In this document: piece after piece, positions 1 through 64,000 of the stretch | How the letters are laid out: every line of letters begins with the position of its first letter | Position numbering within the stretch: the stretch's first letter is position 1 | Origin: Nisaea sediminum | GTDB lineage: Bacteria; Pseudomonadota; Alphaproteobacteria; Thalassobaculales; Thalassobaculaceae | Length of the DNA: 64,000 bases | NCBI RefSeq assembly: GCF_014904705.1 | Contig: NZ_JACZCQ010000003.1 | Span: forward strand, 744,001 to 808,000 | Direction: 5' to 3' | Program-made: the position numbers and the translations under genes | The notes under the pieces: generated by a model | Databases searched by the model: none | What the model was told of the DNA's origin: nothing | What the model saw: only the letters and a program-made list of their open reading frames with translations

Positions 1-141
1 GTTTAAACCGAACACTCGTCAGTCGCGGGGCCGGGCGCGATCAAATCGATCCAAAGGCCCATTTTTTTCGCGATATAATTACGTTTATGATTTTGTTACA
101 TTTCATTAGGTTTTTCGCTTCCTTCTGAGAAAGCTGACCCT
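1..141. other. Upstream region of fliG, no gene seen
   Basis: This stretch holds no convincing coding sequence. The part just before fliG is AT-rich and probably contains its promoter or leader, but I cannot point to a clear -35/-10 pair. The window edge cuts off whatever lies upstream, so I cannot tell whether fliG is the last gene of a flagellar operon. Confidence 0.4.
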
Positions 142-1164
142 ATGGGCATGCGCATCCGCGAGGATTACCGGGGCATCACCGGACCGGAAAAAGCCGGCAT
201 TCTCCTGATGTCGCTTGGCGAAGACCAGGCCGGTAAGCTCTTCGCTCTGCTTGACGACGAGGAGATCAAGGAAGTCTCCCAGGTGATGGCCGGGCTCGGC
301 ACGGTCAGCTCCAATATCGTCGAGCGGCTGTTCGTCGAGTTCGCCGAGCAGGTCTCCTCCACCGGCTCCCTGGTCGGCTCGATGGACTCGACCGAACGCC
401 TGCTGACCAAGGTGCTCGGCGGCGACCGCGTTAGCGCGATCATGGAAGAAATCCGCGGTCCGGCCGGCCGCACCATGTGGGACAAGCTCGCCAACGTGAA
501 CGAGCAGGTCCTCGCGAACTTCCTGAAGAACGAATATCCGCAGACCGTGGCGGTGATCCTCGGAAAGATCGGCCAGGCCCATGCCGGCAAGGTGCTCTCG
601 ATCCTGCCCGAGAACTTCGCCATGGAAGTGGTCATGCGCATGCTGCGCATGGAGGCCGTGAACAAGGAGATCGAGAAGGACGTGGAGCGCGTGCTGCGCA
701 CCGAATTCATGTCGAACCTCGCCCGCACCAACCGGCGCGACGCGCACGAGATGATGGCGGAGATTTTCAACAACCTCGACCGGGCGACGGAGAGCCGGTT
801 CCTCTCGGCGCTGGAAGAGCGCAACAAGGACAGCGCGGAGAAGATCCGCAGCCTGATGTTCACCTTCGAGGATCTGGCGCGGATCGATCCGGCGGGCGTG
901 CAGACGCTGCTCCGTGCTGTCGACAAGGACAAGCTGACGATCGCGCTGAAGGGCGCATCGGAGGAGCTGAAGGACCTGTTCTTCTCCAACATGTCGGAGC
1001 GCGCGGCGAAGCTGCTGCGCGAGGACATGCAGTCGCTTGGCCCGATGCGCCTGAAGGATGTCGAAGACGCCCAGACCGCGATGGTGACGGCGGCGAAGGA
1101 TCTGGCGGACCGCGGCGAGCTCGTGATCGGCGGCTCCGGCGGCGACGACCAGCTCGTCTACTGA
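142..1164 (+). CDS. fliG: Flagellar motor switch protein FliG
   Basis: FliG is part of the C-ring (switch complex) at the base of the flagellum. Its C-terminal domain meets the stator and generates torque. The 340-residue length fits the family. The middle-domain EHPQ motif appears as EYPQT at residues 131-135. The charged C-terminal torque-helix region follows, around the segment FEDLARID and the later [13 protein letters not shown]. An alternative start is the ATG two codons downstream. The next gene is convergent and unrelated, so any flagellar neighbours must lie to the left, outside the window. Identification is by motif and overall sequence pattern. Confidence 0.95.
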
Positions 1165-1181
1165 CCTGATCTACTCCTCAC

Positions 1182-2405
1182 TCAGGTGCCGCCAAGCACC
1201 GGCAACGGGCGGTGCACGGTCTGCCGGCCGTCCTTGAAGGCATAGAGCGGCTGGGAAATTTCCGCGACCGCCATCGCCGGATCCGTATTTTCGATCACCA
1301 CCAGATCCGCCGGCTTGCCGATCCCGATCCCGTAATCCTTCAGGTTCATCAATCTCGCAGAACGGGTGGTCACCATCTCGAGGCAGGCCCTCAGCATGTC
1401 CGTGCGGCCGACCTGCGCGATGTTCGCATAGAGATTGGCCATCCGGATCAGCGAGCCGTCGCCGAACGGGGTGAAGGGGTTGAGCACGTTGTTGGTGGAG
1501 AGCGAGCAGGTCACCCCATGCTCCAGCATCCGGTGCACAGGGGACACTCCACGCGGCACCGAATGATCGTGCTCCCGCCCCATCAGGAAGAGATCTGTCG
1601 AGGGCAGCACCGTGACCGCGACACCGGCATCGGCGAGCCTCTTCGCATATTGTTCGAACTGCACCGGCGGCATGGCGGACAACTTGCTGACATGACCGAT
1701 AGCGACGCGCCCGCCCCACCCGTACTCGTCCGTCTTCCGCATCACGTAATCCGCGTCGACGGATGAGAGGTCGGTCGAGAAATCCAGATGCATGTCGATA
1801 TCGACATCGAATTCCCGCGCCATCTCGAACACCCGGTCGATCTGGCCGTTCGGGTCCGTATCCGTATAGGGCGTCGCGCCGACGCAGCGCGCACCGTCCC
1901 TCAGCGCGGTCACCATCAGCTCGTCGGTCCCCGGATTGTTCAACAAGCCTTCCTGCGGGAAGACGCAGATCTCGGTCTCCACCGCCCAGCGCCAGTCCGC
2001 GATCGCCGCCTTGACGCCCTCTAGCCCGCGCAAACCGATCACCGGGTCGACCTCGACATGGGTGCGGATGCGCGTGGTGCCGTTGACGACGCATTTGCGC
2101 AAGGTGCGGCCCGCCCGCTCGGCGATGTCCTCTTCCGTGAAGTCCGGCTTCACGCGCGAGACCTCCGAGATCGCCTCGGCGACATCGCCGCGCTCCGAGG
2201 AGCAGCGGTGCAGGATACAGGATTTGTCGAGATGGATATGTGTCTCGACGAACCCCGGAAGCAGCAGACGCCCTTCGAGATCCAGGGTGCGCGCACCCTC
2301 GGGGACCGTGCTGCCGACGGCTGCGATCTTTCCGCCGGCCACGCCAATATCGAGCATCCGGTCCGGTGCCTCCATCAGTCGGGCATTGCGGAACGTCAGA
2401 TCCAC
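1182..2405 (-). CDS. Amidohydrolase, cytosine deaminase-like
   Basis: A metal-dependent hydrolase of the amidohydrolase superfamily, CodA/cytosine-deaminase-like branch, 407 aa. The first metal ligands are in THIHLDKS (His56 and His58), after the usual short beta-domain (residues 1-50) and the LPGFVETH lead-in. A later His lies in IGHVS and an Asp in LPSTD, consistent with the mononuclear-metal members. The start is a GTG with a good GGAGG about 8 nt upstream. It ends 17 nt from the end of fliG (convergent) and is divergent from the NTF2-like gene. The substrate cannot be fixed from sequence. A cyclic amide or amidine such as a pyrimidine derivative is plausible, and purine genes occur elsewhere in the window. 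Confidence 0.75.
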   Translation of the reverse strand: MDLTFRNARLMEAPDRMLDIGVAGGKIAAVGSTVPEGARTLDLEGRLLLPGFVETHIHLDKSCILHRCSSERGDVAEAISEVSRVKPDFTEEDIAERAGRTLRKCVVNGTTRIRTHVEVDPVIGLRGLEGVKAAIADWRWAVETEICVFPQEGLLNNPGTDELMVTALRDGARCVGATPYTDTDPNGQIDRVFEMAREFDVDIDMHLDFSTDLSSVDADYVMRKTDEYGWGGRVAIGHVSKLSAMPPVQFEQYAKRLADAGVAVTVLPSTDLFLMGREHDHSVPRGVSPVHRMLEHGVTCSLSTNNVLNPFTPFGDGSLIRMANLYANIAQVGRTDMLRACLEMVTTRSARLMNLKDYGIGIGKPADLVVIENTDPAMAVAEISQPLYAFKDGRQTVHRPLPVLGGT

Positions 2406-2514
2406 GGGACGACCTCCAGAAAGCGAATGTCTGAATGACGCCCCATGGCGCCGATGCAGAAAAAGAGTCTACCTTTATTGCATGTGCGAAGGCGAGAGCA
2501 GATGGAGGAGCAAA

Positions 2515-2928
2515 ATGACGGCGGACGACGAAGTCCAAGAGGTCAAAAACATGGTCGAGCGGTTCCTCGAGATTTCCATGATCCCTGACCCGGAAGGCGC
2601 CGCGCGGTTCCTCGCGCCGGATGCCGAGATCTATTTCACCGGGAAGACCCGCATGTCCCATCCGCGGGAAATGGCGGCCTACAACGCGTCACGCTACAAG
2701 TGGGTGAAGAAAAAGTTCGGGACCCTGGATATCGCTCCGGCCGAAGATCACATCGTGGCCTACGGGACGGGCACGCTCTACGGGGAATGGCCGGACGGAA
2801 CGCCGTTCGACGGCAACCGCTATGTCGACCGCTTCGAGATCCGCAACGGCAAGATCACCCGCATCGATGTCCTGAATGACAGCGCCGAACGACTCCTCAA
2901 GCGACAGGTCGGCGAACCGGAAACCTGA
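2515..2928 (+). CDS. NTF2-like / SnoaL-type small protein
   Basis: A 137-residue protein with the look of the NTF2-like superfamily: an N-terminal helix, a DPEGAARFLAPDAEIYF core, and a later strand pair ending in FEIRNGKITRIDVLND, a signature of SnoaL/ketosteroid-isomerase-like folds. The open frame extends far upstream, but ATG 2515 is chosen because a GGAGGAG ribosome-binding site sits just ahead of it and homology-like sequence begins there. It is divergent from the amidohydrolase, and the two share a 109-bp promoter region. Family members may be enzymes (isomerases, dehydratases) or binding proteins. No specific reaction can be assigned. Confidence 0.65.
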   Translation: MTADDEVQEVKNMVERFLEISMIPDPEGAARFLAPDAEIYFTGKTRMSHPREMAAYNASRYKWVKKKFGTLDIAPAEDHIVAYGTGTLYGEWPDGTPFDGNRYVDRFEIRNGKITRIDVLNDSAERLLKRQVGEPET

Positions 2929-3056
2929 CCCTCGCTCCGCATGGTCAGCGCCACCACTTATTCGCGCATCGCTTGACGGAGCCGCCCTCGGCTCTTCAAA
3001 CTCCAGCCTTCAATCGGCCGAAGGTCGACGCTCAGGGTTGGGGACCGGAGAGCAAA

Positions 3057-3515
3057 ATGCGAAAATTTCTTATGAGCCTGGCGGTGCTCTCAATGCTTGC
3101 CACGGGCGCCGCGGCGCAGGATGCGTCTTCGGCCATCGGGACGGTCAAGGTCGCCAGCGGCGAAGCCGCCGTGCAGCGTGACGGAAAGATGCTTCCGGCC
3201 ACCGAGGGCTTCGATATCGAACGCAAGGACACGCTCGTGACCGGCGCCGACGGTTCGCTCGGCATCACGCTGAACGACGGCACCCTGGTCTCTCTCGGCC
3301 CGAATTCGCGCTTCGAGCTGGCCGCCTTCGAATTCTCGCCGAGACGGGATGCCTTCAACTTCTTCGGCAAGATTCTGGAAGGGACGCTGATCTACCAGTC
3401 CGGCCGGATCGGCAAGATCGCACCCGAAAAGACCCGGATCGAGACGCCGCTCTCCGTCATCGCGGTTCGCGGAACGCGCTTCGCCGTCCGCGTACCTGCC
3501 AACTCGGGGAACTAG
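3057..3515 (+). CDS. Secreted FecR-domain protein
   Basis: A 152-residue exported protein. Residues 1-21 form a signal peptide ending in TGAAAQ. The rest is a FecR domain: an Ig-like beta fold with GTVKVASGEAAVQRDGK at the start, the GSLGITLNDGTLVSLGPNSRFEL core, and the closing RTPLSVIAVRGTRFAV-like segment (here ETPLSVIAVRGTRFAVRV). It carries no anti-sigma N-terminal helix, so it is the periplasmic-sensor type rather than a FecR anti-sigma factor. The start is fixed by the signal peptide. It ends 3 nt before the OmpA-like lipoprotein gene and sits two genes upstream of a CHASE2 kinase. FecR domains and CHASE2 kinases often occur together. Confidence 0.82.
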   Translation: MRKFLMSLAVLSMLATGAAAQDASSAIGTVKVASGEAAVQRDGKMLPATEGFDIERKDTLVTGADGSLGITLNDGTLVSLGPNSRFELAAFEFSPRRDAFNFFGKILEGTLIYQSGRIGKIAPEKTRIETPLSVIAVRGTRFAVRVPANSGN

Positions 3516-3518
3516 ACG

Positions 3519-4562
3519 ATGACGGAAAAGACATCATTCCGGCCACTCCGCACCCTGTTTGCCGTAGCGGCACTGACCCTCGGCATGAGCGCATGCGCGT
3601 TTGGCCCCTACGATACGAACGAGCTCAAGGAAATCCCACCGACGGACTCCCAGTTTCTGCAGACCCTCAGCGCCGAGTACGCGGCGCTCGGAGACCTCGA
3701 GCGCGAGGAATATGACTGGCCGGATACCGCCAGGTTCTACGATCGGGCGATCCGGGCAGCGAAAGGCGAGGTCTTCGAGCCGGAAGCTCTGGACGCGCGC
3801 GACCTGACTCCGGCGGCGCGGCAGGAACTCTCGGAGGCACGCGCTCGCCTCATGTCGCTGTTCTCCGCCGGCGCCAGATCCATTGCCGGACCGGGCAGCG
3901 CCCGCGGCCAGGCCGGGTTCGACTGCTGGATGCAGGAACTGGAGGAAGGCCACCAACCCGACGACATCGCCTCGTGCCGCGCGATTTTCGTGGCAGCGGT
4001 CACTGAAATCGAAGGGACGGTGAAAGGCGCGCTTGTGGTGCTCCTGCCCGATACCGACGGCAAGCTCGGCGCCGTCAGCGTCGGCAATCCGGGGGGGCAG
4101 GTCCTGCTCGATACGGAGCGGGCAAGCGCGCTCGTCGCGGCGGCGAATGCCGCACCGCAAAGCGCCGGTACCTTCGATCCGGCGGATGTCCAGATCGTCT
4201 TCGGAGATGCGATCGCGGCCAGCCCGGTGCCCCCGGTGACCTTCATCCTTTATTTCGAGCAGGGTACCGACACACTCACACCGGAATCGCAGGAGTTGCT
4301 CGCGCAGGTTCTGGAAACGATCCGCACGCGGAAACTGCCGCAGGTCGAGATCTCGGGACACACGGATAGGGCCGGCTCCGCCGCCTACAACGACGGGTTG
4401 GCTCTCGACCGGGCCCGGATCGTCAATTCCTCTGTGCTCGGCCTCGGTGTCCCGGAACGGGTGGTTACGGTCGAATCCTACGGCGAGCGGGCGCCGATCG
4501 TTCCGACGGCAGACGGCGTCTCCGAGCCCCGCAACAGGCGGGTCGAGATCGTCATCCGCTAG
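3519..4562 (+). CDS. OmpA-family outer-membrane lipoprotein
   Basis: A 347-residue protein with a lipoprotein-type signal peptide: a hydrophobic stretch ending in LGMSAC, lipidated at Cys26. A helical middle region of unknown fold (30-240) follows. The C-terminal OmpA/peptidoglycan-binding domain spans about 243-347, with ISGHTDRAGS as the diagnostic motif and the terminal NRRVEIVIR. It is likely anchored in the outer membrane and non-covalently bound to peptidoglycan. It is co-directional with the FecR gene (3-nt gap) and is followed after about 147 nt by the CHASE2 histidine kinase, suggesting one envelope-sensing unit. The middle part, with a small Cys-containing loop, is not recognised. 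Confidence 0.8.
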   Translation: MTEKTSFRPLRTLFAVAALTLGMSACAFGPYDTNELKEIPPTDSQFLQTLSAEYAALGDLEREEYDWPDTARFYDRAIRAAKGEVFEPEALDARDLTPAARQELSEARARLMSLFSAGARSIAGPGSARGQAGFDCWMQELEEGHQPDDIASCRAIFVAAVTEIEGTVKGALVVLLPDTDGKLGAVSVGNPGGQVLLDTERASALVAAANAAPQSAGTFDPADVQIVFGDAIAASPVPPVTFILYFEQGTDTLTPESQELLAQVLETIRTRKLPQVEISGHTDRAGSAAYNDGLALDRARIVNSSVLGLGVPERVVTVESYGERAPIVPTADGVSEPRNRRVEIVIR

Positions 4563-4709
4563 CCTCCTTGCCTGATCCGGGTATCCTGGGTTCGTATGCG
4601 CCGGGTTCACGCCCCTACCGCATAGCGCTACCGTCATCGGGAGGGCTGACTTGCACAGAAACCGCAGCGGGGGCGCCATCAGGCCCGCCGCTGCACCACC
4701 GAGGCTTGA

Positions 4710-7616
4710 ATGGACGGCAGAGCACGCAACGAGATCGGCCAGGCGCCGCCGGCGGAAGGCAGTGCGTTTCCGTGGCTGGACGATCAGGATGAGGGCCGGC
4801 TCGGGAGATTCGTTCGCCAAGGCAGGCTGATCGCTGTCCTTCTGCTTCTCCTGCTTGTTATCCTACGCGTCCTCGATGTCCCACCGCTCGAGATTCCCCG
4901 GCTCTGGGCTTTCGACCGGCAGATCGGGCTGCGCGCCGCCCCGCCCATCCCCTCTCCCGTGCTTGCCGTCGACGTGACGGACGAGAGCCTGGCGCAGATG
5001 GGCCAGTGGCCTTGGCCGAGACGGCACTACGCCGATCTGGTCGAAAAGCTCCATCAGGCGGGTGCGGCGATGATCGCCTTCGACATTCTGTTCACGGAAC
5101 CGGACCGGATGTCTCCGCACCTGCTCGCAGAAACGCTCCCCGGCCTTGACGCCAATCTTCGCCGTACTCTCTCAGAACGGGGCAGCTACGACGATGATCT
5201 CGCGGCGGCCATCCGCCTGCTTCCGACGGTGACCGCGACCGCGGCATCACCCGTCGGAACAGGAGATCCAGACGATACGAAGCGGCAAGGCCGCTTCGCG
5301 GTCCGCGGCACACCGGACCTCAGCAGCCTGCCCGGCATCGGTGGCGTAATCGAGAACATCCCCGTGCTCAGCGCGGCGAGCGCCGGCGCGGGCATCGTCA
5401 ATCTGCTTCCGGAACCGGACGGCAACGCACGCCGCGTCCCGGCCGTGTTCCATGTCCTGGACCGGCTTGAACCCGGGCTCGCACTGGAAGCCGCGCGCGT
5501 TGCTCTCGACCAGTCCGGAATGTTGCTGGAGGTTCCTTCCATCCTCGGATTGAGCGGCATTTCGGTCGGCCCGCTTTTTGTGCCGACCGACAGGGAGGGC
5601 CGGATCTGGATCGACACCGCGCGGCCGGAGCGGGTCCCGGGAGTCGCGGCCCATGACATCCTTATGAACAAGGTGCCGGCCGCGGATATCGAGGGCCGCA
5701 TCGTGATGATCGGAACCTCCGCCTCCGGCATCGGCGACCGGGTCCGGGCCGCCGGGAAAGAAAATCTCTCGGCATTGCAGTTCCAGGCCCTCGCACTCGA
5801 TACCATTCTGACGGGTCGCACGCCTGCACGCCCGCCGGTGTTCGCACCTCTGGAAATCGCCGCCACGCTCCTCCTGTGTTGTCTGATGATCTGGCTATTT
5901 CCGGCACTGGCTCTGGCCTGGAAGCCGGTGGTTGCGGTTTCGCTGACTGCCGGCGCGGCCGGGCTCGCGGTGGCCGCGCATGCAGGTTTTGGCGTCCTCC
6001 TCGATCCGACCTTTCCCGGCCTCGCGATTCTGCTCACCGGCGGGATTTTCGTCCTTTCGGATCTCCGTGCGGAGATCTTCCTCCGGCGCCGCAACGAAAC
6101 GATGCTGAAGCGGCACGATGCTTATATCCGGGAAGTCGTCGATGCCAGCTTCGACGCGATCGTAACCGTCGGGGAGGATGCCCGGATTCGCACTGCGAAC
6201 CGGGCTGCGGGCCATCTGTTCGGGCTGCCGGCCGCGCATCTGATCGGGCATCCGGTCGCCGGCCGCCTGCGCGGAGACTGGGCGGAGGGGCTTTCGGCCG
6301 ACCCGGCGGATCACCTGCGGCGCGCGGCCGTTGCCGGGGGCATCCTCGATGCCGATATCCTCGACCCGGACGGCATAACCTCCCATCCGACGGAGATTAC
6401 GCTGACAGCGTCTGCTGCCGGCACCGAACGGATCTACGTGCTCGTTCTGAGAGATGTCTCGGTCCGCAAGGCGGCGGAAGCATCGGCCGATCGGGCCGCC
6501 CAGCGTCTGCGCGACGCCATCGACTCCATCTCCGACGGCTTCGCGCTGTTTTCTCCGGATCGGAGACTCGTCCTCTGCAACCGGCATTTCCGCGACATGC
6601 TCGGAGCCGCCGGCGATCTCGCCGAACCCGGCGCGCCTTATGCAACGATGCTGGAACGCTTCTCCGAGATCAGACGCCCCTCCGAGACCGGTGACGAACG
6701 GTCCGATTCCTGGATCGCCGGCCGGCTTGCATCCTTCGGCTCCGACAGCGCGCCTTGTGAACTCGCCACGACCGATGGCAAGTGGTACCGCCTCGACGAG
6801 CGCCGCACCGCCGACGCCGGGATGGTCTGCGTCTATACGGATATCAGCGAACTCAAGAACCGCGAGCTTGAGCTTGGGGCTGCGAAGGAACTGGCGGAGC
6901 GGGCAAGTCGCGCAAAATCGGAGTTCCTCGCCAACATGAGCCATGAGCTCCGGACTCCGCTCAATGCCATCATCGGCTTCGCCGACATGCTACGCAGCCA
7001 GCCATACGGCCCGCTCGGCAACGAGCGCTATCTCGGTTACGCGGGCGACATTTCCAACAGCGGCTTCCGCCTCCTTGCGATGATCGATCAGATCCTCGAA
7101 TTTGCCCGGCTGGAGAAACTTCCAGCCAAAGTCGAAGCGGCTGCGACGGAGCCCGCGGCGATCATCCGTAGCGCGCTAAACGACCTAATCCCGGCGATCC
7201 AGCAGCGCGGCATCACTGTGGAGACTTCACTTGCGAGCGACCTGCCAAATCTGCTCGCGGACCCTCAGATGCTTTACCAGATCGTGCAGAATCTGATCGG
7301 CAACGCCGTCAAGTTCTCTCGGGACGGCTCATCTATCGAGATCGCCGGACGGCGCGACGAGCAGAACAGAATTGCCCTTTCCGTCCGCGACCATGGGATA
7401 GGGATTCCGCGGGAGTTGATCGCGCTCGTCACCCAGCCCTTCTGGCAGCGCCCGGGCGCGATGACCAGCACGCATGACGGCGTCGGCCTCGGCCTTGCCA
7501 TCGTCAGCGCCCATGTCGAGGCCCATGGCGCAAAGCTTACCATCGACAGCGTGCCCGGCGATGGAACGACGATGACAGTTACCTTCCCGGCATCGCGCAC
7601 CCTTGCACGCACCTGA
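4710..7616 (+). CDS. CHASE2-PAS-PAS sensor histidine kinase
   Basis: A 968-residue membrane kinase. One transmembrane helix (about 40-56) leads into an extracytoplasmic CHASE2 domain (about 60-380), followed by two or three more helices (about 385-455). The cytoplasmic part has a PAS domain from about 475, a second PAS-like segment (about 600-720), a HisKA H-box with SHELRTPL and phospho-acceptor His745, and an HATPase domain with QNLIGNAVKFS, DHGIGIP and GVGLGLAIV. A GAGG site lies 5 nt before the ATG. No response regulator is adjacent, so the partner must be elsewhere. The upstream FecR-domain and OmpA-lipoprotein genes probably belong to the same signalling unit. Confidence 0.9.
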   Translation: MDGRARNEIGQAPPAEGSAFPWLDDQDEGRLGRFVRQGRLIAVLLLLLLVILRVLDVPPLEIPRLWAFDRQIGLRAAPPIPSPVLAVDVTDESLAQMGQWPWPRRHYADLVEKLHQAGAAMIAFDILFTEPDRMSPHLLAETLPGLDANLRRTLSERGSYDDDLAAAIRLLPTVTATAASPVGTGDPDDTKRQGRFAVRGTPDLSSLPGIGGVIENIPVLSAASAGAGIVNLLPEPDGNARRVPAVFHVLDRLEPGLALEAARVALDQSGMLLEVPSILGLSGISVGPLFVPTDREGRIWIDTARPERVPGVAAHDILMNKVPAADIEGRIVMIGTSASGIGDRVRAAGKENLSALQFQALALDTILTGRTPARPPVFAPLEIAATLLLCCLMIWLFPALALAWKPVVAVSLTAGAAGLAVAAHAGFGVLLDPTFPGLAILLTGGIFVLSDLRAEIFLRRRNETMLKRHDAYIREVVDASFDAIVTVGEDARIRTANRAAGHLFGLPAAHLIGHPVAGRLRGDWAEGLSADPADHLRRAAVAGGILDADILDPDGITSHPTEITLTASAAGTERIYVLVLRDVSVRKAAEASADRAAQRLRDAIDSISDGFALFSPDRRLVLCNRHFRDMLGAAGDLAEPGAPYATMLERFSEIRRPSETGDERSDSWIAGRLASFGSDSAPCELATTDGKWYRLDERRTADAGMVCVYTDISELKNRELELGAAKELAERASRAKSEFLANMSHELRTPLNAIIGFADMLRSQPYGPLGNERYLGYAGDISNSGFRLLAMIDQILEFARLEKLPAKVEAAATEPAAIIRSALNDLIPAIQQRGITVETSLASDLPNLLADPQMLYQIVQNLIGNAVKFSRDGSSIEIAGRRDEQNRIALSVRDHGIGIPRELIALVTQPFWQRPGAMTSTHDGVGLGLAIVSAHVEAHGAKLTIDSVPGDGTTMTVTFPASRTLART

Positions 7617-7714
7617 TCCGTTCCGCGCCAGGCCGCTTATGATGTATTCAATTTTCTGATTTTCGCACACGGCATTGCTATTTTTGCACCCGGGAAAGCC
7701 AAAATCTCGAAAAC

Positions 7715-7724
7715 CTGTATACAG
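7715..7724. promoter_or_regulatory. Candidate GntR operator, CTGTATACAG
   Basis: A perfect 10-bp palindrome in the promoter region of the first gntR gene, about 60 nt before its start codon. The same GTATAC core recurs in other promoter regions of this window (11553-11582 and 31678-31689). GntR/FCD regulators such as VanR typically bind short palindromes of this type. Assignment is by inference. Confidence 0.5.
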
Positions 7725-7782
7725 TATGATTTTTGATTCTTAATATTCCAGCGCAATCCGGCAAGAGATTGGAGCAGGGAGA

Positions 7783-8523
7783 ATGACAAACGCGACCGAG
7801 GACCGCCTGCCGACGCAGTCGCAGCGGGCACTCGAAGGCATTCGCGAGCTGCTGTTCTCTGGCGTCTTCGTGCCAGGAGCCCGCCTGTCCGAGCCGGCCA
7901 TCGCCGACCGCCTGCAGATTTCCCGCACCCCGGTCCGCGCCGCCCTCGCCCGCCTCGAACAGGAAGGCGTGGTCGACGCGATCCCGTCCGGCGGCTTTGC
8001 GGTCCGCAGCTTCGCTCCGAAGGACATTCTCGACGCCATCGAGCTGCGCGGCGTGCTGGAGGGTACCGCAGCGCGCCTCGCGGCCGAACGCGGCATCACG
8101 CCGGCCCAGTCCGTCGCGATGCAGAAGGTTCTGGCGGAGATCGACGAGATTCTGGAGGCGACGCACTACGCCCTCGACCATGACCGATACACCCGCTGCA
8201 ACGCCACCTTCCACGATCTCATCAAGAGGGCGGCCGACAGCCCGGTGATCAGCCGCGAGATCTCCCGCCTCGTCTCCCTGCCATTCTCCGGCCCGAACGC
8301 CCTGCTGATGGTCCAGCGCGAGCTGCCGGAATTTCACGGCTCGCTGCTCCTCGCCCAGTCTCAGCACAAGGCGATCCTAGAGGCGATCGAGCTGCGCGAG
8401 GGAACCCGCGCCGAAAACCTCGCCCGTGAACATGCGCGCCTTGCCCGCCGCAATCTTGAGGTCGCAATGAACGATGACCGGATCAAGGCCCGCTATCCGG
8501 CCCTCACCCTGGTGACAGGCTGA
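7783..8523 (+). CDS. GntR/FCD transcriptional regulator (pca-linked)
   Basis: A 246-residue regulator. The winged-helix GntR domain covers about 14-77 (ISRTPVRAALARLEQEG is the recognition helix region) and an FCD effector domain about 85-215 with the IELRGVLEGTAARLAAERG opening. It heads a run of pcaC, pcaH and pcaG on the same strand, 34 nt apart, so it probably controls protocatechuate cleavage and its own transcription. It is a close paralogue of the regulator at 12665-13414: the two share long identical stretches in both domains. A palindrome at 7715-7724 may be its operator. The effector is unknown; an aromatic acid is likely. Confidence 0.88.
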   Translation: MTNATEDRLPTQSQRALEGIRELLFSGVFVPGARLSEPAIADRLQISRTPVRAALARLEQEGVVDAIPSGGFAVRSFAPKDILDAIELRGVLEGTAARLAAERGITPAQSVAMQKVLAEIDEILEATHYALDHDRYTRCNATFHDLIKRAADSPVISREISRLVSLPFSGPNALLMVQRELPEFHGSLLLAQSQHKAILEAIELREGTRAENLAREHARLARRNLEVAMNDDRIKARYPALTLVTG

Positions 8524-8557
8524 GGCGCAAATGACCGACCTGCATGGAGCCATCTGA

Positions 8558-8938
8558 ATGAGTGAACGCTACGACAACGGCATGAAGATCCGCCGCTCGG
8601 TCCTTGGAGACGCCCATGTCGATCGCGCGGAGGCGGCGAAGACGGCGTTCGATGAGCCGTTCCAGAGCTTCATTACCGAAGGTGCCTGGGGCACGGTCTG
8701 GGCGAGCGATCACCTGACCAAGCGCGAACGCTCCATGATTACCCTCGCCTTGCTCGCCGCGCTCGGCCAGTGGGACGAGGTGGCGATGCATGTCCGTGCG
8801 ACCGTCAATACCGGCGCCACGCCGGAGGATATTCGCGAGGCGATGATGCATGTCGCGGTCTATGCCGGCGTCCCGGCGGCGAACCATGCCCTGAAGATCA
8901 TCAAGAAGACCTATGCCGAAATGGGAGTGAAGATATGA
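8558..8938 (+). CDS. pcaC: 4-carboxymuconolactone decarboxylase
   Basis: PcaC decarboxylates gamma-carboxymuconolactone to beta-ketoadipate enol-lactone in the protocatechuate branch of the beta-ketoadipate pathway. The 126-residue protein is a single CMD domain of normal length, with the typical [15 protein letters not shown] stretch and the later [19 protein letters not shown] segment. It lacks the CxxC pair of the AhpD peroxidase-like relatives, which supports a decarboxylase. Its stop codon overlaps the pcaH start by 4 nt (ATGA), so the two are translationally coupled. The cycloisomerase (pcaB) and enol-lactone hydrolase (pcaD) are not in the window. Confidence 0.9.
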
Positions 8939-9678
8939 GCCTGACGAACCAGAGGCCGGCAGCCAGTTTCTTTGCCAGGGACCGGGGCTGGCAGCCGGAA
9001 GCCCTGACCCCGCAATACAAGACCTCGGTCGCGCGTTCGCCGAGCCGGGCGTTGCTGAGCATGCCGCAGACCCTGAGCGAAATTACCGGCCCGGTGTTCG
9101 GTCACAACATCATCGGCCCGCTCGACAACGACCTGATCCTGAACTTCGCCAAGCCGGGCGAGAGCGCGATCGGGCCGCGGATCTATGTCTATGGCCGCGT
9201 GCTCGACGAGACCGGCCGCGGCGTGCCGAACGTGCTGGTGGAATTCTGGCAGGCCAATGCCGGCGGCCGCTACCGCCATGCCAAGGAAGGCTACATCGCG
9301 CCGCTCGACCCGAATTTCGGCGGCTGCGGGCGCTGCATCACCGCCGAGGACGGCAGCTACGAGTTCCGCACCGTTCAGCCCGGCCCCTATCCCTGGCCGA
9401 ACCGCGGCAACGACTGGCGCCCGGCACATATCCACTTCTCGCTGTTCGGCCAGGGCTTCGCCCAGCGCCTGATCACACAGATGTATTTCGAAGGCGATCC
9501 GATGATCTGGAAATGCCCGATCGTCGACGTGGTGCCGCACCGCGAAGGCATCGAAAGCCTGATCGCACAACTCGACATGGACAGCACGGTGCCGATGGAT
9601 GCCCGTGCCTACAAGTTCGACATGGTCCTGCGCGGCCGCCGCTCGACCCTGTTCGAGAACCGCCTGGAGGGGAACTGA
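8935..9678 (+). CDS. pcaH: Protocatechuate 3,4-dioxygenase, beta subunit
   Basis: The iron-bearing subunit of intradiol protocatechuate 3,4-dioxygenase, which opens the ring to beta-carboxy-cis,cis-muconate. The 247-residue protein shows all four expected Fe(III) ligands: Tyr113 in GGRYRH, Tyr152 in GPYPWP, and His165 and His167 in RPAHIHF. The start is set by the ATGA overlap with pcaC; the longer open frame upstream is antisense-like noise. It is followed by pcaG with overlapping stop and start codons. The two chains assemble as alpha-beta protomers in the cytoplasm. Confidence 0.95.
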
Positions 9679-10292
9679 TGCAATCGCTCTATCGTCTGAA
9701 GGAAAGCCCGAGCCAGACCGCGGGCCCGTACGTCCACATCGGCTGTGTGCCGAATTTCTGCGGCATCGGCGGCGTTTACGAGGAAGATCTCGGCACCACC
9801 ATGGTGAACGACAAGACCAAGGGCGAACGCATCTCCGTCTCCGGCACCGTCTATGACGGTACCGGCACGCCGCTGAAGGACGCCCTGATCGAGATCTGGC
9901 AGGCCGATGCGGACGGGCTCTATCCGAGCCCGGAGGAGCATCGCGGCACCGCCGACCCGAACTTCACCGGTTTCGGCCGCAAGGCCGGCGACTACCAGAC
10001 CGGCGAATGGAAGTTCGAAACCGTGAAGCCCGGCGCCGTGCCGTTCCCGGACGGACGCAAGATGGCGCCGCATATCAGCTTCTGGATCGTCGCCCGCGGC
10101 ATCAATATCGGCCTGCAGACCCGGATGTACTTCCCGGACGAGGCCGACGCGAACGCCAAGGATCCGATCCTGACGAAGATCGAGCACCAGAACCGGGTGC
10201 CGACCCTGATCGCGAAGAAGGAGGGCGACGGCGCCTACCGCTTCGACATCTATCTGCAGGGCGAGAACGAGACCGTGTTCTTCGACTTCTGA
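9678..10292 (+). CDS. pcaG: Protocatechuate 3,4-dioxygenase, alpha subunit
   Basis: The non-metal-binding partner of PcaH, 204 aa. It shares the intradiol-dioxygenase beta-sandwich (LIEIWQADADGLY) but lacks the iron ligands: the position of the beta-subunit HIH motif reads PHISFW and the PYPWP tyrosine is replaced (AVPFP), as expected for alpha chains. The N-terminal segment SPSQTAGPYVHIG is characteristic of PcaG. The ATG overlaps the pcaH stop by one base. It is the last gene of the gntR-pcaC-pcaH-pcaG run and is followed by a strong bidirectional hairpin terminator. Confidence 0.95.
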   Translation: MQSLYRLKESPSQTAGPYVHIGCVPNFCGIGGVYEEDLGTTMVNDKTKGERISVSGTVYDGTGTPLKDALIEIWQADADGLYPSPEEHRGTADPNFTGFGRKAGDYQTGEWKFETVKPGAVPFPDGRKMAPHISFWIVARGINIGLQTRMYFPDEADANAKDPILTKIEHQNRVPTLIAKKEGDGAYRFDIYLQGENETVFFDF

Positions 10293-10316
10293 GTCCGAAT
10301 TTCGGCGAAAAAGAAA

Positions 10317-10341
10317 CGGGCGCTCTGTCGAGGAGCGCCCG
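10317..10341. terminator. Bidirectional rho-independent terminator
   Basis: A perfect 9-bp stem, CGGGCGCTC with GAGCGCCCG, and a 7-nt loop (10326-10332). On the plus strand it is followed by CTTTCATTT. On the minus strand it is followed by a T-rich run (the complement of GAAAAAGAAA). It lies between the convergent pcaG and MetE-like genes and can serve both. Confidence 0.8.
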
Positions 10342-10371
10342 CTTTCATTTGAACCAGCGGCGAAAGGCCCA

Positions 10372-11484
10372 TCAGACCTCGCCCCAGACCTCCTTCGCCA
10401 CGTCGACGATGAAGGAGAGCTTTCGCCACTGCTCCTCCTCGGAGAGGATGTTGCCTTCCTCGGTCGAGGCGAAGCCGCATTGCGGGCTGAGACAGAACTG
10501 TTCCAGAGGCGCGAACTTGCTGGCTTCCTCGATCCGGGCAAGCACTCCGTCCTTGTTTTCCAACTCGCCGAACTTCGAGGTCACCAGCCCGAGTACGACC
10601 CGCTTCTTGCCTTTCGGCAGGAACCGGAGCGGCTCGAAGCCACCTGCCCGCTCGGAATCATACTCAAGGAAATAGCCGTCATAGGGCAGCTCGCCGAGCA
10701 GCACTTCCGCGACTGGTTCGTAACCGCCCTCGGAGATCCAGCTCGAGCGGAAGTTGCCGCGGCAGACATGGGTGGTGATCGTCATGTCCGCCGGTTTCGC
10801 CTTCAGCGCATGCGCGATCATCGCCGCGTAGTTCTTCTTCAGGTCCTCCGGATCGTCACCGCGCTCGCGGATACCGGCGCGTTCCTTTTCCGAACAAAGA
10901 TAGGCCCAGACCGTGTCGTCGAACTGGAGATAGCGGCAGCCCGCATCATAGAAGCTGCGCACCGCCTGCGCATAAGCCTCCGCCGTGTCCGCATAGAACG
11001 CATCCATATCCGGATAGACCTCTTTCGAGATCGCATCGCGCCCGCCACGGAAATGCAGCACGGAGGGAGACGGGATGGTGAGCTTCGGCATCGCCGTCTT
11101 CACCGCGCCCTTGAGGAAGCTGAAATGCTCCAGCATCGGGTGGCTCGAGAAACCGACCTTGCCCGTGACCGCGATGCTTTCCGACTTGGTCTGTATTCCG
11201 GCGAACTGGATCGCCTTCGCGCCGCTGACCAGCTCGACACCGTCGAGACCGGCGAGGAAATCGAAATGCCACCAGGAGCGGCGGAACTCGCCATCCGTCA
11301 CCGCCTTGAGGCCGGTGCTCTCCTGCTTGGCGACGACTTCACGGATGCACTCGTCCTCGACATTTTTCAGGCCCGCACTATCGAGAGTCCCAGCCTGGAA
11401 TGCGGCACGGGCCTCTTTCAGACGCTGCGGACGAAGCAGGCTTCCGACCTCGTCGGCACGGAACGGTGGAGTTGTGGCAGTCAT
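10372..11484 (-). CDS. Cobalamin-independent methionine synthase-like methyltransferase
   Basis: A 370-residue protein corresponding to the C-terminal catalytic barrel of MetE, without its N-terminal folate-binding half (MetE is about 750 aa). The zinc-thiolate ligands are present: His239 and Cys241 in THVCRGN, Glu274 in FLEYDSE, and Cys336 in LSPQCGF. Such short proteins (YxjG/YxjH type) transfer methyl groups to thiols; the donor is often not methyl-folate-triglutamate. The gene is divergent from vanA, with which it shares two TTGTATAC boxes, so it may take part in handling the methyl group of methoxy-aromatics. That role is inference only. Confidence 0.8.
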   Translation of the reverse strand: MTATTPPFRADEVGSLLRPQRLKEARAAFQAGTLDSAGLKNVEDECIREVVAKQESTGLKAVTDGEFRRSWWHFDFLAGLDGVELVSGAKAIQFAGIQTKSESIAVTGKVGFSSHPMLEHFSFLKGAVKTAMPKLTIPSPSVLHFRGGRDAISKEVYPDMDAFYADTAEAYAQAVRSFYDAGCRYLQFDDTVWAYLCSEKERAGIRERGDDPEDLKKNYAAMIAHALKAKPADMTITTHVCRGNFRSSWISEGGYEPVAEVLLGELPYDGYFLEYDSERAGGFEPLRFLPKGKKRVVLGLVTSKFGELENKDGVLARIEEASKFAPLEQFCLSPQCGFASTEEGNILSEEEQWRKLSFIVDVAKEVWGEV

Positions 11485-11552
11485 GGAGCGCTCCCTTGAT
11501 CTTTTTCTTATCGGTTTGCCGTGAATCGAATGCGGAATCTGGCAGAAGAACC

Positions 11553-11582
11553 TTGTATACGCAACTTTCGACTTGTATACAT
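11553..11582. promoter_or_regulatory. Two direct TTGTATAC boxes, 20 bp apart
   Basis: TTGTATAC occurs at 11553-11560 and again at 11573-11580 (the second extends to TTGTATACAT). The start-to-start spacing is 20 bp, about two DNA turns, which would place two bound dimers on the same face. The pair lies between the divergent MetE-like gene and vanA, about 40-70 nt before the vanA start. It matches the palindromes at 7715-7724 and 31678-31689. The probable ligand is one of the GntR/FCD regulators at 7783 or 12665. Confidence 0.6.
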
Positions 11583-11621
11583 TCTGACTAAAATCAAAAA
11601 GAAAAAGTGACTGGGAGGATC

Positions 11622-12668
11622 ATGGGACAGCATAGCTTTCCGCTCAATGCATGGTACGCGGCGGCGTGGGACGTCGAGGTCGGTCGCACGCTCCTGGCGC
11701 GCAAGATCGCCGGCACGCCTATCGTTCTCTACCGTAAGGAAAGCGACGAGGCGACGGCACTGGCGGATGCCTGCTGGCATCGCCTCCTCCCCCTCTCCAA
11801 GGGCTGGCTCAACGGCGACAATGTGGTCTGCGGCTATCACGGGCTCGAATATGATGAGTCCGGTCGATGTGTATACATGCCGTCGCAGGACACGATTAAC
11901 CCGTCCGCCTGTGTGAAAAGTTATCCGATCGTGGAGCGTCACCGTTTCGTCTGGATCTGGCCCGGGGATCCGGCACTGGCCGATCCCGACCTGGTGCCCG
12001 ACCTGCACTGGAACGACAGTCCGGGCTGGACCTCGGACGGGAAGATGATCCCGGTCCGCTGCAATTACCGCCTCGTGGTCGACAACCTGATGGACCTGAC
12101 CCACGAGACCTATGTGCACGGCTCCTCCATCGGCAACCGCGCGGTTGCGGAGTCCCCTTTCACGGTGACCCATTCGGAAAAGACAGCGACCGTGACCCGC
12201 TGGATGGAAAACATCGAGCCGCCGCCCTTCTGGCGCGGCCAGCTCGGCAAGCCGGGCAATGTGGACCGCTGGCAGATCATCAATTTCGAGGCGCCCTGCA
12301 CCATTGCCATCGATGTCGGCGTGGCGCCCGCCGGAACCGGCGCGCCGGACGGCGACCGCAGCCAGGGCGTCAACGGCTTCGTGCTGAACACGATCACCCC
12401 CGAGACGGAGAGTACCTGCCTCTATTTCTGGGCCTTCGCCCGCAACTACGATCTCGAGAACCAGGCGCGCACAACTCAGTTACGCGAGGGCGTTGCCACG
12501 ATCTTCCGCGAGGACGAGGAGGTCCTGGAAGCGCAGCAGAAGGCCATCGAGGCCAATCCGGACCACGTCTTCTACAATCTGAACATCGATGCCGGTTCGA
12601 TGTGGGCCCGCAAGCTGATCGACCGGATGATCGCGCGCGAAACCTCGCTCGCAGAGGCGGCCGAATGA
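11622..12668 (+). CDS. vanA: Vanillate O-demethylase oxygenase (Rieske non-haem iron)
   Basis: The terminal oxygenase that demethylates vanillate (or a related methoxy-aromatic acid) to protocatechuate, releasing formaldehyde. The 348-residue protein has a Rieske [2Fe-2S] site, CWH (Cys51, His53) and CGYH (Cys70, His73), and a mononuclear iron site with Asp158, His161 and His166 in NLMDLTHETYVH. The ATG at 11622 follows a GGGAGG site; the in-frame GTG 15 nt upstream would include that site. A GntR gene overlaps its end and the reductase vanB follows, so regulator and enzyme genes form one operon. Exact substrate is inferred from family and from the pca genes nearby. Confidence 0.87.
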   Translation: MGQHSFPLNAWYAAAWDVEVGRTLLARKIAGTPIVLYRKESDEATALADACWHRLLPLSKGWLNGDNVVCGYHGLEYDESGRCVYMPSQDTINPSACVKSYPIVERHRFVWIWPGDPALADPDLVPDLHWNDSPGWTSDGKMIPVRCNYRLVVDNLMDLTHETYVHGSSIGNRAVAESPFTVTHSEKTATVTRWMENIEPPPFWRGQLGKPGNVDRWQIINFEAPCTIAIDVGVAPAGTGAPDGDRSQGVNGFVLNTITPETESTCLYFWAFARNYDLENQARTTQLREGVATIFREDEEVLEAQQKAIEANPDHVFYNLNIDAGSMWARKLIDRMIARETSLAEAAE

Positions 12669-13414
12669 AATCCGAACCGGATGGGCGACGGACGCGGGCG
12701 ACCTCGCAGTCCCTGAAAGCGGTGCTCGGGGTCCGCGACCTGGTGATGTCCGGCAGTTTCGCGCCCGGCGAGCGCCTGTCAGAACCCGTCATCGCGCGTC
12801 AGCTTGGAATCTCGCGGACGCCGGTCCGCGCTGCGCTCGCCCGGCTCGAACAGGAAGGCCTTCTGGATGTCATTCCATCCGGCGGATATTCGGTCCGACG
12901 CTTCTCGGTCGCAGACGTGATCGACGCCATCGAGCTGCGCGGCGTGCTCGAAGGCACCGCGGCGCGTCTCGCCGCCGAGCGCGGGCTTGCGCCTGCGAGG
13001 CTCTCCGCATTCGGCGCCCTGCTGACCGAGATGGACAAGATCGTCGCCGAGCCGGCGGACAGCTTTTCCTACGAGGCCTATATCGAGCGGAATGCCGAGT
13101 TCCACGACATGCTGAAGGATGCCTGCAGCAGCCCGCTGATCGCACGGGAGATCGAACGGGTGACCAACCTCTCCTTCGCCAATCCGAGCGCCTTCCTGCA
13201 GGCCCAGATCGAGCTGCCGAACTTCCTCGGCAGCCTGACGGTCGCGCAGGGGCAGCACAAGGCAATCATCGGCGCGATCGAGATGCGCGAGGGCTTCCGT
13301 GCCGAGGCGCTCGCCCGCGAACATGCGCGCCTTGCCCGGGAAAATCTCGATTTCGTGCTGCAGGACGAGCGCATGATCGAGCGGGTTCCCGCCCTCTCCC
13401 TGGTCGCGGACTGA
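12665..13414 (+). CDS. GntR/FCD transcriptional regulator (van-linked)
   Basis: A 249-residue regulator with a GntR winged helix (about 18-82, again ISRTPVRAALARLEQEG) and an FCD effector domain. It overlaps vanA by 4 nt and lies between vanA and vanB, an unusual place: VanR is usually encoded beside the vanAB pair rather than inside it. It is a close paralogue of the regulator at 7783-8523. By position and family it is the likely VanR, repressing the operon until vanillate or protocatechuate is present. The two TTGTATAC boxes upstream of vanA are its probable target. The start is fixed by the ATGA overlap. Confidence 0.87.
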   Translation: MKSEPDGRRTRATSQSLKAVLGVRDLVMSGSFAPGERLSEPVIARQLGISRTPVRAALARLEQEGLLDVIPSGGYSVRRFSVADVIDAIELRGVLEGTAARLAAERGLAPARLSAFGALLTEMDKIVAEPADSFSYEAYIERNAEFHDMLKDACSSPLIAREIERVTNLSFANPSAFLQAQIELPNFLGSLTVAQGQHKAIIGAIEMREGFRAEALAREHARLARENLDFVLQDERMIERVPALSLVAD

Positions 13415-13428
13415 GGACGGAGGCCGGC

Positions 13429-14412
13429 ATGAAGGGCAAGCTGAACTGGCAGGCCGCTATCGTCACGGAAGTTTCCGATGCGGCCCCCGGCGTACGGGTG
13501 ATCGAATTCGCCGTCCGGGATGCGGATGCCGCATTCTCCTTCGCGCCGGGATCGCACTCGACCTTCGAGATCCCGCTCAGAGGCGAACAGGCGCAGCGCT
13601 CCTACAGCTGTCTTCCGAGCCCGCCGGGAACGATCCGCGTCGGGGTCAAACGCCATGCGGTAAGCCGTGGCGGGTCGGCCTATATGTGGGCCCTAGAACC
13701 CGGCATGGAGGTCCGCCTCAGCCTGCCGGAGAACCGTTTCGAGCTGTCCTGGCGCGCACCATCTTACCTGCTGGTCGCCGGCGGCATCGGGATCACGCCG
13801 CTCTACGGCATGGCGCTCGCCCTGGCGCGGCGCAAGATCCCGGTCCGCCTCGCCTATGCCGTCTCGAAGCGCAGCGAGGCCGCTTTCGCCGAAGAGCTTG
13901 AAGCGGCGCTCGGCGAAGACTGTGCCGTTTATGCCGCCGATGAAGGCAACCGGCTGGATCTCGGCACCGAGATCGGCCGCCTGCCGCCGGACGGAGAGCT
14001 CTATGTCTGCGGGCCCGTCCGCATGCTGAATGAGGCGAAAGCGCTCTGGGCCGACGCCGGTCGTCCGTCGAGCAAGCTCCGCTTCGAGGTGTTCGGCGCC
14101 GTGGAGGATCCGGCGGACCGTCCGTTCCGGGTCCGGTTGTCCGGCGAGAACCGCGAGATCGAGGTCCGGCCCGGCCAGACAATGCTCGACGCCCTGACCG
14201 AGGCCGGCGTCGACATGATCTGGGATTGCCTGCGCGGAGAATGCGGGCTCTGCGCCGTGGACGTCGTCGAGCTCGACGGCGCGATCGACCACCGCGACGT
14301 GTTTTTCTCAAGCGAACAGAAGGCGGAAAACAGGAGCCTGTGTACCTGCGTCTCCCGCCTCATGAGTGGAAGCGCGACCATCGATACCGGTTTTCGTCCC
14401 GGATCGCGCTGA
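13429..14412 (+). CDS. vanB: Vanillate O-demethylase reductase (FNR plus [2Fe-2S])
   Basis: A phthalate-dioxygenase-reductase-type electron donor, 327 aa. It has an N-terminal flavin domain (about 1-110, with RSYSCLPSPP), a pyridine-nucleotide domain with LLVAGGIGITPLYGMA (about 105-225), and a C-terminal plant-type ferredoxin domain with Cys267, Cys272, Cys275 and Cys305. It passes electrons from NAD(P)H to VanA. It follows the internal regulator gene by 14 nt and precedes the TRAP transporter genes by 44 nt, so uptake and demethylation are probably co-expressed. Confidence 0.88.
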   Translation: MKGKLNWQAAIVTEVSDAAPGVRVIEFAVRDADAAFSFAPGSHSTFEIPLRGEQAQRSYSCLPSPPGTIRVGVKRHAVSRGGSAYMWALEPGMEVRLSLPENRFELSWRAPSYLLVAGGIGITPLYGMALALARRKIPVRLAYAVSKRSEAAFAEELEAALGEDCAVYAADEGNRLDLGTEIGRLPPDGELYVCGPVRMLNEAKALWADAGRPSSKLRFEVFGAVEDPADRPFRVRLSGENREIEVRPGQTMLDALTEAGVDMIWDCLRGECGLCAVDVVELDGAIDHRDVFFSSEQKAENRSLCTCVSRLMSGSATIDTGFRPGSR

Positions 14413-14456
14413 TACAGGCGTCAGAAACCAAAAAAAGCAACAGAGGAGGACCCCCG

Positions 14457-15485
14457 ATGCTCAAGAAACTGATCGCCGCCGGCTTCGTCGCCGGCCTTGC
14501 GCTCTCGCCATTGGCGGCAAGCGCGCAGGACGTGACACTGAAACTGCACCAGCTGCTGCCGCTGAAGGCCACGATCCCGGCGGGTTTCCTGACCCCATGG
14601 ATCGAAAAGGTCGAGAAAGAGTCCGGCGGACGGATCAAGATCGAGCACTATCCCTCCATGCAGCTCGGCGGCAAACCGCCCCAGCTCGCCCAGCAGGTCA
14701 CCGACGGCGCCGTCGACATGATCTGGACCGTCATGGGCTATACACCGGGCCGCTTCCCGAAGGCCGAGGCTTTCGAGCTGCCCTTCATGATCTCGACCAG
14801 TGCCGAGGCCTCTTCGCGGGCGCTTCAGGAATATGCCGAGAAGCACATGAAGGACGACTTTCCGGGCATGAAGGTCATCGCTCTGCACACCCACGGTCCG
14901 GGCCTGATCCATTCCAAGAATCCGGTCGGCAAGCTTGAGGATCTGAAGGGCATGAAGCTGCGCGGCCCGACCCGCGTCATCACGGACATGCTTGCCACCC
15001 TCGGCGCTGTGCCGGTCGGCATGCCGGTCCCGGCGGTTCCGGAAGCGGTCTCCAAGGGCGTGATCGACGGCGCGGTGATTCCGTGGGAGGTCACCTTGCC
15101 GCTCAAGATGAGCGAGCTCGTGAAGAACCATACCGGCTTCAGCGGCGACAAGGCACTCTACACCGCGACCTTCCTCTTCGCGATGAACCAGGCGAGCTAT
15201 GACAAGCTGCCGGCCGACCTGAAGAAGGTTATCGACGACAATTCCGGCGTCGAGGCTGCAGCTTGGGCGGGCCGCGCGATGGAAGCGGGCGATGCCGTCG
15301 GCCTGAAGAAGGCCCAGGGCGCCGGCAACAACATCATCACGCTCGACGATGCCGAGACCAAGCGCTGGGCAGAGGCCGCGGCGTCGGTCGAAAAGGCCTG
15401 GATCGCGGAAATGTCAGGCAAGGGTCTCGACGCTCAGGCCCTGGTGGACGACGCCAAGGCGCTGATCGCCAAGCACAGCAAGTAA
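14457..15485 (+). CDS. TRAP transporter substrate-binding protein (DctP type)
   Basis: A 342-residue periplasmic binding protein with a signal peptide ending near ASAQD (residue 22). The DctP-family core includes GGRIKIEHYPSMQLGG and the substrate-contact stretch KLRGPTRVITDMLATLGA, where the Arg normally binds a carboxylate of the ligand. A GAGGAGG site precedes the chosen ATG; the longer open frame upstream lacks a signal peptide. It is the first of three TRAP genes directly after vanB, so the ligand is probably an aromatic or other organic acid feeding this pathway. That assignment is by context. Confidence 0.88.
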   Translation: MLKKLIAAGFVAGLALSPLAASAQDVTLKLHQLLPLKATIPAGFLTPWIEKVEKESGGRIKIEHYPSMQLGGKPPQLAQQVTDGAVDMIWTVMGYTPGRFPKAEAFELPFMISTSAEASSRALQEYAEKHMKDDFPGMKVIALHTHGPGLIHSKNPVGKLEDLKGMKLRGPTRVITDMLATLGAVPVGMPVPAVPEAVSKGVIDGAVIPWEVTLPLKMSELVKNHTGFSGDKALYTATFLFAMNQASYDKLPADLKKVIDDNSGVEAAAWAGRAMEAGDAVGLKKAQGAGNNIITLDDAETKRWAEAAASVEKAWIAEMSGKGLDAQALVDDAKALIAKHSK

Positions 15486-15585
15486 TCCGCCACCGGATTG
15501 CGGAACCTCGATGCGCTGCGGCGGCGGAACCGATCCGCCGCCGCAGCGGTTACGCGACAACAGAAAACCGGTACGCTGGCACCCG

Positions 15586-16101
15586 ATGCTTACTCACCTC
15601 TGCCGATATCTGGCTCTCTTCGGAGGCGCCCTGCTGCTCTTCATCACGATCCTCGTCGTGACGAGCGTGACCGGACGAGCCCTCATTCCCGCAGGGCTCG
15701 GCCCGATACCGGGCGATTTCGAGCTCGTGGAATTCGCGACGGCACTCGCCGTCTTCAGCTTCCTTCCCTGGTGCCAACTGCAGCGCGGCCATGTCTCCGT
15801 CGACATCTTGCAATCGGTCCTCGGCAAGAAAGTCGATAGCTGGCTGGCGGCCTTCTACAACACGGTCATGACGGCGGTGTCCGCGGTCATTCTCTGGCGC
15901 CTCTGGGGCGGCATGGAAGATCTGCGGACATACGCCGAGACCACCTTCATCCTGCAAATCCCCGTCTGGTGGGCCTATGCCGCCTGCCTGCCGCTCGCCG
16001 CACTTTCGGTCTTCGCCTCGCTCTGGACCGTGCTGCGCGACGTGCGTGCGGCCCTGGATGCTTCCCGCGACAATGGCTCCCGTGCGGAGGCCGGCCGATG
16101 A
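15586..16101 (+). CDS. TRAP transporter small permease (DctQ type)
   Basis: A 171-residue membrane protein with four predicted helices (about 8-30, 45-65, 85-110 and 125-150), the standard DctQ layout. The FATALAVFSFLPWCQLQRGHVSVD segment region (positions about 47-70) is typical of the family. The ATG at 15586 gives the usual length; an upstream ATG would add a charged, unrelated N-terminus. It overlaps the large permease gene by 4 nt. It works with the DctP protein at 14457 and the DctM protein at 16098 as a sodium-coupled importer. Confidence 0.85.
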   Translation: MLTHLCRYLALFGGALLLFITILVVTSVTGRALIPAGLGPIPGDFELVEFATALAVFSFLPWCQLQRGHVSVDILQSVLGKKVDSWLAAFYNTVMTAVSAVILWRLWGGMEDLRTYAETTFILQIPVWWAYAACLPLAALSVFASLWTVLRDVRAALDASRDNGSRAEAGR

Positions 16102-17414
16102 CCAAGCTCGAAATGGCGATCTGGTCCTTCCCTGTCCTCCTGCTGCTGATCCTGTTCCGCATGCCCATCGGGCTCGCCATGCTGGTGATCGGCATCGGCG
16201 GTTCGGTGCTGGTGAACGGGAGCTGGATCCCCGTGCTCTCGCAGCTGAAATCGCTGCCGTTCGAGACCTTCTCGAACTATTCCCTCGGCATCATTCCGCT
16301 TTTCCTCATGATGGGTCAGTTCGCGACCCACGGCGGCCTCTCCAAATCCCTGTTCGACGCGGCTGAATCCTGGCTCGGGCACCGCAAGGGCGGCGTCGCG
16401 ATGGCTGCGGTCGGCGCCTGTGCCGGCTTCGGCGCGGTCTGCGGCTCCTCGCTCGCGACCGCCGCGACCATGGCCCAGGTGGCCCTGCCCGAACTCAAGC
16501 GCTTCGGCTATTCCGGCTCGCTCTCGACCGGCGCGCTGGCCGCCGGCGGAACGCTCGGGATTCTCATCCCGCCCTCCGTCGTCCTGGTGATCTACGCCCT
16601 GCTGACCGAGCAGAACATCGCCAAGCTGTTCCTCGCCGCCGTCGTGCCCGGCATCATCGCCGCCGCCGGCTACATGCTGGCCATCGCGATCTATGTCCGT
16701 CTGAAGCCGGACAGCGCCGGGCAGCGCGATGCGACCCCGATGAGCCAGCGGATCAAGGCGACCATCGCCATCTGGCCGGTGCTCACCGTCTTCATCGTCG
16801 TCGTCGGCGGGATCTATGCCGGTTTCTTCACCCCGACCGAGGGCGCCGCTTTCGGCGCGGCCGGAACCGGCCTGATCGCCGTGCTGAACGGCGGCCTCAC
16901 GAAGGAACGGCTGGTCGCCTCGCTCAGCCAGACCGCGAGTTCGAGCGCGATGATCTTCTTCATCGTGCTCGGCGCGGCAGCGTTCAATTCCTTCCTCGCC
17001 TTCGCCCAGCTGCCGCAGGAAGCGGCGCTCTGGGTGACCTCTCAGGGTTTCGCGCCCTACACGGTGCTGATCGCGATCCTCATCCTCTATCTGATCCTCG
17101 GCTGTTTCATGGACTCGCTCTCCATGATCCTGCTGACCGTGCCGATCTTCTTCCCGGTCGTCAGCCAGCTCGATTACGGCATGTCCGCGGAAGCCTTCGG
17201 GCTCTGGTTCGGGGTGCTCGTGCTGATCGTCGTGGAGGTCGGACTGATCACCCCGCCTGTCGGCATGAATCTCTTCGTCATCAACTCGATGGCGCGGGAT
17301 ACCCCGATGCTGCAAACCTATAACGGCGTGGTGCCCTTCCTCGTCAGCGACCTGCTGCGGGTGATCCTGCTGACCGCTTTCCCGGTCTTCTCGATCTGGT
17401 TCCTGACCTCCTGA
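16098..17414 (+). CDS. TRAP transporter large permease (DctM type)
   Basis: A 438-residue polytopic membrane protein (about 12 helices). DctM hallmarks are visible: PLFLMMGQFATHGGLS near residue 60-75, the GAVCGSSLATAATM loop, GTLGILIPPSV, and the second-repeat GCFMDSLSMILLTVPIFFP. The start is set by the ATGA overlap with the small permease. It forms the ion-coupled transport channel of the TRAP system whose other parts are encoded immediately upstream. After it comes a 219-nt gap with two strong inverted repeats. Confidence 0.9.
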   Translation: MTKLEMAIWSFPVLLLLILFRMPIGLAMLVIGIGGSVLVNGSWIPVLSQLKSLPFETFSNYSLGIIPLFLMMGQFATHGGLSKSLFDAAESWLGHRKGGVAMAAVGACAGFGAVCGSSLATAATMAQVALPELKRFGYSGSLSTGALAAGGTLGILIPPSVVLVIYALLTEQNIAKLFLAAVVPGIIAAAGYMLAIAIYVRLKPDSAGQRDATPMSQRIKATIAIWPVLTVFIVVVGGIYAGFFTPTEGAAFGAAGTGLIAVLNGGLTKERLVASLSQTASSSAMIFFIVLGAAAFNSFLAFAQLPQEAALWVTSQGFAPYTVLIAILILYLILGCFMDSLSMILLTVPIFFPVVSQLDYGMSAEAFGLWFGVLVLIVVEVGLITPPVGMNLFVINSMARDTPMLQTYNGVVPFLVSDLLRVILLTAFPVFSIWFLTS

Positions 17415-17435
17415 CCGGCTCCTCCTGATCGTATC

Positions 17436-17505
17436 GTTGCCGGGCGTTATTGCGCGCCCGGCAACAACTGTTGCCCGGGTCGCACAAAACCCGTTGCAAC
17501 AGTTG
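17436..17505. repeat. Two adjacent perfect inverted repeats sharing GTTGC/GCAAC
   Basis: The first is an 11-bp perfect stem, GTTGCCGGGCG (17436-17446) with CGCCCGGCAAC (17455-17465) and an 8-nt loop. The second is a 10-bp perfect repeat, CAACTGTTGC (17465-17474) with GCAACAGTTG (17496-17505), and its 21-nt interval can pair further (CGGGT with ACCCG). The first may terminate the TRAP operon, although no T-run follows. The second could be an operator or leader structure for the molybdenum-hydroxylase operon that starts 130 nt downstream. Confidence 0.55.
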
Positions 17506-17633
17506 GGGTTGTTCCCGGTCCCTCCGCACGTGTAGCCTCACCCTATTCGCTCATCCAAGTTGTAACGCCTCCCTTCAAGAACGTGGCGGCGGATCGGATT
17601 TGCGGATTGGGGAACGACGCTGGGAAAATCTTT

Positions 17634-18503
17634 ATGACAGAGATCCAATACGTTGCGCCGTCGACACTCGACGAGGCAATCGGCGCCTATGCCGCGGCAA
17701 GCGGTGCGGCACGCATTCTGGCCGGCGGCACAGACCTTCTGGTGCAGATGCGCTCCGGTATGGTCAAGCCGGGGCTGATCGTCGACATCAAGAAGATCGA
17801 CGAGCTGAACGCAATCGAGGAACTGCCCGACGGCGGCTTCCGGATCGGCGCCGCGGTATCCGGTGCGGTTCTCGAGGAGCATCCGAAGTTCGGCAAGGTC
17901 TGGCCGGGTGTGCTCGAGGGGCTGAACCTGATCGGCTCGACGCAGGTCCAGGGCCGGGCTTCGGCCGGTGGAAACCTCTGCAACGGCTCGCCTGCCGCGG
18001 ACAGCGTCCCGGCACTCGTCGCCGCCGGCGCCATCGCGACCGTCAAGGGCCCGAACGGCACCCGCGAGTTGCCGGTCGAAAAGGTCCCGGCGGGTCCCGG
18101 CAAGACGACGCTTGCTCCGGGAGAGATCCTGGTCAGCTTCACCTTCCCCGCCCGCCCGAAAGGCTCGAGCGACGCCTATCTGCGGATGATCCCGCGCACC
18201 GAGATGGATATCGCCGTGGTCGGCTGCGGCGTCAGCCTCACGATGGACGGCGACACCTGCACGGCGGCCCGGGTGAGCCTCGGCGCCGTCGCTCCGACGG
18301 TCCTGCTGGTCGAGGATGCGGCCAAGGCGCTCATCGGCAGCAAGCTGGACGATGCGGCGCTGGAAAAAGCCGCCGCCGCGTGCAGCGCTGCCTGTAACCC
18401 GATCAACGACAAGCGCGGCACCATCGCCTACCGGACCAAGGTCGCGGGCGTGCTGCTGAAACGCACCACGGCGATCGCCGCCGATCGCGCCAAGGGAGGC
18501 TGA
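17634..18503 (+). CDS. Molybdenum hydroxylase, FAD-binding medium subunit (CoxM-like)
   Basis: A 289-residue FAD subunit of the xanthine-dehydrogenase / CO-dehydrogenase family. The two FAD-binding patches are ILAGGTDLLVQMRSG (about 25-40) and the TQVQGRASAGGNLCNGSPAAD region (about 103-122). It carries electrons from the iron-sulfur subunit at 18508 onward to an acceptor. ATG 17634 starts at the usual MTEIQY-like position; the upstream in-frame start would add a non-conserved tail. Genes are ordered medium-small-large and closely packed. The substrate is unknown and is discussed under the large subunit. Confidence 0.87.
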   Translation: MTEIQYVAPSTLDEAIGAYAAASGAARILAGGTDLLVQMRSGMVKPGLIVDIKKIDELNAIEELPDGGFRIGAAVSGAVLEEHPKFGKVWPGVLEGLNLIGSTQVQGRASAGGNLCNGSPAADSVPALVAAGAIATVKGPNGTRELPVEKVPAGPGKTTLAPGEILVSFTFPARPKGSSDAYLRMIPRTEMDIAVVGCGVSLTMDGDTCTAARVSLGAVAPTVLLVEDAAKALIGSKLDDAALEKAAAACSAACNPINDKRGTIAYRTKVAGVLLKRTTAIAADRAKGG

Positions 18504-18507
18504 CACC

Positions 18508-18990
18508 ATGGCGAAACTCCATGTGACCACCACGATCAACGGCGAGCCGACGGAATTCCTCTGCGAGCCGCATCACACCATGCTCGACGTCCTCCGGGAC
18601 AATCTCGGCCTGACCGGCTCGAAGGAGGGCTGCGGATCCGGCGACTGCGGCGCCTGCAGCATCACGCTCGACGACCGGCTGGTCTGCTCCTGCCTGATGC
18701 TCGCCGCCGAGGCGGAAGGCCATGAGATTAAGACCATCGAGGGCATGGCGGAGGGCGACAAGCTGCATCCGCTGCAGCAGAAGTTCCTCGAGATGGCCGC
18801 GCTGCAGTGCGGCATCTGCACGCCCGGTGTGCTCGTCGCCGCCGACGCGTTGCTGAAAAAGAATCCGAACCCGAGTGAAACCGAAGTGCGGTACTGGCTT
18901 GCCGGCAACCTCTGCCGGTGCACGGGCTATGACAAGATTGTCCGCGCCGTCCTCGAGACCGCGGCCGAGATGCGGGGGGCAGCAGAATGA
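18508..18990 (+). CDS. Molybdenum hydroxylase, [2Fe-2S] small subunit (CoxS-like)
   Basis: A 160-residue protein with two [2Fe-2S] clusters. The plant-type N-terminal cluster uses the Cys residues in GCGSGDCGAC and a later Cys in LVCSC. The C-terminal helical domain has QCGICTPG and CRCTGYDKI. Length and motif order match CoxS/XdhA N-terminal halves. Its end overlaps the large-subunit start by 4 nt. It relays electrons from the molybdenum cofactor to the FAD subunit. Confidence 0.9.
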   Translation: MAKLHVTTTINGEPTEFLCEPHHTMLDVLRDNLGLTGSKEGCGSGDCGACSITLDDRLVCSCLMLAAEAEGHEIKTIEGMAEGDKLHPLQQKFLEMAALQCGICTPGVLVAADALLKKNPNPSETEVRYWLAGNLCRCTGYDKIVRAVLETAAEMRGAAE

Positions 18991-21239
18991 GCGAGATGAC
19001 CAACAAATGGATCGGCACCAGCACGATCCGGCCCGACGGCGTCGACAAGGTTGTCGGCCGGGCCCAGTACGCCGCTGACAGCACCCTGCCCGGGATGATC
19101 TGGGGCAAGGTCCTGCGCAGCCCGCATCCCCATGCCATCATCCGCAGCATCGACACTTCCAAGGCCGAGGCGCTTCCGGGCGTGAAGTCCGTCGTCACGG
19201 CGAAGGACATCGTGGACTTCTCGGTCGGCACCCCTGTGCCGCTCGGCATCCAGGACATGCGCTGGATGTGCCGAAACGTGATGGCGCGCGAAAAGGCGCT
19301 GTTCCACGGCCACCCGGTCGCGGCGGTCGCTGCCATGTCGGCGGATATCGCGGCGAAGGCCTGCGAGCTGATCGAGGTCGATTACGAGGTCCTTCCCTGG
19401 GCCATCGAGATCGATGACGCGATCGCGCCGGATGCGCCGATCCTGCACGATTTCATAAAGTTCGAGGGCAAGCCGTCGAACATCGCCGGCACGCTCGAGC
19501 ACAAGCTTGGCGACATCGAGGCAGGTTTCGAGGAAGCGGACGTCATCGTCGAGCGCAGCTTCGACACGCGGCCGGTGCACCAGGGCTATATCGAGCCCCA
19601 TGCCTGCCTCGTCAGCGTCGCGGCGGACGGCAAGACGACGATCTGGAGCTCCAGCCAGGGCCAGTTCATGGTTCGTGCCATGACCGCCTTCCTGACCGGC
19701 ATCCCGCAGAGCGACATCCGCGCCATTCCGGCGGAGATCGGCGGTGGCTTCGGCGGCAAGACGATCATCTATCTCGAACCCGTCGCGGCCATGCTGTCGA
19801 AGAAGTCGGGCCGTCCGGTGAAGATGGTCATGACCCGCGAAGAGGTGATGCGGGCGACCGGTCCGACCTCCGGCGCCAAAAGCATGGTGAAGATCGGCGC
19901 CAAGAAGGACGGCACGATCGTTTCCGCGCAGGCCACCCACTACCTGCAGGCGGGCGCCTTCCCGGGCTCGCCGATCCGCGGCGCCTGCGGCTGCTGCTTC
20001 GCGCCCTACGACATTCCGAACGTCTATACGCTCGGTTATGACGTGGTCTCCAACCGCTCGAAGGTCGCGGCCTACCGCGCCCCGGGCTCCCCGATCGGCG
20101 CCTTCGCCGTCGAGAGCACGATGGACGAACTGGCCGAGCAGCTCGGGATCGATCCGCTGGAGCTGCGCCTGAAGAACGCGGCGAAGCAGGGCACCAAGGC
20201 GGCGCACGGACCGGTCTACCCGGTCATGGGCTATGCCGAGACGGTGAAGGCCGCGCTCGCGCACGATCATTACAAGGCGCCCCTCGGCAAGTTCCAGGGA
20301 CGGGGCGTTGCCAGCGGCTACTGGTTCAATGCCGGCGGCGAATCCTCCGCCCAGGTGAACATCACCGAGGACGGCAACGTCGTCGTGACCACAGGGCACC
20401 CGGATATCGGCGGTTCCCGCGCCTCGATCGCCAACATCACGGCGGAACTGCTCGGCATCGACTATCGCCGGGTCTCCGTCCTGATCGGCGACACCGCGAC
20501 GATCGGCTACAGCAACCTGACCGGCGGCAGCCGCGTCCTCTTCGCCTCCGCCATGGTCGTCACCCAGTCGACGGAGAAGGTCATCGAGACCCTGAAGGGG
20601 CTGGCGGCGAAGATCTGGGGCATCCCGGCCGACGCGGTCACCTGGTCCGACGGCGCGGCCCGTCCGGCGGGCGACAATGCGGGCAAGTTCGAGCCGCTGA
20701 CGCTCGAGCAGCTGGCGGCCCGGGCGAACGAGAGCGGCGGTCCTATCGGGGCCGGCACCCAGCTCAACACGACCGGCGCCGAAGGCGGCTTCGCGACGCA
20801 TATCTGCGACGTCGAGGTCGATGTCGAGCTCGGGATCGTCCGCGTGGTCCGCTACACCTCGTTCCAGGATGTCGGCAAGGCCGTTCACCCGGCCTATGTC
20901 GAGGGCCAGATGCAGGGCGGCGCCGTGCAGGGTATCGGCTGGGCGCTGAACGAGGAGTACATCTACAACAAGGACGGCAAGGTCGATAACCCGGGCTTCC
21001 TGGATTACCGCATGCCGGTCTGCTCCGACGTTCCGATGCTCGACAACGTCATGATCGAGGTCCCGAACCCGAAACACCCGCAGGGTGTGCGCGGGGTCGG
21101 CGAGGTTCCGCTGGTGCCGCCGCTCGCGGCCATCCGAAACGCGGTCTACAACGCGCTGGGCATCCGCTTTAACAGCCTTCCGATGTCGCCGCCGCGGGTC
21201 CTCGAACGGCTCGACGCGATGCGCGAGGCGGCGGAGTAA
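18987..21239 (+). CDS. Molybdenum hydroxylase, molybdopterin large subunit (CoxL/XdhB-like)
   Basis: A 750-residue catalytic subunit with the molybdopterin-cytosine-dinucleotide fold. GGGFGGK (about residue 252) and the conserved C-terminal GVRGVGEVPLVPP are visible. The active-site loop reads AAYRAPGSP, not the AYxCSFR of form-I CO dehydrogenase, so it is not a CO dehydrogenase. It more likely hydroxylates an aldehyde, an N-heterocycle or an aromatic CoA ester. The operon lies between the vanillate/TRAP genes and a thiamine-diphosphate enzyme, which suggests a step in aromatic acid degradation. The specific substrate cannot be read from the sequence. Confidence 0.87.
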   Translation: MSEMTNKWIGTSTIRPDGVDKVVGRAQYAADSTLPGMIWGKVLRSPHPHAIIRSIDTSKAEALPGVKSVVTAKDIVDFSVGTPVPLGIQDMRWMCRNVMAREKALFHGHPVAAVAAMSADIAAKACELIEVDYEVLPWAIEIDDAIAPDAPILHDFIKFEGKPSNIAGTLEHKLGDIEAGFEEADVIVERSFDTRPVHQGYIEPHACLVSVAADGKTTIWSSSQGQFMVRAMTAFLTGIPQSDIRAIPAEIGGGFGGKTIIYLEPVAAMLSKKSGRPVKMVMTREEVMRATGPTSGAKSMVKIGAKKDGTIVSAQATHYLQAGAFPGSPIRGACGCCFAPYDIPNVYTLGYDVVSNRSKVAAYRAPGSPIGAFAVESTMDELAEQLGIDPLELRLKNAAKQGTKAAHGPVYPVMGYAETVKAALAHDHYKAPLGKFQGRGVASGYWFNAGGESSAQVNITEDGNVVVTTGHPDIGGSRASIANITAELLGIDYRRVSVLIGDTATIGYSNLTGGSRVLFASAMVVTQSTEKVIETLKGLAAKIWGIPADAVTWSDGAARPAGDNAGKFEPLTLEQLAARANESGGPIGAGTQLNTTGAEGGFATHICDVEVDVELGIVRVVRYTSFQDVGKAVHPAYVEGQMQGGAVQGIGWALNEEYIYNKDGKVDNPGFLDYRMPVCSDVPMLDNVMIEVPNPKHPQGVRGVGEVPLVPPLAAIRNAVYNALGIRFNSLPMSPPRVLERLDAMREAAE

Positions 21240-21272
21240 TCCGCCGCATTCGGGCAAAGGCAACGCACAGAC

Positions 21273-22982
21273 ATGTCGTCTGACAACGGAAAGATCACCT
21301 CCGGCGGGGTGATCTTTTCGCGTTTGAGGGAGCTCGGCGTCGAGTACGTCTTCTGCAATTCGGGCACCGACTTCCCGCCGATCATCGAAGGCCTCGCCGC
21401 CGCCAAGGCGAAGGGCCTGCCGCTGCCGGAGGCCATCACCGTGCCGCACGAGCACGCGGCGATGAGCATGGCGCACGGCTATTACCAGATCTCCGGCAAA
21501 TGCCCGGCGGTCATGCTGCACACCAATGTCGGGCTCTCCAACGGCGTCACCGGCGCGATCAATGCCGCCTGCGCCCATGTGCCGGTACTGATGATGTCCG
21601 GCCGGACGCCGGTGACGGAGCATTCCCGCTTCGGCGCCCGCACCGTGCCGATCGGCTGGGGCCAGGAGATGCGCGACCAAGCGGCGATGGTGCGCGAATG
21701 CTGCAAGTGGGAGTTCGAGCTGAAATTCCCCGAGCAGATCGGCGAACATCTCGACCGCGCCTTCGCGATCTCCAATTCGACGCCGAAAGGCCCCTCCTAT
21801 CTCTCCCTGCCCCGCGAGACGCTGTGCGAAGAGATCGACCCGGCGACGCTCGCCCCGGCAGGCTCCATCGCGCCAGCCCGCATGGTGCCGGACCCGGAGA
21901 GCCTGAAGCGCGCGGCGGCCGCCCTCGCCGGCGCAAAGGCGCCCCTGATCGTCGCCCAGCGCGGCGCGGGAGACGACGCGAGCTTCCGGCTGTTCCAGAA
22001 ACTGGTCGAGGACTGGGCGATCCCGGTCTGCTCCTATTGGGCCGTCGCGCTGGCGATCCCGACAGAACATCCCTGCCATGTCGGCGCCAGCCCCTCGCCC
22101 TGGATCGAGGAGGCGGATGTCATCGTCATCCTCGACAGCCTCGCGCCCTGGCAGCCGGATGTGCACAGGCCGCGCGCCGACGCGACCATCATCAATATCG
22201 GCCCCGACCCGGTCTTCTCCCGCTTCCCCGTGCGCGGCTTCCGCTCCGACATCACGCTCGCGGGCGAGTCCGCCGGCACCATCCCGGCCCTTGCCGCCGC
22301 GCTATCCCGCTTGAAACGCGACGAGACCGCCCTTGCCGCAAGGCGCAAACGCATCGCCGCCGCGTCCGAAGCGACGAGGCAAAAGCAGCGCGAGATCGCC
22401 GAACAGGGCAAGGGCGGTCCGATGAGCAAGCAGTGGGTCAGCCAGTGCCTCGGCGAGGCCCTCGGCGACCGAAAATCGACCGTCTATGCGGAGCTCGGCG
22501 CAATGCTCGGTTTCCTGAAACGCTCAGAGCGCAACAGCTTCTTCCAGGAGCCCCATTCCGGCGGCCTCGGCTGGGGTTTCGGCGCGGCGCTCGGCGCGCA
22601 GCTCGCCGATCCGGAGCGGGTCGTCGTCGCGACCATGGGCGACGGCTCCTACATGTTCTCCAACCCGACGGTCTGCCACATGATCGCCGAGGGGCTGAAA
22701 CTGCCGGTGATCACGCTGGTCCTGAACAACCACGAATGGGGCGCGGTCCGGCAGTCGGTGGTCGGGCTCTATCCGGACGGCCACGCGGCAAAGGCGAACG
22801 AGGTGCCTCTGACGGCGCTGACGCCGAGCCCCGATTTCGTGCAGACCGCCAAGGCGAGCAATGCCCATGCGGAGCGGGTGGAGCGCGGCGAGGATCTGCC
22901 GTCCGCGCTGGAACGCGCGATCCGCATCGCGACGGAGGAACGCCGTCAGGTCCTGCTCGACATCCAGGTGGCAAAGGGCTGA
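21273..22982 (+). CDS. Thiamine-diphosphate enzyme (acetolactate synthase / benzoylformate decarboxylase-like)
   Basis: A 569-residue ThDP-dependent enzyme with the three-domain decarboxylase fold. The cofactor-activating glutamate is Glu60 in TVPHEHAAM. The ThDP/Mg motif starts with GDGS at 456-459 and ends with LNNHEWG about 27 residues later. The middle domain lacks an obvious FAD-binding pattern. It is 33 nt after the molybdenum-hydroxylase operon and probably co-transcribed. A 2-keto-acid decarboxylase or lyase acting on an aromatic intermediate is plausible. Biosynthetic acetolactate synthase is unlikely because no regulatory subunit is nearby. Confidence 0.8.
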   Translation: MSSDNGKITSGGVIFSRLRELGVEYVFCNSGTDFPPIIEGLAAAKAKGLPLPEAITVPHEHAAMSMAHGYYQISGKCPAVMLHTNVGLSNGVTGAINAACAHVPVLMMSGRTPVTEHSRFGARTVPIGWGQEMRDQAAMVRECCKWEFELKFPEQIGEHLDRAFAISNSTPKGPSYLSLPRETLCEEIDPATLAPAGSIAPARMVPDPESLKRAAAALAGAKAPLIVAQRGAGDDASFRLFQKLVEDWAIPVCSYWAVALAIPTEHPCHVGASPSPWIEEADVIVILDSLAPWQPDVHRPRADATIINIGPDPVFSRFPVRGFRSDITLAGESAGTIPALAAALSRLKRDETALAARRKRIAAASEATRQKQREIAEQGKGGPMSKQWVSQCLGEALGDRKSTVYAELGAMLGFLKRSERNSFFQEPHSGGLGWGFGAALGAQLADPERVVVATMGDGSYMFSNPTVCHMIAEGLKLPVITLVLNNHEWGAVRQSVVGLYPDGHAAKANEVPLTALTPSPDFVQTAKASNAHAERVERGEDLPSALERAIRIATEERRQVLLDIQVAKG

Positions 22983-23066
22983 TTCTCCTAATGAATGTCC
23001 GGCTCGCAGACGAAGAACTACGGTCTTTTAGTTCCGGAGCAGCCTCCGCTCATTACCTAAACAATA

Positions 23067-23885
23067 TTAATTGGTGATGCCGGCCTCTTTTTTTGCGACG
23101 CGGTGGGCGCGTCGGTAGAGCTGGTGTGCCACTATGTCGAGTTCTTTGTCGGTAACTGGACGGGCTAAGGGCCATCCAACGAAAGTAGATTGAACCGGCC
23201 AGATTTGAGCAAAGAGGGGCGCTATAGCAGGGGGTAGCTTCCACCGGCGAATAATGTGTCGAATAGCTTGGGAACTCATCACATAAAAGACGAGATGTTC
23301 GCCAACGCAAATCGTCGAAACTTGCGTATTGGAACGATAGGTTGCGCTCGATTCCAAAATTTCGAGCTTGTTTTTGGTAAATGAAATCGCGTCATGGGAA
23401 TAAAGCGAGTATCGGCTGTTGGGCTCGCGGCTTCCGATCCAAATTCGCCAATGTGACGGCGGTTTTCGGTTCACTTTGAACCACGTTCGATCAGACTGAG
23501 GTACCGCCACCATATCGGTATTTAGGTACTCCGAAACCATCACCATCATTGCGGCCCATGACGCGACCAACGTTTGCGACTTTCTGTTGAGAGATGCAGA
23601 TTTACCTTGAATCAATGGAATTAAATAAGGTTTTACAGCTTCTTGAGATTGGCTCATCCAATTATTATTACAATCAGCGCAAACACACTTTATTTTACGA
23701 ACGTGAGGATCACCTTGGCGAGTATAAATATTTTCTTTTGAGGATTGTGGGAAATCCACGGTCGCTAGAACTGCATGGCGCTCGCGAACTCTTGGAATGT
23801 AGTTCCGCAACCAGTCTGCGTACATATGCTCCTTGGTAAGCGGACGTTGGCCGCAGAAAATACAATTTGATGGAGGCTTCGACAT
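23067..23885 (-). CDS. HNH-like zinc-binding protein, AT-rich orphan
   Basis: A 272-residue protein of unknown function. The N-terminal 80 residues form a zinc-finger/HNH-type pattern: Cys8-x2-Cys11, TKEH (His20), then Cys69-x2-Cys72 followed by NNNW. This resembles HNH-endonuclease-like modules seen in defence and mobile-element proteins. The remaining 190 residues match nothing I recognise. ATG 23885 follows a GGGAGAG site. The gene and its flanks are much AT-richer than the neighbours and sit alone between a thiamine-diphosphate enzyme and an ABC transporter, which points to recent transfer. Whether it cleaves DNA is untested. Confidence 0.65.
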   Translation of the reverse strand: MSKPPSNCIFCGQRPLTKEHMYADWLRNYIPRVRERHAVLATVDFPQSSKENIYTRQGDPHVRKIKCVCADCNNNWMSQSQEAVKPYLIPLIQGKSASLNRKSQTLVASWAAMMVMVSEYLNTDMVAVPQSDRTWFKVNRKPPSHWRIWIGSREPNSRYSLYSHDAISFTKNKLEILESSATYRSNTQVSTICVGEHLVFYVMSSQAIRHIIRRWKLPPAIAPLFAQIWPVQSTFVGWPLARPVTDKELDIVAHQLYRRAHRVAKKEAGITN

Positions 23886-24072
23886 AAGCTCTCCCATGAC
23901 TCGAAATTTGAGAAGATCTGCCCGCAGGATACAGCCGCACAGCGCCGCGACGAACATCTAATGAATTTGCCTGCAGCAACCACTGAAGTTCAACAGCAAG
24001 AACACGTCCAGGCAAAAACAAGGCAGAAGAAAGTTGATCTCCTGCTTTTCAATTTGCCACCCGTAACCTGCG

Positions 24073-24825
24073 TCAGCGTTTAGCCGCGTAATATGAGACC
24101 CGCCGCTCCAGATAGGCGAGAAACTCCGAGATCGTGAAGGCAAGCGCGAAGAGCACGACCAGCACGGCCCAGAAATGCGCCATCAGGAAGTTGTTGGCGT
24201 AAAGCTCGAAGAGCGCGCCGAAGCCGACGATCGAGATCAGCAGCTGCCCGATGATCACCCCCTTCACCGCCCGGATCACACCGATGCGCACTCCGCCGAG
24301 GATCTCCGGCAGCGCGGCCCAGAAATAGATCTTGAAGAAGGCGTCCAGCGGCGAGGCGCCGTAGGAACGCGCCATCTCGACCAGCGAGCGGTTGATCTGC
24401 AGCACGCCGGCCCGCGCGTTCAGGATGACGATCCAGATCGCGAACAGCGTCGTGGTGATGATGATCGCCTTCATCCCGAAGCCGAACAGCACCATGAGCA
24501 CAGGCACGAGAGCGGTCAGCGGTGCGCTGAGGAACATGTTCACCCAGGGCAGCAGCAGCTCGTCGAGCAGCCGGTTCTTGCCCATCAGGATGCCGGTCGG
24601 AATGCCGATCGCGACGGCGAAGAACACACCCGCGAAGAAGGCATAGGCGGTTTCCGTCAGGGCCTTGAGGAAGGCCGGCGTTCCGATCACGGCGAAGAGC
24701 GTGCGCACCACCTCGGTCAGCGGCGGCAGAAAGAAGGTCAGGTCGAGCCGGCCGACGATCTCCCAGAGCAGGCCCCAGAGGATCAGCGACGACATGCCGG
24801 GCAGCGGATAGCCGAAAAGCTTCAT
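24073..24825 (-). CDS. ABC transporter permease 2 (SsuC/TauC/ThiX type)
   Basis: A 250-residue inner-membrane permease of the nitrate/sulfonate/taurine/pyrimidine importer class, with about six helices. The EAA cytoplasmic loop is visible as SLVEMARSYGASPLDAFFKIYFWAALPEILGG-like sequence (about 138-170), which couples to the ATPase. It is the last gene of a four-gene minus-strand operon: binding protein, permease 1, ATPase, permease 2. It starts 10 nt after the ATPase stop. A second permease that differs from the first suggests a heterodimeric channel. Confidence 0.85.
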   Translation of the reverse strand: MKLFGYPLPGMSSLILWGLLWEIVGRLDLTFFLPPLTEVVRTLFAVIGTPAFLKALTETAYAFFAGVFFAVAIGIPTGILMGKNRLLDELLLPWVNMFLSAPLTALVPVLMVLFGFGMKAIIITTTLFAIWIVILNARAGVLQINRSLVEMARSYGASPLDAFFKIYFWAALPEILGGVRIGVIRAVKGVIIGQLLISIVGFGALFELYANNFLMAHFWAVLVVLFALAFTISEFLAYLERRVSYYAAKR

Positions 24826-24835
24826 CTCTCAGCCC

Positions 24836-25642
24836 TCACTCCACGTAGCTGCGCAGCGAGGCCCAGATCCGGTCGACGATGTCGAGATATTCCGGATCGC
24901 GGCGGATATTGTCGACGCCTTTGCCGCGAATCCCGGACGGCCGGATGATTTCCGAGACCCGGCTCGGACGCGGCAGCAGGATCGCGATCTGGTCGGAGAC
25001 ATAGACCGCCTCCTCGATCGAGTGGGTGACGAAGATGAAGGTCTTGTTCTCGTTCGCCACCAGCGCCAGAAGGTCTTCCTGAAACTTGCGTCTTGTCTGC
25101 TCGTCGACGGCGGAGAACGGCTCGTCCATCAGCAGAACCTGCGCATCCACCGAGAGCGCCCGGGCGAGGCCGACGCGCTGCCGCATGCCGCCGGAGAGCT
25201 GGTGCGGATAGCTCATCTCGAAGCCGGCAAGCCCGACATCGCGGATATAGCGTTCGGCGATGGCCTCCCTCTCGGACCGGGCAACGCCGCGGAGCTCCAG
25301 CCCGAAGGCGACGTTGCGCATCACGTTGGCCCAGGGCAGCAGGGCGAAATCCTGGAAGACGAAGGCGCGGTCCGGCCCGGGACCGGTCACCTGCTCGCCG
25401 TTGACGAGGATCTCGCCGGAGGTCGGCTCCAGCAGGCCCGCGATGATCTTCAGCAGAGTGGTCTTCCCGCAGCCGGAGGGGCCGAGCAAAGAGGTCAGTT
25501 GGCCGCGCGGGAACTCGAGGGTGAGGTCCCTCAGGGCCTCGACGGGCCCGTAATGCTTCGAGACATTGCGCGCGACGACGGCGTTCTCCGGCGCCGGTTC
25601 CCGGATGGGACGGGGCGCGTCGCTAATCTGAGACATAGCCAC
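24836..25642 (-). CDS. ABC transporter ATP-binding protein (SsuB/TauB type)
   Basis: A 268-residue ATPase. Walker A is GPSGCGKTT, the signature is LSGGMRQRVGLARAL, Walker B is VLLMDEPFSAVD, and the H-loop is FVTHSIEEAVYVSD. The start is taken as the GTG at 25642, with AGGA 7 nt upstream; an ATG two codons later is possible. It overlaps the upstream permease gene by 20 nt and powers import through permeases 25623-26390 and 24073-24825. The family covers nitrate, aliphatic sulfonate, taurine and hydroxymethylpyrimidine uptake. Confidence 0.88.
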   Translation of the reverse strand: MAMSQISDAPRPIREPAPENAVVARNVSKHYGPVEALRDLTLEFPRGQLTSLLGPSGCGKTTLLKIIAGLLEPTSGEILVNGEQVTGPGPDRAFVFQDFALLPWANVMRNVAFGLELRGVARSEREAIAERYIRDVGLAGFEMSYPHQLSGGMRQRVGLARALSVDAQVLLMDEPFSAVDEQTRRKFQEDLLALVANENKTFIFVTHSIEEAVYVSDQIAILLPRPSRVSEIIRPSGIRGKGVDNIRRDPEYLDIVDRIWASLRSYVE

Positions 25643-26390
25643 GATTGTTTCCTTTGAAGAGAATGAATTCGAGCCGTTCGACCAGGTTCAGGAACAGCAC
25701 GGCGAAGAGGATGATCGAGAAGATCGCCGCATACATGCTCGGATAGTCGGCGATCGAGCGGCTGTAGGTGATGATATCTCCGACACCGGTCGGGGTGATC
25801 TTGAGTTCCGCCAGGATGGCGCCGATGAATCCCGCCGAGATGCCGAGCCGGAGCCCCGAGAAGATCACCGGCGAGGCCGCCGGGATGATCACCTTCAGGA
25901 TGATCTGGTCCTCGCGGGCAAGGAACGCCTTGCCCATCTCCTTGAGGGACGACGGCGTGTTGCGCACCGCCGCGCCGGTATTCAGCACGATCACCGGCAT
26001 CGCCATGATGCAGACCACGAAGACCTTCGATGTGAGTCCGATGCCGTAGGCCATCACCAGCAGCGGGATCAGCGCCGCCAGCGGCGCCGCCTGCATGACG
26101 ATGAAGATCGGCGAAAAGAGCCAGTCAAAACGCGCGCTGAGACCGACCCAGAGCCCGATCCCGATACCGAATACGGCGGAAATCGTGATACCGACCGCGA
26201 GCGGCTGCAGGGTCTCCGCATAGGCCCGGAGCATGGTGCCGTCGAGCGTCAGGGCCGCCAACGCCGACATCGTGTCGAGGAAGGTCGGGAAGGAATAGCT
26301 GACCGGAATCCAGCCCGCGATCTCCCAGGCCCCGAACACGAGCACGGCGGAGAGAAGCTTCAGAAAGAGGGAACGATAAGAGGTCATCAA
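25623..26390 (-). CDS. ABC transporter permease 1 (SsuC/TauC/ThiX type)
   Basis: A 255-residue inner-membrane permease, about six helices, with the EAA loop around SLKEMGKAFLAREDQIILKV (about 147-166) and the GISAGFIGAILAEL stretch that follows in this class. It lies between the binding-protein gene (70 nt upstream) and the ATPase gene (20-nt overlap). It is clearly different in sequence from the second permease at 24073-24825. Substrate as for the operon: unknown, small and probably polar. Confidence 0.85.
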   Translation of the reverse strand: MMTSYRSLFLKLLSAVLVFGAWEIAGWIPVSYSFPTFLDTMSALAALTLDGTMLRAYAETLQPLAVGITISAVFGIGIGLWVGLSARFDWLFSPIFIVMQAAPLAALIPLLVMAYGIGLTSKVFVVCIMAMPVIVLNTGAAVRNTPSSLKEMGKAFLAREDQIILKVIIPAASPVIFSGLRLGISAGFIGAILAELKITPTGVGDIITYSRSIADYPSMYAAIFSIILFAVLFLNLVERLEFILFKGNNRGYVSD

Positions 26391-26459
26391 CCGCCTCTTG
26401 TTGGCATTGCGGAAGAAGGAAGCGGCCGCCGGACAGGGAACCGGCGACCGCCGGGGTTT

Positions 26460-27434
26460 CTAGTTCGAGGCGGCGTCGAGCGGCGCCAGGTACCAGAAAT
26501 CCTCGATCTTCAGCGAAGCGGGATCGCCGGTCAGCTGACCGGCGGCCGAGTACCATTCCATGTCGGCCTTCGCCGCCTTGCGGCCGCCGCCGTTCGCGTC
26601 GTAGAGACCGCCGGCCACCGCGTCGATGTAGAAGCCGTCGAGACCGTCCAGCACCTCCTTAGGAAGCTGCCCGATCGGACCGTCGGGATTGGTTTCCTTG
26701 CGGATGATCGTCGGATCCTTGCTCATGTCGCGCCAGACGCTGAGCAGCGCCTTGACGAAGATGTCGACATCCTTCTCGTTCGCCTTGATCCAGTCGAGAT
26801 TGGCGAACAGCGCCTCGTCGCTCGCATCGACCTCGAACATCGGCAGCACGTTGAACCTGTCGCCCTGCAGCTTCATCAGCTTGTTCTTGTTGGAAAGGTC
26901 GACGATCGTCGCGTCGGTCTGCCCGGCGATCAGCGCCGCGATCCGATTGGCGGAGCCTGGCACGTAGGACCGCTTGCCGAACTTGATATTGAGCTTTTCC
27001 TCGATCACGTTGGCAATCGAGTCCGTACCGCCGCCGCGGGAATGCAGCATGATCGGCTCGCCGTTCAGGTCCTCGAGCTTGCTGTATTTCTTCGACGTCA
27101 CCGGAAAGAACTTCAGCTTCGAGAGCTGGAAGACGATACGGATCGGCGCCCGCGAACGCTGCATCGCCGCATAGGGAGTACCGAAGCCGATATCCATCTG
27201 GCCGCTGAGGACGGCCTGGATGGCGAGTTCCTCGTCCGAGAAGGCCGTCCATTCGTAATCGAGGCCGTTGGCCTTGGCCCTTTCGAGCGCGACGAAGAAG
27301 GCCGCGAGTTCATCCGACGGAGTTTCCGCCAGCGCGATCCTGATCTTTTCCGCCTTCGCCGCCGACACCATCAGTGCGGCGGCAACCGGTATGGCGACAC
27401 AGAGCGACAGAGCCGCCCTCAGTAATTTCTTCAT
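26460..27434 (-). CDS. ABC transporter substrate-binding protein (NMT1/SsuA-like)
   Basis: A 324-residue exported binding protein. The signal peptide ends near SAAKAEK (residue 29). The fold is that of the NMT1/THI5-like and SsuA-like proteins, with SGQMDIGFGTPYAAMQ around residue 80 and the hinge segment SANRIAALIAGQTDA around 160. A GGGAGGAAG site precedes the ATG. It heads the four-gene importer operon. Nearby genes (a FadR-type regulator, an FAH-family hydrolase, tcuAB) suggest a carboxylated or aromatic substrate, but pyrimidine precursors and sulfonates are equally compatible with the family. Confidence 0.83.
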   Translation of the reverse strand: MKKLLRAALSLCVAIPVAAALMVSAAKAEKIRIALAETPSDELAAFFVALERAKANGLDYEWTAFSDEELAIQAVLSGQMDIGFGTPYAAMQRSRAPIRIVFQLSKLKFFPVTSKKYSKLEDLNGEPIMLHSRGGGTDSIANVIEEKLNIKFGKRSYVPGSANRIAALIAGQTDATIVDLSNKNKLMKLQGDRFNVLPMFEVDASDEALFANLDWIKANEKDVDIFVKALLSVWRDMSKDPTIIRKETNPDGPIGQLPKEVLDGLDGFYIDAVAGGLYDANGGGRKAAKADMEWYSAAGQLTGDPASLKIEDFWYLAPLDAASN

Positions 27435-27525
27435 TGCTTCCTCCCTTTTTGTTCGCTTACCGGGATTTGAGATCCCGAGGCTGGGGGTTTTCCCCTCTTT
27501 CGCCGCGAAAAGACCTGACTGGTGC

Positions 27526-28215
27526 TCAGTCCTCCCCGAAAAGCCGTGCGGAGACGGACGCGATATGCTGGCGCATTGCCGCTTCCGCTCCAGAAGGATC
27601 CCGTGCCTCTATGGCAGCCGAGATCCGTTCATGCTCTGTGAAACTGGAATGATTTTCTGGTGGGCGCTCCGAGCCGCGCACCACGTTGCCGAGCGCGACC
27701 GCGCGGCGCACCTGGTTCAGCTGGTCGAACATGCCGAGCAGCAGCGGGTTGTCCGTGCATTCGGCGATCGCGCGGTGCATGTGGTCGTCTTCCGCCTCGT
27801 ATTCTTCCCAGGTCAGCGCCTCGCGCGCCCGTTCCTTGGCCGCGTTGATCCGGTTGATCGCATCGCGCGAGGCGTTGATCGCCGCTTCCCGGGCAATCGC
27901 CGGCTCGATACAGAGCCGGGCGCGGATCATCTTCACCGGCGTGAGATGGCGGCCGAGTTCCAGCAGGTTGCCCGCTCCGGCGGGACCACCCTGGCTGGAG
28001 ATGAAGGTTCCCTTGCCGACATGTCGCCAGATCATGCCGTCGCGCTCCAGCACGTCGAGCGCCTTGCGCAACGTCGCACGGCTGATACCGAGCTCGACGA
28101 TCAGCTCACGCTCAGCCGGAAGCCGGTCGCCGGGGACATATCCGCCCTCGGAGATGAACTCCCTCAGCGTCGCCACGGGATCGTCCCGCTCTCTGGCATC
28201 CAGAACCTTAAGCAC
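27526..28215 (-). CDS. GntR-family regulator, FadR subfamily
   Basis: A 229-residue regulator with an N-terminal winged helix (LPAERELIVELGISRATLRKAL, about 33-54) and an all-helical FCD effector domain. The start is a GTG with GAGG upstream. It is divergent from the FAH-family gene at 28385 and lies upstream of the importer operon. A TTGGT-TG-ACCAA inverted repeat at 28230-28241, immediately upstream of its own start, is a plausible binding site. It probably responds to an organic acid and controls both directions. Confidence 0.85.
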   Translation of the reverse strand: MLKVLDARERDDPVATLREFISEGGYVPGDRLPAERELIVELGISRATLRKALDVLERDGMIWRHVGKGTFISSQGGPAGAGNLLELGRHLTPVKMIRARLCIEPAIAREAAINASRDAINRINAAKERAREALTWEEYEAEDDHMHRAIAECTDNPLLLGMFDQLNQVRRAVALGNVVRGSERPPENHSSFTEHERISAAIEARDPSGAEAAMRQHIASVSARLFGED

Positions 28216-28229
28216 GCCGGAACCTCATT

Positions 28230-28241
28230 TTGGTTGACCAA
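28230..28241. promoter_or_regulatory. Candidate FadR-type operator, TTGGTTGACCAA
   Basis: An inverted repeat with arms TTGGT and ACCAA around a TG centre, 15 nt upstream of the FadR-type regulator gene. FadR/PdhR-type proteins bind TGGT...ACCA half-sites, normally with three bases between; here there are two. A further half-site (ATTGGT) occurs at 28251-28256. Autoregulation of 27526-28215 and control of 28385 is likely but unproven. Confidence 0.45.
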
Positions 28242-28337
28242 TTGGCTGCTATTGGTACGAATATGGCAGATCAATCTGCGCTTCGGAAGCGTAAAAGCTG
28301 AAAAACCGAAATTGATTGCGATTGATTTTTCCTTCAT

Positions 28338-28357
28338 GCACCGCCCAGAAGCGGTGC
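28338..28357 (+). other. Hairpin in the leader of the FAH-family gene
   Basis: A 7-bp perfect stem, GCACCGC (28338-28344) with GCGGTGC (28351-28357), and a 6-nt loop, ending 28 nt before the GTG start codon. It has no T-run, so it is not an ordinary terminator. It could be an mRNA structure or a protein site, or chance in GC-rich DNA. Confidence 0.3.
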
Positions 28358-28384
28358 CCGTCAAACAGCACGATGGAGGCTCGC

Positions 28385-29071
28385 GTGCCCGACTACGTCA
28401 TTGAAAAACCCCGGCAGGTCGCCATTCCGGTCGCCGGTTCAGACGCGCTCTTTCCGGTGCGCCGCGTCTACTGCATCGGCCGCAACTACGCGGCGCATGC
28501 GGTCGAGATGGGGCACGACCCGGACCGCGAACCGCCCTTCTTCTTCCAGAAGAACCCGGACAATCTGGACGCGTCGGGCGAGTTCCCCTACCCGCCCGAA
28601 TCCAACGACGTGCATCACGAGATGGAGATGCTGGTCGCCCTCAAGTCCGGCGGCAGCAACATCGCCCTCGAGAACGCGCTCGACCATGTCTACGGCTACG
28701 GCCTCTCGCTCGACATGACCCGGCGCGACCTGCAGGGCGAGCAGAAGAAGCTGGGCCGCCCGTGGGAGATCGGCAAGGCCTTCGAGCGCTCCGCCCCCTG
28801 CGGTCCGGTTCATCCGGTGGAGAAGGTCGGCCACCTCGATCAGGGACGGGTCGCCCTCAGCATCAACGGCGAGCTGAAGCAGGAAGGCGACCTCAACCAG
28901 ATGATCTGGAAGGTGCCGGAGATGATTTCCTACCTGTCGCGCTTCTTCGAACTGGCCGCCGGTGACGTCATCCTCTCCGGAACGCCGTCCGGCGTCGGCC
29001 CGGTCTCCCGCGGCGACGTGATGGAAGCCAGCGTCGAGGGTCTCGGCAGCATGACGGTGAAGGTCGTCTGA
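28385..29071 (+). CDS. Fumarylacetoacetate hydrolase family, fumarylpyruvate hydrolase-like
   Basis: A 228-residue FAH-domain enzyme. Features match the fumarylpyruvate/acylpyruvate hydrolase group (NagK-like): RRVYCIGRNYAAHA at the N-terminus, PFFFQKNPDNL, and the metal ligands Glu in HHEMEM with a later Asp in LSLDMTRRDLQ. The C-terminal GDVILSGTPSGVGPV is diagnostic of the family. The GTG start at 28385 has a GGAGG site 5 nt upstream; the in-frame ATG 12 nt earlier would overlap that site. It would cleave a C-C bond in a ring-fission product. A hairpin at 28338-28357 lies in its leader. Confidence 0.83.
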   Translation: MPDYVIEKPRQVAIPVAGSDALFPVRRVYCIGRNYAAHAVEMGHDPDREPPFFFQKNPDNLDASGEFPYPPESNDVHHEMEMLVALKSGGSNIALENALDHVYGYGLSLDMTRRDLQGEQKKLGRPWEIGKAFERSAPCGPVHPVEKVGHLDQGRVALSINGELKQEGDLNQMIWKVPEMISYLSRFFELAAGDVILSGTPSGVGPVSRGDVMEASVEGLGSMTVKVV

Positions 29072-29082
29072 TAAAATCGGAG

Positions 29083-29107
29083 GAGCCGCGCCTCACCGGC
29101 GCGGCTC
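29083..29107. terminator. Hairpin between convergent genes
   Basis: A perfect 10-bp stem, GAGCCGCGCC with GGCGCGGCTC, and a TCACC loop. It lies in the 43-nt gap between the FAH-family gene (plus) and tcuB (minus). No good T-run follows on the plus strand, but its position and strength suggest it ends transcription from one or both sides. Confidence 0.6.
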
Positions 29108-29114
29108 TGATCTA

Positions 29115-30197
29115 CTATTCCTGCATCTGCGCGTTGCGTATCAGCGCCGCCAGCCGGAAGAAGCCGTGCACCATCTTGGTGTAGGGCGCGGTCAGGAAGA
29201 AGGCGAGCACCGCCCCCAGATGAACCGGCAGCAGGACGCCGACCAGCGCCGATCCGCTCGCGGCATAGAGCGCAAGACCGCTCGCGCCGGTGAAGAACAG
29301 CAGCAGCACGAAGGCCATCTCCCCGCCCCAAAGTGCCGGCGCTCCGAGATCCTTCTCGCCCCGCGTCTTCAGCACCGCCATGCCGAGCCCGCCGAGGGCC
29401 AGCAGCAGGCCGCCCGGAATGCCGAGAAGCTTTGGCAGCGAGAAGAGCCCGTAGGGCGCCGGCATGTCGAAGGCATAATGCAGCATCGTCGCCGAGGCCG
29501 TGGAGGCGAAGCAGAGCAGGAAGCCGTACATCACCGCCTGGTGGTGCCAGCGGCGGACATTGGTATAGCGGTCTTCCTTCTCGAAATTGCAGCCTCCGGC
29601 CGCGCCGCCGGAGAGATCCTTCAGACGCGCCGCCTCCGAGAATGCGCGCGTCAGATGCGTCAGCCGCACCGGCATGCCTCCGACCTCGCGCCAGTAGGCT
29701 CGGAGCCCAAGCGATATGGCGAACAGCGGCAGGAGGAAGGCCGGCATGAAGATCGCGACCATGACCGAGTGCGTGAGGAAGGCGTAGAAACCCTCCCCGC
29801 TTTCGGGCCGAAGCGCCTGACCGGCCCAAAACAGGAGGCCGAAACAGACGACGAGCGCGGCTGCAAGTGCCACGCCACTCCGCTGGAACAGGCCCGAGAA
29901 AGCGCCGGGCCAGGCGAAACGCTCCCAGCTCTCCGACCGCGCCTCCGCCAGAGCCTTCGGCAGGTTGATCTGGAACTCGTGCGGGTCTGTGTACTGGCAG
30001 GCGTAATAGCAGCCGCGGCAATTGTGGCAGAGGTTGGCGAGCTGGGTGATGTCCCCGTCGCTGAAACTGCGCTGCAGGGTGATCGCCGGGAAGACCGAGC
30101 AATAACCCTCGCAATAGCGGCAGGCATTGCAGATCTCGATCTGGCGGCGCGCCTCTTCGGTCGTTGAAAGCCCGGTCCGGGTCTGGTCAAGCGGCAT
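29115..30197 (-). CDS. tcuB: Tricarballylate utilization protein TcuB (Fe-S / membrane electron carrier)
   Basis: A 360-residue protein that reoxidises the flavin of TcuA and passes electrons to the membrane. The N-terminus has two cysteine-rich [4Fe-4S] motifs, CNACRYCEGYC (about 19-29) and CHNCRGCYYAC (about 57-67). The remainder has several transmembrane helices with conserved His residues, as in CitB/TcuB. The start overlaps the tcuA stop by 11 nt, so the two are coupled. In Salmonella this pair oxidises tricarballylate to cis-aconitate. Here the substrate could be another tricarboxylate. Confidence 0.88.
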   Translation of the reverse strand: MPLDQTRTGLSTTEEARRQIEICNACRYCEGYCSVFPAITLQRSFSDGDITQLANLCHNCRGCYYACQYTDPHEFQINLPKALAEARSESWERFAWPGAFSGLFQRSGVALAAALVVCFGLLFWAGQALRPESGEGFYAFLTHSVMVAIFMPAFLLPLFAISLGLRAYWREVGGMPVRLTHLTRAFSEAARLKDLSGGAAGGCNFEKEDRYTNVRRWHHQAVMYGFLLCFASTASATMLHYAFDMPAPYGLFSLPKLLGIPGGLLLALGGLGMAVLKTRGEKDLGAPALWGGEMAFVLLLFFTGASGLALYAASGSALVGVLLPVHLGAVLAFFLTAPYTKMVHGFFRLAALIRNAQMQE

Positions 30198-31608
30198 GGG
30201 CGTTCTCCCCGCGCACCGCGCCTTTCGCGGCTTCCTGTCCGGCGATGCGGCCGAACACGGTGCCGATCGTCATGCCGAAACCCGCGAGATAGCCCTCGCC
30301 GAGGATACTGCCCGCCATGATCTCTCCCGCGGCCCAGACATTTTCGAGTTTGCGCCCACCCATAGTCACCCGCGCCGTCTCGTCCACCTTGAGACCGAGA
30401 TAGGTGAAGGTGACACCGGGACGAAGCGAATAGCCGTAGAAGGGCGGATCGGAGATGGGACGGGCCCAGTTCGTCTTTTGCGGTTCGACACCTTCGGTCG
30501 CGAGCCCGTCGAGCTCGGTCGGATGGAAGGTCCCCTCGCGGCAGGCGGCGTTGAAGGCATCGACCGTCTGGCGCAGTTTCTCAGCAGGAAGCCCCATCTT
30601 CTCCGCCAGCCCCTCCAGCGTGTCCGCCTCGACCGCCGGGAAGACCGAGGGCATGAAAAGGTTGGCGCTCTTGCTGTCGATGATTGAGTAGGCGACCTGG
30701 TCCGGCTGCGCGGCGACGAGGCGGCCCCAGATCGCGTAGCGCTTCGGCCAGACGTCCTCGCCCTCGTCGTAAAAGCGCTCGCCGTTCTTGTTCACGACCA
30801 CGGAGAACGGCACGCAGTCGAGCCTTGTGACGATCCCGCCGTCGAATTTCGGCGCCCGGCCGTCGATCGCGACCGCGTGGCACTGGGTCGGATCCCCGAC
30901 GCTGTCCGCGCCCTGATCCAGCATGTCCTTCAGAACGACGCCCCGATTGTAGGGCGTGCCGCGGATCAGGAAGTTCCGTGCCGCCGGTCCCCAGGCCCGG
31001 GCCAGCCAGTCGATATCGCCCTGGAAACCTCCGGAGGCGAGCACCACGGCGCGGCCTTCGATGCGCTGCCTCGCGCCGCCCGCGATCTCCACCTCGACCG
31101 CGTTGAAGCGCCCGTCCGCGATCTCGACATGGGTGACCTGCGCCTCGTAGACGACCTCGACGCCCAGATCGGCGGCGGTGTTGTAATAGGCGTTCACAAG
31201 CGCCTTGCCGCCGCCGAGGAAGAAGGCGTTGGTCCGGCCAAGGGACAGCGTGCCCGAGAGCGACGGCTGGAAGCGGACGCCATGCGACTCCATCCAGGGC
31301 AGGCATTTCTCCGAGGTGCGGATGGCGAGCCGCGCCAGCTCCTCGTCGGTATTGCCCTTGGTAACCCGGATCAGGTCGTCGAAATACTCGTCTTCCTCGT
31401 AGCTGTCCGTCAGTACCGAGAGCGGCCCGCGATGCATGCAGCGGAAGTTCCTGGTGTGGCGCGAATTGCCGCCGCGATAGGTCTTCGGCGCGCCTTCGAG
31501 AATGATCACGCTGCGGCCCGCTTCCGCCGCCTCGATGGCCGCGCACAGGGCCGCATTCCCGCCGCCGACAACGACGACGTCCCACACCTTTTCGGATTTG
31601 GCAGACAA
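30187..31608 (-). CDS. tcuA: FAD-dependent tricarballylate dehydrogenase TcuA
   Basis: A 473-residue FAD enzyme of the succinate dehydrogenase/fumarate reductase flavoprotein family. The dinucleotide motif VVVVGGGNAALCAA is at about 10-23 and the segment RGGNSRHTRNF at about 45-55 is typical of TcuA. The C-terminal NVWAAGEIMAGSILGEGYL closes the FAD site. The open frame continues far upstream, but translation most likely starts at a TTG (31606-31608) with GAGGAG 8 nt before it. Its product would be cis-aconitate if the substrate is tricarballylate. It is divergent from the thiamine-diphosphate enzyme at 31795, with a perfect palindrome between them. Confidence 0.87.
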   Translation of the reverse strand: MSAKSEKVWDVVVVGGGNAALCAAIEAAEAGRSVIILEGAPKTYRGGNSRHTRNFRCMHRGPLSVLTDSYEEDEYFDDLIRVTKGNTDEELARLAIRTSEKCLPWMESHGVRFQPSLSGTLSLGRTNAFFLGGGKALVNAYYNTAADLGVEVVYEAQVTHVEIADGRFNAVEVEIAGGARQRIEGRAVVLASGGFQGDIDWLARAWGPAARNFLIRGTPYNRGVVLKDMLDQGADSVGDPTQCHAVAIDGRAPKFDGGIVTRLDCVPFSVVVNKNGERFYDEGEDVWPKRYAIWGRLVAAQPDQVAYSIIDSKSANLFMPSVFPAVEADTLEGLAEKMGLPAEKLRQTVDAFNAACREGTFHPTELDGLATEGVEPQKTNWARPISDPPFYGYSLRPGVTFTYLGLKVDETARVTMGGRKLENVWAAGEIMAGSILGEGYLAGFGMTIGTVFGRIAGQEAAKGAVRGENAHAA

Positions 31609-31677
31609 GGTATTCTCTCCTCGCAACGGACCGCTTGGCGACTTCGAAACGCCGCCATTCGCAGCCTTCTTGACTAC

Positions 31678-31689
31678 ATTGTATACAAT
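31678..31689. promoter_or_regulatory. Perfect palindrome ATTGTATACAAT
   Basis: A 12-bp perfect palindrome in the 186-bp divergent promoter region between tcuA and the thiamine-diphosphate enzyme gene at 31795. It is the best copy of the TTGTATACAA box also seen at 7715 (CTGTATACAG) and 11553/11573. It is probably an operator for a GntR/FCD regulator, either one of those at 7783 and 12665 or a relative outside the window. Confidence 0.6.
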
Positions 31690-31794
31690 TGAATACCGTA
31701 GCGTCAAACCACGAAAACAGACGGGTTTTGCACCGGCCGGGCAGCTGACGCACCATGGTCCGCAAACCGGTCGCCCCAAGGGAGCGCGTGCATC

Positions 31795-33453
31795 ATGTCG
31801 GCGAAGAAAACCTACGAGATTCTGGCAGAGGCCTTCCATCAGGAACAGGTGGAAACCTGCTTCGCCCTGCTCGGCGACGCCAACATGAACTGGGCGACGG
31901 CGCTCGCCGGTCTCGGCTGCGATTTCGTCTATGTCCGGCACGAGCATTGCGCCGTCGCAGCGGCGATGGCCTATGCGCGCTCCAGGAACACGGTCGGCGT
32001 CTCCACGGTCACCTGCGGTCCGGGCCTCACGCAGGTGATGACTGCCCTGCCCGCCGCGGTCCGCGCCCATATCCCGCTGGTGGTCTTCGCCGGGGAGTCG
32101 CCGCTGAAGAACCACTGGTACAACCAGGAGCTGGAGCAGGCCCCGTTCGTAAAGGCCTGCGGCGCCGACTATCACGCGCTGCACCACCCGGACCGTATGC
32201 TGCGCCAGATCCGCGACGCCTTCGTGCAGGCGCAGGAGGAAATGCGACCGGTCGTCCTTGGCGTGCCGTTCGACCTGCAGAACCTCGACTGGAAGGGAGA
32301 TAGCAAGCTCCCGGCGCCGTCCCGCGACGTGCTGCCGAAAATGCGCCCGATGCCGCCGCATCCGGAGGACGTCGCCGACATGGCGGCGGTCATCGCGGAA
32401 AAGCGCAAGGTGATCGTGATGGCCGGTCTCGGCGCATTGCGTTCGGAAGGCGCGACCGAAGCCTGCAAGGCGCTGGCGGAGCGCTGCGGCGGTCTGCTCG
32501 CCACCACTCTGCCTGTGCGCGGGATGTTCCACGACGACCCGTTCAATCTCAGCATCGCCGGCGGGTTTTCCAGCGACGTGACGCGGGAATGTTTCGCGGA
32601 AGCCGACATGGTCATCGCGGTCGGCGCCAGCCTTGCCAATCACAACTCCTACAACGGCACTCTCTACCCGAACGCGGAGGTGCTGCGCATCGACACCGCA
32701 CCGACCACCCTCACGCAGGGCCGGATCACCGCGCACCGTCATCTGCGCGGCGATGCCGGGATGAGCGTCCGCGCGCTCGTCGAGGCGCTCGGCCCGCGTG
32801 ACGCCAATGCTCCGAGCTGGCGCAGCCCCGAACTGGCGGACCGGATCCGGACCTCTCCCGCGGACGGCTCCGTGCATGCGCAGGAACAGGGCCTGCTCGA
32901 TCCGCGCGACGTCGCCATCGCGCTCGACGCGGCGCTGCCGAAAACCTGGGAGGCGGTGAACTCCTCCGGCCATTGCTCCTATTTCTTCGCGCAGATGCCG
33001 GACCGCCCGGTCGAGAACTTCCTCACCATCCGGGAGTTCGGCGCAATCGGAAACGGCACCTCCTTCGCCATGGGCGTCGCGGCGGCGAAGCCCGGCAAAC
33101 CGGTCGTCATGTTCGACGGCGACGGCAGCCTGCTGATGCATATCCAGGAACTGGAGACCATGAAGCGGCACGGCATGAAAGTGCTGATCTGCGTCATGAA
33201 CGACGGCGCCTACGGCTCGGAGATCCACAAGCTGCGCTCGGAAGGCCTGACCGACGAGGGCGCGGTGTTCGGCCGGCCGGATTTCGCCGCGATCGCACGC
33301 GGATTCGGGCTGCAGGGCGAGACAGTGACCGATCTCGACACCCTTCCCGACCTCGCGCGCAGGTTCGAGGCCTCGAGCGGTCCCGCGATCTGGGACTTCC
33401 ATGTCTCGGACCAGATCCTCTCGCCGCTCATGCAGCGCGCGCACCCTAAATAG
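31795..33453 (+). CDS. Thiamine-diphosphate enzyme, second paralogue
   Basis: A 552-residue ThDP-dependent enzyme of the acetolactate synthase / benzoylformate decarboxylase superfamily. The catalytic glutamate is Glu50 in VRHEHCAVAAAMAYAR. The ThDP/Mg motif starts at GDGSLL (442-445) and ends at VMNDGAYGSE, with MNDG where many relatives have NN. It is only distantly similar to the enzyme at 21273-22982. It is divergent from tcuA and shares the palindrome at 31678. It probably decarboxylates or ligates a 2-keto acid; the substrate is unknown. ATG 31795 gives the normal N-terminus. Confidence 0.8.
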   Translation: MSAKKTYEILAEAFHQEQVETCFALLGDANMNWATALAGLGCDFVYVRHEHCAVAAAMAYARSRNTVGVSTVTCGPGLTQVMTALPAAVRAHIPLVVFAGESPLKNHWYNQELEQAPFVKACGADYHALHHPDRMLRQIRDAFVQAQEEMRPVVLGVPFDLQNLDWKGDSKLPAPSRDVLPKMRPMPPHPEDVADMAAVIAEKRKVIVMAGLGALRSEGATEACKALAERCGGLLATTLPVRGMFHDDPFNLSIAGGFSSDVTRECFAEADMVIAVGASLANHNSYNGTLYPNAEVLRIDTAPTTLTQGRITAHRHLRGDAGMSVRALVEALGPRDANAPSWRSPELADRIRTSPADGSVHAQEQGLLDPRDVAIALDAALPKTWEAVNSSGHCSYFFAQMPDRPVENFLTIREFGAIGNGTSFAMGVAAAKPGKPVVMFDGDGSLLMHIQELETMKRHGMKVLICVMNDGAYGSEIHKLRSEGLTDEGAVFGRPDFAAIARGFGLQGETVTDLDTLPDLARRFEASSGPAIWDFHVSDQILSPLMQRAHPK

Positions 33454-33470
33454 CGGAAGCCGTCGGGCGG

Positions 33471-33482
33471 CGGGAAATCCCG
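33471..33482 (+). terminator. Weak hairpin with T-run after the TPP enzyme
   Basis: A 4-bp GC stem, CGGG with CCCG around AAAT, followed directly by TATTTTTG, 17 nt after the stop codon of the thiamine-diphosphate enzyme. The stem is short, so this is only a possible rho-independent terminator. Confidence 0.3.
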
Positions 33483-33668
33483 TATTTTTGCGCCGATTCC
33501 GCCGCTCCCGCAGAGCGCGCATATCGCCCGCCAGACTTTCGCCAAGATTGATTGCCGCACGCTGGCTGGGTAAACTGGCTTTCGTGAAATTTTTGACGTG
33601 AATTCATCCGACCCTCAGAAGAGGAAAATGTCGGTATTCGCGCTTCCTGCCAGGGTAGAGGTGAGAAA

Positions 33669-34613
33669 ATGAGCACCGACACTTTCTCCAGCTCCGAAAT
33701 GGCCCTGAGCCTGGAGGCCAATGTGAATGAGACCCGCTCAGGGCAACCCTTGGAGGAGCAAACAGAGATTGCCGAAATCAAGGTGAATTCCGGGGCAATA
33801 CAGGCCCTTAGCCATGCATTCGAAGATCTGAATGAAGATCCGGGCAGCCCCTACTCGTTCAAACATGAAATACGGCCACACTCAAGCGGATCAACCGTCG
33901 GCTCCGTTTCGCAATCGCTCGATACGATCGAATTCGAAATCTTCAAGATCACCGAGATGGCGCGGCGCTGGATCGTCGAGAACGGGCTGTCTCCCTACAA
34001 GCTCGCCCTGACCGCCGAGACCTCCCCCAGCCAGGTGCACCGGATCATGGAGCCGGGATGGACGCCGTCGCTCAAACTGGCGCGGCGGATCGCCTCTTCC
34101 CTGCCCGAGGATTGGGTCAGCAGTTTCGAACGCGACTGCAATACCTGCCTGCCGCGGCTTTTCTATTTGCAGCCGTCATCCGTCATGAAATCCGCCCCGA
34201 TCAATCAGGTGATGCAGGCAATCGATCACAAGACGACCGAAGAGGCGCTGGCCGATCTGGTCCAGGACGAGTTCAATTATTGCCGGTACAACTTTCTGTC
34301 CAAATCCGAGCTGTCGGTCCAGACCGCCCGGCACCACGGGTCCGGCCTGAAGAGCGACACGCCCTACATGCCACCCGCGCCGAGGCTCATTTGGGAGGCC
34401 GGTCAGAGCGGCACGGAGTGTCGCAGCTATTCCTTCTCGATTCACCGGATCCCGCTCAAGTCAAAGGATCGTACGATCCTTTCGACCGTTCACATCGTCG
34501 AGTTCGACGGACAGAACTGGGCGATCCAGCTCTGGAAGATCGAAAACAGCCGTCCGCTCACCGACCAGCGGCAGCTGGATATTCTCGCCGCTTACCAGAA
34601 CGTGTTTACCTAG
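33669..34613 (+). CDS. Unknown protein with a central helix-turn-helix
   Basis: A 314-residue protein I do not recognise. Residues 1-90 are polar and probably disordered. Residues about 95-145 form a helix-turn-helix of XRE-like character: GLSPYKLALTAETSPSQVHRI, followed by WTPSLKLARRIASSLP. The C-terminal 170 residues look like a mixed alpha/beta globular domain, perhaps a sensor. A GAGGTGAG site lies before the ATG. It is followed 14 nt later by the convergent end of guaD. It may regulate the adjacent purine genes or the TPP enzyme, but nothing in the sequence shows which. Confidence 0.6.
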   Translation: MSTDTFSSSEMALSLEANVNETRSGQPLEEQTEIAEIKVNSGAIQALSHAFEDLNEDPGSPYSFKHEIRPHSSGSTVGSVSQSLDTIEFEIFKITEMARRWIVENGLSPYKLALTAETSPSQVHRIMEPGWTPSLKLARRIASSLPEDWVSSFERDCNTCLPRLFYLQPSSVMKSAPINQVMQAIDHKTTEEALADLVQDEFNYCRYNFLSKSELSVQTARHHGSGLKSDTPYMPPAPRLIWEAGQSGTECRSYSFSIHRIPLKSKDRTILSTVHIVEFDGQNWAIQLWKIENSRPLTDQRQLDILAAYQNVFT

Positions 34614-34627
34614 AGAAAGCTGCGGCT

Positions 34628-35917
34628 TCAGCCCCGCTTCACCGGCATACCCGCCACATAGGTCTCGACCACCGTCCGGTCGTCGCCGAGGGTTTGCAGC
34701 AGGAAAAGCTCTTCCTGCAGGCTCCGGACCCGTTCCATGCGCAGCGCCATGACCGGCGTCGCCCGGCTGTCGAGCACGGCGATATCCGCGGCCGTACCTG
34801 GATCCAGCGTCCCGATGCGGTCCTCCAGCGAGAGCGCATGGGCGTTGCCGAGCGTCGCCCAGTAAAAGCTGTGCAGCGGGTCCATCCGCTGGCCCCGTAG
34901 CGCCAGCACCTTGTAGCCCTCGTCCAGCGTACGCAGCATGGAGTAGTTGGTGCCGCCGCCGACATCGGTCGCGATCGCCCGCCTCACCCCGTCGGCGCGC
35001 AGTCCCGCCTCGTCATAGAGCCCGCTGCCGAGGAAAAGGTTCGAGGTCGGACAGAAGACCGCAACGGAATCCGTCTCCGCCATCCGCTTCTGCTCGCGCT
35101 CGGTCAGATGGATGGCATGGCCGAAAAGGCTCTTCGCGCCGAGCAGGCCATAGCTCTCGTAGACGTCGAAATAATCCCGCGCGCCGGGGTAGAGCTGCCG
35201 TGTCAGCTCGATCTCCGCCTTGTTCTCGGAGAGATGGGTCTGCAGGTAGCAATCCGGATGCTCGCGCACAAGCGCCTCTGCCATCTCGAGCTGCTCGGGA
35301 GTCGAGGTAATCGCGAAGCGCGGCGTGATGGCGTAGAGCGCCCTGCTCCGCCCATGCCACTTCGCGATCAGCGCCTTGCTGTCGTCGTAGGAACTCTGCG
35401 GTGTGTCGAGCAGTCCCTCCGGCGCGTTCCGGTCCATCATCACCTTGCCGGCAATCATGGCCATGTTGCGCCGCTCGGCCTCGGTGAAGAAGGCGTCCGC
35501 AGATTGCGGATGAACCGTGCAGTAGACCGCTGCCGTCGTGGTGCCGTGCGCGGCGAGCGTGTCGAGGAAATGACCGGCGATATGGGCCGCGTGGCCCGGG
35601 TCGGAGAAGCGGGTCTCCTCCGGGAAAGTATATTTCTCCAGCCAGTCGAGCAGGGTCGCGCCCCATGAGGCGATGACCTGCATCTGCGGGAAATGGGCGT
35701 GGGTATCGATGAAGCCCGGCACGATCAGGTGAGGACGATGATCAACGACGGTCGTTCCCTCCGCGGCGCGCGGATCGAAGGTGCCGACGGACACGATCTT
35801 GCCGTCCGCGATGCGCACCGCGCCATCCTCGATGAAAAGGAAGCTGTCCGTGTCGTCATAGTGCGCGGGCTCGGAACGGAAGCTCAGCACCCGGCCGCGC
35901 AGGATGGTCCCCGTCAT
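34628..35917 (-). CDS. guaD: Guanine deaminase
   Basis: Converts guanine to xanthine and ammonia. The 429-residue amidohydrolase has the zinc motif DTHAHFPQ (about 66-73), the family-specific DWLEKYTFPEE stretch, HLSENKAEIE, and the conserved SLFGHAIHL and CPTSNLFLGSG segments, all typical of GuaD. The ATG at 35917 overlaps the puuD stop (ATGA), fixing the start although the frame is open further upstream. It feeds xanthine to the dehydrogenase encoded at 43610-47409 and is in one operon with urate hydroxylase. Confidence 0.93.
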   Translation of the reverse strand: MTGTILRGRVLSFRSEPAHYDDTDSFLFIEDGAVRIADGKIVSVGTFDPRAAEGTTVVDHRPHLIVPGFIDTHAHFPQMQVIASWGATLLDWLEKYTFPEETRFSDPGHAAHIAGHFLDTLAAHGTTTAAVYCTVHPQSADAFFTEAERRNMAMIAGKVMMDRNAPEGLLDTPQSSYDDSKALIAKWHGRSRALYAITPRFAITSTPEQLEMAEALVREHPDCYLQTHLSENKAEIELTRQLYPGARDYFDVYESYGLLGAKSLFGHAIHLTEREQKRMAETDSVAVFCPTSNLFLGSGLYDEAGLRADGVRRAIATDVGGGTNYSMLRTLDEGYKVLALRGQRMDPLHSFYWATLGNAHALSLEDRIGTLDPGTAADIAVLDSRATPVMALRMERVRSLQEELFLLQTLGDDRTVVETYVAGMPVKRG

Positions 35918-37167
35918 CAGTTCACCGCCTGGCCGCTGCCCTCGTACCAGCGCACGATGGCCGCGCGCTCTGAAGGCTCCATATAGGAGACGTTGGCGGG
36001 CGGCATGGCATGGCTGCGGCCGGCCTGCAGGTAGATCTCCCGCGCATGCAGGGCGATCTCCGCTTCGGTCTCCAGCTTCACGCCCTTCGGCGCGGCGGCG
36101 ATCCCGTCCCAGGCAGGTTCCGTCGCATGGCACATGGAGCAGCGGCCGAGTACGGCCTCAAGCACCGGCTCGAAATGCGGCGAGGCGGCCAGCCGCTCCG
36201 CGGCCGGGCTAAGCTCCACTGCGGCGGCCTCATCACCCGCCTGCTTCGGTTCCGCCGTGGAAAGCCAGACGATGGCGAGGAAAAGCGCCACGGTCAGTGC
36301 CCAGGTCCACCAGGGCTGGCCCTTGCGGGCATGCATCGTATTGAAGAAATGCCGGATCGTGACGCCCATCAGGAAGACCAGGCTGGCGATCACCCAATTG
36401 TACTCGGTCGCAAAGGCGAGCGGGTAATGGTTCGAGAGCATCAGGAAGAGAACCGGCAAGGTCAGGTAGTTGTTGTGGGTCGAGCGCAGCTTGGCAATGG
36501 CGCCGTATTTGGCGTCCGGCACCCGTCCCGCCTTCAGGTCGGCGACGACGATCTTCTGGTTCGGAATGATCACCATGAAGACGTTGGCCGACATTATGGT
36601 CGCGGTGATCGCGCCCAGATGCAGGAAGGCCGCTCGCCCCGTGAAGATCTGCGTGAAGCCCCAGGCGAGCGCCACCAGAGCCGCGTAGAGCAGCACCATC
36701 AGCAGCGTCGGGTTCTTCGCCAGCGGCGAGCGGCAGGCAAGCGTGTAGACCGTCCAGCCGAGCGCGAGCGAGCCAAGCGAGACGGCGATTGCCTGCCAAC
36801 TCTCGGCGGCCCAGACATTCTGGTCGATCAGGTAGAGATCGGCATGGCCGTAATAGACGATGCACATGAGCGCGAAGCCCGACATCCAGGTCCAGTAGCT
36901 CTCCCACTTGAACCAGGTCAGATGCTCCGGCAGCGCGGCGGGGGCCACGAGATATTTCTGGATGTGGTAGAAGCCGCCGCCATGCACCTGCCATTCCTCG
37001 CCATGCGCGCCTTCCGGCAGGCTCGCCGCCTTGCGCAAACCGAGGTCGAGGGCGATGAAATAGAAGGACGAGCCGATCCAGGCGATTGCGGTGATCACGT
37101 GCAGCCAGCGCGCGGCGAAACTCACCCAGTCCCAGATCACGGCCGAATTCGGCAACAGCTCCAGCAT
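35917..37167 (-). CDS. puuD: Urate hydroxylase PuuD with cytochrome c tail
   Basis: A membrane-bound urate oxidase that replaces soluble uricase in many proteobacteria. The 416-residue protein has about eight transmembrane helices in residues 1-310, with ARWLHVITAIAWIG near the start. A C-terminal cytochrome c domain has CSMCH (haem attachment) and AMPPAN (axial Met). Electrons would pass from urate through this haem to the respiratory chain. A GGGGGAG site precedes ATG 37167; two upstream in-frame starts lack one. It is translationally coupled to guaD and divergent from the LysR gene. The product is 5-hydroxyisourate, the substrate of uraH. Confidence 0.93.
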   Translation of the reverse strand: MLELLPNSAVIWDWVSFAARWLHVITAIAWIGSSFYFIALDLGLRKAASLPEGAHGEEWQVHGGGFYHIQKYLVAPAALPEHLTWFKWESYWTWMSGFALMCIVYYGHADLYLIDQNVWAAESWQAIAVSLGSLALGWTVYTLACRSPLAKNPTLLMVLLYAALVALAWGFTQIFTGRAAFLHLGAITATIMSANVFMVIIPNQKIVVADLKAGRVPDAKYGAIAKLRSTHNNYLTLPVLFLMLSNHYPLAFATEYNWVIASLVFLMGVTIRHFFNTMHARKGQPWWTWALTVALFLAIVWLSTAEPKQAGDEAAAVELSPAAERLAASPHFEPVLEAVLGRCSMCHATEPAWDGIAAAPKGVKLETEAEIALHAREIYLQAGRSHAMPPANVSYMEPSERAAIVRWYEGSGQAVN

Positions 37168-37280
37168 TCGCACACTCCCCCGCAGCATGACAGATCGCCA
37201 CTCTGGCAAATCCGCGGCGCTTCCAAAAGCGCGATATCTCCGCTTTACTTTATAGGAATTTTTGAAAATCAGAGGCGGCC

Positions 37281-38195
37281 ATGCCCTATCTCGACAGCAT
37301 CCGGGTTTTCGTGCGCACGGTCGAACTCGGCAGCATTACCGCGGGCGGCAGGGATCTCCGGCTGACCCCGGCGGTGGCCAGCAATCGTATACGGGAGCTT
37401 GAAAACCGTCTCGGCATCCGGCTCTTCAACCGGACCACGCGGAAGATCGCCCCGACGGAGGTCGGGCGCCTGTTCTACGATCATGCGAAGGAAATCATCG
37501 ACGCGCTCGACAAGGCCGAAGCGGCGGTCGCGGAGTATTCGCAGCATCCCCGCGGCTCGATCAAGGTGCTCTCTCCCCTCGGCCTCGCGCGACGTGTGGT
37601 GGCGCCGCTGGTGCCCGAGTTCAACGATCTCTACCCCGATCTCGCGATCCAGCTCCGGCTCTCCGACCGCAAGGTCGATATCTTCGACGAGAGAGTCGAT
37701 GTCGCCATCGTGCTCGGCACACCGGAGGATTCGAGCCTGAAGGCGCGCAAGATCATGGACTGCCCGCGCGTGCTCTGCGCTGCGCCGGTCTATCTCGACC
37801 ATTTCGGCACGCCGGAAAAGCCGGAAGACCTGGTCGAGAACGGCCACCACTGCCTGCTGTTGCGCTTTCCGGGCACGCAGGAATATTTCTGGACCCTGCA
37901 GACCAAGAACGGCCCGACCCGCTTCAATGTCCGCGGTCCCTACGATGCCGACGAGGGCGACGTGCTGACCGAATGGGCGCTCGCCGGGCGCGGGATCGTC
38001 AACAAGCCCTTCTTTGAGGTCGCGAGCCATATCCGCAGCGGTGCCCTGGTGCCGGTGCTGGAACAAACCCCGCCGCCACCGGTCGCGCTCGCCTGCCTCT
38101 ATCCCCATCGCCGCCTGCTCGACCCGAAAATCCGGCTCTTCGTCGATTTCATGATCAGGAAGTGCAAAGCACGGGTCGAGGGGATGATGAAATGA
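37281..38195 (+). CDS. LysR-family transcriptional regulator
   Basis: A 304-residue LysR-type regulator. The N-terminal winged helix-turn-helix (about 1-60) contains LTPAVASNRIRELENRLGIRLFNRTTRK; the rest is a type-2 periplasmic-binding-protein-like effector domain. It is divergent from puuD-guaD, with a 113-bp shared promoter region, so it most probably regulates urate and guanine degradation, with a purine intermediate as inducer. The effector is not identifiable by reading. Confidence 0.88.
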   Translation: MPYLDSIRVFVRTVELGSITAGGRDLRLTPAVASNRIRELENRLGIRLFNRTTRKIAPTEVGRLFYDHAKEIIDALDKAEAAVAEYSQHPRGSIKVLSPLGLARRVVAPLVPEFNDLYPDLAIQLRLSDRKVDIFDERVDVAIVLGTPEDSSLKARKIMDCPRVLCAAPVYLDHFGTPEKPEDLVENGHHCLLLRFPGTQEYFWTLQTKNGPTRFNVRGPYDADEGDVLTEWALAGRGIVNKPFFEVASHIRSGALVPVLEQTPPPPVALACLYPHRRLLDPKIRLFVDFMIRKCKARVEGMMK

Positions 38196-38207
38196 GTAAA
38201 AATCAAT

Positions 38208-39179
38208 TTACTCAACTTTTCTATCTTCACTCCATTTAATCAGAGTCTTACATACCTTTCTAATAGTGTCCTCATTACATATTACCTGCTCTCTTCGAGG
38301 GAGTTTATCCTTCAGAAATTCGCGAAGAATTTTTTGTTCCGCATCAAAAGCGATAGTGGCTGTAGGAAACCGAGCCTGAAAATATTTTTTCCAACTTCCT
38401 TTAATCGAAATTGGAATATGCGCGTTTATCTGCCCAAGACGGCGTATAGGGTGCGTCGTCCACCCTATCTTCCATGTATCATTCCCATCCGGGTTACCTG
38501 TACCAAATCGTAAAATATAGCAGTACGCCGGCCTACTCGCTTCAAACCCACTTGGCTCTTTGGAAATGAACCAATCTCCGGGGGCGGAACCATATCTAGC
38601 GAAACTGTCAATTTTCGAGCTCACCGGAAGACGGTACTGCAGCTTATTTAAGCGAACGCTTTGACAAGCATCCAAGAAGTCCCTGATTGATCGATATACT
38701 TTCCTATTGCTCACTCCCAGCTTAACAACTGGATAATATCGCGCGGATTTACCGTCCGAGAACTCAACGTCGACACGCTTATGATGGTATGTCCTCTCTA
38801 GTTCATCTTTCGGCAAGGTGGCTCCGCCACCTGAAATCCTACCGTTATGCATTAACCAAATTTCGCCGTCACCGTCCTTTGCGAAGACGGCTGCGTAATG
38901 CCTATTCTTACCTTCCTCGGGTAAATCACACTGAACGATTCGTTTCTTCCATGAACCCGCCCCCCGACCAAATCCGATCCAGTAGTGGGGTGAACCGGTA
39001 TCTTTCCGAGGCTTCGGTTCATCTACAAGGCACCAAATATCTGTGTTCGACGGTCGCCACAGTTCTCCGAATAGCTTCGTCGGAACCCCAGCCACAATCT
39101 CATCGGCGAAGTGACTGGCAAGACGACGGGCGGCAGATCTAATTGATCGTTTTGACTCCAGTGCTGTTAGACTTGTCAT
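38208..39179 (-). CDS. GIY-YIG-like (T5orf172/MUG113-type) protein, AT-rich orphan
   Basis: A 323-residue protein. The C-terminal part (about 217-300) has a GIY-YIG-nuclease-like pattern: AYCYIL, TWKIGWTTHPIRRL with the expected Arg (246/247), and AEQKIL with the expected catalytic Glu281. The N-terminal 200 residues are unfamiliar and may bind DNA. GGGGGA precedes ATG 39179. The gene is far AT-richer than its surroundings and lies inside the purine-degradation region between the LysR gene and an ABC permease, so it looks inserted. Function is unknown; a nuclease role in defence or mobility is possible. Confidence 0.65.
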   Translation of the reverse strand: MTSLTALESKRSIRSAARRLASHFADEIVAGVPTKLFGELWRPSNTDIWCLVDEPKPRKDTGSPHYWIGFGRGAGSWKKRIVQCDLPEEGKNRHYAAVFAKDGDGEIWLMHNGRISGGGATLPKDELERTYHHKRVDVEFSDGKSARYYPVVKLGVSNRKVYRSIRDFLDACQSVRLNKLQYRLPVSSKIDSFARYGSAPGDWFISKEPSGFEASRPAYCYILRFGTGNPDGNDTWKIGWTTHPIRRLGQINAHIPISIKGSWKKYFQARFPTATIAFDAEQKILREFLKDKLPRREQVICNEDTIRKVCKTLIKWSEDRKVE

Positions 39180-39228
39180 GCTTTCCCCCAAAAAACACTA
39201 CCAAGACTAAGTGAGCACTCGTCGCCAC

Positions 39229-40152
39229 TCAAGTCGACGGCTTGAACGGCTGTCCGAGACAGGCCGGCGCCTGCGAGCCGACGGACTTGCGCATCGAGAT
39301 CAGCGCCAGCACGACGATGGTCGCGAGATAGGGCATCGCGGCGAGGAATTCCGGCGGGACGTATTCGAAACCGGCCGCCTTGGCGTGCAGCTCCAGCGTC
39401 ATCACCACACCGAAGAGATAGGCCCCGGCGAGCAGCCGCATCGGCCGCCAGGCGGAGAACACCACCAGCGCCAGTGCGATCCAGCCGCGCCCGGCGGTCA
39501 GCCGTTCGGCCCACATCGGGGTCAGGACCAGCGAATAGTAGCAGCCGCCGATCCCCGCCATGGCGCCGCCGAAGGCGACCGCCATGTAGCGCACGGAGAT
39601 CACCGAATAGCCGATGGAATGGGCGGAGACGTCGTTCTCCCCGACCGCGCGGAGGATCAGTCCGGCGCGGGTGCGGCGGAGGAACCAGGCGACCACGAGG
39701 GTCATCGCGAAGGAGAAATAGACCACCGGATCGTAGCCGAAGAGCACGCGGAGATGCTCGTGCTCGGCAAGCGCGGGCGGGAAGAGCGGGCCGATCCGCT
39801 CCACCGTCTGGCCGACGAAACCGGCGCCCATCAGCGAGGAGAGGCCGATGCCGAAGATGGTCAGAGCGAGACCGGTCGCGACCTGGTTGGCGGTCAGCGT
39901 CAGGGTCAGATAGCCGAAGATCATCGACGCCCCCGCCGCCGCGACAGCCGCCGCGACGATGCCGACGAAGGTGACGCCGGTCATGGTGGTGACGGCGAAG
40001 CCGGTGACGGCGCCGACCAGCATCATGCCCTCGACCCCGAGATTGAGCACGCCGGATTTCTCCACCACCAGCTCGCCGAGGCCCGCCAGCAGGATAGGCG
40101 TCGCCGCCCCGACGACGGTGACGAGGATGGAGATCAGGATCGCTTCGGTCAT
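39229..40152 (-). CDS. ABC transporter permease 2 (nucleoside/BMP type)
   Basis: A 307-residue membrane protein of the branched-chain/RbsC-like permease superfamily, subgroup used by purine-nucleoside and BMP-dependent importers (NupQ/YufQ-like). GELVVEKSGVLNLGVEGMM near the N-terminus and RAVGENDVSAHSIGYSV (the ATPase-contact loop) are characteristic. The ATG overlaps the stop of permease 1. It ends the seven-gene run that starts at uraH. Together with 40149-41225 and 41215-42774 it should import a purine base or nucleoside. Confidence 0.88.
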   Translation of the reverse strand: MTEAILISILVTVVGAATPILLAGLGELVVEKSGVLNLGVEGMMLVGAVTGFAVTTMTGVTFVGIVAAAVAAAGASMIFGYLTLTLTANQVATGLALTIFGIGLSSLMGAGFVGQTVERIGPLFPPALAEHEHLRVLFGYDPVVYFSFAMTLVVAWFLRRTRAGLILRAVGENDVSAHSIGYSVISVRYMAVAFGGAMAGIGGCYYSLVLTPMWAERLTAGRGWIALALVVFSAWRPMRLLAGAYLFGVVMTLELHAKAAGFEYVPPEFLAAMPYLATIVVLALISMRKSVGSQAPACLGQPFKPST

Positions 40153-41225
40153 GCCGCGCCTCCGCTGCGCGCACCGCCGAGGCGGAGGCGGTAATTCACC
40201 AGAATGTCGGTCGCCAGCAGGAAGAACAGCATCATCGCCTGAAAGAGGCCGCTCGCCGCGTTCGGCAGGCCGATGGAGGATTGCGCGATCTCGCCGCCGA
40301 CATAGGAGATCGCGAGGATCAGCGCGCCGAGCACGATCCCCGCCGGATGCAGGCGGCCGAGGAAGGCGACGATGATCGCCGTGAAGCCGTAGCCCGTCGG
40401 GAATTGCGGCACCATCTGCCCATAGGGGCCCGCCGCCTCCAGGATGCCCGCGAACCCGGCGAAGCCGCCACCCGCCAGCAGCGCGAGCCAGATCGTGCGC
40501 TTCTGGTTGAAGCCGCCATAGCGCGCCGCGTGCGGCGCCGCGCCGACGACCCGGATCTCGAAGCCGAACACGGTCTTCGAAAGTACGTACCAGGCGATCA
40601 CCGCGACGATGAAGGCGATCGGCACGCCGAGATGCACGAAGGTATTGCCGATCTCCGGCAAAATCTGGCTGTCGTTGAACATCCGGCTCTGCGGGAAGTT
40701 GAAGCCCTCCGGATCCTTCCACGGACCGCGCATCAGGAAATAGAGCAGCTGGACCGAGACATAGGTCAGCATCAGGCTGCTCAGGATCTCGCTGACATTG
40801 AGCTTGGTCTTCAGCAAGGCCGGTATCCCCGCGTAGAGCGCGCCGCCGATCATTCCCGCGAAACACATCGCCGGCAGGATCCACCAGCCCTCCATCTCCC
40901 AGGTCGCGAGCGCGACGCCGGTGCCGGCGAGCGCACCCATGACGTACTGCCCCTCGGCGCCGATGTTCCAGACATTGGCGCGGAAGCCGATGGAGAGGCC
41001 GGTCGCGATCAGGATCAGCGGCGCCGCCTTGATGCCGAGGTCCTGCCAGGCGCCGATATCGAGCACCGGCACGAAGAAGATGTCCCAGACCGCTTCGGGC
41101 CCGTCATACCCGAGCAGCGAGAAGATCGTCGCCCCGAACACCATGGTCAGCATCACCGAGATAACCGGTGTCAGATAGAGCATCGCGCGGCTCGGCTGCT
41201 TGCGCTTCTCCAGCTCAAGCAACAT
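40149..41225 (-). CDS. ABC transporter permease 1 (nucleoside/BMP type)
   Basis: A 358-residue membrane protein, YufP/NupP-like. Conserved features are IGFRANVWNIGAEGQY (about 80-95), KLNVSEILSSLMLTYV and RVVGAAPHAARYGG. The ATG at 41225 follows GGGAG, while an in-frame ATG 15 nt upstream lacks a site. It overlaps the ATPase gene by 11 nt and permease 2 by 4 nt. With the other permease it forms the membrane channel of a purine or nucleoside importer. Confidence 0.88.
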   Translation of the reverse strand: MLLELEKRKQPSRAMLYLTPVISVMLTMVFGATIFSLLGYDGPEAVWDIFFVPVLDIGAWQDLGIKAAPLILIATGLSIGFRANVWNIGAEGQYVMGALAGTGVALATWEMEGWWILPAMCFAGMIGGALYAGIPALLKTKLNVSEILSSLMLTYVSVQLLYFLMRGPWKDPEGFNFPQSRMFNDSQILPEIGNTFVHLGVPIAFIVAVIAWYVLSKTVFGFEIRVVGAAPHAARYGGFNQKRTIWLALLAGGGFAGFAGILEAAGPYGQMVPQFPTGYGFTAIIVAFLGRLHPAGIVLGALILAISYVGGEIAQSSIGLPNAASGLFQAMMLFFLLATDILVNYRLRLGGARSGGAA

Positions 41226-42774
41226 GGGAGGCTCCCGCATATTCGCGCGTCGCTTCCGGATCGCCGTGCACGCCGCCCATCAGGAGGCCGATCTCGTCGA
41301 CCGAGGCCTCGCCGACCTTCAGGCTGCGCGAGAGTACACCCTCGTTCATCACCGCGAGCGTGTCGGAAATGGCAAGCAACTCGTCGAGATCCTGGCTGAT
41401 CACCACCACAGCCGAGCCACGCGCAGCAAGATCGACGATCTCCTGATGGATCGCCGCCGCGGCGCCCGCATCGACGCCCCAGGTCGGCTGCGAGACCACG
41501 AGCACTTCCGGCGCCTGCATGATTTCCCGTCCCATGATGAATTTCTGCAGATTGCCGCCGGAAAGCGATCCGGCGGGCGACGACGCACCGGTGGTTTTCA
41601 CCGCGAAGGTATGGATCACCTCGTCCGTATAGCGCTCCGCGAGACGGCTGTTGATCACGCCCCAGTTGACCATGTTCTTACGGTTCCGCGCGGTCAGGAT
41701 GGCGTTGTCGGTCAGCGAGAAGCCCGGCACCGCGCCATGGCCGTTGCGCTCCTCGGGCACGGCACAAAGGCCATGCCCCCGGCGCGCCTCGGCACCGAGC
41801 GCGCCGACTGGCACGCCGTCGATCTTCACCGCGTCGGAAAACGGCACCGGCCGCTCGCCGCTGAGGGCGAGCAGAAGCTCATTCTGACCGTTCCCGGCCA
41901 CACCGGCGACGCCGAAGATCTCGCCTGCGCGGACGGAGAAGGTGACGTTCCTGAGCGTCGTGCCGAACTCGTCGTCGGCCGGCAGCGAAAGATCCGAGAC
42001 GATGAAGCGTTCGGCCCCGAAGCTGCGCCCCTCCGCCTTCTCGATCTCCTTCAGCGAGCCGCCGATCATCATCTCTGCCATGGAGCGGGAGGATTCCTTC
42101 TTCGGATCGCATTCGGCGACCACCCTGCCACCGCGCAGGATCGTCGCCTTGTCGCAGAGCTCCACGATCTCGTGCAGCTTGTGGCTGATATAGAGGATCG
42201 AGCAGCCGCCTTTGGCCAGTGCCCGCAACGTATCGAAAAGCTGGGCGACCTCCTGCGGTGTGAGCACCGAGGTCGGCTCGTCCATGATCAGCAGCTGCGG
42301 GGTCAGCAGCAGGGCGCGGACGATCTCGATGCGCTGACGCTCGCCAACACTGAGGGTGGCGACGGTGCGGTGCGGGTCGAGATGCAAATGATACTGGTCG
42401 AGCACGGTGCGGACGCGGCTTTCCAGCTCGGAATAGGAGACGGCCTCGTCGAGCCCGAGGGCGATATTCTCCAGCACCGTCATCGCCTCAAAGAGGGAGA
42501 AATGCTGGAACACCATGCCGACGCCCATGGCACGCGCCGCCTTCGGGTTGGCGACCTGCACGGGCTTGCCGTCGAAACGGATCTCGCCGGCATCGGGATG
42601 CATGATCCCGTAGATCATCTTTACCAGTGTTGACTTACCGGCCCCGTTCTCGCCGAGCAGCGCATGGATCGTGCCCGGCGCCACCGAGAAGCTGACATCA
42701 TCATTGGCGAGCACACCCGGAAACGACTTGGTGATCCCCGTCAGTTCCAGACGGCTCGTCGCCCCCTCACTCAT
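41215..42774 (-). CDS. ABC transporter ATPase, tandem type (nucleoside/BMP)
   Basis: A 519-residue protein with two fused ATPase domains, as in sugar and nucleoside importers (RbsA/NupO-like). The first has Walker A GENGAGKST (about 41-49), signature LSVGERQR and Walker B LLIMDEPTSVL. The second has a degenerate Walker A, GVAGNGQNE, and signature LSGGNLQK. The ATG at 42774 overlaps the xdhC stop. Encoding it directly after the xanthine dehydrogenase genes strongly suggests purine uptake. No BMP-family binding protein is encoded next to it. Confidence 0.9.
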   Translation of the reverse strand: MSEGATSRLELTGITKSFPGVLANDDVSFSVAPGTIHALLGENGAGKSTLVKMIYGIMHPDAGEIRFDGKPVQVANPKAARAMGVGMVFQHFSLFEAMTVLENIALGLDEAVSYSELESRVRTVLDQYHLHLDPHRTVATLSVGERQRIEIVRALLLTPQLLIMDEPTSVLTPQEVAQLFDTLRALAKGGCSILYISHKLHEIVELCDKATILRGGRVVAECDPKKESSRSMAEMMIGGSLKEIEKAEGRSFGAERFIVSDLSLPADDEFGTTLRNVTFSVRAGEIFGVAGVAGNGQNELLLALSGERPVPFSDAVKIDGVPVGALGAEARRGHGLCAVPEERNGHGAVPGFSLTDNAILTARNRKNMVNWGVINSRLAERYTDEVIHTFAVKTTGASSPAGSLSGGNLQKFIMGREIMQAPEVLVVSQPTWGVDAGAAAAIHQEIVDLAARGSAVVVISQDLDELLAISDTLAVMNEGVLSRSLKVGEASVDEIGLLMGGVHGDPEATREYAGASHVA

Positions 42775-43613
42775 CCAACCCGTCCCCCCGCTCTTATTTG
42801 TTGCGGCGCAGCATCCCCCGTCGCCTGCGCCTCCGTCAACCGCGCGATCACCTCGGCCGCGACGAAGGCGGCGATCACTTCCGGACGCTTGTCGTCGCTG
42901 CCGGCGCTTCCGATCGGACAGAGCAGTGGCGCAGTATCTCCCACCGACGCGCTGCTTTTCGCGCACCAACGCTCGAACGAGGCACGCTTGGTCTTCGAGC
43001 CGATCATGCCGACATAGGCCGCGTCCCCGCGCATCAGCGCTTCGGCGGCAATGATGAAATCCAGCGCATGGTCGTGGGTAAGAACGACGAAAGCGCTGCC
43101 CGGCGGCGCACCCCGCACCTCGGCTTCCGGCAACGGCGTCAGGCGCTGTTCGACCGGCGCCTGGCAGAGCGCGAGTTGCTCCTCGCGCTCGTCGACCAGC
43201 ACGGTGCGAACCGGCAGCAGACTTGTCGCGGCGGCCAGCGCGCGGCCGACATGGCCGGCGCCGAAGATATAGATGGACGGGTTATTCCGCCGCGCCGCCG
43301 CCAGGCGCTCTCCCTCTCGAGCGAGCATAGCAGCGTCGAGCCGCAGCATGCTGATGGCCACGTAACCGCCGCAGCACTGGCCGATTTCCGGGCCGAGCGG
43401 CATTTCGAGCCGGCGCTCAGCGGACCCCGCCGCGAGCATCTCGCGCGCCGCCTCGATCGCAACGAATTCGAGACGACCTCCGCCGATCGTGCCTTCGGTC
43501 CGGTCGGCGGAGACATACATCACGGTCCCCGCCGCGCGCGGCGTCGAGCCCAACGCCAAGACGAGTTCCAGCCGGATCGCCGGTCCGGCGGTTTCGAAGA
43601 ACGATCCGCTCAT
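42771..43613 (-). CDS. xdhC: Xanthine dehydrogenase accessory protein XdhC
   Basis: XdhC binds the molybdenum cofactor, helps its sulfuration and inserts it into xanthine dehydrogenase. The 280-residue protein has the N-terminal XdhC motifs LVLALGSTPRAAGTVM and GTIGGGRLEF, the QCCGGYV segment, and a C-terminal Rossmann-like domain beginning IYIFGAGHVGRALA, then VGMIGSKTKR. The start is given by the ATGA overlap with xdhB. The large open frame upstream is not used. Position between xdhB and the transporter matches its role. Confidence 0.92.
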   Translation of the reverse strand: MSGSFFETAGPAIRLELVLALGSTPRAAGTVMYVSADRTEGTIGGGRLEFVAIEAAREMLAAGSAERRLEMPLGPEIGQCCGGYVAISMLRLDAAMLAREGERLAAARRNNPSIYIFGAGHVGRALAAATSLLPVRTVLVDEREEQLALCQAPVEQRLTPLPEAEVRGAPPGSAFVVLTHDHALDFIIAAEALMRGDAAYVGMIGSKTKRASFERWCAKSSASVGDTAPLLCPIGSAGSDDKRPEVIAAFVAAEVIARLTEAQATGDAAPQQIRAGGRVG

Positions 43614-45952
43614 GCCGCAGCTCCGTCCTTGGCCCGCAGACGCTCGACGGCGAGCAGGATGCGTTCCGGCGTCGCGGGCGTATCGAGGCGCGAGCATTCG
43701 CGGTAATCGGCAACGCTCGCCACCGCCATGGAGAGCGCTTCCAGCACCGAGATGCCGAGCATCAGCGGCGGCTCGCCGACCGCTTTTGAGCGCCTGATGG
43801 TACGCTCCTTGTTCTCGGACCACTCGGCCAGCGCCACGTTGAAGATCCGCGGCACGTCGGATGCGAGCGGGATCTTGTAGGTCGAGGGCGCATGGGTGCG
43901 CAGCCGGCCCTCCTTGTCCCACCACAGTTCCTCGGTGGTCAGCCAGCCCACGCCCTGGATGAAGCCTCCCTCGACCTGGCCCTTGTCGATTGCCGGATTG
44001 AGCGACTTGCCGACATCGTGGAGCACGTCCGAGCGGTCGATCCGGTACTCGCCGGTCAGCGTGTCGATGGTGACCTCCGAGACCGCCGCGCCGTAGGCGA
44101 AATAGTAGAACGGCCGGCCCTTGCCCGCGGCACGGTCCCAATGGATCTCCGGCGTCTTGTAGAACCCGGCCGCCGAGAGATGGACCCGCGCCATGTAGGC
44201 GGCGGCGATGAACTCTTCAAAGCTGAGCACCTGCTCGCCGACGACAACCTGTCCGGCCTCGAAACGCACGGCCTCCTCGGGCAGGTCCCATTTCTCAGCG
44301 GCGAATGTCCTCAGGCGCTGTTTGATCTGCTCCGCGGCATCCTGCGCCGCCATGCCGTTGAGGTCCGAGCCGGACGAGGCCGCCGTCGCGGAGGTGTTCG
44401 GCACCTTCTCGGTCGCTGTCGCGCTTACCCTGACACGGTCGAGATCAACCTGGAAACAGTCGGCCACGACCTGCGCCACCTTGGTGAAGAGGCCTTGCCC
44501 CATCTCGGTACCGCCATGGTTCAGGTGGATCGAGCCATCCTTGTAAACATGCACCAGCGCGCCCGCCTGATTGTACCAGGTCGCGGTGAAGGAGATGCCG
44601 AACTTGACCGGGGTCAGGGCGATGCCCTTGCGAAGGATGCCGCCCTTCGCGTTGAAATCGAGCACAGCCTTACGGCGCGCCTGATAGTCCGAACTCTCCT
44701 CCAGCTCCGCAACCAGCCGGTCGAGGATGCAGTCGGTGACCTGCTGGTGATAGGGCGTGACGTCCCGGTCCGGCCCGGCGCAATAGAAGTTCGCCTTGCG
44801 GATCTCCAGCGGGTCCTTGCCGAGGGCGTAGGCGATCTCCTCGACGATCCGTTCCGCCCCGACCACACCCTGCGGGCCGCCGAAGCCGCGGAAGGCGGTG
44901 TTGGAGACCGTGTTGGTACGGAGCGGCTGCGACCGCAGGCGGACGGCCGGGTAATAGTAGGCATTGTCCGCATGGAACAGCGCGCGGTCCGTCACCGGGC
45001 CGGAGAGATCGGCGGAAAAGCCGCAGCGCGCGGCAAAGGTGCCGTCGACGGCGAGGATACGACCCTCCTCGTCGTAGCCGACATCGTAGCTGACCTTGAA
45101 GTCGTGCCGCTTGCCGGTCGCGATCATGTCGTCGTCGCGGTCCGGGCGGAGCTTCACCGCTCGATTCAGCTTCTTGGCGGCGAGCGCCGCGACAGCAGCG
45201 AACAGAGCCGGCTGGCTTTCCTTGCCGCCAAACCCGCCGCCCATGCGCCGGACCACGACCGAGACCGCATTCGCCGGCACGCCGAGCACCTGTGCGACCA
45301 GAACCTGTCCCTCGCTCGGATGCTGCGTCGAGGAGTGGATCGTGACGGTCTCGTCCTCGCCCGGGATGGCGAGCGCGATATGGCCCTCGAGATAGAAATG
45401 ATCCTGCCCACCGATCTCCATCTCGCCCTTCAGGCGGTGCGGAGCGGCTTTCAACGCACTCTCGACATCGCCGCGCTCCAGCTTCAGCGGCGCGGTCACG
45501 AGATCGCCGCCCGCCTCCAGCGCCGCATCGATGGAGATCGCGGCCGGGAGCGCGCGATATTCGATCTTCGCCAGCGCCGCCGCCCTGCGCGCCGCGTCCC
45601 TTGTCTCCGCGATCACCGCGAACATCGGCTGCCCCCGGAACATGACCTTGCCCTCAGCGAAGACCGGATCGTCATGGGCATGGACCGGGCTGACATCGTT
45701 CTCGCCCGGAATGTCGTCGGCGGTCAGGACCAGTGCGACACCGGGCGCCGCGCGGACGTCGGAGAGGTCCATCGAGACGATCTCCGCATGGGCCGCATCC
45801 GACAGCCCGAGCCAGCCATGCAGCGTGCCCGCGGGCTCGGCCATGTCGTCGATATAGTCCGCCGTACCCGCCACATGCTTATGGGCGGAGTCATGCCGCT
45901 CCGCGCTGTGCACGCCGCCGCGGATCGCTTCCTGTTTGCTTCCCCCGTCCAT
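43610..45952 (-). CDS. xdhB: Xanthine dehydrogenase, molybdopterin subunit XdhB
   Basis: The catalytic subunit that oxidises hypoxanthine and xanthine to urate, 780 aa. The molybdopterin motifs GGGFGGKESQ (about 235-244), AFRGFGGPQG, the HLNHGGTEMGQGL active-site segment and the terminal SKAVGEPPLML with the catalytic Glu are all present, as in XdhB of Rhodobacter. The ATG at 45952 overlaps the xdhA stop. It works as (alpha-beta)2 with XdhA and requires XdhC, encoded next. Confidence 0.95.
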   Translation of the reverse strand: MDGGSKQEAIRGGVHSAERHDSAHKHVAGTADYIDDMAEPAGTLHGWLGLSDAAHAEIVSMDLSDVRAAPGVALVLTADDIPGENDVSPVHAHDDPVFAEGKVMFRGQPMFAVIAETRDAARRAAALAKIEYRALPAAISIDAALEAGGDLVTAPLKLERGDVESALKAAPHRLKGEMEIGGQDHFYLEGHIALAIPGEDETVTIHSSTQHPSEGQVLVAQVLGVPANAVSVVVRRMGGGFGGKESQPALFAAVAALAAKKLNRAVKLRPDRDDDMIATGKRHDFKVSYDVGYDEEGRILAVDGTFAARCGFSADLSGPVTDRALFHADNAYYYPAVRLRSQPLRTNTVSNTAFRGFGGPQGVVGAERIVEEIAYALGKDPLEIRKANFYCAGPDRDVTPYHQQVTDCILDRLVAELEESSDYQARRKAVLDFNAKGGILRKGIALTPVKFGISFTATWYNQAGALVHVYKDGSIHLNHGGTEMGQGLFTKVAQVVADCFQVDLDRVRVSATATEKVPNTSATAASSGSDLNGMAAQDAAEQIKQRLRTFAAEKWDLPEEAVRFEAGQVVVGEQVLSFEEFIAAAYMARVHLSAAGFYKTPEIHWDRAAGKGRPFYYFAYGAAVSEVTIDTLTGEYRIDRSDVLHDVGKSLNPAIDKGQVEGGFIQGVGWLTTEELWWDKEGRLRTHAPSTYKIPLASDVPRIFNVALAEWSENKERTIRRSKAVGEPPLMLGISVLEALSMAVASVADYRECSRLDTPATPERILLAVERLRAKDGAAA

Positions 45953-47409
45953 CACGCGCTCAGCCTTGCAAGCGTTTCCCCGCCGGAGGTTTCGAGGAAG
46001 AAGCGCAGCAGCAGGTTGGCCGCGACCTTGGAGCGGTAGTCGGCAGAGGCCCGCCAGTCGGAAAGCGGCGTGAAATCCTCGGCCATCGCCGCCATCGCCG
46101 CCCGCACGCTTGTCTCGTTCCAGGGCTGGCCGAGGAGCGCCGCCTCCGTCTTCTCCGCCCGTTTCGGCGTCGCCGCCATGCCGCCGAAGGCAAGCCGGGC
46201 CGATGTCACCGTTCCGCCATCGAGCGCAACGGAGAAGGCGCCGCAGACCGCCGAGATATCCTCGTCGCGCCGCTTCGAGACCTTGTAGGCGGCGTTCAGC
46301 GTGCCCGGCGCCGGGAGCGGGATGCGCACGCTCTCGACGAACTCGTCCGGTACCCGGTCCTGCTTGCCGTAATCGATGAAGAAGGCCTCGAGCGGGATGG
46401 TGCGCCGCTTGCTGCCGCGCCGGAGCATCAATTGGGCGCCGAGCGCGATCAGGGCGGGCGGCGTGTCGCCAATGGGAGAGCCGTTGGCGATATTGCCGCC
46501 GATCGTGCCCATATTGCGCACCTGCCAGCCGCCGATCCGGTCCCAGAACTCGGCCAGATGCGGGAAATGCTCCGCGATCATTGCCGTGCTCTCGCTGTAG
46601 GTGACGCCGGCGCCGAGGAAGAGCGCGTCTTCGCCGACGCTGATCCGTTTCAGGTCCGCGATATGTCCTATGAAGACAGCCGGAGAGATGTCCTTCATGT
46701 GCTTGGTGATCCAGAGCCCGACATCGGTCGAGCCCGCCACCATGGTCGCATTGCCGACCTCGAGCAGAACCCGCGCGAGATCGTCCGCGTCGGCCGGCAG
46801 GATCGCCGTGCTGCCGCCACGCGAGACGACGACCCGCGCACCGTCGTCCATCTCCGCCAGTTTCGCCGTTACGGCCTCGCGCTGCGCCATCAACGGATCG
46901 TCGGCCACTTTCCCGCGTCCGGCCGCGTCCAGCGCCGCGCGGACAATCGGAGCATAGCCGGTGCAACGGCAGAGATTGCCCTGCAGCGCGGTCTCCACTG
47001 CCTCGACCGAGCCGCAGCCGCCCTCCATCCAGAGCGCGTAGAGCGACATCACGATGCCCGGCGTGCAGAAGCCGCACTGGCTGCCGTGATGCTCCACCAT
47101 CGCCTGCTGGACGGCATGCAGCCCGCCTTCGGGAGCGCGGAGATATTCCACTGTCACCACGTGGCAGAGATCGACCGAGGCGAGCAGACGGATGCAGGCA
47201 TTCACCGTCTCGTATTTCAGCCCGTCCGAGGTCCGGCGCCCGACCAGCACGGTGCAGGCGCCGCAATCGCCTTCGGCACAGCCTTCCTTGGTGCCGCGCA
47301 GGCGCTGCTCAAGACGGAGGTGGTCGAGCAGCGTGTCCCCGGCGCCAACGGTGGAAAGCCGCACCTCGCGGTCGTTCAGCAGGAACCGGATCTCGCCGCG
47401 CGCCGACAT
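45952..47409 (-). CDS. xdhA: Xanthine dehydrogenase, Fe-S/FAD subunit XdhA
   Basis: A 485-residue subunit carrying two [2Fe-2S] clusters and FAD. The N-terminal cluster ligands lie in GCAEGDCGACTVL; the second cluster has CGFCTPG and CRCTGY. The FAD domain starts about residue 190 (STAILPADADDLARVL), with the NMGTIGGNIANGSPIGD motif near residue 300. It receives electrons from XdhB and reduces NAD+. It starts 3 nt after the uraH stop and overlaps xdhB by one base at the ATGA. Length and order match bacterial XdhA. Confidence 0.95.
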   Translation of the reverse strand: MSARGEIRFLLNDREVRLSTVGAGDTLLDHLRLEQRLRGTKEGCAEGDCGACTVLVGRRTSDGLKYETVNACIRLLASVDLCHVVTVEYLRAPEGGLHAVQQAMVEHHGSQCGFCTPGIVMSLYALWMEGGCGSVEAVETALQGNLCRCTGYAPIVRAALDAAGRGKVADDPLMAQREAVTAKLAEMDDGARVVVSRGGSTAILPADADDLARVLLEVGNATMVAGSTDVGLWITKHMKDISPAVFIGHIADLKRISVGEDALFLGAGVTYSESTAMIAEHFPHLAEFWDRIGGWQVRNMGTIGGNIANGSPIGDTPPALIALGAQLMLRRGSKRRTIPLEAFFIDYGKQDRVPDEFVESVRIPLPAPGTLNAAYKVSKRRDEDISAVCGAFSVALDGGTVTSARLAFGGMAATPKRAEKTEAALLGQPWNETSVRAAMAAMAEDFTPLSDWRASADYRSKVAANLLLRFFLETSGGETLARLSA

Positions 47410-47412
47410 TTC

Positions 47413-47772
47413 TCAGCTTCCCCGGTAGGTCGCGTAGCCGTAGGGAGAGAGCAGCAGCGGAACATGGAAATGCTGGGAGGCATCGGCGATGCCGAAACGG
47501 AGCGGGATCCGATCGAGAAAGAGGATCTCGCCCGAGACATGGCCTGCCCGGCGCAGATAGTCGCCGGCATCGAAGACCAGCTCATACTGTCCCTCGGTGA
47601 AGCTGTCCCCACTCGCCATCGGCGCATCGGTGCGGCCGTCATCGTTCGTGACCGTCGAGGAGATCAGCTCGCGCGCCTCGCCGTTAAGGCGGTAGAGCGC
47701 GATCTTCAGCCCCGCCGCGGGTGTCCCGGCGGCCTGATCCAGCACATGCGTTGTCAGACGTCCCGACGCCAT
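47413..47772 (-). CDS. uraH: 5-hydroxyisourate hydrolase (transthyretin-related)
   Basis: Opens 5-hydroxyisourate, the product of urate hydroxylase, to OHCU. The 119-residue protein has the transthyretin-like fold signatures: [15 protein letters not shown] at the N-terminus, the conserved [13 protein letters not shown] segment and the C-terminal YRGS tetrapeptide that defines HIU hydrolases. ATG 47772 follows a GAGAGA site. It is the first gene of the uraH-xdhA-xdhB-xdhC-transporter run and is divergent from the allantoinase fusion gene. Confidence 0.94.
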
Positions 47773-47888
47773 AATCTCTCTGCCCCTGTTCGCTCGGCAT
47801 GTCCGCACCGGTTATTCCCGGCTGCTCTTTGACCGAATTAGATTCTCAAGGAATTGTATATGAAAGGCGCCATGTCATAAGAGTCTTT

Positions 47889-47898
47889 CAAAATTTTG
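47889..47898. promoter_or_regulatory. AT-rich palindrome CAAAATTTTG between uraH and puuE
   Basis: A perfect 10-bp palindrome, with partly symmetric flanks, in the 186-bp divergent region between the two purine operons. A TTGTATAT half-box lies at 47854-47861. Either could be an operator for a purine-responsive regulator, such as the LysR protein at 37281. The evidence is positional only. Confidence 0.3.
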
Positions 47899-47958
47899 TT
47901 GAATGTCCGCGCGCGCGTTCTCTGGAACCATGGCGCCCGGTACCAGTGAAGAGGTGGG

Positions 47959-49377
47959 ATGATGGGGGACTATCCGCGCGACCTCGAAGGCTACGGCCCG
48001 AACGCGCCCGATGCGGACTGGCCGGGCGGCGCCCGGGTCGCGGTCCAGTTCGTTCTGAACTACGAGGAAGGCGGGGAGAACAACCTGCTGCACGGGGACG
48101 AAGCCTCCGAGGCCTTCCTTTCCGAGATCGTTGGCGCGACCGCGTGGCCGGGTCAGCGCCACTGGAACATGGAATCGATCTACGAATACGGCGCCCGCGC
48201 CGGTTTCTGGCGCCTGCACCGGATGTTCACCGGAGCCGGGATCCCGCTCACCGTCTACGGCGTCGCAACGGCGCTGGCCCGCGGCCCGTCGCAGGTGAAG
48301 GCGATGAAGGAGGCCGGCTGGGAGATCGCCTCGCACGGCCTCAAATGGATCGAGCACAAGGATATGACCGAGGCCGAGGAACTGGCGCAGATCGTCGAGG
48401 CGATCCGGCTCCATACCGAGGTCACCGGCGAGCCGCCGCGCGGCTGGTATACCGGCCGCTGCTCGATGAACACGGTCGAGCTCGTCGCCGCACACGGCGA
48501 CTTCGACTACATCTCCGACAGCTACGCCGACGACCTGCCCTACTGGATGGAAGCGGGCGAGCGCGACCAGCTGATCATCCCCTATACGCTCGACGCCAAC
48601 GACATGCGCTTCGCGACGCCGCAGGGCTTCAATACCGGCGAGCAGTTCTTCCAGTATCTGAAGGACAGCTTCGACGCGCTCTACGAGGAGGGCAAGGAAG
48701 GGCGCCCGGCGATGATGTCGATCGGCCTGCATTGCCGGCTCGCGGGACGGCCGGGCCGGGCGGCGGGCCTGAAGCGCTTCCTAGACTATGCGAAAGCCAG
48801 GGACAAAGTCTGGTTCGCCCGCCGGATCGAGATCGCCGAACACTGGGCGCAGAAGCATCCGCACAAGCGCTTCGAGCGCCCGAGCCGGATGGACAAGACC
48901 ACCTTCGTCTCCCGCTTCGGCGGCATCTACGAGAATTCGCCCTGGATCGCCGAGGCCGCCTTCGATCTCGAGCGCGGTCCGGCGCACGACACGGCGACCG
49001 GGCTGCATTCCGCCCTCACCCGCATCTTCCGCTCGGCCAGCCCGGAGCTGCGGCTCGCGGTTCTGAATGCGCATCCGGACCTCGCCGGCAAGCTCGCTCA
49101 GGCGAAACGCCTGACCACCGAGTCCACCGCCGAACAGGCAAGCGCAGGACTCGATGCGCTGACCGACGAAGAGCGCGCCAGCTTCGAGGATCTGAACCGG
49201 CGCTATGTGGAGAAGCACGGCTTCCCCTTCATCATCGCCGTGCGCGACAACACGAAGGCTAGCATCCTCGCGGCTTTCAAGAAGCGCATCGAGCATGACC
49301 GCGCGACCGAAATGGCCGAGGCCTGCCGCCAGGTCGAACGCATCACAGAACTCCGACTGAAGGATCTCCTGCCATGA
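47959..49377 (+). CDS. puuE: Allantoinase PuuE fused to OHCU decarboxylase UraD
   Basis: A 472-residue two-domain protein. Residues about 1-305 are the polysaccharide-deacetylase-like allantoinase PuuE (EEGGENNLLHGDEASEAF, IASHGLKWIEH, WYTGRCS), which hydrolyses allantoin to allantoate without the usual amidohydrolase fold. Residues about 311-472 are an OHCU decarboxylase: AHPDLAGK with the catalytic His, FPFIIAVR, and a final ERITELRLKDL. The fusion therefore performs the steps before and after free allantoin. Either of two adjacent ATGs (47959, 47962) may be used. It overlaps allE by 4 nt. Confidence 0.9.
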   Translation: MMGDYPRDLEGYGPNAPDADWPGGARVAVQFVLNYEEGGENNLLHGDEASEAFLSEIVGATAWPGQRHWNMESIYEYGARAGFWRLHRMFTGAGIPLTVYGVATALARGPSQVKAMKEAGWEIASHGLKWIEHKDMTEAEELAQIVEAIRLHTEVTGEPPRGWYTGRCSMNTVELVAAHGDFDYISDSYADDLPYWMEAGERDQLIIPYTLDANDMRFATPQGFNTGEQFFQYLKDSFDALYEEGKEGRPAMMSIGLHCRLAGRPGRAAGLKRFLDYAKARDKVWFARRIEIAEHWAQKHPHKRFERPSRMDKTTFVSRFGGIYENSPWIAEAAFDLERGPAHDTATGLHSALTRIFRSASPELRLAVLNAHPDLAGKLAQAKRLTTESTAEQASAGLDALTDEERASFEDLNRRYVEKHGFPFIIAVRDNTKASILAAFKKRIEHDRATEMAEACRQVERITELRLKDLLP

Positions 49378-50222
49378 GTGGCGCCGACCGTTCCTATTAC
49401 ACGATCCCCGGCGGTCTGCCGGGACAGACGCAGCTGATGACAGGCCGGGCCGTCTTCACCGAGGCCTACGCGGTGATCCCGAAGGGCGTGATGACGGACA
49501 TCGTCGCCAGCATCTTCCCCTTCTGGGAGAAGACCCGCGGCTGGATCATCGCCCGCCCGCTGTCCGGCTTCGCCGAGACCTTCTCGCACTATGTGATGGA
49601 AGTCTCCCCCGGCGGCGGCTCGACGAAGCCGGAGCCGGAAGCGGGCGCCGAGGGCGCGCTTTTCGTCGTCGCCGGCGCGATCACCGTGACGGTCGGCGGC
49701 AAGGAAAATGTTCTGACACCCGGCGGCTTCGCCTACCTGCCCCCGGCGAGCGGCTGGACGCTGAAGAACGATGGGGCCGAGACCGCGCAGTTCCACTGGA
49801 TCCGCAAGATGTACGAGAAGGTCGAGGGGATCGACGCCCCCGACCCGCTCTTCGCCCGCGACCAGGACATCACGCCCGCCGCCATGCCGGACACCGAGGG
49901 ACGCTGGGCGACCACGCGCTTCGTCGATCCGTCGGATCTCCGGCACGACATGCACATCACCGTCGTCACCTTCCTGCCCGGCGGCACAATCCCCTTCGAG
50001 GAGACCCATGTCATGGAGCACGGGCTCTACGTGCTCGAGGGCAAGGGTGTCTACAAGCTGAACCGGGACTGGGTCGAGGTCGAGGCGGGCGATTATATGT
50101 GGCTGCGCGCCTTCTGCCCGCAGGCCTGCTATGCCGCCGGTCCCGGCCTGTTCCGTTACCTGCTCTACAAGGACATGCACCGCCACCCGCGGCTGACGGG
50201 CGTTGGAGCCTTCGGTCGATGA
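49374..50222 (+). CDS. allE: (S)-ureidoglycine aminohydrolase (bicupin)
   Basis: A 282-residue double-cupin protein. The N-terminal cupin (about 40-130) and the metal-binding C-terminal cupin (about 185-265, with EETHVMEHGLYVLEGKGVYKL) match the YlbA/AllE family, which releases ammonia from ureidoglycine to give ureidoglycolate. The start overlaps the puuE-uraD stop (ATGA) and its end overlaps allA by 4 nt. It should act after allantoate amidohydrolase, which is not encoded in the window. Confidence 0.9.
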   Translation: MSGADRSYYTIPGGLPGQTQLMTGRAVFTEAYAVIPKGVMTDIVASIFPFWEKTRGWIIARPLSGFAETFSHYVMEVSPGGGSTKPEPEAGAEGALFVVAGAITVTVGGKENVLTPGGFAYLPPASGWTLKNDGAETAQFHWIRKMYEKVEGIDAPDPLFARDQDITPAAMPDTEGRWATTRFVDPSDLRHDMHITVVTFLPGGTIPFEETHVMEHGLYVLEGKGVYKLNRDWVEVEAGDYMWLRAFCPQACYAAGPGLFRYLLYKDMHRHPRLTGVGAFGR

Positions 50223-50710
50223 GCCGGACGATCGCCGCGAGGCCGCTTTCCGCGGAGGCGTTTGCCGCCTATGGCGAAGTGCTGGAGGCAGCCGGCGCGC
50301 CGGATTACATGATCAATGCCGGGCTTTGCGGCCGCTATCACGACCGCGCGCGGCCGGAAACGGATGCGGACGGCTCAGTCACGCTCAGCATCGGCCGGAG
50401 CGATGCGGTAACGCTCCCCCTCACACTGAAAATGATGGAACGGCATCCGGACGGCAGCCAGGCTTTCGTGCCGATGAACGGAACCCGCTTCCTCGTCATC
50501 GTCGCGGCGGACGAAAACGGTGCGCCCGGCAAACCGGAAGCCTTCCTGACGAACGGCGCGCAGGGCATCCAGTACAAGCGGAACTGCTGGCACGGCGTGC
50601 TCGCCCCGCTTTCCGGCCCGGCGGATTTCCTGATCGTCGACAGGATCGGCCCCGGCACCAACCTGGAAGAGCACGACCTCCGGGAGCCCTACATCATCGT
50701 CGCGAAGTAA
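50219..50710 (+). CDS. allA: Ureidoglycolate lyase
   Basis: Splits ureidoglycolate into glyoxylate and urea. The 163-residue cupin-like protein has the AllA patterns: an RPLSAEAFAAYGEVLE opening, MMERHPDGSQAFVPMNG in the centre with the conserved His, and the C-terminal GVQYKRNCWHG-type motif (here GIQYKRNCWHGVLAPL). It is the last gene of the puuE-allE-allA operon. A strong hairpin follows at 50759-50788. Confidence 0.92.
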   Translation: MSRTIAARPLSAEAFAAYGEVLEAAGAPDYMINAGLCGRYHDRARPETDADGSVTLSIGRSDAVTLPLTLKMMERHPDGSQAFVPMNGTRFLVIVAADENGAPGKPEAFLTNGAQGIQYKRNCWHGVLAPLSGPADFLIVDRIGPGTNLEEHDLREPYIIVAK

Positions 50711-50758
50711 GGAGCGACCGCCTTCAGACGGGGCAGCGCGTCCCCGTGCAAGAACGAA

Positions 50759-50788
50759 CCGCCCGCGCAACCGAAGCGGCGCGGGCGG
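50759..50788. terminator. Hairpin between convergent allA and XRE genes
   Basis: A perfect 10-bp GC stem, CCGCCCGCGC with GCGCGGGCGG, and a 10-nt loop (50769-50778). It lies in the gap between two convergent genes. The plus side continues CAATATTCTG with no clean T-run, so strength is inferred from the stem. Confidence 0.6.
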
Positions 50789-50823
50789 CAATATTCTGCT
50801 CCCAAGAGGCTGATGAAAGCCGC

Positions 50824-51363
50824 CTAGTGATGTTCCTTGTCATGCCCGGGTTCGGCCAGTTCGGACATGGTCCGAACCAAATCGACGATCCGCGTCCGTG
50901 CATGCTCCGGCAGGTCGCCCCAGAGACGCACAAGCTCGTTCGCCTGACGACGCGCCAGCGGAGAGTCCATCTCGACATCGTGGGCGCTGGCAACCGGCGG
51001 CGCGATATCCTCGGCCCCCAGCAGCCGGGCGGGCGATTGTGAAATCGTCTGCTCGTCCATCTCGTCGAAGAAGTAAGACACCGGCGTGTTCAGGACCGAT
51101 GCGACGTCGAACAGACGGGACGCACTGATCCGGTTGTCCCCGCGTTCGTATTTCATGTACTGCTGGGACGTCACACCGATCTTCTGCGCGACGATCCGCT
51201 GCGTCATTCCCATTTCCTTGCGGCGGCGCCGCAGGCGCGCGCCGACGAATACATCGACCGGATTGTTCGCATTTGTCTTGCCCCGATCCGCCGAGTCTTT
51301 TTCGGACGCCTGGCCGGAAGCGTCCGCTGCCTCGTCAATCAGACGATTGGCGGCATTTTTCAT
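50824..51363 (-). CDS. XRE-family transcriptional regulator
   Basis: A 179-residue protein. An N-terminal polar tail (1-30) precedes a Cro/C1-type helix-turn-helix at about 38-97: MGMTQRIVAQKIGVTSQQYM is the HTH proper, followed by YERGDNRISASRL and the PVSYFFDEM end typical of alphaproteobacterial XRE proteins. The C-terminal 80 residues are helical and unassigned. The ATG at 51363 has a GGGGTG site; the TTG upstream has none. It stands alone at the end of the purine region, with a 469-nt upstream gap. No target can be named. Confidence 0.82.
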   Translation of the reverse strand: MKNAANRLIDEAADASGQASEKDSADRGKTNANNPVDVFVGARLRRRRKEMGMTQRIVAQKIGVTSQQYMKYERGDNRISASRLFDVASVLNTPVSYFFDEMDEQTISQSPARLLGAEDIAPPVASAHDVEMDSPLARRQANELVRLWGDLPEHARTRIVDLVRTMSELAEPGHDKEHH

Positions 51364-51832
51364 AATCACCCCCCGATCCCTCAAGAGTTCCCTAAACCGA
51401 AAATTGCCAAAACCCCGAATTACAATGAGGTAAAGACAATAACTTCATCTCTGGTTGAGATACCTGTCCTAAAAGCTTTCTGCTACGCTGAAAAACGCGC
51501 CGCCGGACTTTGATGCCGCGCTACCGAGACCTGAAGCGGTTCTTGTAATTTCTTGCGTGGCTGGCGTCTAGGTCGTTAACCATACCATGTTGCGCCGGAA
51601 CGATCAATTTCCACGTGGACGTTATAGGTGAATTTTTCGACACCCACGAAACAAATACTATTGGTTGCGCAGATCGCCAGAAAGCTGACATTTGCGCTAA
51701 ATACGGGCTTCGCGACCCGCTGCGCCCGTCAAATTGCCATCAACCTTTACGATCTAAAGTTGACCATGGGGCAATAACTTGAAGATTGCATTGTCGAACC
51801 CGAAGTCTACTATCCGATTGAAAGGAAGCGCC
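51364..51832. other. 469-nt intergenic region, AT-enriched
   Basis: A divergent promoter region between the XRE gene and the FAD monooxygenase gene. I see no coding sequence with a good start. An inverted repeat ATCTC-TGGTT-GAGAT occurs at 51447-51461, about 85 nt upstream of the XRE start, and could be an autoregulatory site. No tRNA-like or repeat structure is visible. Confidence 0.45.
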
Positions 51833-52954
51833 ATGAAGCTCGATATCGCCGTCATCGGCAACGGTCCCACAGCCCAACTTGCGACCCATGCTCTTCGCGA
51901 TGCCGGGTTCGAGGCCGTGATGGTCGGCCCCAGGGCGGACCGGGACACGGACCCGAGAACCACGGCCCTGATGCCCTCCAGTGTTGATTCGCTTGATATC
52001 CTGGGCATAGACGTCCGTTCGAGAGCGACGCCGTTGCTCGATCTCCGGATCGAAACCACGGGCCCGTTCGGCCTGGTGACGGAAAATTTCACGGCAGACG
52101 ATGCCGGAGAAGAGTTTCTCGCGCAAAACCTGTTTATCCGCGACCTGATGGCCGTCATTCCGGACGTGCCGGCCGTCGCATCGCATGCCACGGGCGTCTT
52201 TCCCGGCGACCGAAGCGTCCGGATCGAGACCGCGGACGGATCGACGCTCGAAGCGGCCCTCGCCGTCGCCGCCGACGGCCTCCAATCGATTGCCCGGGAA
52301 GCCGCCGGCATTGCCCTGCGCAAGCGCCCGCTCGGCCGCAGTGCGCTCTGTGTCCCGGTGCGCCTCGAACATCCGCACGATAGGCTCTGCATCGAGCGTT
52401 ATGACGATACCGGCACGCTGACCCTGATCCCGGTCGCGGAATACGATGCCTCCCTGATCACGATCGCCTCTCCGGATGATATCGGTGCGCTGGCCGCCTG
52501 CGACGACGAAACAATCGCGCGCAAGTTGTCGCGCCGACAGACCGCCTTCGGGAAGATCGCGTTCAGCGGCGCCAAGGCAGTATTCCCCCTCACTCTCGGC
52601 TTCACGCCCCGTCCGGCGCGCAATCGCGTGGTGGCCATCGGGGAGAGCGCCCACATCGCGCCACCGATCGCCGCACAGGGCTGGAACATGTCGGTACGTG
52701 ATATCATGACGCTGACCGAACTGCTGCGCTCGGCGCGGGCGGAGGACCGGGACATCGGATCCGCGGAGACTCTCGCGCGCTATGCGCCGCGGCGGCAGCC
52801 GGACGTCGCTGGACGGCTTTCGGCGATCGGCGCTCTTGCCGGCGTGGCGACCCGTCCTTACGCGCCTCAGAAACTGCTGCGTCAGGCGGGCCTGATGGCC
52901 CTCGGCCGGTTCCAGGGAGCCAAACGCGGCCTGATGCGCGCCGGCCTCCGGTGA
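51833..52954 (+). CDS. UbiH/COQ6-type FAD-dependent monooxygenase
   Basis: A 373-residue flavin monooxygenase of the aromatic-hydroxylase superfamily. The N-terminal dinucleotide motif is IGNGPTAQLATHALRDAG, where the third conserved Gly is replaced by Ala. The DG motif is AVAADGLQSIAREAAG and the C-terminal FAD motif is IGESAHIAPPIAAQGWNMSVRD, closest to UbiH/UbiF ubiquinone hydroxylases. GGAAG lies before ATG 51833. It may hydroxylate a quinone precursor or another ring. It overlaps the following secreted-protein gene by 4 nt. Which position or substrate it uses is not determinable here. Confidence 0.8.
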   Translation: MKLDIAVIGNGPTAQLATHALRDAGFEAVMVGPRADRDTDPRTTALMPSSVDSLDILGIDVRSRATPLLDLRIETTGPFGLVTENFTADDAGEEFLAQNLFIRDLMAVIPDVPAVASHATGVFPGDRSVRIETADGSTLEAALAVAADGLQSIAREAAGIALRKRPLGRSALCVPVRLEHPHDRLCIERYDDTGTLTLIPVAEYDASLITIASPDDIGALAACDDETIARKLSRRQTAFGKIAFSGAKAVFPLTLGFTPRPARNRVVAIGESAHIAPPIAAQGWNMSVRDIMTLTELLRSARAEDRDIGSAETLARYAPRRQPDVAGRLSAIGALAGVATRPYAPQKLLRQAGLMALGRFQGAKRGLMRAGLR

Positions 52955-53613
52955 GCCGGCTGCGGACAGGCCCCGCAATTGCACTTGTCCTGGCGATCCT
53001 CGCCGCAGGCCTCGCGAGCCTGGGCGCCGGAGCGGCCGAAACCGCACTTCCCCCGCCCCTTGCCCGGCTCAGCTTCGGCATGGCACTGGACGACGCACGC
53101 AGCGCCCTGCCGGACGCCCAATATCTCGAGGACGGTCTCGACTTCGGCGCGCTGAAAGGTTTGCTGGTCTTGCAGGCCGTCCCGACGCTGGGCTCCAGCT
53201 TCCGGATCTATCTGCAGTTCGACGGGGACACCCGGCTCCGGCAGGTTCTCCTCGAACGGCGCCATGCGGCGGCGACACGCAAGAGCGCCCGCACGGTGCA
53301 GGACGCTCTTCTGCAGCGATATGGAAAGCCCGCGGAAATCTGTATGCCGGTTCATGCGACGCCGGCGGCGGGCCGGATCACATGGCGCACCGAGGACTGG
53401 TCCCTGCATCTGGTCGGGATCGACGATCTCGGGCTCGGCATGCTGACCGAGGATGCCGACCGAAGCGATGCCCTGGAGAACAAGCCGATCGCACGAAGCC
53501 GCGATGAACGGTCCCGCGACCGCCAGCAACGCAGTCTGCCGCGTCGGATCCTGATCAGGATCCACGGGACCGGAGACACACAGCTCCTGCCACCGCCCTG
53601 CGGTGCCGGTTAG
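52951..53613 (+). CDS. Secreted protein of unknown function
   Basis: A 220-residue protein starting at a GTG that overlaps the previous stop (GTGA). Residues 1-29 form a signal peptide ending AGAAE. Two partly similar halves of about 60 residues (around LARLSFGMALDDARSALP and LLQRYGKPAEICMPV) may each be a small alpha/beta unit. The C-terminal 45 residues are basic and rich in Arg and Asp. I do not recognise the family. Coupling to the UbiH-like gene suggests a shared task, but no function is evident. Confidence 0.6.
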   Translation: MSRLRTGPAIALVLAILAAGLASLGAGAAETALPPPLARLSFGMALDDARSALPDAQYLEDGLDFGALKGLLVLQAVPTLGSSFRIYLQFDGDTRLRQVLLERRHAAATRKSARTVQDALLQRYGKPAEICMPVHATPAAGRITWRTEDWSLHLVGIDDLGLGMLTEDADRSDALENKPIARSRDERSRDRQQRSLPRRILIRIHGTGDTQLLPPPCGAG

Positions 53614-53998
53614 CGCATCGGGATCAAGACCTGCACACTGACAGACGAATGCCCGTCAGCGGCGGCGCACCCCGAGAAACGCTCCTGCGACAAAAGGTGA
53701 GCTCAACATTGTTCCAACGCCTGCCGTGCCAAGACATGCAAAAATACTCATCGACAAATCATGAATTCATCGATCACCACAAAGTATACGCGAAATATTA
53801 TTTACTTTTTGTGTTTAAAGTACCGAATTGTAAGATCGCACCCTCATTTATCCTTGAATTTTATTTGTCAGAACGATGACAAACAGATCGCCGTTATGTG
53901 ACAGCGAAAATGCCCGAGGCGCCGCGCCGGGACCTTGACAGCGGACAGGCCGCGGTGTTCGCTCTGCGCGTCTCGGAAACAGCCGGGTTTTCAAAGGG
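53614..53998. other. 385-nt AT-rich leader before the creatininase/RibD genes
   Basis: No convincing gene. A 76-codon open frame (53649-53879) has no ribosome-binding site or recognisable sequence. The middle 180 nt are much AT-richer than the flanks and contain a palindrome ATGAATTCAT (53761-53770) and an inverted repeat at 53864-53883. It probably holds the promoter of the creatininase-RibD operon. Confidence 0.5.
53864..53883. promoter_or_regulatory. Inverted repeat TTTGTCA-n6-TGACAAA
   Basis: A perfect 7-bp inverted repeat with a 6-nt spacer, 115 nt upstream of the creatininase-family gene. TGTCA-type arms are common in operators of several helix-turn-helix regulator families. It could control the cluster that begins at 53999. 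No regulator gene is adjacent on that strand, so the binder is unknown. Confidence 0.45.
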
Positions 53999-54805
53999 AT
54001 GCCTGTCCACATCTGGGGTCACCTGACGACGGAGGAATTCGCGGCGCTCGATCCGTCGCGCACGCTCGCTCTGCTGCCCGTCGGCGCGACCGAGCAGCAC
54101 GGCCCGCACCTTCCCCTGGCAACCGACATCCTGATCACCGAAGCGGTCCTCGCGGCCGCATCTGAACGGGTGCCGGACAACCTCATGCTCCTGATCCTGC
54201 CGTCCCAGGCCATCGGCCTCAGCCCCGAGCATATGAGTTTTGTCGGCACCCTCACCCAGGCGGCGGAAACCCTGATAGCGTCCTGGACCGAGATCGGCCG
54301 CTCCGTTGCCGCCGCAGGCGTGCGCAAGCTGATCCTTCTAAACAGCCATGGCGGCCAGCCCCAGATCGTCGATATCGTTGCCCAGCGCCTGCGCAGCGAA
54401 GCCGGAATGCTGGCGGTCCGGGCGAACACCTTCCGCTTCGACATTCCGGACGGGATGATCGATCCGGACGAGATGAAACACGGACTGCATGGCGGCCAGA
54501 TCGAGACCGCTCTGATGCTGGCGATCGCGCCAGAACTCGTTCGGACGGCCAAGATCGCGGACTTCCCGAACTCCGCCGAAGCCAGGACCGCCAGATCGAA
54601 ACGGCTCGGACTCTCCGGAGCTGGCGGTTTCGCCTGGAACGCGGAGGATCTCAATCCGTCCGGCGCGACAGGAGCGGCGAGCCGCGCGACGGCGGATCAG
54701 GGTGCCGCCCTGCTCGCCGCCTACGGACAGCAGCTTGCCGACCTGATCGCGGATGTCGCGGACTGGCCGCTGAGCGACGGCGCCCCGTTCGGCGAACAAA
54801 GATGA
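53999..54805 (+). CDS. Creatininase-family hydrolase (ArfB/MftE-like)
   Basis: A 268-residue metalloenzyme. The creatininase-fold metal site is intact: Glu32, His34 and His37 in GATEQHGPHLP, Asp43 in ATDIL, His117 in NSHGG, and Glu169 in HGGQIET. The family hydrolyses amide bonds in small cyclic or formyl compounds; members include creatininase, the archaeal riboflavin/F420 deformylase ArfB, and MftE. Here it overlaps a RibD-type reductase gene by 4 nt, a pairing that mirrors the ArfB-ArfC steps of archaeal riboflavin synthesis. Deformylation of a GTP-derived pyrimidine is therefore a reasonable idea, not shown. Confidence 0.82.
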   Translation: MPVHIWGHLTTEEFAALDPSRTLALLPVGATEQHGPHLPLATDILITEAVLAAASERVPDNLMLLILPSQAIGLSPEHMSFVGTLTQAAETLIASWTEIGRSVAAAGVRKLILLNSHGGQPQIVDIVAQRLRSEAGMLAVRANTFRFDIPDGMIDPDEMKHGLHGGQIETALMLAIAPELVRTAKIADFPNSAEARTARSKRLGLSGAGGFAWNAEDLNPSGATGAASRATADQGAALLAAYGQQLADLIADVADWPLSDGAPFGEQR

Positions 54806-55548
54806 GCGGCATCTGGAGGGAAATCCTCGCCGGGCTCGGAAAGAACACCCCGGAAGACACCGGGGTGGAAGCGCAAGACGTCCCCTGGGAGCTGTATCGC
54901 GACCTTGCCGCGGCCTGCGCGGATCGGCCGACCGTCATCGCACAGATCGGACAGAGCCTCGACGGCCGCATCGCGACCGAGAGCGGACACTCACACTATG
55001 TGAACGGACCCGAGAGCCTCGATCACCTGCATCGGCTCCGGGCCCTCGCCGATGCCGTCGTGGTCGGCGCGACGACCGCGGTACTCGATAATCCGCGCCT
55101 GACCACCCGCCGGGTCCCGGGCCCCAACGCAGTGCGCGTGGTGATCGACACGCAGGGCAGAGTGCCGGCAAGCCATGCCCTGCTGACCGAACCGGACGCG
55201 GAAACCCTGCTCGTTTCAGGCACGCGCCGCGGCAATCTCCCGGAACATTGCGGCATGCTGGACGCCACCGGTCCGGACGGTCGCGCGGACCCGCATCTCC
55301 TGCTCGAGGCACTTCGCGGGCGGGGGCTCAGCACTATCCTGATCGAAGGCGGCGGACAGACGATTTCCCGGTTCCTGTCGGAGAAGCTGATCGACCGGCT
55401 GCAGGTCTCGGTCGCACCGATGATCATCGGCTCGGGCCGGCCGGGACTTGTGCTGCCAGAAATCGAGAAACTCGACGCCGCCCTACGCTTCGAGGCGCGG
55501 ACCTATCCGCTCGGCAAGGATACGCTGTTCGACTGCAGGCTCAGCTGA
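54802..55548 (+). CDS. Stand-alone RibD-type reductase
   Basis: A 248-residue protein with only the reductase domain of RibD (dihydrofolate-reductase fold); the deaminase half is absent. Motifs are AQIGQSLDGRIA (about 47-58), HRLRALADAVVVGATTAVLDNPRLT, and ILIEGGGQTISRFL near the C-terminus, which bind NADPH and the ribosylaminopyrimidine. Such proteins reduce a ribosylamino side chain to ribitylamino or act as related oxidoreductases. An extra 40-residue N-terminal segment is unusual. It overlaps the creatininase gene by 4 nt and ends 8 nt inside the convergent methyltransferase gene. Confidence 0.84.
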   Translation: MSGIWREILAGLGKNTPEDTGVEAQDVPWELYRDLAAACADRPTVIAQIGQSLDGRIATESGHSHYVNGPESLDHLHRLRALADAVVVGATTAVLDNPRLTTRRVPGPNAVRVVIDTQGRVPASHALLTEPDAETLLVSGTRRGNLPEHCGMLDATGPDGRADPHLLLEALRGRGLSTILIEGGGQTISRFLSEKLIDRLQVSVAPMIIGSGRPGLVLPEIEKLDAALRFEARTYPLGKDTLFDCRLS

Positions 55549-56341
55549 GCGGCACCGCGAACAGGTCCCGATGGCCGACATAGATCCGGGTCTCCGGACG
55601 GGCCAGCAGAGCTGCGCCCCAAGCCGCGATCTCCTCGCGATCGAGCGGCGCGATCTCGCCCGCGGCGGACACCCAGCCCTCGACAAGCTCCCGCGCGCCC
55701 GGATCGCCTGCCGTCAGACTCCAGTCGCTCGCACCCTCCTGCACACGGTAACCTCGCCGGGTCAGGCCGTCGACCATGGCGGCATGTGCGCCCGGGCCGA
55801 GCGCGGGACCGAAGCCCTTGTCGCCGTGCTGGTGATCGTTCACCAGTGCTTCCAGATTCTCCGCCTCCTCGTGATCGCCTTCGATATCGATCCGTCCGTC
55901 ATAGGTCAGCACCGCGAGCAGGGCACACCCGCGCGCCGCCACGGCATCGAGGAAGCGATCCATCCATTCCGTCGAAACCAGATCGAAGAGCGCCGAGGCA
56001 GTTACCAGATCCGCATCTTCCAACAGCGGGGAGATATCCGATGCGGCGAGATCGAGGTTCTCCACCGCGATCCGGTCGTCAGTCTTCAGCGCGGCATGGC
56101 CGACGGCACGGTCCAGCAACGCAGCGTCGCTGTCCACCAAACGCCAGTCGCACGGCGTTTTCAGCAACGGCGCCAGATGGCGCTGGTTGTTTCCCGTTCC
56201 GGCGCCGAGATCGAGTATCCGGAGCGGTGCCGACCGAACTCCGGCCCATTGCACCAGCGCGCCCTCGACTTCGGGGCTTCGCGCCGCCCGGTCCCAGACC
56301 GCGCGTGCCGCGAGCCAATCCGCAGAGAACCCGCCGCTCAT
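55541..56341 (-). CDS. Class I SAM-dependent methyltransferase
   Basis: A 266-residue Rossmann-fold methyltransferase. Motif I is RILDLGAGTGNNQ (about 42-54); motif II ends in WRLVDSDAALLDRA; the motif around ADLVTASALFDLV matches the substrate-side strand. Length and layout are those of small-molecule methyltransferases. Its start overlaps the glycosyltransferase stop by 4 nt, so it is translated last of four coupled genes. Its tail overlaps the RibD-type gene on the other strand by 8 nt. The acceptor is unknown. Confidence 0.8.
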   Translation of the reverse strand: MSGGFSADWLAARAVWDRAARSPEVEGALVQWAGVRSAPLRILDLGAGTGNNQRHLAPLLKTPCDWRLVDSDAALLDRAVGHAALKTDDRIAVENLDLAASDISPLLEDADLVTASALFDLVSTEWMDRFLDAVAARGCALLAVLTYDGRIDIEGDHEEAENLEALVNDHQHGDKGFGPALGPGAHAAMVDGLTRRGYRVQEGASDWSLTAGDPGARELVEGWVSAAGEIAPLDREEIAAWGAALLARPETRIYVGHRDLFAVPLS

Positions 56342-57420
56342 TGCAGCGTCACTCCGTCGACGGCGCGCTGAAAGGACGTTTGCGCTCGCGCCCAGTCGGA
56401 AAGTCCCGACGCCGCGTCGCGGCTCCGTGCGGCGAGTTGCCGACGCGCGCCATCATCCCCGAGAAGCGTTCGGAGTGTCTGCCCGAGACCGTCCACGTCA
56501 CCCGCGGGCACTTGCTCGGCCGCCGTGCGCACGGCCTCAGCAACGGCACCCTCTTCAGTCGTGACGACCGGAAGCCCGAAGGCGACTGCATCCGCCAGTG
56601 CCATACCGAAACCCTCGTGATAGGTGGCTGAGAGAAAAAGGCTGGCCCGGCGGTGCAGCTCCACCAGCTTTTCTTCGCCGACCTCGCCATGGAAGGTCAC
56701 GCGCTCCAGGATCCCCAGCTCCCCAGAAAGCGTCTTCAGGTCCGCACCATGTTCCGGGTCGCGCGGCGCGCCGACGATGTCAAGGCGCCAGTCGAGATCG
56801 CTGCAGGAGGCCAATGCCTTCAGGGCGACGTCGTGCCCCTTACGCTTCGTCAGGGTCGCCACTGACAGGACGCGGACAGGTGCGCTCCCGTCTCCTATCC
56901 AGCTTTCGCCCCGGGCCCATTCGGCGATACCCGGCTCCACCACACGCACTGCAGAGGGATTCACGCCGAAATCGCGCAGCCGCAGAGCCGTTCTGGCGCT
57001 GGAGACGACGATGCGCGTGACGTCCCCCAGCACCGCCTTTTCGGCGGCGAAGAACGCCTCCCTCTCCCGCTCGCCGAGCCCGGTCTCGTCGGCGAGCGGG
57101 TGGTGGATCATCGCCACCACATCGAGCCGGGACCCGTGCTGGGCGACCACCTGGCCGAGCGCGGTCAGGGCGAGACCGTCGATCACGCAGAGCGCGCGGT
57201 CCGGCAGCCCGGCCAGTACCGCCGCACCGGCGGCAACGTCGTAGGGCGCCGCGCGCGGGAAGTTGCCGGAAAGTTCATGGACGGCGCCGAGCCGGCCTGC
57301 CGCCTGCAATCCATCGACCATCTGCCGGTCATAGATGAAGCCGCCCGTCAGCGTGCCGAGCGGCCCCGGAACGATGAAATGGACCGGGAGGCCGGGATAC
57401 TGCAGCCGTGCGGGTGTCAC
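56338..57420 (-). CDS. GT4-type glycosyltransferase
   Basis: A 360-residue GT-B glycosyltransferase. The donor-binding C-terminal domain has [21 protein letters not shown] (about 183-203) and the EX7E-like element [12 protein letters not shown] (about 266), where the second Glu is Asp. The N-terminal acceptor domain begins [20 protein letters not shown]. It overlaps the pterin-synthase homologue upstream and the methyltransferase downstream by 4 nt each. In this company it more probably glycosylates a small molecule than a polysaccharide; that is inference. Confidence 0.82.
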
Positions 57421-57815
57421 AATGTCCCCTCGTAGGAGGCCCAGGCGATGTGGGACTCGTGAAGCGTCACCTTCATACCCGCGAGGCCCAAGGCCGTCTC
57501 GCCGAGTTTTCCGGCGCGGATCGAGGCCGCCATGGCCTCGTAGATGTGCCGGGCAAGAAACTCGGTGGTGGTGTTCTCGCCGGCGAACTCCGGCAGTTCG
57601 TCGAGATTGCGGTAGGCGAGCGGCGCCAGAACCGCCTTCAGTTCTTCCGACGCGGCGCCGATATCGATCACGAGATTGTCCGCGTCCAGCTCCGCGCGGC
57701 GAAACTCGACATCAACCACATAGGTCGCCCCGTGCAGGCGCTGCGCCGGCCCGAAGGTCGGGGAGTTGAAGCTGTGCGCGATCATCACGTGGTCGCGGAC
57801 GGTAAGTGCGTACAT
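57417..57815 (-). CDS. PTPS/QueD-like protein with altered active site
   Basis: A 132-residue T-fold protein homologous to 6-pyruvoyl-tetrahydropterin and 6-carboxytetrahydropterin synthases. His14 in IAHSF and His28 in RLHGATY match two of the three zinc ligands. The third ligand (LHGH in the family) is Ala30, the catalytic Cys four residues before the first LHG His is Ala24, and the LDH motif is LAY. The substrate-binding Glu in [14 protein letters not shown] is kept, as is the TTTEFLA segment (normally PTSENLA). It therefore should not catalyse the usual lyase reaction and may do something new. It is coupled to the glycosyltransferase gene. Confidence 0.82.
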
Positions 57816-57827
57816 GAATTGCTCCGG

Positions 57828-58835
57828 TCAATCAGGATAGCGGATACGGTGGCAGAGAGTCTCGGGCGCGCCGGATGTAAGCTTCGCCATGACCTTCGGC
57901 AAGTCCTCGAACGGGCACTCACCGGTGATCAGAACGTCGAGCGCGGGATCGTCCAGCAGGCCGATGGCTTCGGCGAGCCGCTCCCGGTGCCGCGCGCCCT
58001 GGCGCCGGGACGGGGCGACCGCACCGACCTGGGAGGCCTGGATCGTCAGGCGCTGCGAATGGAAGGCGCCGCCGAGCGGCAGCGAGACCTCGCGATCGCC
58101 ATACCAACTGAGCTCGATGATCGTCGCCTCGAAGGCGGCTAGGTCGAGCGCCCGGCGCAGCCCGGCCTCCGTCGCGCTGGCGTGGAACAGAAGACTGAAT
58201 TTTTCGGGATGCCCGCCCGCGCCGGCATAGCGCAGACCGAGCGCCTCGCAGACCGCCGACCGGCTTTCAACCGGATCGAAGACCCACACCTCCTCGCCCC
58301 AGAAACGGCGGGCGAGGTAGCCCGTGAGAAGCCCGACCATGCCGCCGCCGATGACGCAGAGTTCCTTGGCGCGCGCCGCCTCGGCATCCCAGACGGCATT
58401 GAGCGCGGTCTCCATGTTAGCGGCCAACACCGCCCGCTCCGGCGACACCGTCTTCGGCAGCGGGATCGCTGCGTCGGTCGGGACGACATAGCGGGTCTGA
58501 TGCGGATAGAGCACAAAGACCGGCGTCCCCTTCTTGAGCCCGTCACCCCCTGCGACCCGGCCGACCGAGGCATAGCCATATTTCACCGGGCCCGGGAAAC
58601 GTCCCTCCTGAAACGGACAGGCCATGCGGTCCCACTCGGAACGCGGCACACCGCCCCGGAAGACGAGGCTCTCCGTCCCCTTGCTGACCGCGGAATAGAG
58701 CGCCTCGACCAGCAGCTCGCCGTCCGCCGGCTCCCGAAGCGTTTCCTCGCGGATTTCCCCCTGCCCGTTGCCGTGCGACCAAAAGGCCCTCGCAACGCGC
58801 ATATTCCTGCCCAAATCTGATTTCATGGTTCCCAT
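57828..58835 (-). CDS. MDR-family dehydrogenase lacking the catalytic zinc site
   Basis: A medium-chain dehydrogenase/reductase of up to 335 residues. The usual catalytic Cys position reads YSAVSKGTES and the GHE motif is absent (KYGYASVGRV), so the catalytic zinc is missing, as in BchC-like and some other MDR groups. The nucleotide-binding segment is CVIGGGMVGLLTGYLARR (about 157-174). The N-terminus is uncertain: ATGs at 58835, 58826 and 58802 are all possible, and the last best matches family starts. It precedes the pterin-synthase homologue by 12 nt and heads the four-gene minus-strand arm of the cluster. A redox step on the cluster product is likely. Confidence 0.8.
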   Translation of the reverse strand: MGTMKSDLGRNMRVARAFWSHGNGQGEIREETLREPADGELLVEALYSAVSKGTESLVFRGGVPRSEWDRMACPFQEGRFPGPVKYGYASVGRVAGGDGLKKGTPVFVLYPHQTRYVVPTDAAIPLPKTVSPERAVLAANMETALNAVWDAEAARAKELCVIGGGMVGLLTGYLARRFWGEEVWVFDPVESRSAVCEALGLRYAGAGGHPEKFSLLFHASATEAGLRRALDLAAFEATIIELSWYGDREVSLPLGGAFHSQRLTIQASQVGAVAPSRRQGARHRERLAEAIGLLDDPALDVLITGECPFEDLPKVMAKLTSGAPETLCHRIRYPD

Positions 58836-58875
58836 CCGGGCGTCCGGCCCGAGAGTTCATTCCTGGAGGCGTAAT

Positions 58876-59454
58876 ATGAAACTCCCCTCGCGCGCAGCAA
58901 AAACTATCGTGAGCCTGCTTGCCGTTCTGGTGATGCTCGCGGCCGGCGCGGCGCCGAGGGCGGAACCGGCGCGCTACGAGGTCGATCCGGACCATCTCTC
59001 GATCACTTTCCGGACCAGCCATCTCGGGCTGGCCGATAGCCGCGGCATGTTCCTCACCGGCGAGGGCAGTTTCAGCTTCGACGAATCCGCTCCCGCGATC
59101 CGCGACATCCGCTTCACTGTCGAGCCGGCCGGAGCCTTTACGCCTCCTCAAACAGGGAGCGATGAAAGCCCCGTCTCCGGTACCCGGATCGCGTTCGTCG
59201 GCAAGCAGAGCCGGCAGACCGGCCCGCGCACCGGAACCGTGACGGGCGATCTGACCCTCAACGGCGTCACCGGGCCCGCCACGCTGAAACTCACCTGGAT
59301 CGACAACCAGGACTTCCCCTTCCGCTCGAAACACCACGCAGTGGCGCTCTCGGTCGAGACGCGGATCGACGACCGCACCTTTGGGGATACTGGAAACCCA
59401 AGCGGCGAGATGGATCTGCAGATCGATTTCGAGGCGAAGCGGGTCGAAGGGTAG
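58876..59454 (+). CDS. YceI-family periplasmic protein
   Basis: A 192-residue exported protein. Residues 1-30 are a signal peptide (AAGAAPRAEP end). The rest is a YceI beta-barrel lipocalin-like domain: RYEVDPDHLSITFRTSHLG, GSFSFDESAPAIRDIRF, and the NGVTGPATLKLTW region. Such proteins bind long-chain polyisoprenoids or related lipids in the periplasm. ATG 58876 has a GGAGG site 6 nt upstream. It is divergent from the MDR gene (about 40 nt between starts) and may or may not belong to that cluster. Confidence 0.86.
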   Translation: MKLPSRAAKTIVSLLAVLVMLAAGAAPRAEPARYEVDPDHLSITFRTSHLGLADSRGMFLTGEGSFSFDESAPAIRDIRFTVEPAGAFTPPQTGSDESPVSGTRIAFVGKQSRQTGPRTGTVTGDLTLNGVTGPATLKLTWIDNQDFPFRSKHHAVALSVETRIDDRTFGDTGNPSGEMDLQIDFEAKRVEG

Positions 59455-59573
59455 CTTTCGCCGTCCCAACGCAGACGTCATTCCCCCCCCAGGCGGGGGG
59501 AGCGCTTAACAAGAAAAAGGGGCGGCATTGGCCGGGCCCCCCCGTTCTTTTCAATGAGGCTGCGCAAAAAACC

Positions 59574-60200
59574 TCAAGGCAGTTCCATGCCGCGCTGCAG
59601 GGCCGGACGCGCCATCATGGTGTCGTACCAGCGCTTCACGTTCGGGAACTGCGCGAGGTCCACTTCCTGCCAGTCGTGCCGGAACACCCAGGGCAGGGTC
59701 GCGAAGTCGGCAATGGAGACCTCGTCGTTGGCGAGATAGTCCCGGCCCTCGAGACGGCTGTTCAGCACGCCGTAGAGACGCAGGCATTCCTTGCCGTAGC
59801 GCTCGATGCCGTAAGGCACCTTCTCCTTGGCGGCACGCTTGAAATGGTGCACCTGGCCGAAGATCGGGCCGATGCCGCCCATCTGGAACATCAGCCACTG
59901 GATGACCTCGTAGCGCTTGCCCATCTCGGACGGCATGAACTTGCCGGTCTTCTCGGCGAGATACATCAGGATCGCGCCAGACTCGATGACCGTGTAGGGC
60001 TTTCCGCCCGGTCCGTCCGGATCGACGATCGCCGGGATCTTGGAGTTCGGGTTGATGGCGATATATTCCGGCGTGAACTGATCGTCCTCGCCGATATTGA
60101 TCGGATGCAGGTTGTACGGAATCCCGCACTCCTCCAGCATGATCGTGATCTTGCGGCCGTTCGACGTCTTCCACGTATAGCATTCGATCGGTGCCGTCAT
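59574..60200 (-). CDS. Glutathione S-transferase, YfcG-type
   Basis: A 208-residue GST with an N-terminal thioredoxin-like domain (about 1-85: [41 protein letters not shown]) and an all-helical C-terminal domain. [20 protein letters not shown] is the signature of the Nu-class disulfide-bond oxidoreductases YfcG/YghU, so glutathione-dependent disulfide reduction is a better guess than xenobiotic conjugation. AGAGGGGG precedes the ATG. It stands alone and is separated from the upstream molybdenum-enzyme gene by a terminator. Confidence 0.88.
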
Positions 60201-60235
60201 GGCGTCCCCCTCTGAATTCTGGAACTTGCATACAA

Positions 60236-60267
60236 AAAAGACGGCTGCGTTTCCGCAACCGTCTTTT
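60236..60267 (-). terminator. Rho-independent terminator
   Basis: On the minus strand a 14-bp stem with one mismatch (AAAAGACGGTTGCG with CGCAGCCGTCTTTT) and a 4-nt loop is followed by TT and GT. It lies just after the end of the CoxL-like gene and before the GST start. The T-run is clear on the minus strand. Confidence 0.75.
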
Positions 60268-60278
60268 CGGAACGGGTC

Positions 60279-62576
60279 TTATTCGGCCGCGGCGAGCCGG
60301 CGCTCATTTGCGGCGGCCCAGATCTTCTCCTGGGTCGCCGGCATGTCGATATTGGTAATGCCGAGCGCGTCGCAAACGGCACTGATCGCCGCCGGCGGGG
60401 CGCCGATGGCCCCCGCCTCGCCCGAGCCCTTGATGCCGAGCGGGTTGGTCGTGCACCAGACATTGTGCGTGGTGAAGTCGATCAGCGGCACCTGATCGGC
60501 GCGCGGCAGGTTGTAGTCCATGTAGGAGCCGGTCATCAGCTGGCCGCTCTCCTCGTCATAGACAGCATGCTCGTAGAGCGCCTGGCCGAGACCCTGGCCG
60601 ACCCCGCCATGCACCTGGCCCGCCAGCATGTTCGGATTGATGACCGAGCCGAAATCGTCGACCACGGTGTAGCGCTGGATCTCCGCGATACCCGTATCCG
60701 GATCGATTTCCATCTCGCAGACATGGCAGCCGTTCGGGAAGGTCGCGGCTTCGGGAATGCGCTCGTGCACGGTATCGAGCCCCTCTTCCGCCTCGCGCCG
60801 GACATCGAACAGCGACATGGTCTTGTCCGTCCCGGCGACGGTGAAGGTGCCGTCGGCGAACTCGATATCCTCGACCGCGGCCTCCATGACACGGGCCGCG
60901 ACCTTCTTGCCTTTCTCGACGATCTCGCGCCCGCCGAGCAGCACGGCGACGCCGCCGACCGGCAGCGCCCGGGAGCCGCCCGTCATGCCCGGGGGCGTGC
61001 GGTCGGTATCGCCTTGCACGACGCGGATCCGCTCGCCGTCGATGCCGAGCACCTCGCCCAGCACCTGCGCATAGGCGGTCTCGTGCCCCTGTCCGTTGGA
61101 CTGGTTGCCGATATAGATCTCGATCTTGTCGTCCTCGGTGAAACGGATGTCGGCCGTGTCCGGATTGCCGCCGCCGCACTTCTCGATGTAGTAGCCGAGA
61201 CCGAGGCCGCGCAGCTTGCCGCGCTTCTCGGAGTCAGCCTTGCGGGCCGCGAAGCCGTTCCAGTCGGCCCGCTCCATGCATTTCTCCATCACGGTCTGGA
61301 ACTCGCCGGTGTCGTAGACGTTGCCGAGCGCGGTGCTGTACGGCATCTGATCGGGCCGGATGAAATTCCGCCGGCGGATCTCGTCGCGGGAGAGCCCGGT
61401 CGCGGCGGCGCAATTGTCCATCACCCGCTCGATCAGATAGGCCGCCTCCGGTCGGCCCGCGCCGCGATAGGCGTCGGTCGGCGTGGTGTTGGTGAGCACG
61501 CCTTTGACGTTCACATAGATCGACGGAATGTCGTAGACGCCCGAGAGCATGTGCGTCCCGGCTTCGGTCGGAATGTAGGGACCGAAATTGCAGAGATAAC
61601 CGCCGAGATTGGCAAAGGTCTCCACCTTCAGGGCGATGATCTTGCCGTTCTCGTCGAGCGCGGCCTTCACATAGGAGATGTTGTCCCGCCCCTGGCTGTC
61701 GGACATGAAGGCTTCCGAACGGTCCGGCGTATATTTCACCGTCCGCTTCAGGCGCCGCGACGCCCAAGCAATCAGACATTGCTCCGGATAGAGGAAGATC
61801 TTCATCCCGAAGCCGCCGCCGACATCGGTGGTGATGCAGCGCAGCTTCGACTTGTCGATCTTCAGCACCGTTTCGGCAAGATGCGGGTGAATGAAGGACG
61901 GGCCTTGGGTCGAGCTGTAGAGCGTGGTGCGGTCGGTCGCGGCATCGTAGAGCCCGATGGCGCCGCGCGGCTCCATCGAATTGACGATGATCCGGTTATT
62001 GACCACCCGGGTCTCCACCACACGGGACGCCCGTGTGAAGGCCGCATCCGCCATCTCGAGGTCGCCCTTGTGCCAGTCGAAGCAGATGTTGTTCGGGATA
62101 TGATCGTAGAGCTGGGCCGCGCCGGGCTTGGTCGCCGCCTCGGTGTCCGTCGCCGGAGCAAGCGGTTCGTAGTCGATCTCGATCAGCTCCGCGGCGTCGC
62201 GGGCTGCCTCGAGGGTCTCGGCGATCACCATGGCGACCGGAGTCCCGACATGGCGCACCGTGTCGCCCTCCAGGATCGGACGCGGCGTGTCAGCCCTCGG
62301 GCTGCCGTCCTTGTTCGCCGCCGGCGCGAGGCAAGGCAGATCGCCGAGCCCGTCTTCCTTGACATGCTTGTTGGTCAGTACCGCGACCACGCCCTGTACA
62401 GCCTCGGCGTCCGCGGTCTCGACCGAGGTGATCTTCGCGTGCGCATAGGGCGAGCGGAGAATATAGGCGCGCAGCGCGCCGTCCGGCGCCACGTCGTCCG
62501 TATAGTTCCCCTGGCCGGTCAAAAGGCGCTGGTCCTCGACACGTTTGATCGCCTGACCGATACCGAATTTAACCAT
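60279..62576 (-). CDS. Orphan molybdenum hydroxylase large subunit (form-II CoxL-like)
   Basis: A 765-residue molybdopterin subunit. GGGFGMKIF and the active-site loop [12 protein letters not shown] are visible; the AYRGAGR loop defines the form-II (BMS) group, whose physiological substrate is uncertain. [14 protein letters not shown] near the C-terminus carries the catalytic Glu. ATG 62576 has a GGAGG site 6 nt upstream; the TTG just before it is less likely. No FAD or Fe-S subunit is next to it, so it must use partners encoded elsewhere. Carbon monoxide oxidation is not supported by this loop alone. Confidence 0.85.
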
Positions 62577-62728
62577 CAAAAGCCTCCATATCGGATCGCA
62601 GCCTGATTGCCGCGCCGTTAATCTCTCGGGCGCGATGTTAGGAGGGGAGAAGTCTGGCGCTCAAGCATGAATTGGGATAGCAAGACTTCTCTTCACGTAC
62701 CCGTCACAGAGATAAGGGCTCGACGCCC

Positions 62729-63634
62729 GTGGTCAAACCCGGCACGCCCGACACTTCGGGCATCCCCGCTTTCGCCGTCTTCCTGCTCGCCATGCTCGCC
62801 CTGCTCTGGGGCCTGAACTGGCCGGTGATGAAGCTGTCGCTCGCGGAATATCCTCCGTTCGTATTCCGCGCCGTCGCCGGCCTGTCCGCGGCGGTCGGAC
62901 TGTTCGCACTGGCCCGTGTACGCGGCCTCCCGCTTCGCGTTCCCCGCGCCGAGTGGAAAGGGCTGATCATCGTCTCCGTGCTCAACATGTCGATATGGAA
63001 CATTGCGGTGCTCTATGGTGTCGACCTGATGGAATCGGGGCGCGCGGCGATTCTGGCCTACACCATGCCGCTCTGGGCCTCGCTGACCGGCGCCTGGCTG
63101 GTGAAGGAACGCCTCAGCGGCCGTTCGATGATCGCCCTCGGCCTCGGCCTTGTCGGCATGGCATTGCTGTTCTTCGGAGATGAACGCGCCCTGTCGGGCG
63201 GACCACTCGGCCCCGCGCTGGTGCTGTTCGCGGCCATCGCCTGGGGTTCCGGGACCGCGGCGGTGAAATATTTCGGATTCTCGATCCCCGTGACCGTGCT
63301 GACCGGCTGGCAGCAACTGCTCGGCGCCGTGCCGATCGCACTGATCGCCGGCATCTGGGATTACCAGAACATGCCGGAGAGCGTCAGCCTGTGGCCAACG
63401 ATGGGTCTCGTCTACAACATGACGATCACCGGGATCTTCTGTTACTGGGCCTATTTCAACGTCGTCACCATGCTGCCGGTCGTGGTCTCGACCGTCGGCA
63501 CGCTGATGGTCCCCGTCATGGGCGTCGTGTTCGACGCGCTGATCTTCGGCACGGTGCCGGGACTGGTCGATTACGCGGCGCTCGCCGCCGTTGTTTCCGC
63601 CGTCTTTCTGGTGATGACCCGGCGGCGGCGCTAA
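62729..63634 (+). CDS. EamA/DMT-family transporter
   Basis: A 301-residue membrane protein with ten predicted helices in two five-helix EamA repeats (about 10-140 and 155-298). ALLWGLNWPVMKLSL and the EYPPFVFRAVAGL stretch at the start of repeat one are family hallmarks. The GTG start at 62729 is the only one giving the full first helix. Members export amino acids, nucleosides or other metabolites. It is divergent from the CoxL-like gene across a 152-nt region, so control may be shared; the transported compound is unknown. Confidence 0.83.
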   Translation: MVKPGTPDTSGIPAFAVFLLAMLALLWGLNWPVMKLSLAEYPPFVFRAVAGLSAAVGLFALARVRGLPLRVPRAEWKGLIIVSVLNMSIWNIAVLYGVDLMESGRAAILAYTMPLWASLTGAWLVKERLSGRSMIALGLGLVGMALLFFGDERALSGGPLGPALVLFAAIAWGSGTAAVKYFGFSIPVTVLTGWQQLLGAVPIALIAGIWDYQNMPESVSLWPTMGLVYNMTITGIFCYWAYFNVVTMLPVVVSTVGTLMVPVMGVVFDALIFGTVPGLVDYAALAAVVSAVFLVMTRRRR

Positions 63635-63638
63635 GACC

Positions 63639-64000
63639 TCAAATAAAGGCGTAGTGCACGGCGCTGAGCAACGGCACCAGCGCGGCCCAGACCACCAGCA
63701 CATAGAGCAGGTTCGGCCCGATCGCGACCACCAGCGGCCGCACACCGAACATCGAGCCCGCGGTCACCACCGAAAGCGAGGCAATCGAGATCATCGACCC
63801 GAGCCCCCAGCCCGCCAGCATCGCCTCGTAAAGCGCGAGCGGCAGGATGCCATGCGGCAGGCTGGTCAGTGCGGCAAGGAATATCGTCCCGGTGATGATC
63901 GGATGGATCCCGACGACCGCCGGCAGCAGCTGGATCCCGATGAGCGACGCCAACAGAACCGGCGCCGGCAGCCCGCCCTCGAGCAGCGGCGCGACATGGA
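63639..64000 (-). CDS. Integral membrane protein, C-terminal part (cut by window edge)
   Basis: The frame is open to the end of the window with no start codon needed, so this is the C-terminal 119 or so residues of a longer gene on the minus strand. It contains four or so hydrophobic segments (for example LLYVLVVWAALVPLL at the end and SLIGIQLLPAVVGIHPIITGT-like sequence near the cut). I cannot name the family from this fragment. It is convergent with the EamA gene, 4 nt away. Confidence 0.6.
   Translation of the reverse strand, partial: HVAPLLEGGLPAPVLLASLIGIQLLPAVVGIHPIITGTIFLAALTSLPHGILPLALYEAMLAGWGLGSMISIASLSVVTAGSMFGVRPLVVAIGPNLLYVLVVWAALVPLLSAVHYAFI

Follow-up and report, generated by a model that had tools for sequence, protein, structure and literature searches.

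A conserved PTPS-IV gene cluster that may produce a glycosylated, methylated pyrimidine or pterin from a GTP cyclohydrolase II product

Introduction

The catalytic and metal residues of PTPS and QueD enzymes are a Cys, a His-Gly-His metal site and an Asp-His pair. SCO6650 of Streptomyces coelicolor, whose structure has been solved (3d7j), reportedly has neither zinc nor PTPS activity. A 2017 network study uses the signature FGPAQ to name a subfamily, PTPS-IV, with PF00925 and PF01872 in its neighbourhood, and the accessible part of that study gives no product and mentions no medium-chain dehydrogenase (MDR), glycosyltransferase (GT), methyltransferase (MT), CDP-alcohol enzyme, flippase or creatininase (PMC5445326). 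SCO6655 is named as a GTP cyclohydrolase II (GCH II) in another paper (PMC2853524).

Here, we describe a gene cluster from a 64,000-nucleotide stretch of the Nisaea sediminum genome (the window), in which the PTPS homologue gives a full-length match to SCO6650 (E = 3.2e-52) and has the FGPAQ sequence in common with the PTPS-IV subfamily (COG0720). The first-pass annotation of this DNA knew of no described pathway with this gene set. Within the literature that we searched, which left most subscription papers outside, we found no characterised pathway with the set and no product, but the neighbourhood has been partly seen before, in the SCO6650 structure and in PMC5445326. The cluster is therefore not wholly unseen: it is a PTPS-IV neighbourhood and holds the SCO6650 counterpart.

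Results

Six genes in two convergent arms

Six intact open reading frames occupy positions 53999-58835 in two convergent arms, and their places and proposed families agree with the first-pass annotation. The plus-strand arm encodes a creatininase-family metal-dependent amidohydrolase (53999..54805, Pfam 3.8e-68), an accessory protein and possible deformylase, followed by a stand-alone RibD_C reductase of the ArfC type (54802..55548, Pfam 1.3e-39). On the minus strand lie a BchC-like MDR without the usual catalytic zinc ligands (57828..58835), the PTPS-IV T-fold protein (57417..57815, Pfam 3.8e-24), a GT4-family glycosyltransferase with a GTG start (56338..57420, Pfam 1.9e-26) and a class-I SAM-dependent methyltransferase (55541..56341), for which the Pfam match is weak (1.9e-6). 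The 4-nt overlaps claimed for the inside of the arms are present at three of the four junctions, while 12 nt lie between PTPS and MDR; the arms meet tail to tail with an 8-nt overlap. Of PF01872 and PF00925, the window contains PF01872 only; it lacks GCH II, and PF00925 matches are found on contigs C2 and C6 of this genome.

A seventh gene (58876..59454, plus strand) encodes a YceI-like protein whose N terminus is signal-like; this genome has no other PF04264 match. It diverges from the MDR gene across a 40-nt intergenic region (58836..58875) with no sigma-70-like site; no sigma-70-like promoter was found anywhere in 53500-59600, and there was no Rfam match in 51000-61000. YceI genes stand in the flanks of 22 of 134 other loci, and there was no match in the examined flanks of two other Nisaea species. 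We regard the YceI-like protein as a probable accessory member of the cluster.

Conservation of the gene set across phyla

In a collection with one genome per species, PTPS relatives are encoded in at least 550 stretches. The best 80 of these, a sample biased to close relatives, were taken from genome contigs and used to build the family models, and 54 further loci (L092-L145) served as an out-of-sample set, giving 134 loci; L091 was excluded as a likely copy of L004. Of 27 places, four were already in the locus set and 20 of the remaining 23 were taken. Gene content was mapped with six-frame domain maps, which we preferred over maps based on open reading frames because long overlapping frames hide genes. 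Gene absence is not firm for 18 of these 80, whose length is below 15,400 bases.

The order MDR-PTPS-GT-MT is kept in 121 of the 134 PTPS-anchored loci. By family, GT is present in 132, MT in 126, RibD_C in 101 and creatininase in 48, and among the 54 out-of-sample loci MDR is present in 53, GT in 52, MT in 48 and RibD_C in 43. Three separate surveys of the same 289 alphaproteobacterial genomes, with different E-value limits (1e-20, 1e-40 and 1e-10) that were each fixed before the result, placed PTPS-IV in 36 genomes, MDR in the identical 36 and MT in 33, every one of them within the PTPS-IV genomes; MDR adjoins PTPS in 34 of the 36, as counted from the PTPS and MDR surveys. The hosts span Pseudomonadota, Actinomycetota and Acidobacteriota and include Streptomyces and halomonads, and in Methylosinus trichosporium OB3b the core genes are on a plasmid. 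With MDR, PTPS-IV and MT families that co-occur almost perfectly and one gene order across phyla, the results support one unit, which the first-pass annotation had proposed to check in other genomes. Its question whether all six genes co-occur has a positive answer for a minority: the complete set is found in 38 of the 134 loci. The core is MDR-PTPS-GT-MT, usually joined by RibD_C, and the creatininase is optional.

Relatives' loci also carry genes that are added to this set, namely a CDP-alcohol phosphotransferase (87 of 134), GCH II (69 of 134) and a flippase-like protein (61 of 134). The neighbourhood described for PTPS-IV, with PF00925 and PF01872, thus recurs at these loci. Pfam scans covered six representatives of the recurrent neighbour families. 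The flippase-like domain was matched by all seven scanned members, and the CDP-alcohol enzyme is nearest to CDP-diacylglycerol types, at a score below the cut-off for the one member scored. Sulfatase-fold, OpgH-like and FkbM proteins are further neighbours. Envelope genes are rarer in the out-of-sample loci (CDP-alcohol 21, flippase 8 of 54) and are missing around many alphaproteobacterial clusters (present in 12 and 0 of 35, respectively). In this genome the cluster itself contains neither a GCH II nor a CDP-alcohol enzyme nor a flippase, and the CDP-alcohol phosphotransferase matches of the genome are weak, the best at 6.7e-6.

PTPS-IV lacks the residues for PTPS chemistry

The window PTPS is the sole PF01242 match in the genome. 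Its FGPAQ signature (residues 21-25) is invariant in 19 of 19 aligned members. In the alignment to animal PTPS (1b66), the catalytic Cys is replaced by Ala, HGH by HGA and the Asp-His pair DH by AY, while the Glu of the HESH motif is kept; the QueD model gives 41.6 of 89.25 bits, below the cut-off. Because the catalytic and metal residues of PTPS and QueD are missing, the PTPS reaction is unlikely for this protein. Roles in queuosine, tetrahydrobiopterin and folate synthesis are ruled out by the same losses. Among 20 plasmid records with PTPS-IV, 14 name it '6-carboxytetrahydropterin synthase', and all three such records that we examined attach a queuosine term to it; these annotations are very probably wrong.

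The reductase, dehydrogenase and methyltransferase

The nearest solved structures of the RibD_C protein are the ArfC-type 6p8c and 2azn, reductases of the 2,5-diamino-6-ribosylamino-pyrimidinone 5'-phosphate type, and alignments to both show the SLDG, HxLRA and DNPRLT-type motifs; the ArfC model TIGR01508 gives 105.2 bits, below its curated cut-off of 186.45. Another RibD (C2:5357), RibBA and GCH II are encoded elsewhere in the genome, and therefore the cluster RibD_C is probably not the housekeeping riboflavin copy.

Zinc-dependent MDR alcohol dehydrogenases usually have catalytic Cys...His-Glu ligands. The cluster MDR has no Pfam match; its best NCBIfam match is bchC (2.2e-14, 53.3 bits, cut-off 291.25), and its predicted fold (pLDDT 84.6) resembles MDR alcohol dehydrogenases (Foldseek E = 1.5e-19). 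The catalytic ligands are replaced, with S-x-GTE and KYGY at the zinc-ligand positions in 10 of 10 aligned members, and the protein is consequently not of the usual zinc-dependent kind. The predicted model of the MT (pLDDT 95.3) resembles SAM methyltransferases. These structural searches confirmed the folds of MT and MDR and did not indicate substrates.

Creatininase and the GCH II classes

The creatininase residues E32, H34, D43, H117 and E169, which we take to be metal ligands, are invariant in 13 aligned members. The first-pass annotation had set this protein beside ArfB. The two belong to the same broad family, but the window protein reaches only 20.3 of 180 bits with the ArfB model NF033501 and comes nearer to MftE (110.7 of 172) and creatininase (84.9 of 235), again without reaching either cut-off; across the cluster creatininases, 10 of 13 give a match to the ArfB model with E no higher than 0.001.

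We observed that creatininase presence varies with the class of the neighbouring GCH II. In 14 loci the Tyr of KLRAY is changed to His or Met, and all 14 have a creatininase; RibD is not found in the flanks of 33 of the 134 loci, among them 10 of these 14. The 15 loci with HSEC and Tyr have no creatininase, and 11 of the 37 with HS[ASC]C and Tyr are without one. The class could not be assigned in L032 and L061, and the 69 GCH II loci include a weak fragment (L101) and a gene 3.65 kb away (L105). One Streptomyces GCH II homologue has Met at position 120, which presumably matches SCO6655, an enzyme that reportedly goes no further than the formyl product. These patterns suggest that the creatininase may be a formyl-pyrimidine deformylase linked to the GCH II class. 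The His/Met class forms one clade in the GCH II tree, and therefore the link rests on few independent events. At eight of the 11 HS[ASC]C loci without creatininase (L026 and L029 left out, L059 cut by the contig end), the open reading frames revealed no clear candidate for a replacement deformylase. In this genome, a single GCH II, on contig C6, has its cysteines intact; it has HSEC and Tyr, looks canonical and groups with the HSEC/Tyr forms in the tree, and therefore a deformylase role does not explain the creatininase here. A strict dependence of such a deformylase on the class of GCH II was rejected, given the few independent events, the 11 exceptions and the misfit of the window, and we keep the link as a suggestion. 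GCH III was also dismissed as a pyrimidine source, as this genome has none.

Discussion

From these sequence comparisons, we think it fairly probable that the cluster encodes a widespread pathway in which an ArfC-like reductase acts on a GCH II product that ends as a pyrimidine or pterin bearing a sugar and a methyl group. GCH II, whose gene lies within or next to the cluster at roughly half of the loci and outside it in this genome, would supply 2,5-diamino-6-ribosylamino-pyrimidinone 5'-phosphate or its N-formyl precursor, from which the creatininase could strip the formyl group where that form is made. The RibD_C enzyme would then reduce the ribosyl to a ribityl moiety. PTPS-IV, a T-fold with a ligand-anchoring Glu and without PTPS chemistry, may shape or close the ring. 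The BchC-like, zinc-less dehydrogenase may oxidise or reduce a side-chain alcohol or ketone, after which GT4 would add a sugar and MT a methyl group. The proposal of a GTP-derived pyrimidine is strengthened by the GCH II genes near the clusters, and the product may be a modified pterin or pyrimidine glycoside, as the first-pass annotation inferred. In many hosts, the CDP-alcohol phosphotransferase, flippase-like and YceI/sulfatase-fold proteins suggest a lipid-attached or envelope-bound product; they could serve lipid attachment or transfer to the envelope, and the product is perhaps membrane-linked or exported there. A more specific version, which we offer tentatively and consider rather doubtful, is that several phyla make a lipid-anchored or exported ribitylaminopyrimidine- or pterin-type compound, glycosylated and methylated, in which a CDP-alcohol phosphotransferase attaches the GTP-derived head group to lipid, and which is flipped outward and met by YceI or cytochrome b561-type partners, with PTPS-IV catalysing a new, probably metal-free reaction. 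Such a compound would perhaps be a membrane redox or light-absorbing cofactor.

The occurrence of a PTPS fold, a GT and an MT in one operon, together with the HESH Glu kept in PTPS-IV, could also point to a soluble pterin glycoside of the cyanopterin kind, made from the dihydroneopterin triphosphate of GCH I, the pterin being the substrate of PTPS-IV. We consider this unlikely, as the cyclohydrolase near the clusters is GCH II (PF00925), a Pfam scan of six of the recurrent neighbour families showed no GCH I, the PTPS catalytic residues are gone and that route has no step for a ribosylaminopyrimidine-type reductase. The neighbours themselves (GT4, MT, CDP-alcohol phosphotransferase, flippase-like, sulfatase-fold, OpgH-like and FkbM proteins) would suit an envelope-glycan or glycolipid locus that re-uses T-fold and RibD-like proteins for sugar chemistry without any GTP-derived ring. 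Without a GTP-derived pyrimidine, it is difficult to account for GCH II at 69 of the 134 loci and for how strongly the reductase matches ArfC-type proteins, which makes such a locus quite improbable in our judgement.

An auxiliary branch of riboflavin or F420 synthesis would account for GCH II and RibD_C, which are riboflavin enzymes, and the F420 precursor also comes from ribitylaminopyrimidine. However, neither route is known to use a GT, an MT or an MDR, and the genome has RibD, RibBA and GCH II copies elsewhere. F420 biosynthesis was rejected for this genome, whose best CofH match reaches 33.8 of 374.1 bits, below the cut-off. We thus hold this branch to be very unlikely, even though PTPS-IV serving F420 is mentioned, as unpublished, in PMC5041015.

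With this cluster, SCO6650, a protein of solved structure, and a PTPS subfamily whose function is unsettled can be placed in a defined genetic context that hardly changes from phylum to phylum. Should the proposed GCH II-dependent pathway yield a membrane-linked pterin or ribityl-pyrimidine, this compound would represent a new class of cofactor or of envelope lipid. Cyanopterin-type pterin glycosides share with it a sugar, and possibly a methyl group, on a GTP-derived ring, but they are made by way of GCH I and a pteridine glycosyltransferase, without GCH II, a reductase or a CDP-alcohol enzyme. BchC, the bacteriochlorophyllide dehydrogenase, is the best NCBIfam match of the MDR, yet far from its cut-off. 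Towards the archaeal riboflavin enzymes, the reductase is nearest to ArfC-type structures and the creatininase falls in the broad family of ArfB, although both window proteins score below the curated cut-offs. The closest described arrangement is that of Streptomyces, where the order CDP-alcohol phosphotransferase-MDR-PTPS-GT-MT-flippase-creatininase-GCH II (L083, and L147 with the flippase unannotated) fits SCO6650-SCO6655 by numbering only. Compared with this order, the window lacks GCH II, the CDP-alcohol phosphotransferase and the flippase, and its RibD_C adjoins the creatininase.

Genes of the cluster

All six genes that the first-pass annotation had assigned to positions 53999-58835 of the window are intact in the ORF check, with the creatininase and RibD_C genes on the plus strand and the methyltransferase (MT), GT4 glycosyltransferase (GT), PTPS homologue and medium-chain dehydrogenase (MDR) on the minus strand. 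Family searches bore out the creatininase, RibD_C, GT4 and PTPS assignments and supported the MT weakly; they gave no Pfam match for the MDR. In a family-model search the MDR resembles BchC, and its predicted fold is of the medium-chain alcohol dehydrogenase type. A structural search with the predicted MT fold (pLDDT 95.3) identified it as a class-I SAM methyltransferase. The proposed 4-nt overlaps within the arms exist at three of the four junctions, but PTPS and MDR are separated by a 12-nt gap. A YceI-like gene (58876-59454, plus strand), whose product begins with a signal-like stretch, lies opposite to the MDR with 40 nt between the starts, and is the sole YceI match in a genome-wide search of Nisaea sediminum. 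Past the cluster, we noticed an ORF (60279-62579) resembling a large molybdenum hydroxylase subunit, CoxL-type by eye.

Conservation of the gene unit

The genes form a true unit, in which MDR-PTPS-GT-MT is the core, RibD_C the usual companion and creatininase an optional member. PTPS is 85-86% identical between the window and Nisaea relatives, and two Nisaea loci (L004, L005) have all six genes arranged as in the window; no YceI was found in their fetched flanks. In a survey anchored on the PTPS homologue, which has at least 550 relatives, the loci of the 80 best-matching ones contained GT (80/80), MDR (79), MT (78), CDP-alcohol phosphotransferase (66), RibD_C (58), a flippase-like gene (53), GTP cyclohydrolase II (GCH II, 47), creatininase (38), sulfatase-fold (19), FkbM (15) and YceI (12).

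For the reverse test, separate searches for PTPS-IV, MDR and MT were run against a constant panel of 289 alphaproteobacterial genomes. PTPS-IV was found in 36 genomes, MDR in the identical 36, and MT in 33, all inside those 36; G053, G246 and G277 gave no MT match. Two lists of 36 from 289 would agree by chance with a probability of about 1e-46, related genomes not being independent. MDR and PTPS are side by side in 34 of the 36. The exceptions are G233, where the two genes occupy opposite strands with ~1.6 kb between them and the MT is 63 kb off, and G035, where they are on separate contigs. A second sample, 398 genomes of the source organism's phylum, contained PTPS-IV in 27.

Adding 54 loci from genomes of these samples to the 80 PTPS-anchored loci gave 134, of which 121 have colinear MDR-PTPS-GT-MT. 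MDR and GT are each in 132, MT in 126, RibD_C in 101, CDP-alcohol phosphotransferase in 87, flippase-like in 61, creatininase in 48, FkbM in 29 and sulfatase-fold in 28. The 54 additional loci, which took no part in model building, contain MDR (53), GT (52), MT (48), RibD_C (43), GCH II (22), CDP-alcohol phosphotransferase (21), creatininase (10), YceI (10) and flippase-like (8). Co-occurrence of all six genes was seen in 38 of 134 loci; the core recurs, but the creatininase does not always accompany it.

A divergent version of all six genes, plus GCH II, occurs in L122 and L123 (G259 and G161, genomes of 1.4 and 1.6 Mb). We also observed a PTPS-IV-like gene (48.8-65.9% identity) in 20 plasmid records, predicted as non-mobilizable (15), mobilizable (4) or conjugative (1); the three opened (L146, L147, L148) have neighbouring cluster genes. 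The cluster is also on contigs L040 and L053, filed as a Natrialbaceae archaeon and Bifidobacterium breve, where its sequence identity is proteobacterium-like; both contigs are probably misbinned metagenome pieces.

Substrate source and the creatininase

By structure search and alignment, the cluster RibD_C is nearest to the ArfC-type structures 6p8c and 2azn. It is probably not for riboflavin, because a further RibD is encoded at C2:5357. The recurrent cyclohydrolase near the clusters is GCH II (69/134 loci; a weak fragment in L101, at 3.65 kb in L105). A RibBA (L003 820-2010, C2:7281) with a degenerate GCH II half lacking the zinc cysteines adjoins, by eye, a riboflavin synthase-like ORF.

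GCH II sequences were classed with two unclassable loci left out. His or Met stands in place of the KLRAY Tyr in 14 actinobacterial loci, all of which contain creatininase; this gene is present in 26 of 37 loci with HS[ASC]C+Tyr (absent from 11) and in none of 15 with HSEC+Tyr. The Met is residue 120 in one Streptomyces homologue and 119 in two others, and position 120 is the corresponding site in SCO6655, which reportedly halts at the formyl intermediate. The creatininase distribution and the Met position fit a deformylase role for the creatininase, but the His/Met class is a single clade in the GCH II tree, so that the association reflects few evolutionary events. Nor does a deformylase role fit the window, because the only GCH II with intact cysteines in this genome is the separate, canonical 389-aa C6 gene, the RibBA half is degenerate, and a genome search found no GCH III. 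Alphaproteobacteria account for six of the 15 HSEC+Tyr genes; these six may also serve riboflavin, since five group with the C6 gene in the GCH II tree and the sixth (L102) is on a neighbouring branch.

Flanking genes and expression

Active-site residues of the CDP-alcohol enzyme, located by the motif of its family, are kept in all eight aligned members; it is nearest to CDP-diacylglycerol types, the one member with scores given falling below the cut-off. The flippase-like domain matched in all seven scanned members. The product is plausibly membrane-linked in many hosts. For Nisaea sediminum this is no more than a possibility, as neither gene is in its cluster; flippase-like relatives lie outside it on C2 and C14. 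The fetched flanks of the 134 loci contain YceI (22), an OpgH-like glucosyltransferase (25) and cytochrome b561 (15), the sole background figure being the one YceI in the source genome. In some alphaproteobacteria, an OpgH/MdoH-like glucosyltransferase is divergent from the MDR (L146 6079-7881; L121, L143, L145).

In Streptomyces coelicolor, the gene order suggests that SCO6652 is the MT; a table on first and second mycelium gives it values of 0.8, 4.3 and 4.1 (PMC3610822). Another study lists SCO6655 with genes that show anticorrelation to predicted flux, the majority of them rising in stationary phase (PMC2853524).

Relation to known systems

The cluster PTPS carries FGPAQ, described in PMC5445326 as the PTPS-IV signature; that study also reports PF00925 and PF01872 as neighbours of its 561-sequence cluster. 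PMC5041015 states, as unpublished, a PTPS-IV role in F420 synthesis. The neighbourhood was partly visible earlier, in the SCO6650 structure and the 2017 network; neither the product nor the complete gene set was found in the published literature searched, which mostly excluded subscription papers. We place the cluster with GTP-derived pyrimidine/pterin pathways. The closest solved structure to the cluster PTPS in a structure search is S. coelicolor SCO6650, which is said to lack zinc and PTPS activity while keeping the pterin-binding site. Compared with animal PTPS (1b66), the cluster PTPS keeps the Glu of HESH but has other residues at three sites: the catalytic Cys, the HGH motif (its second His) and the Asp-His pair.
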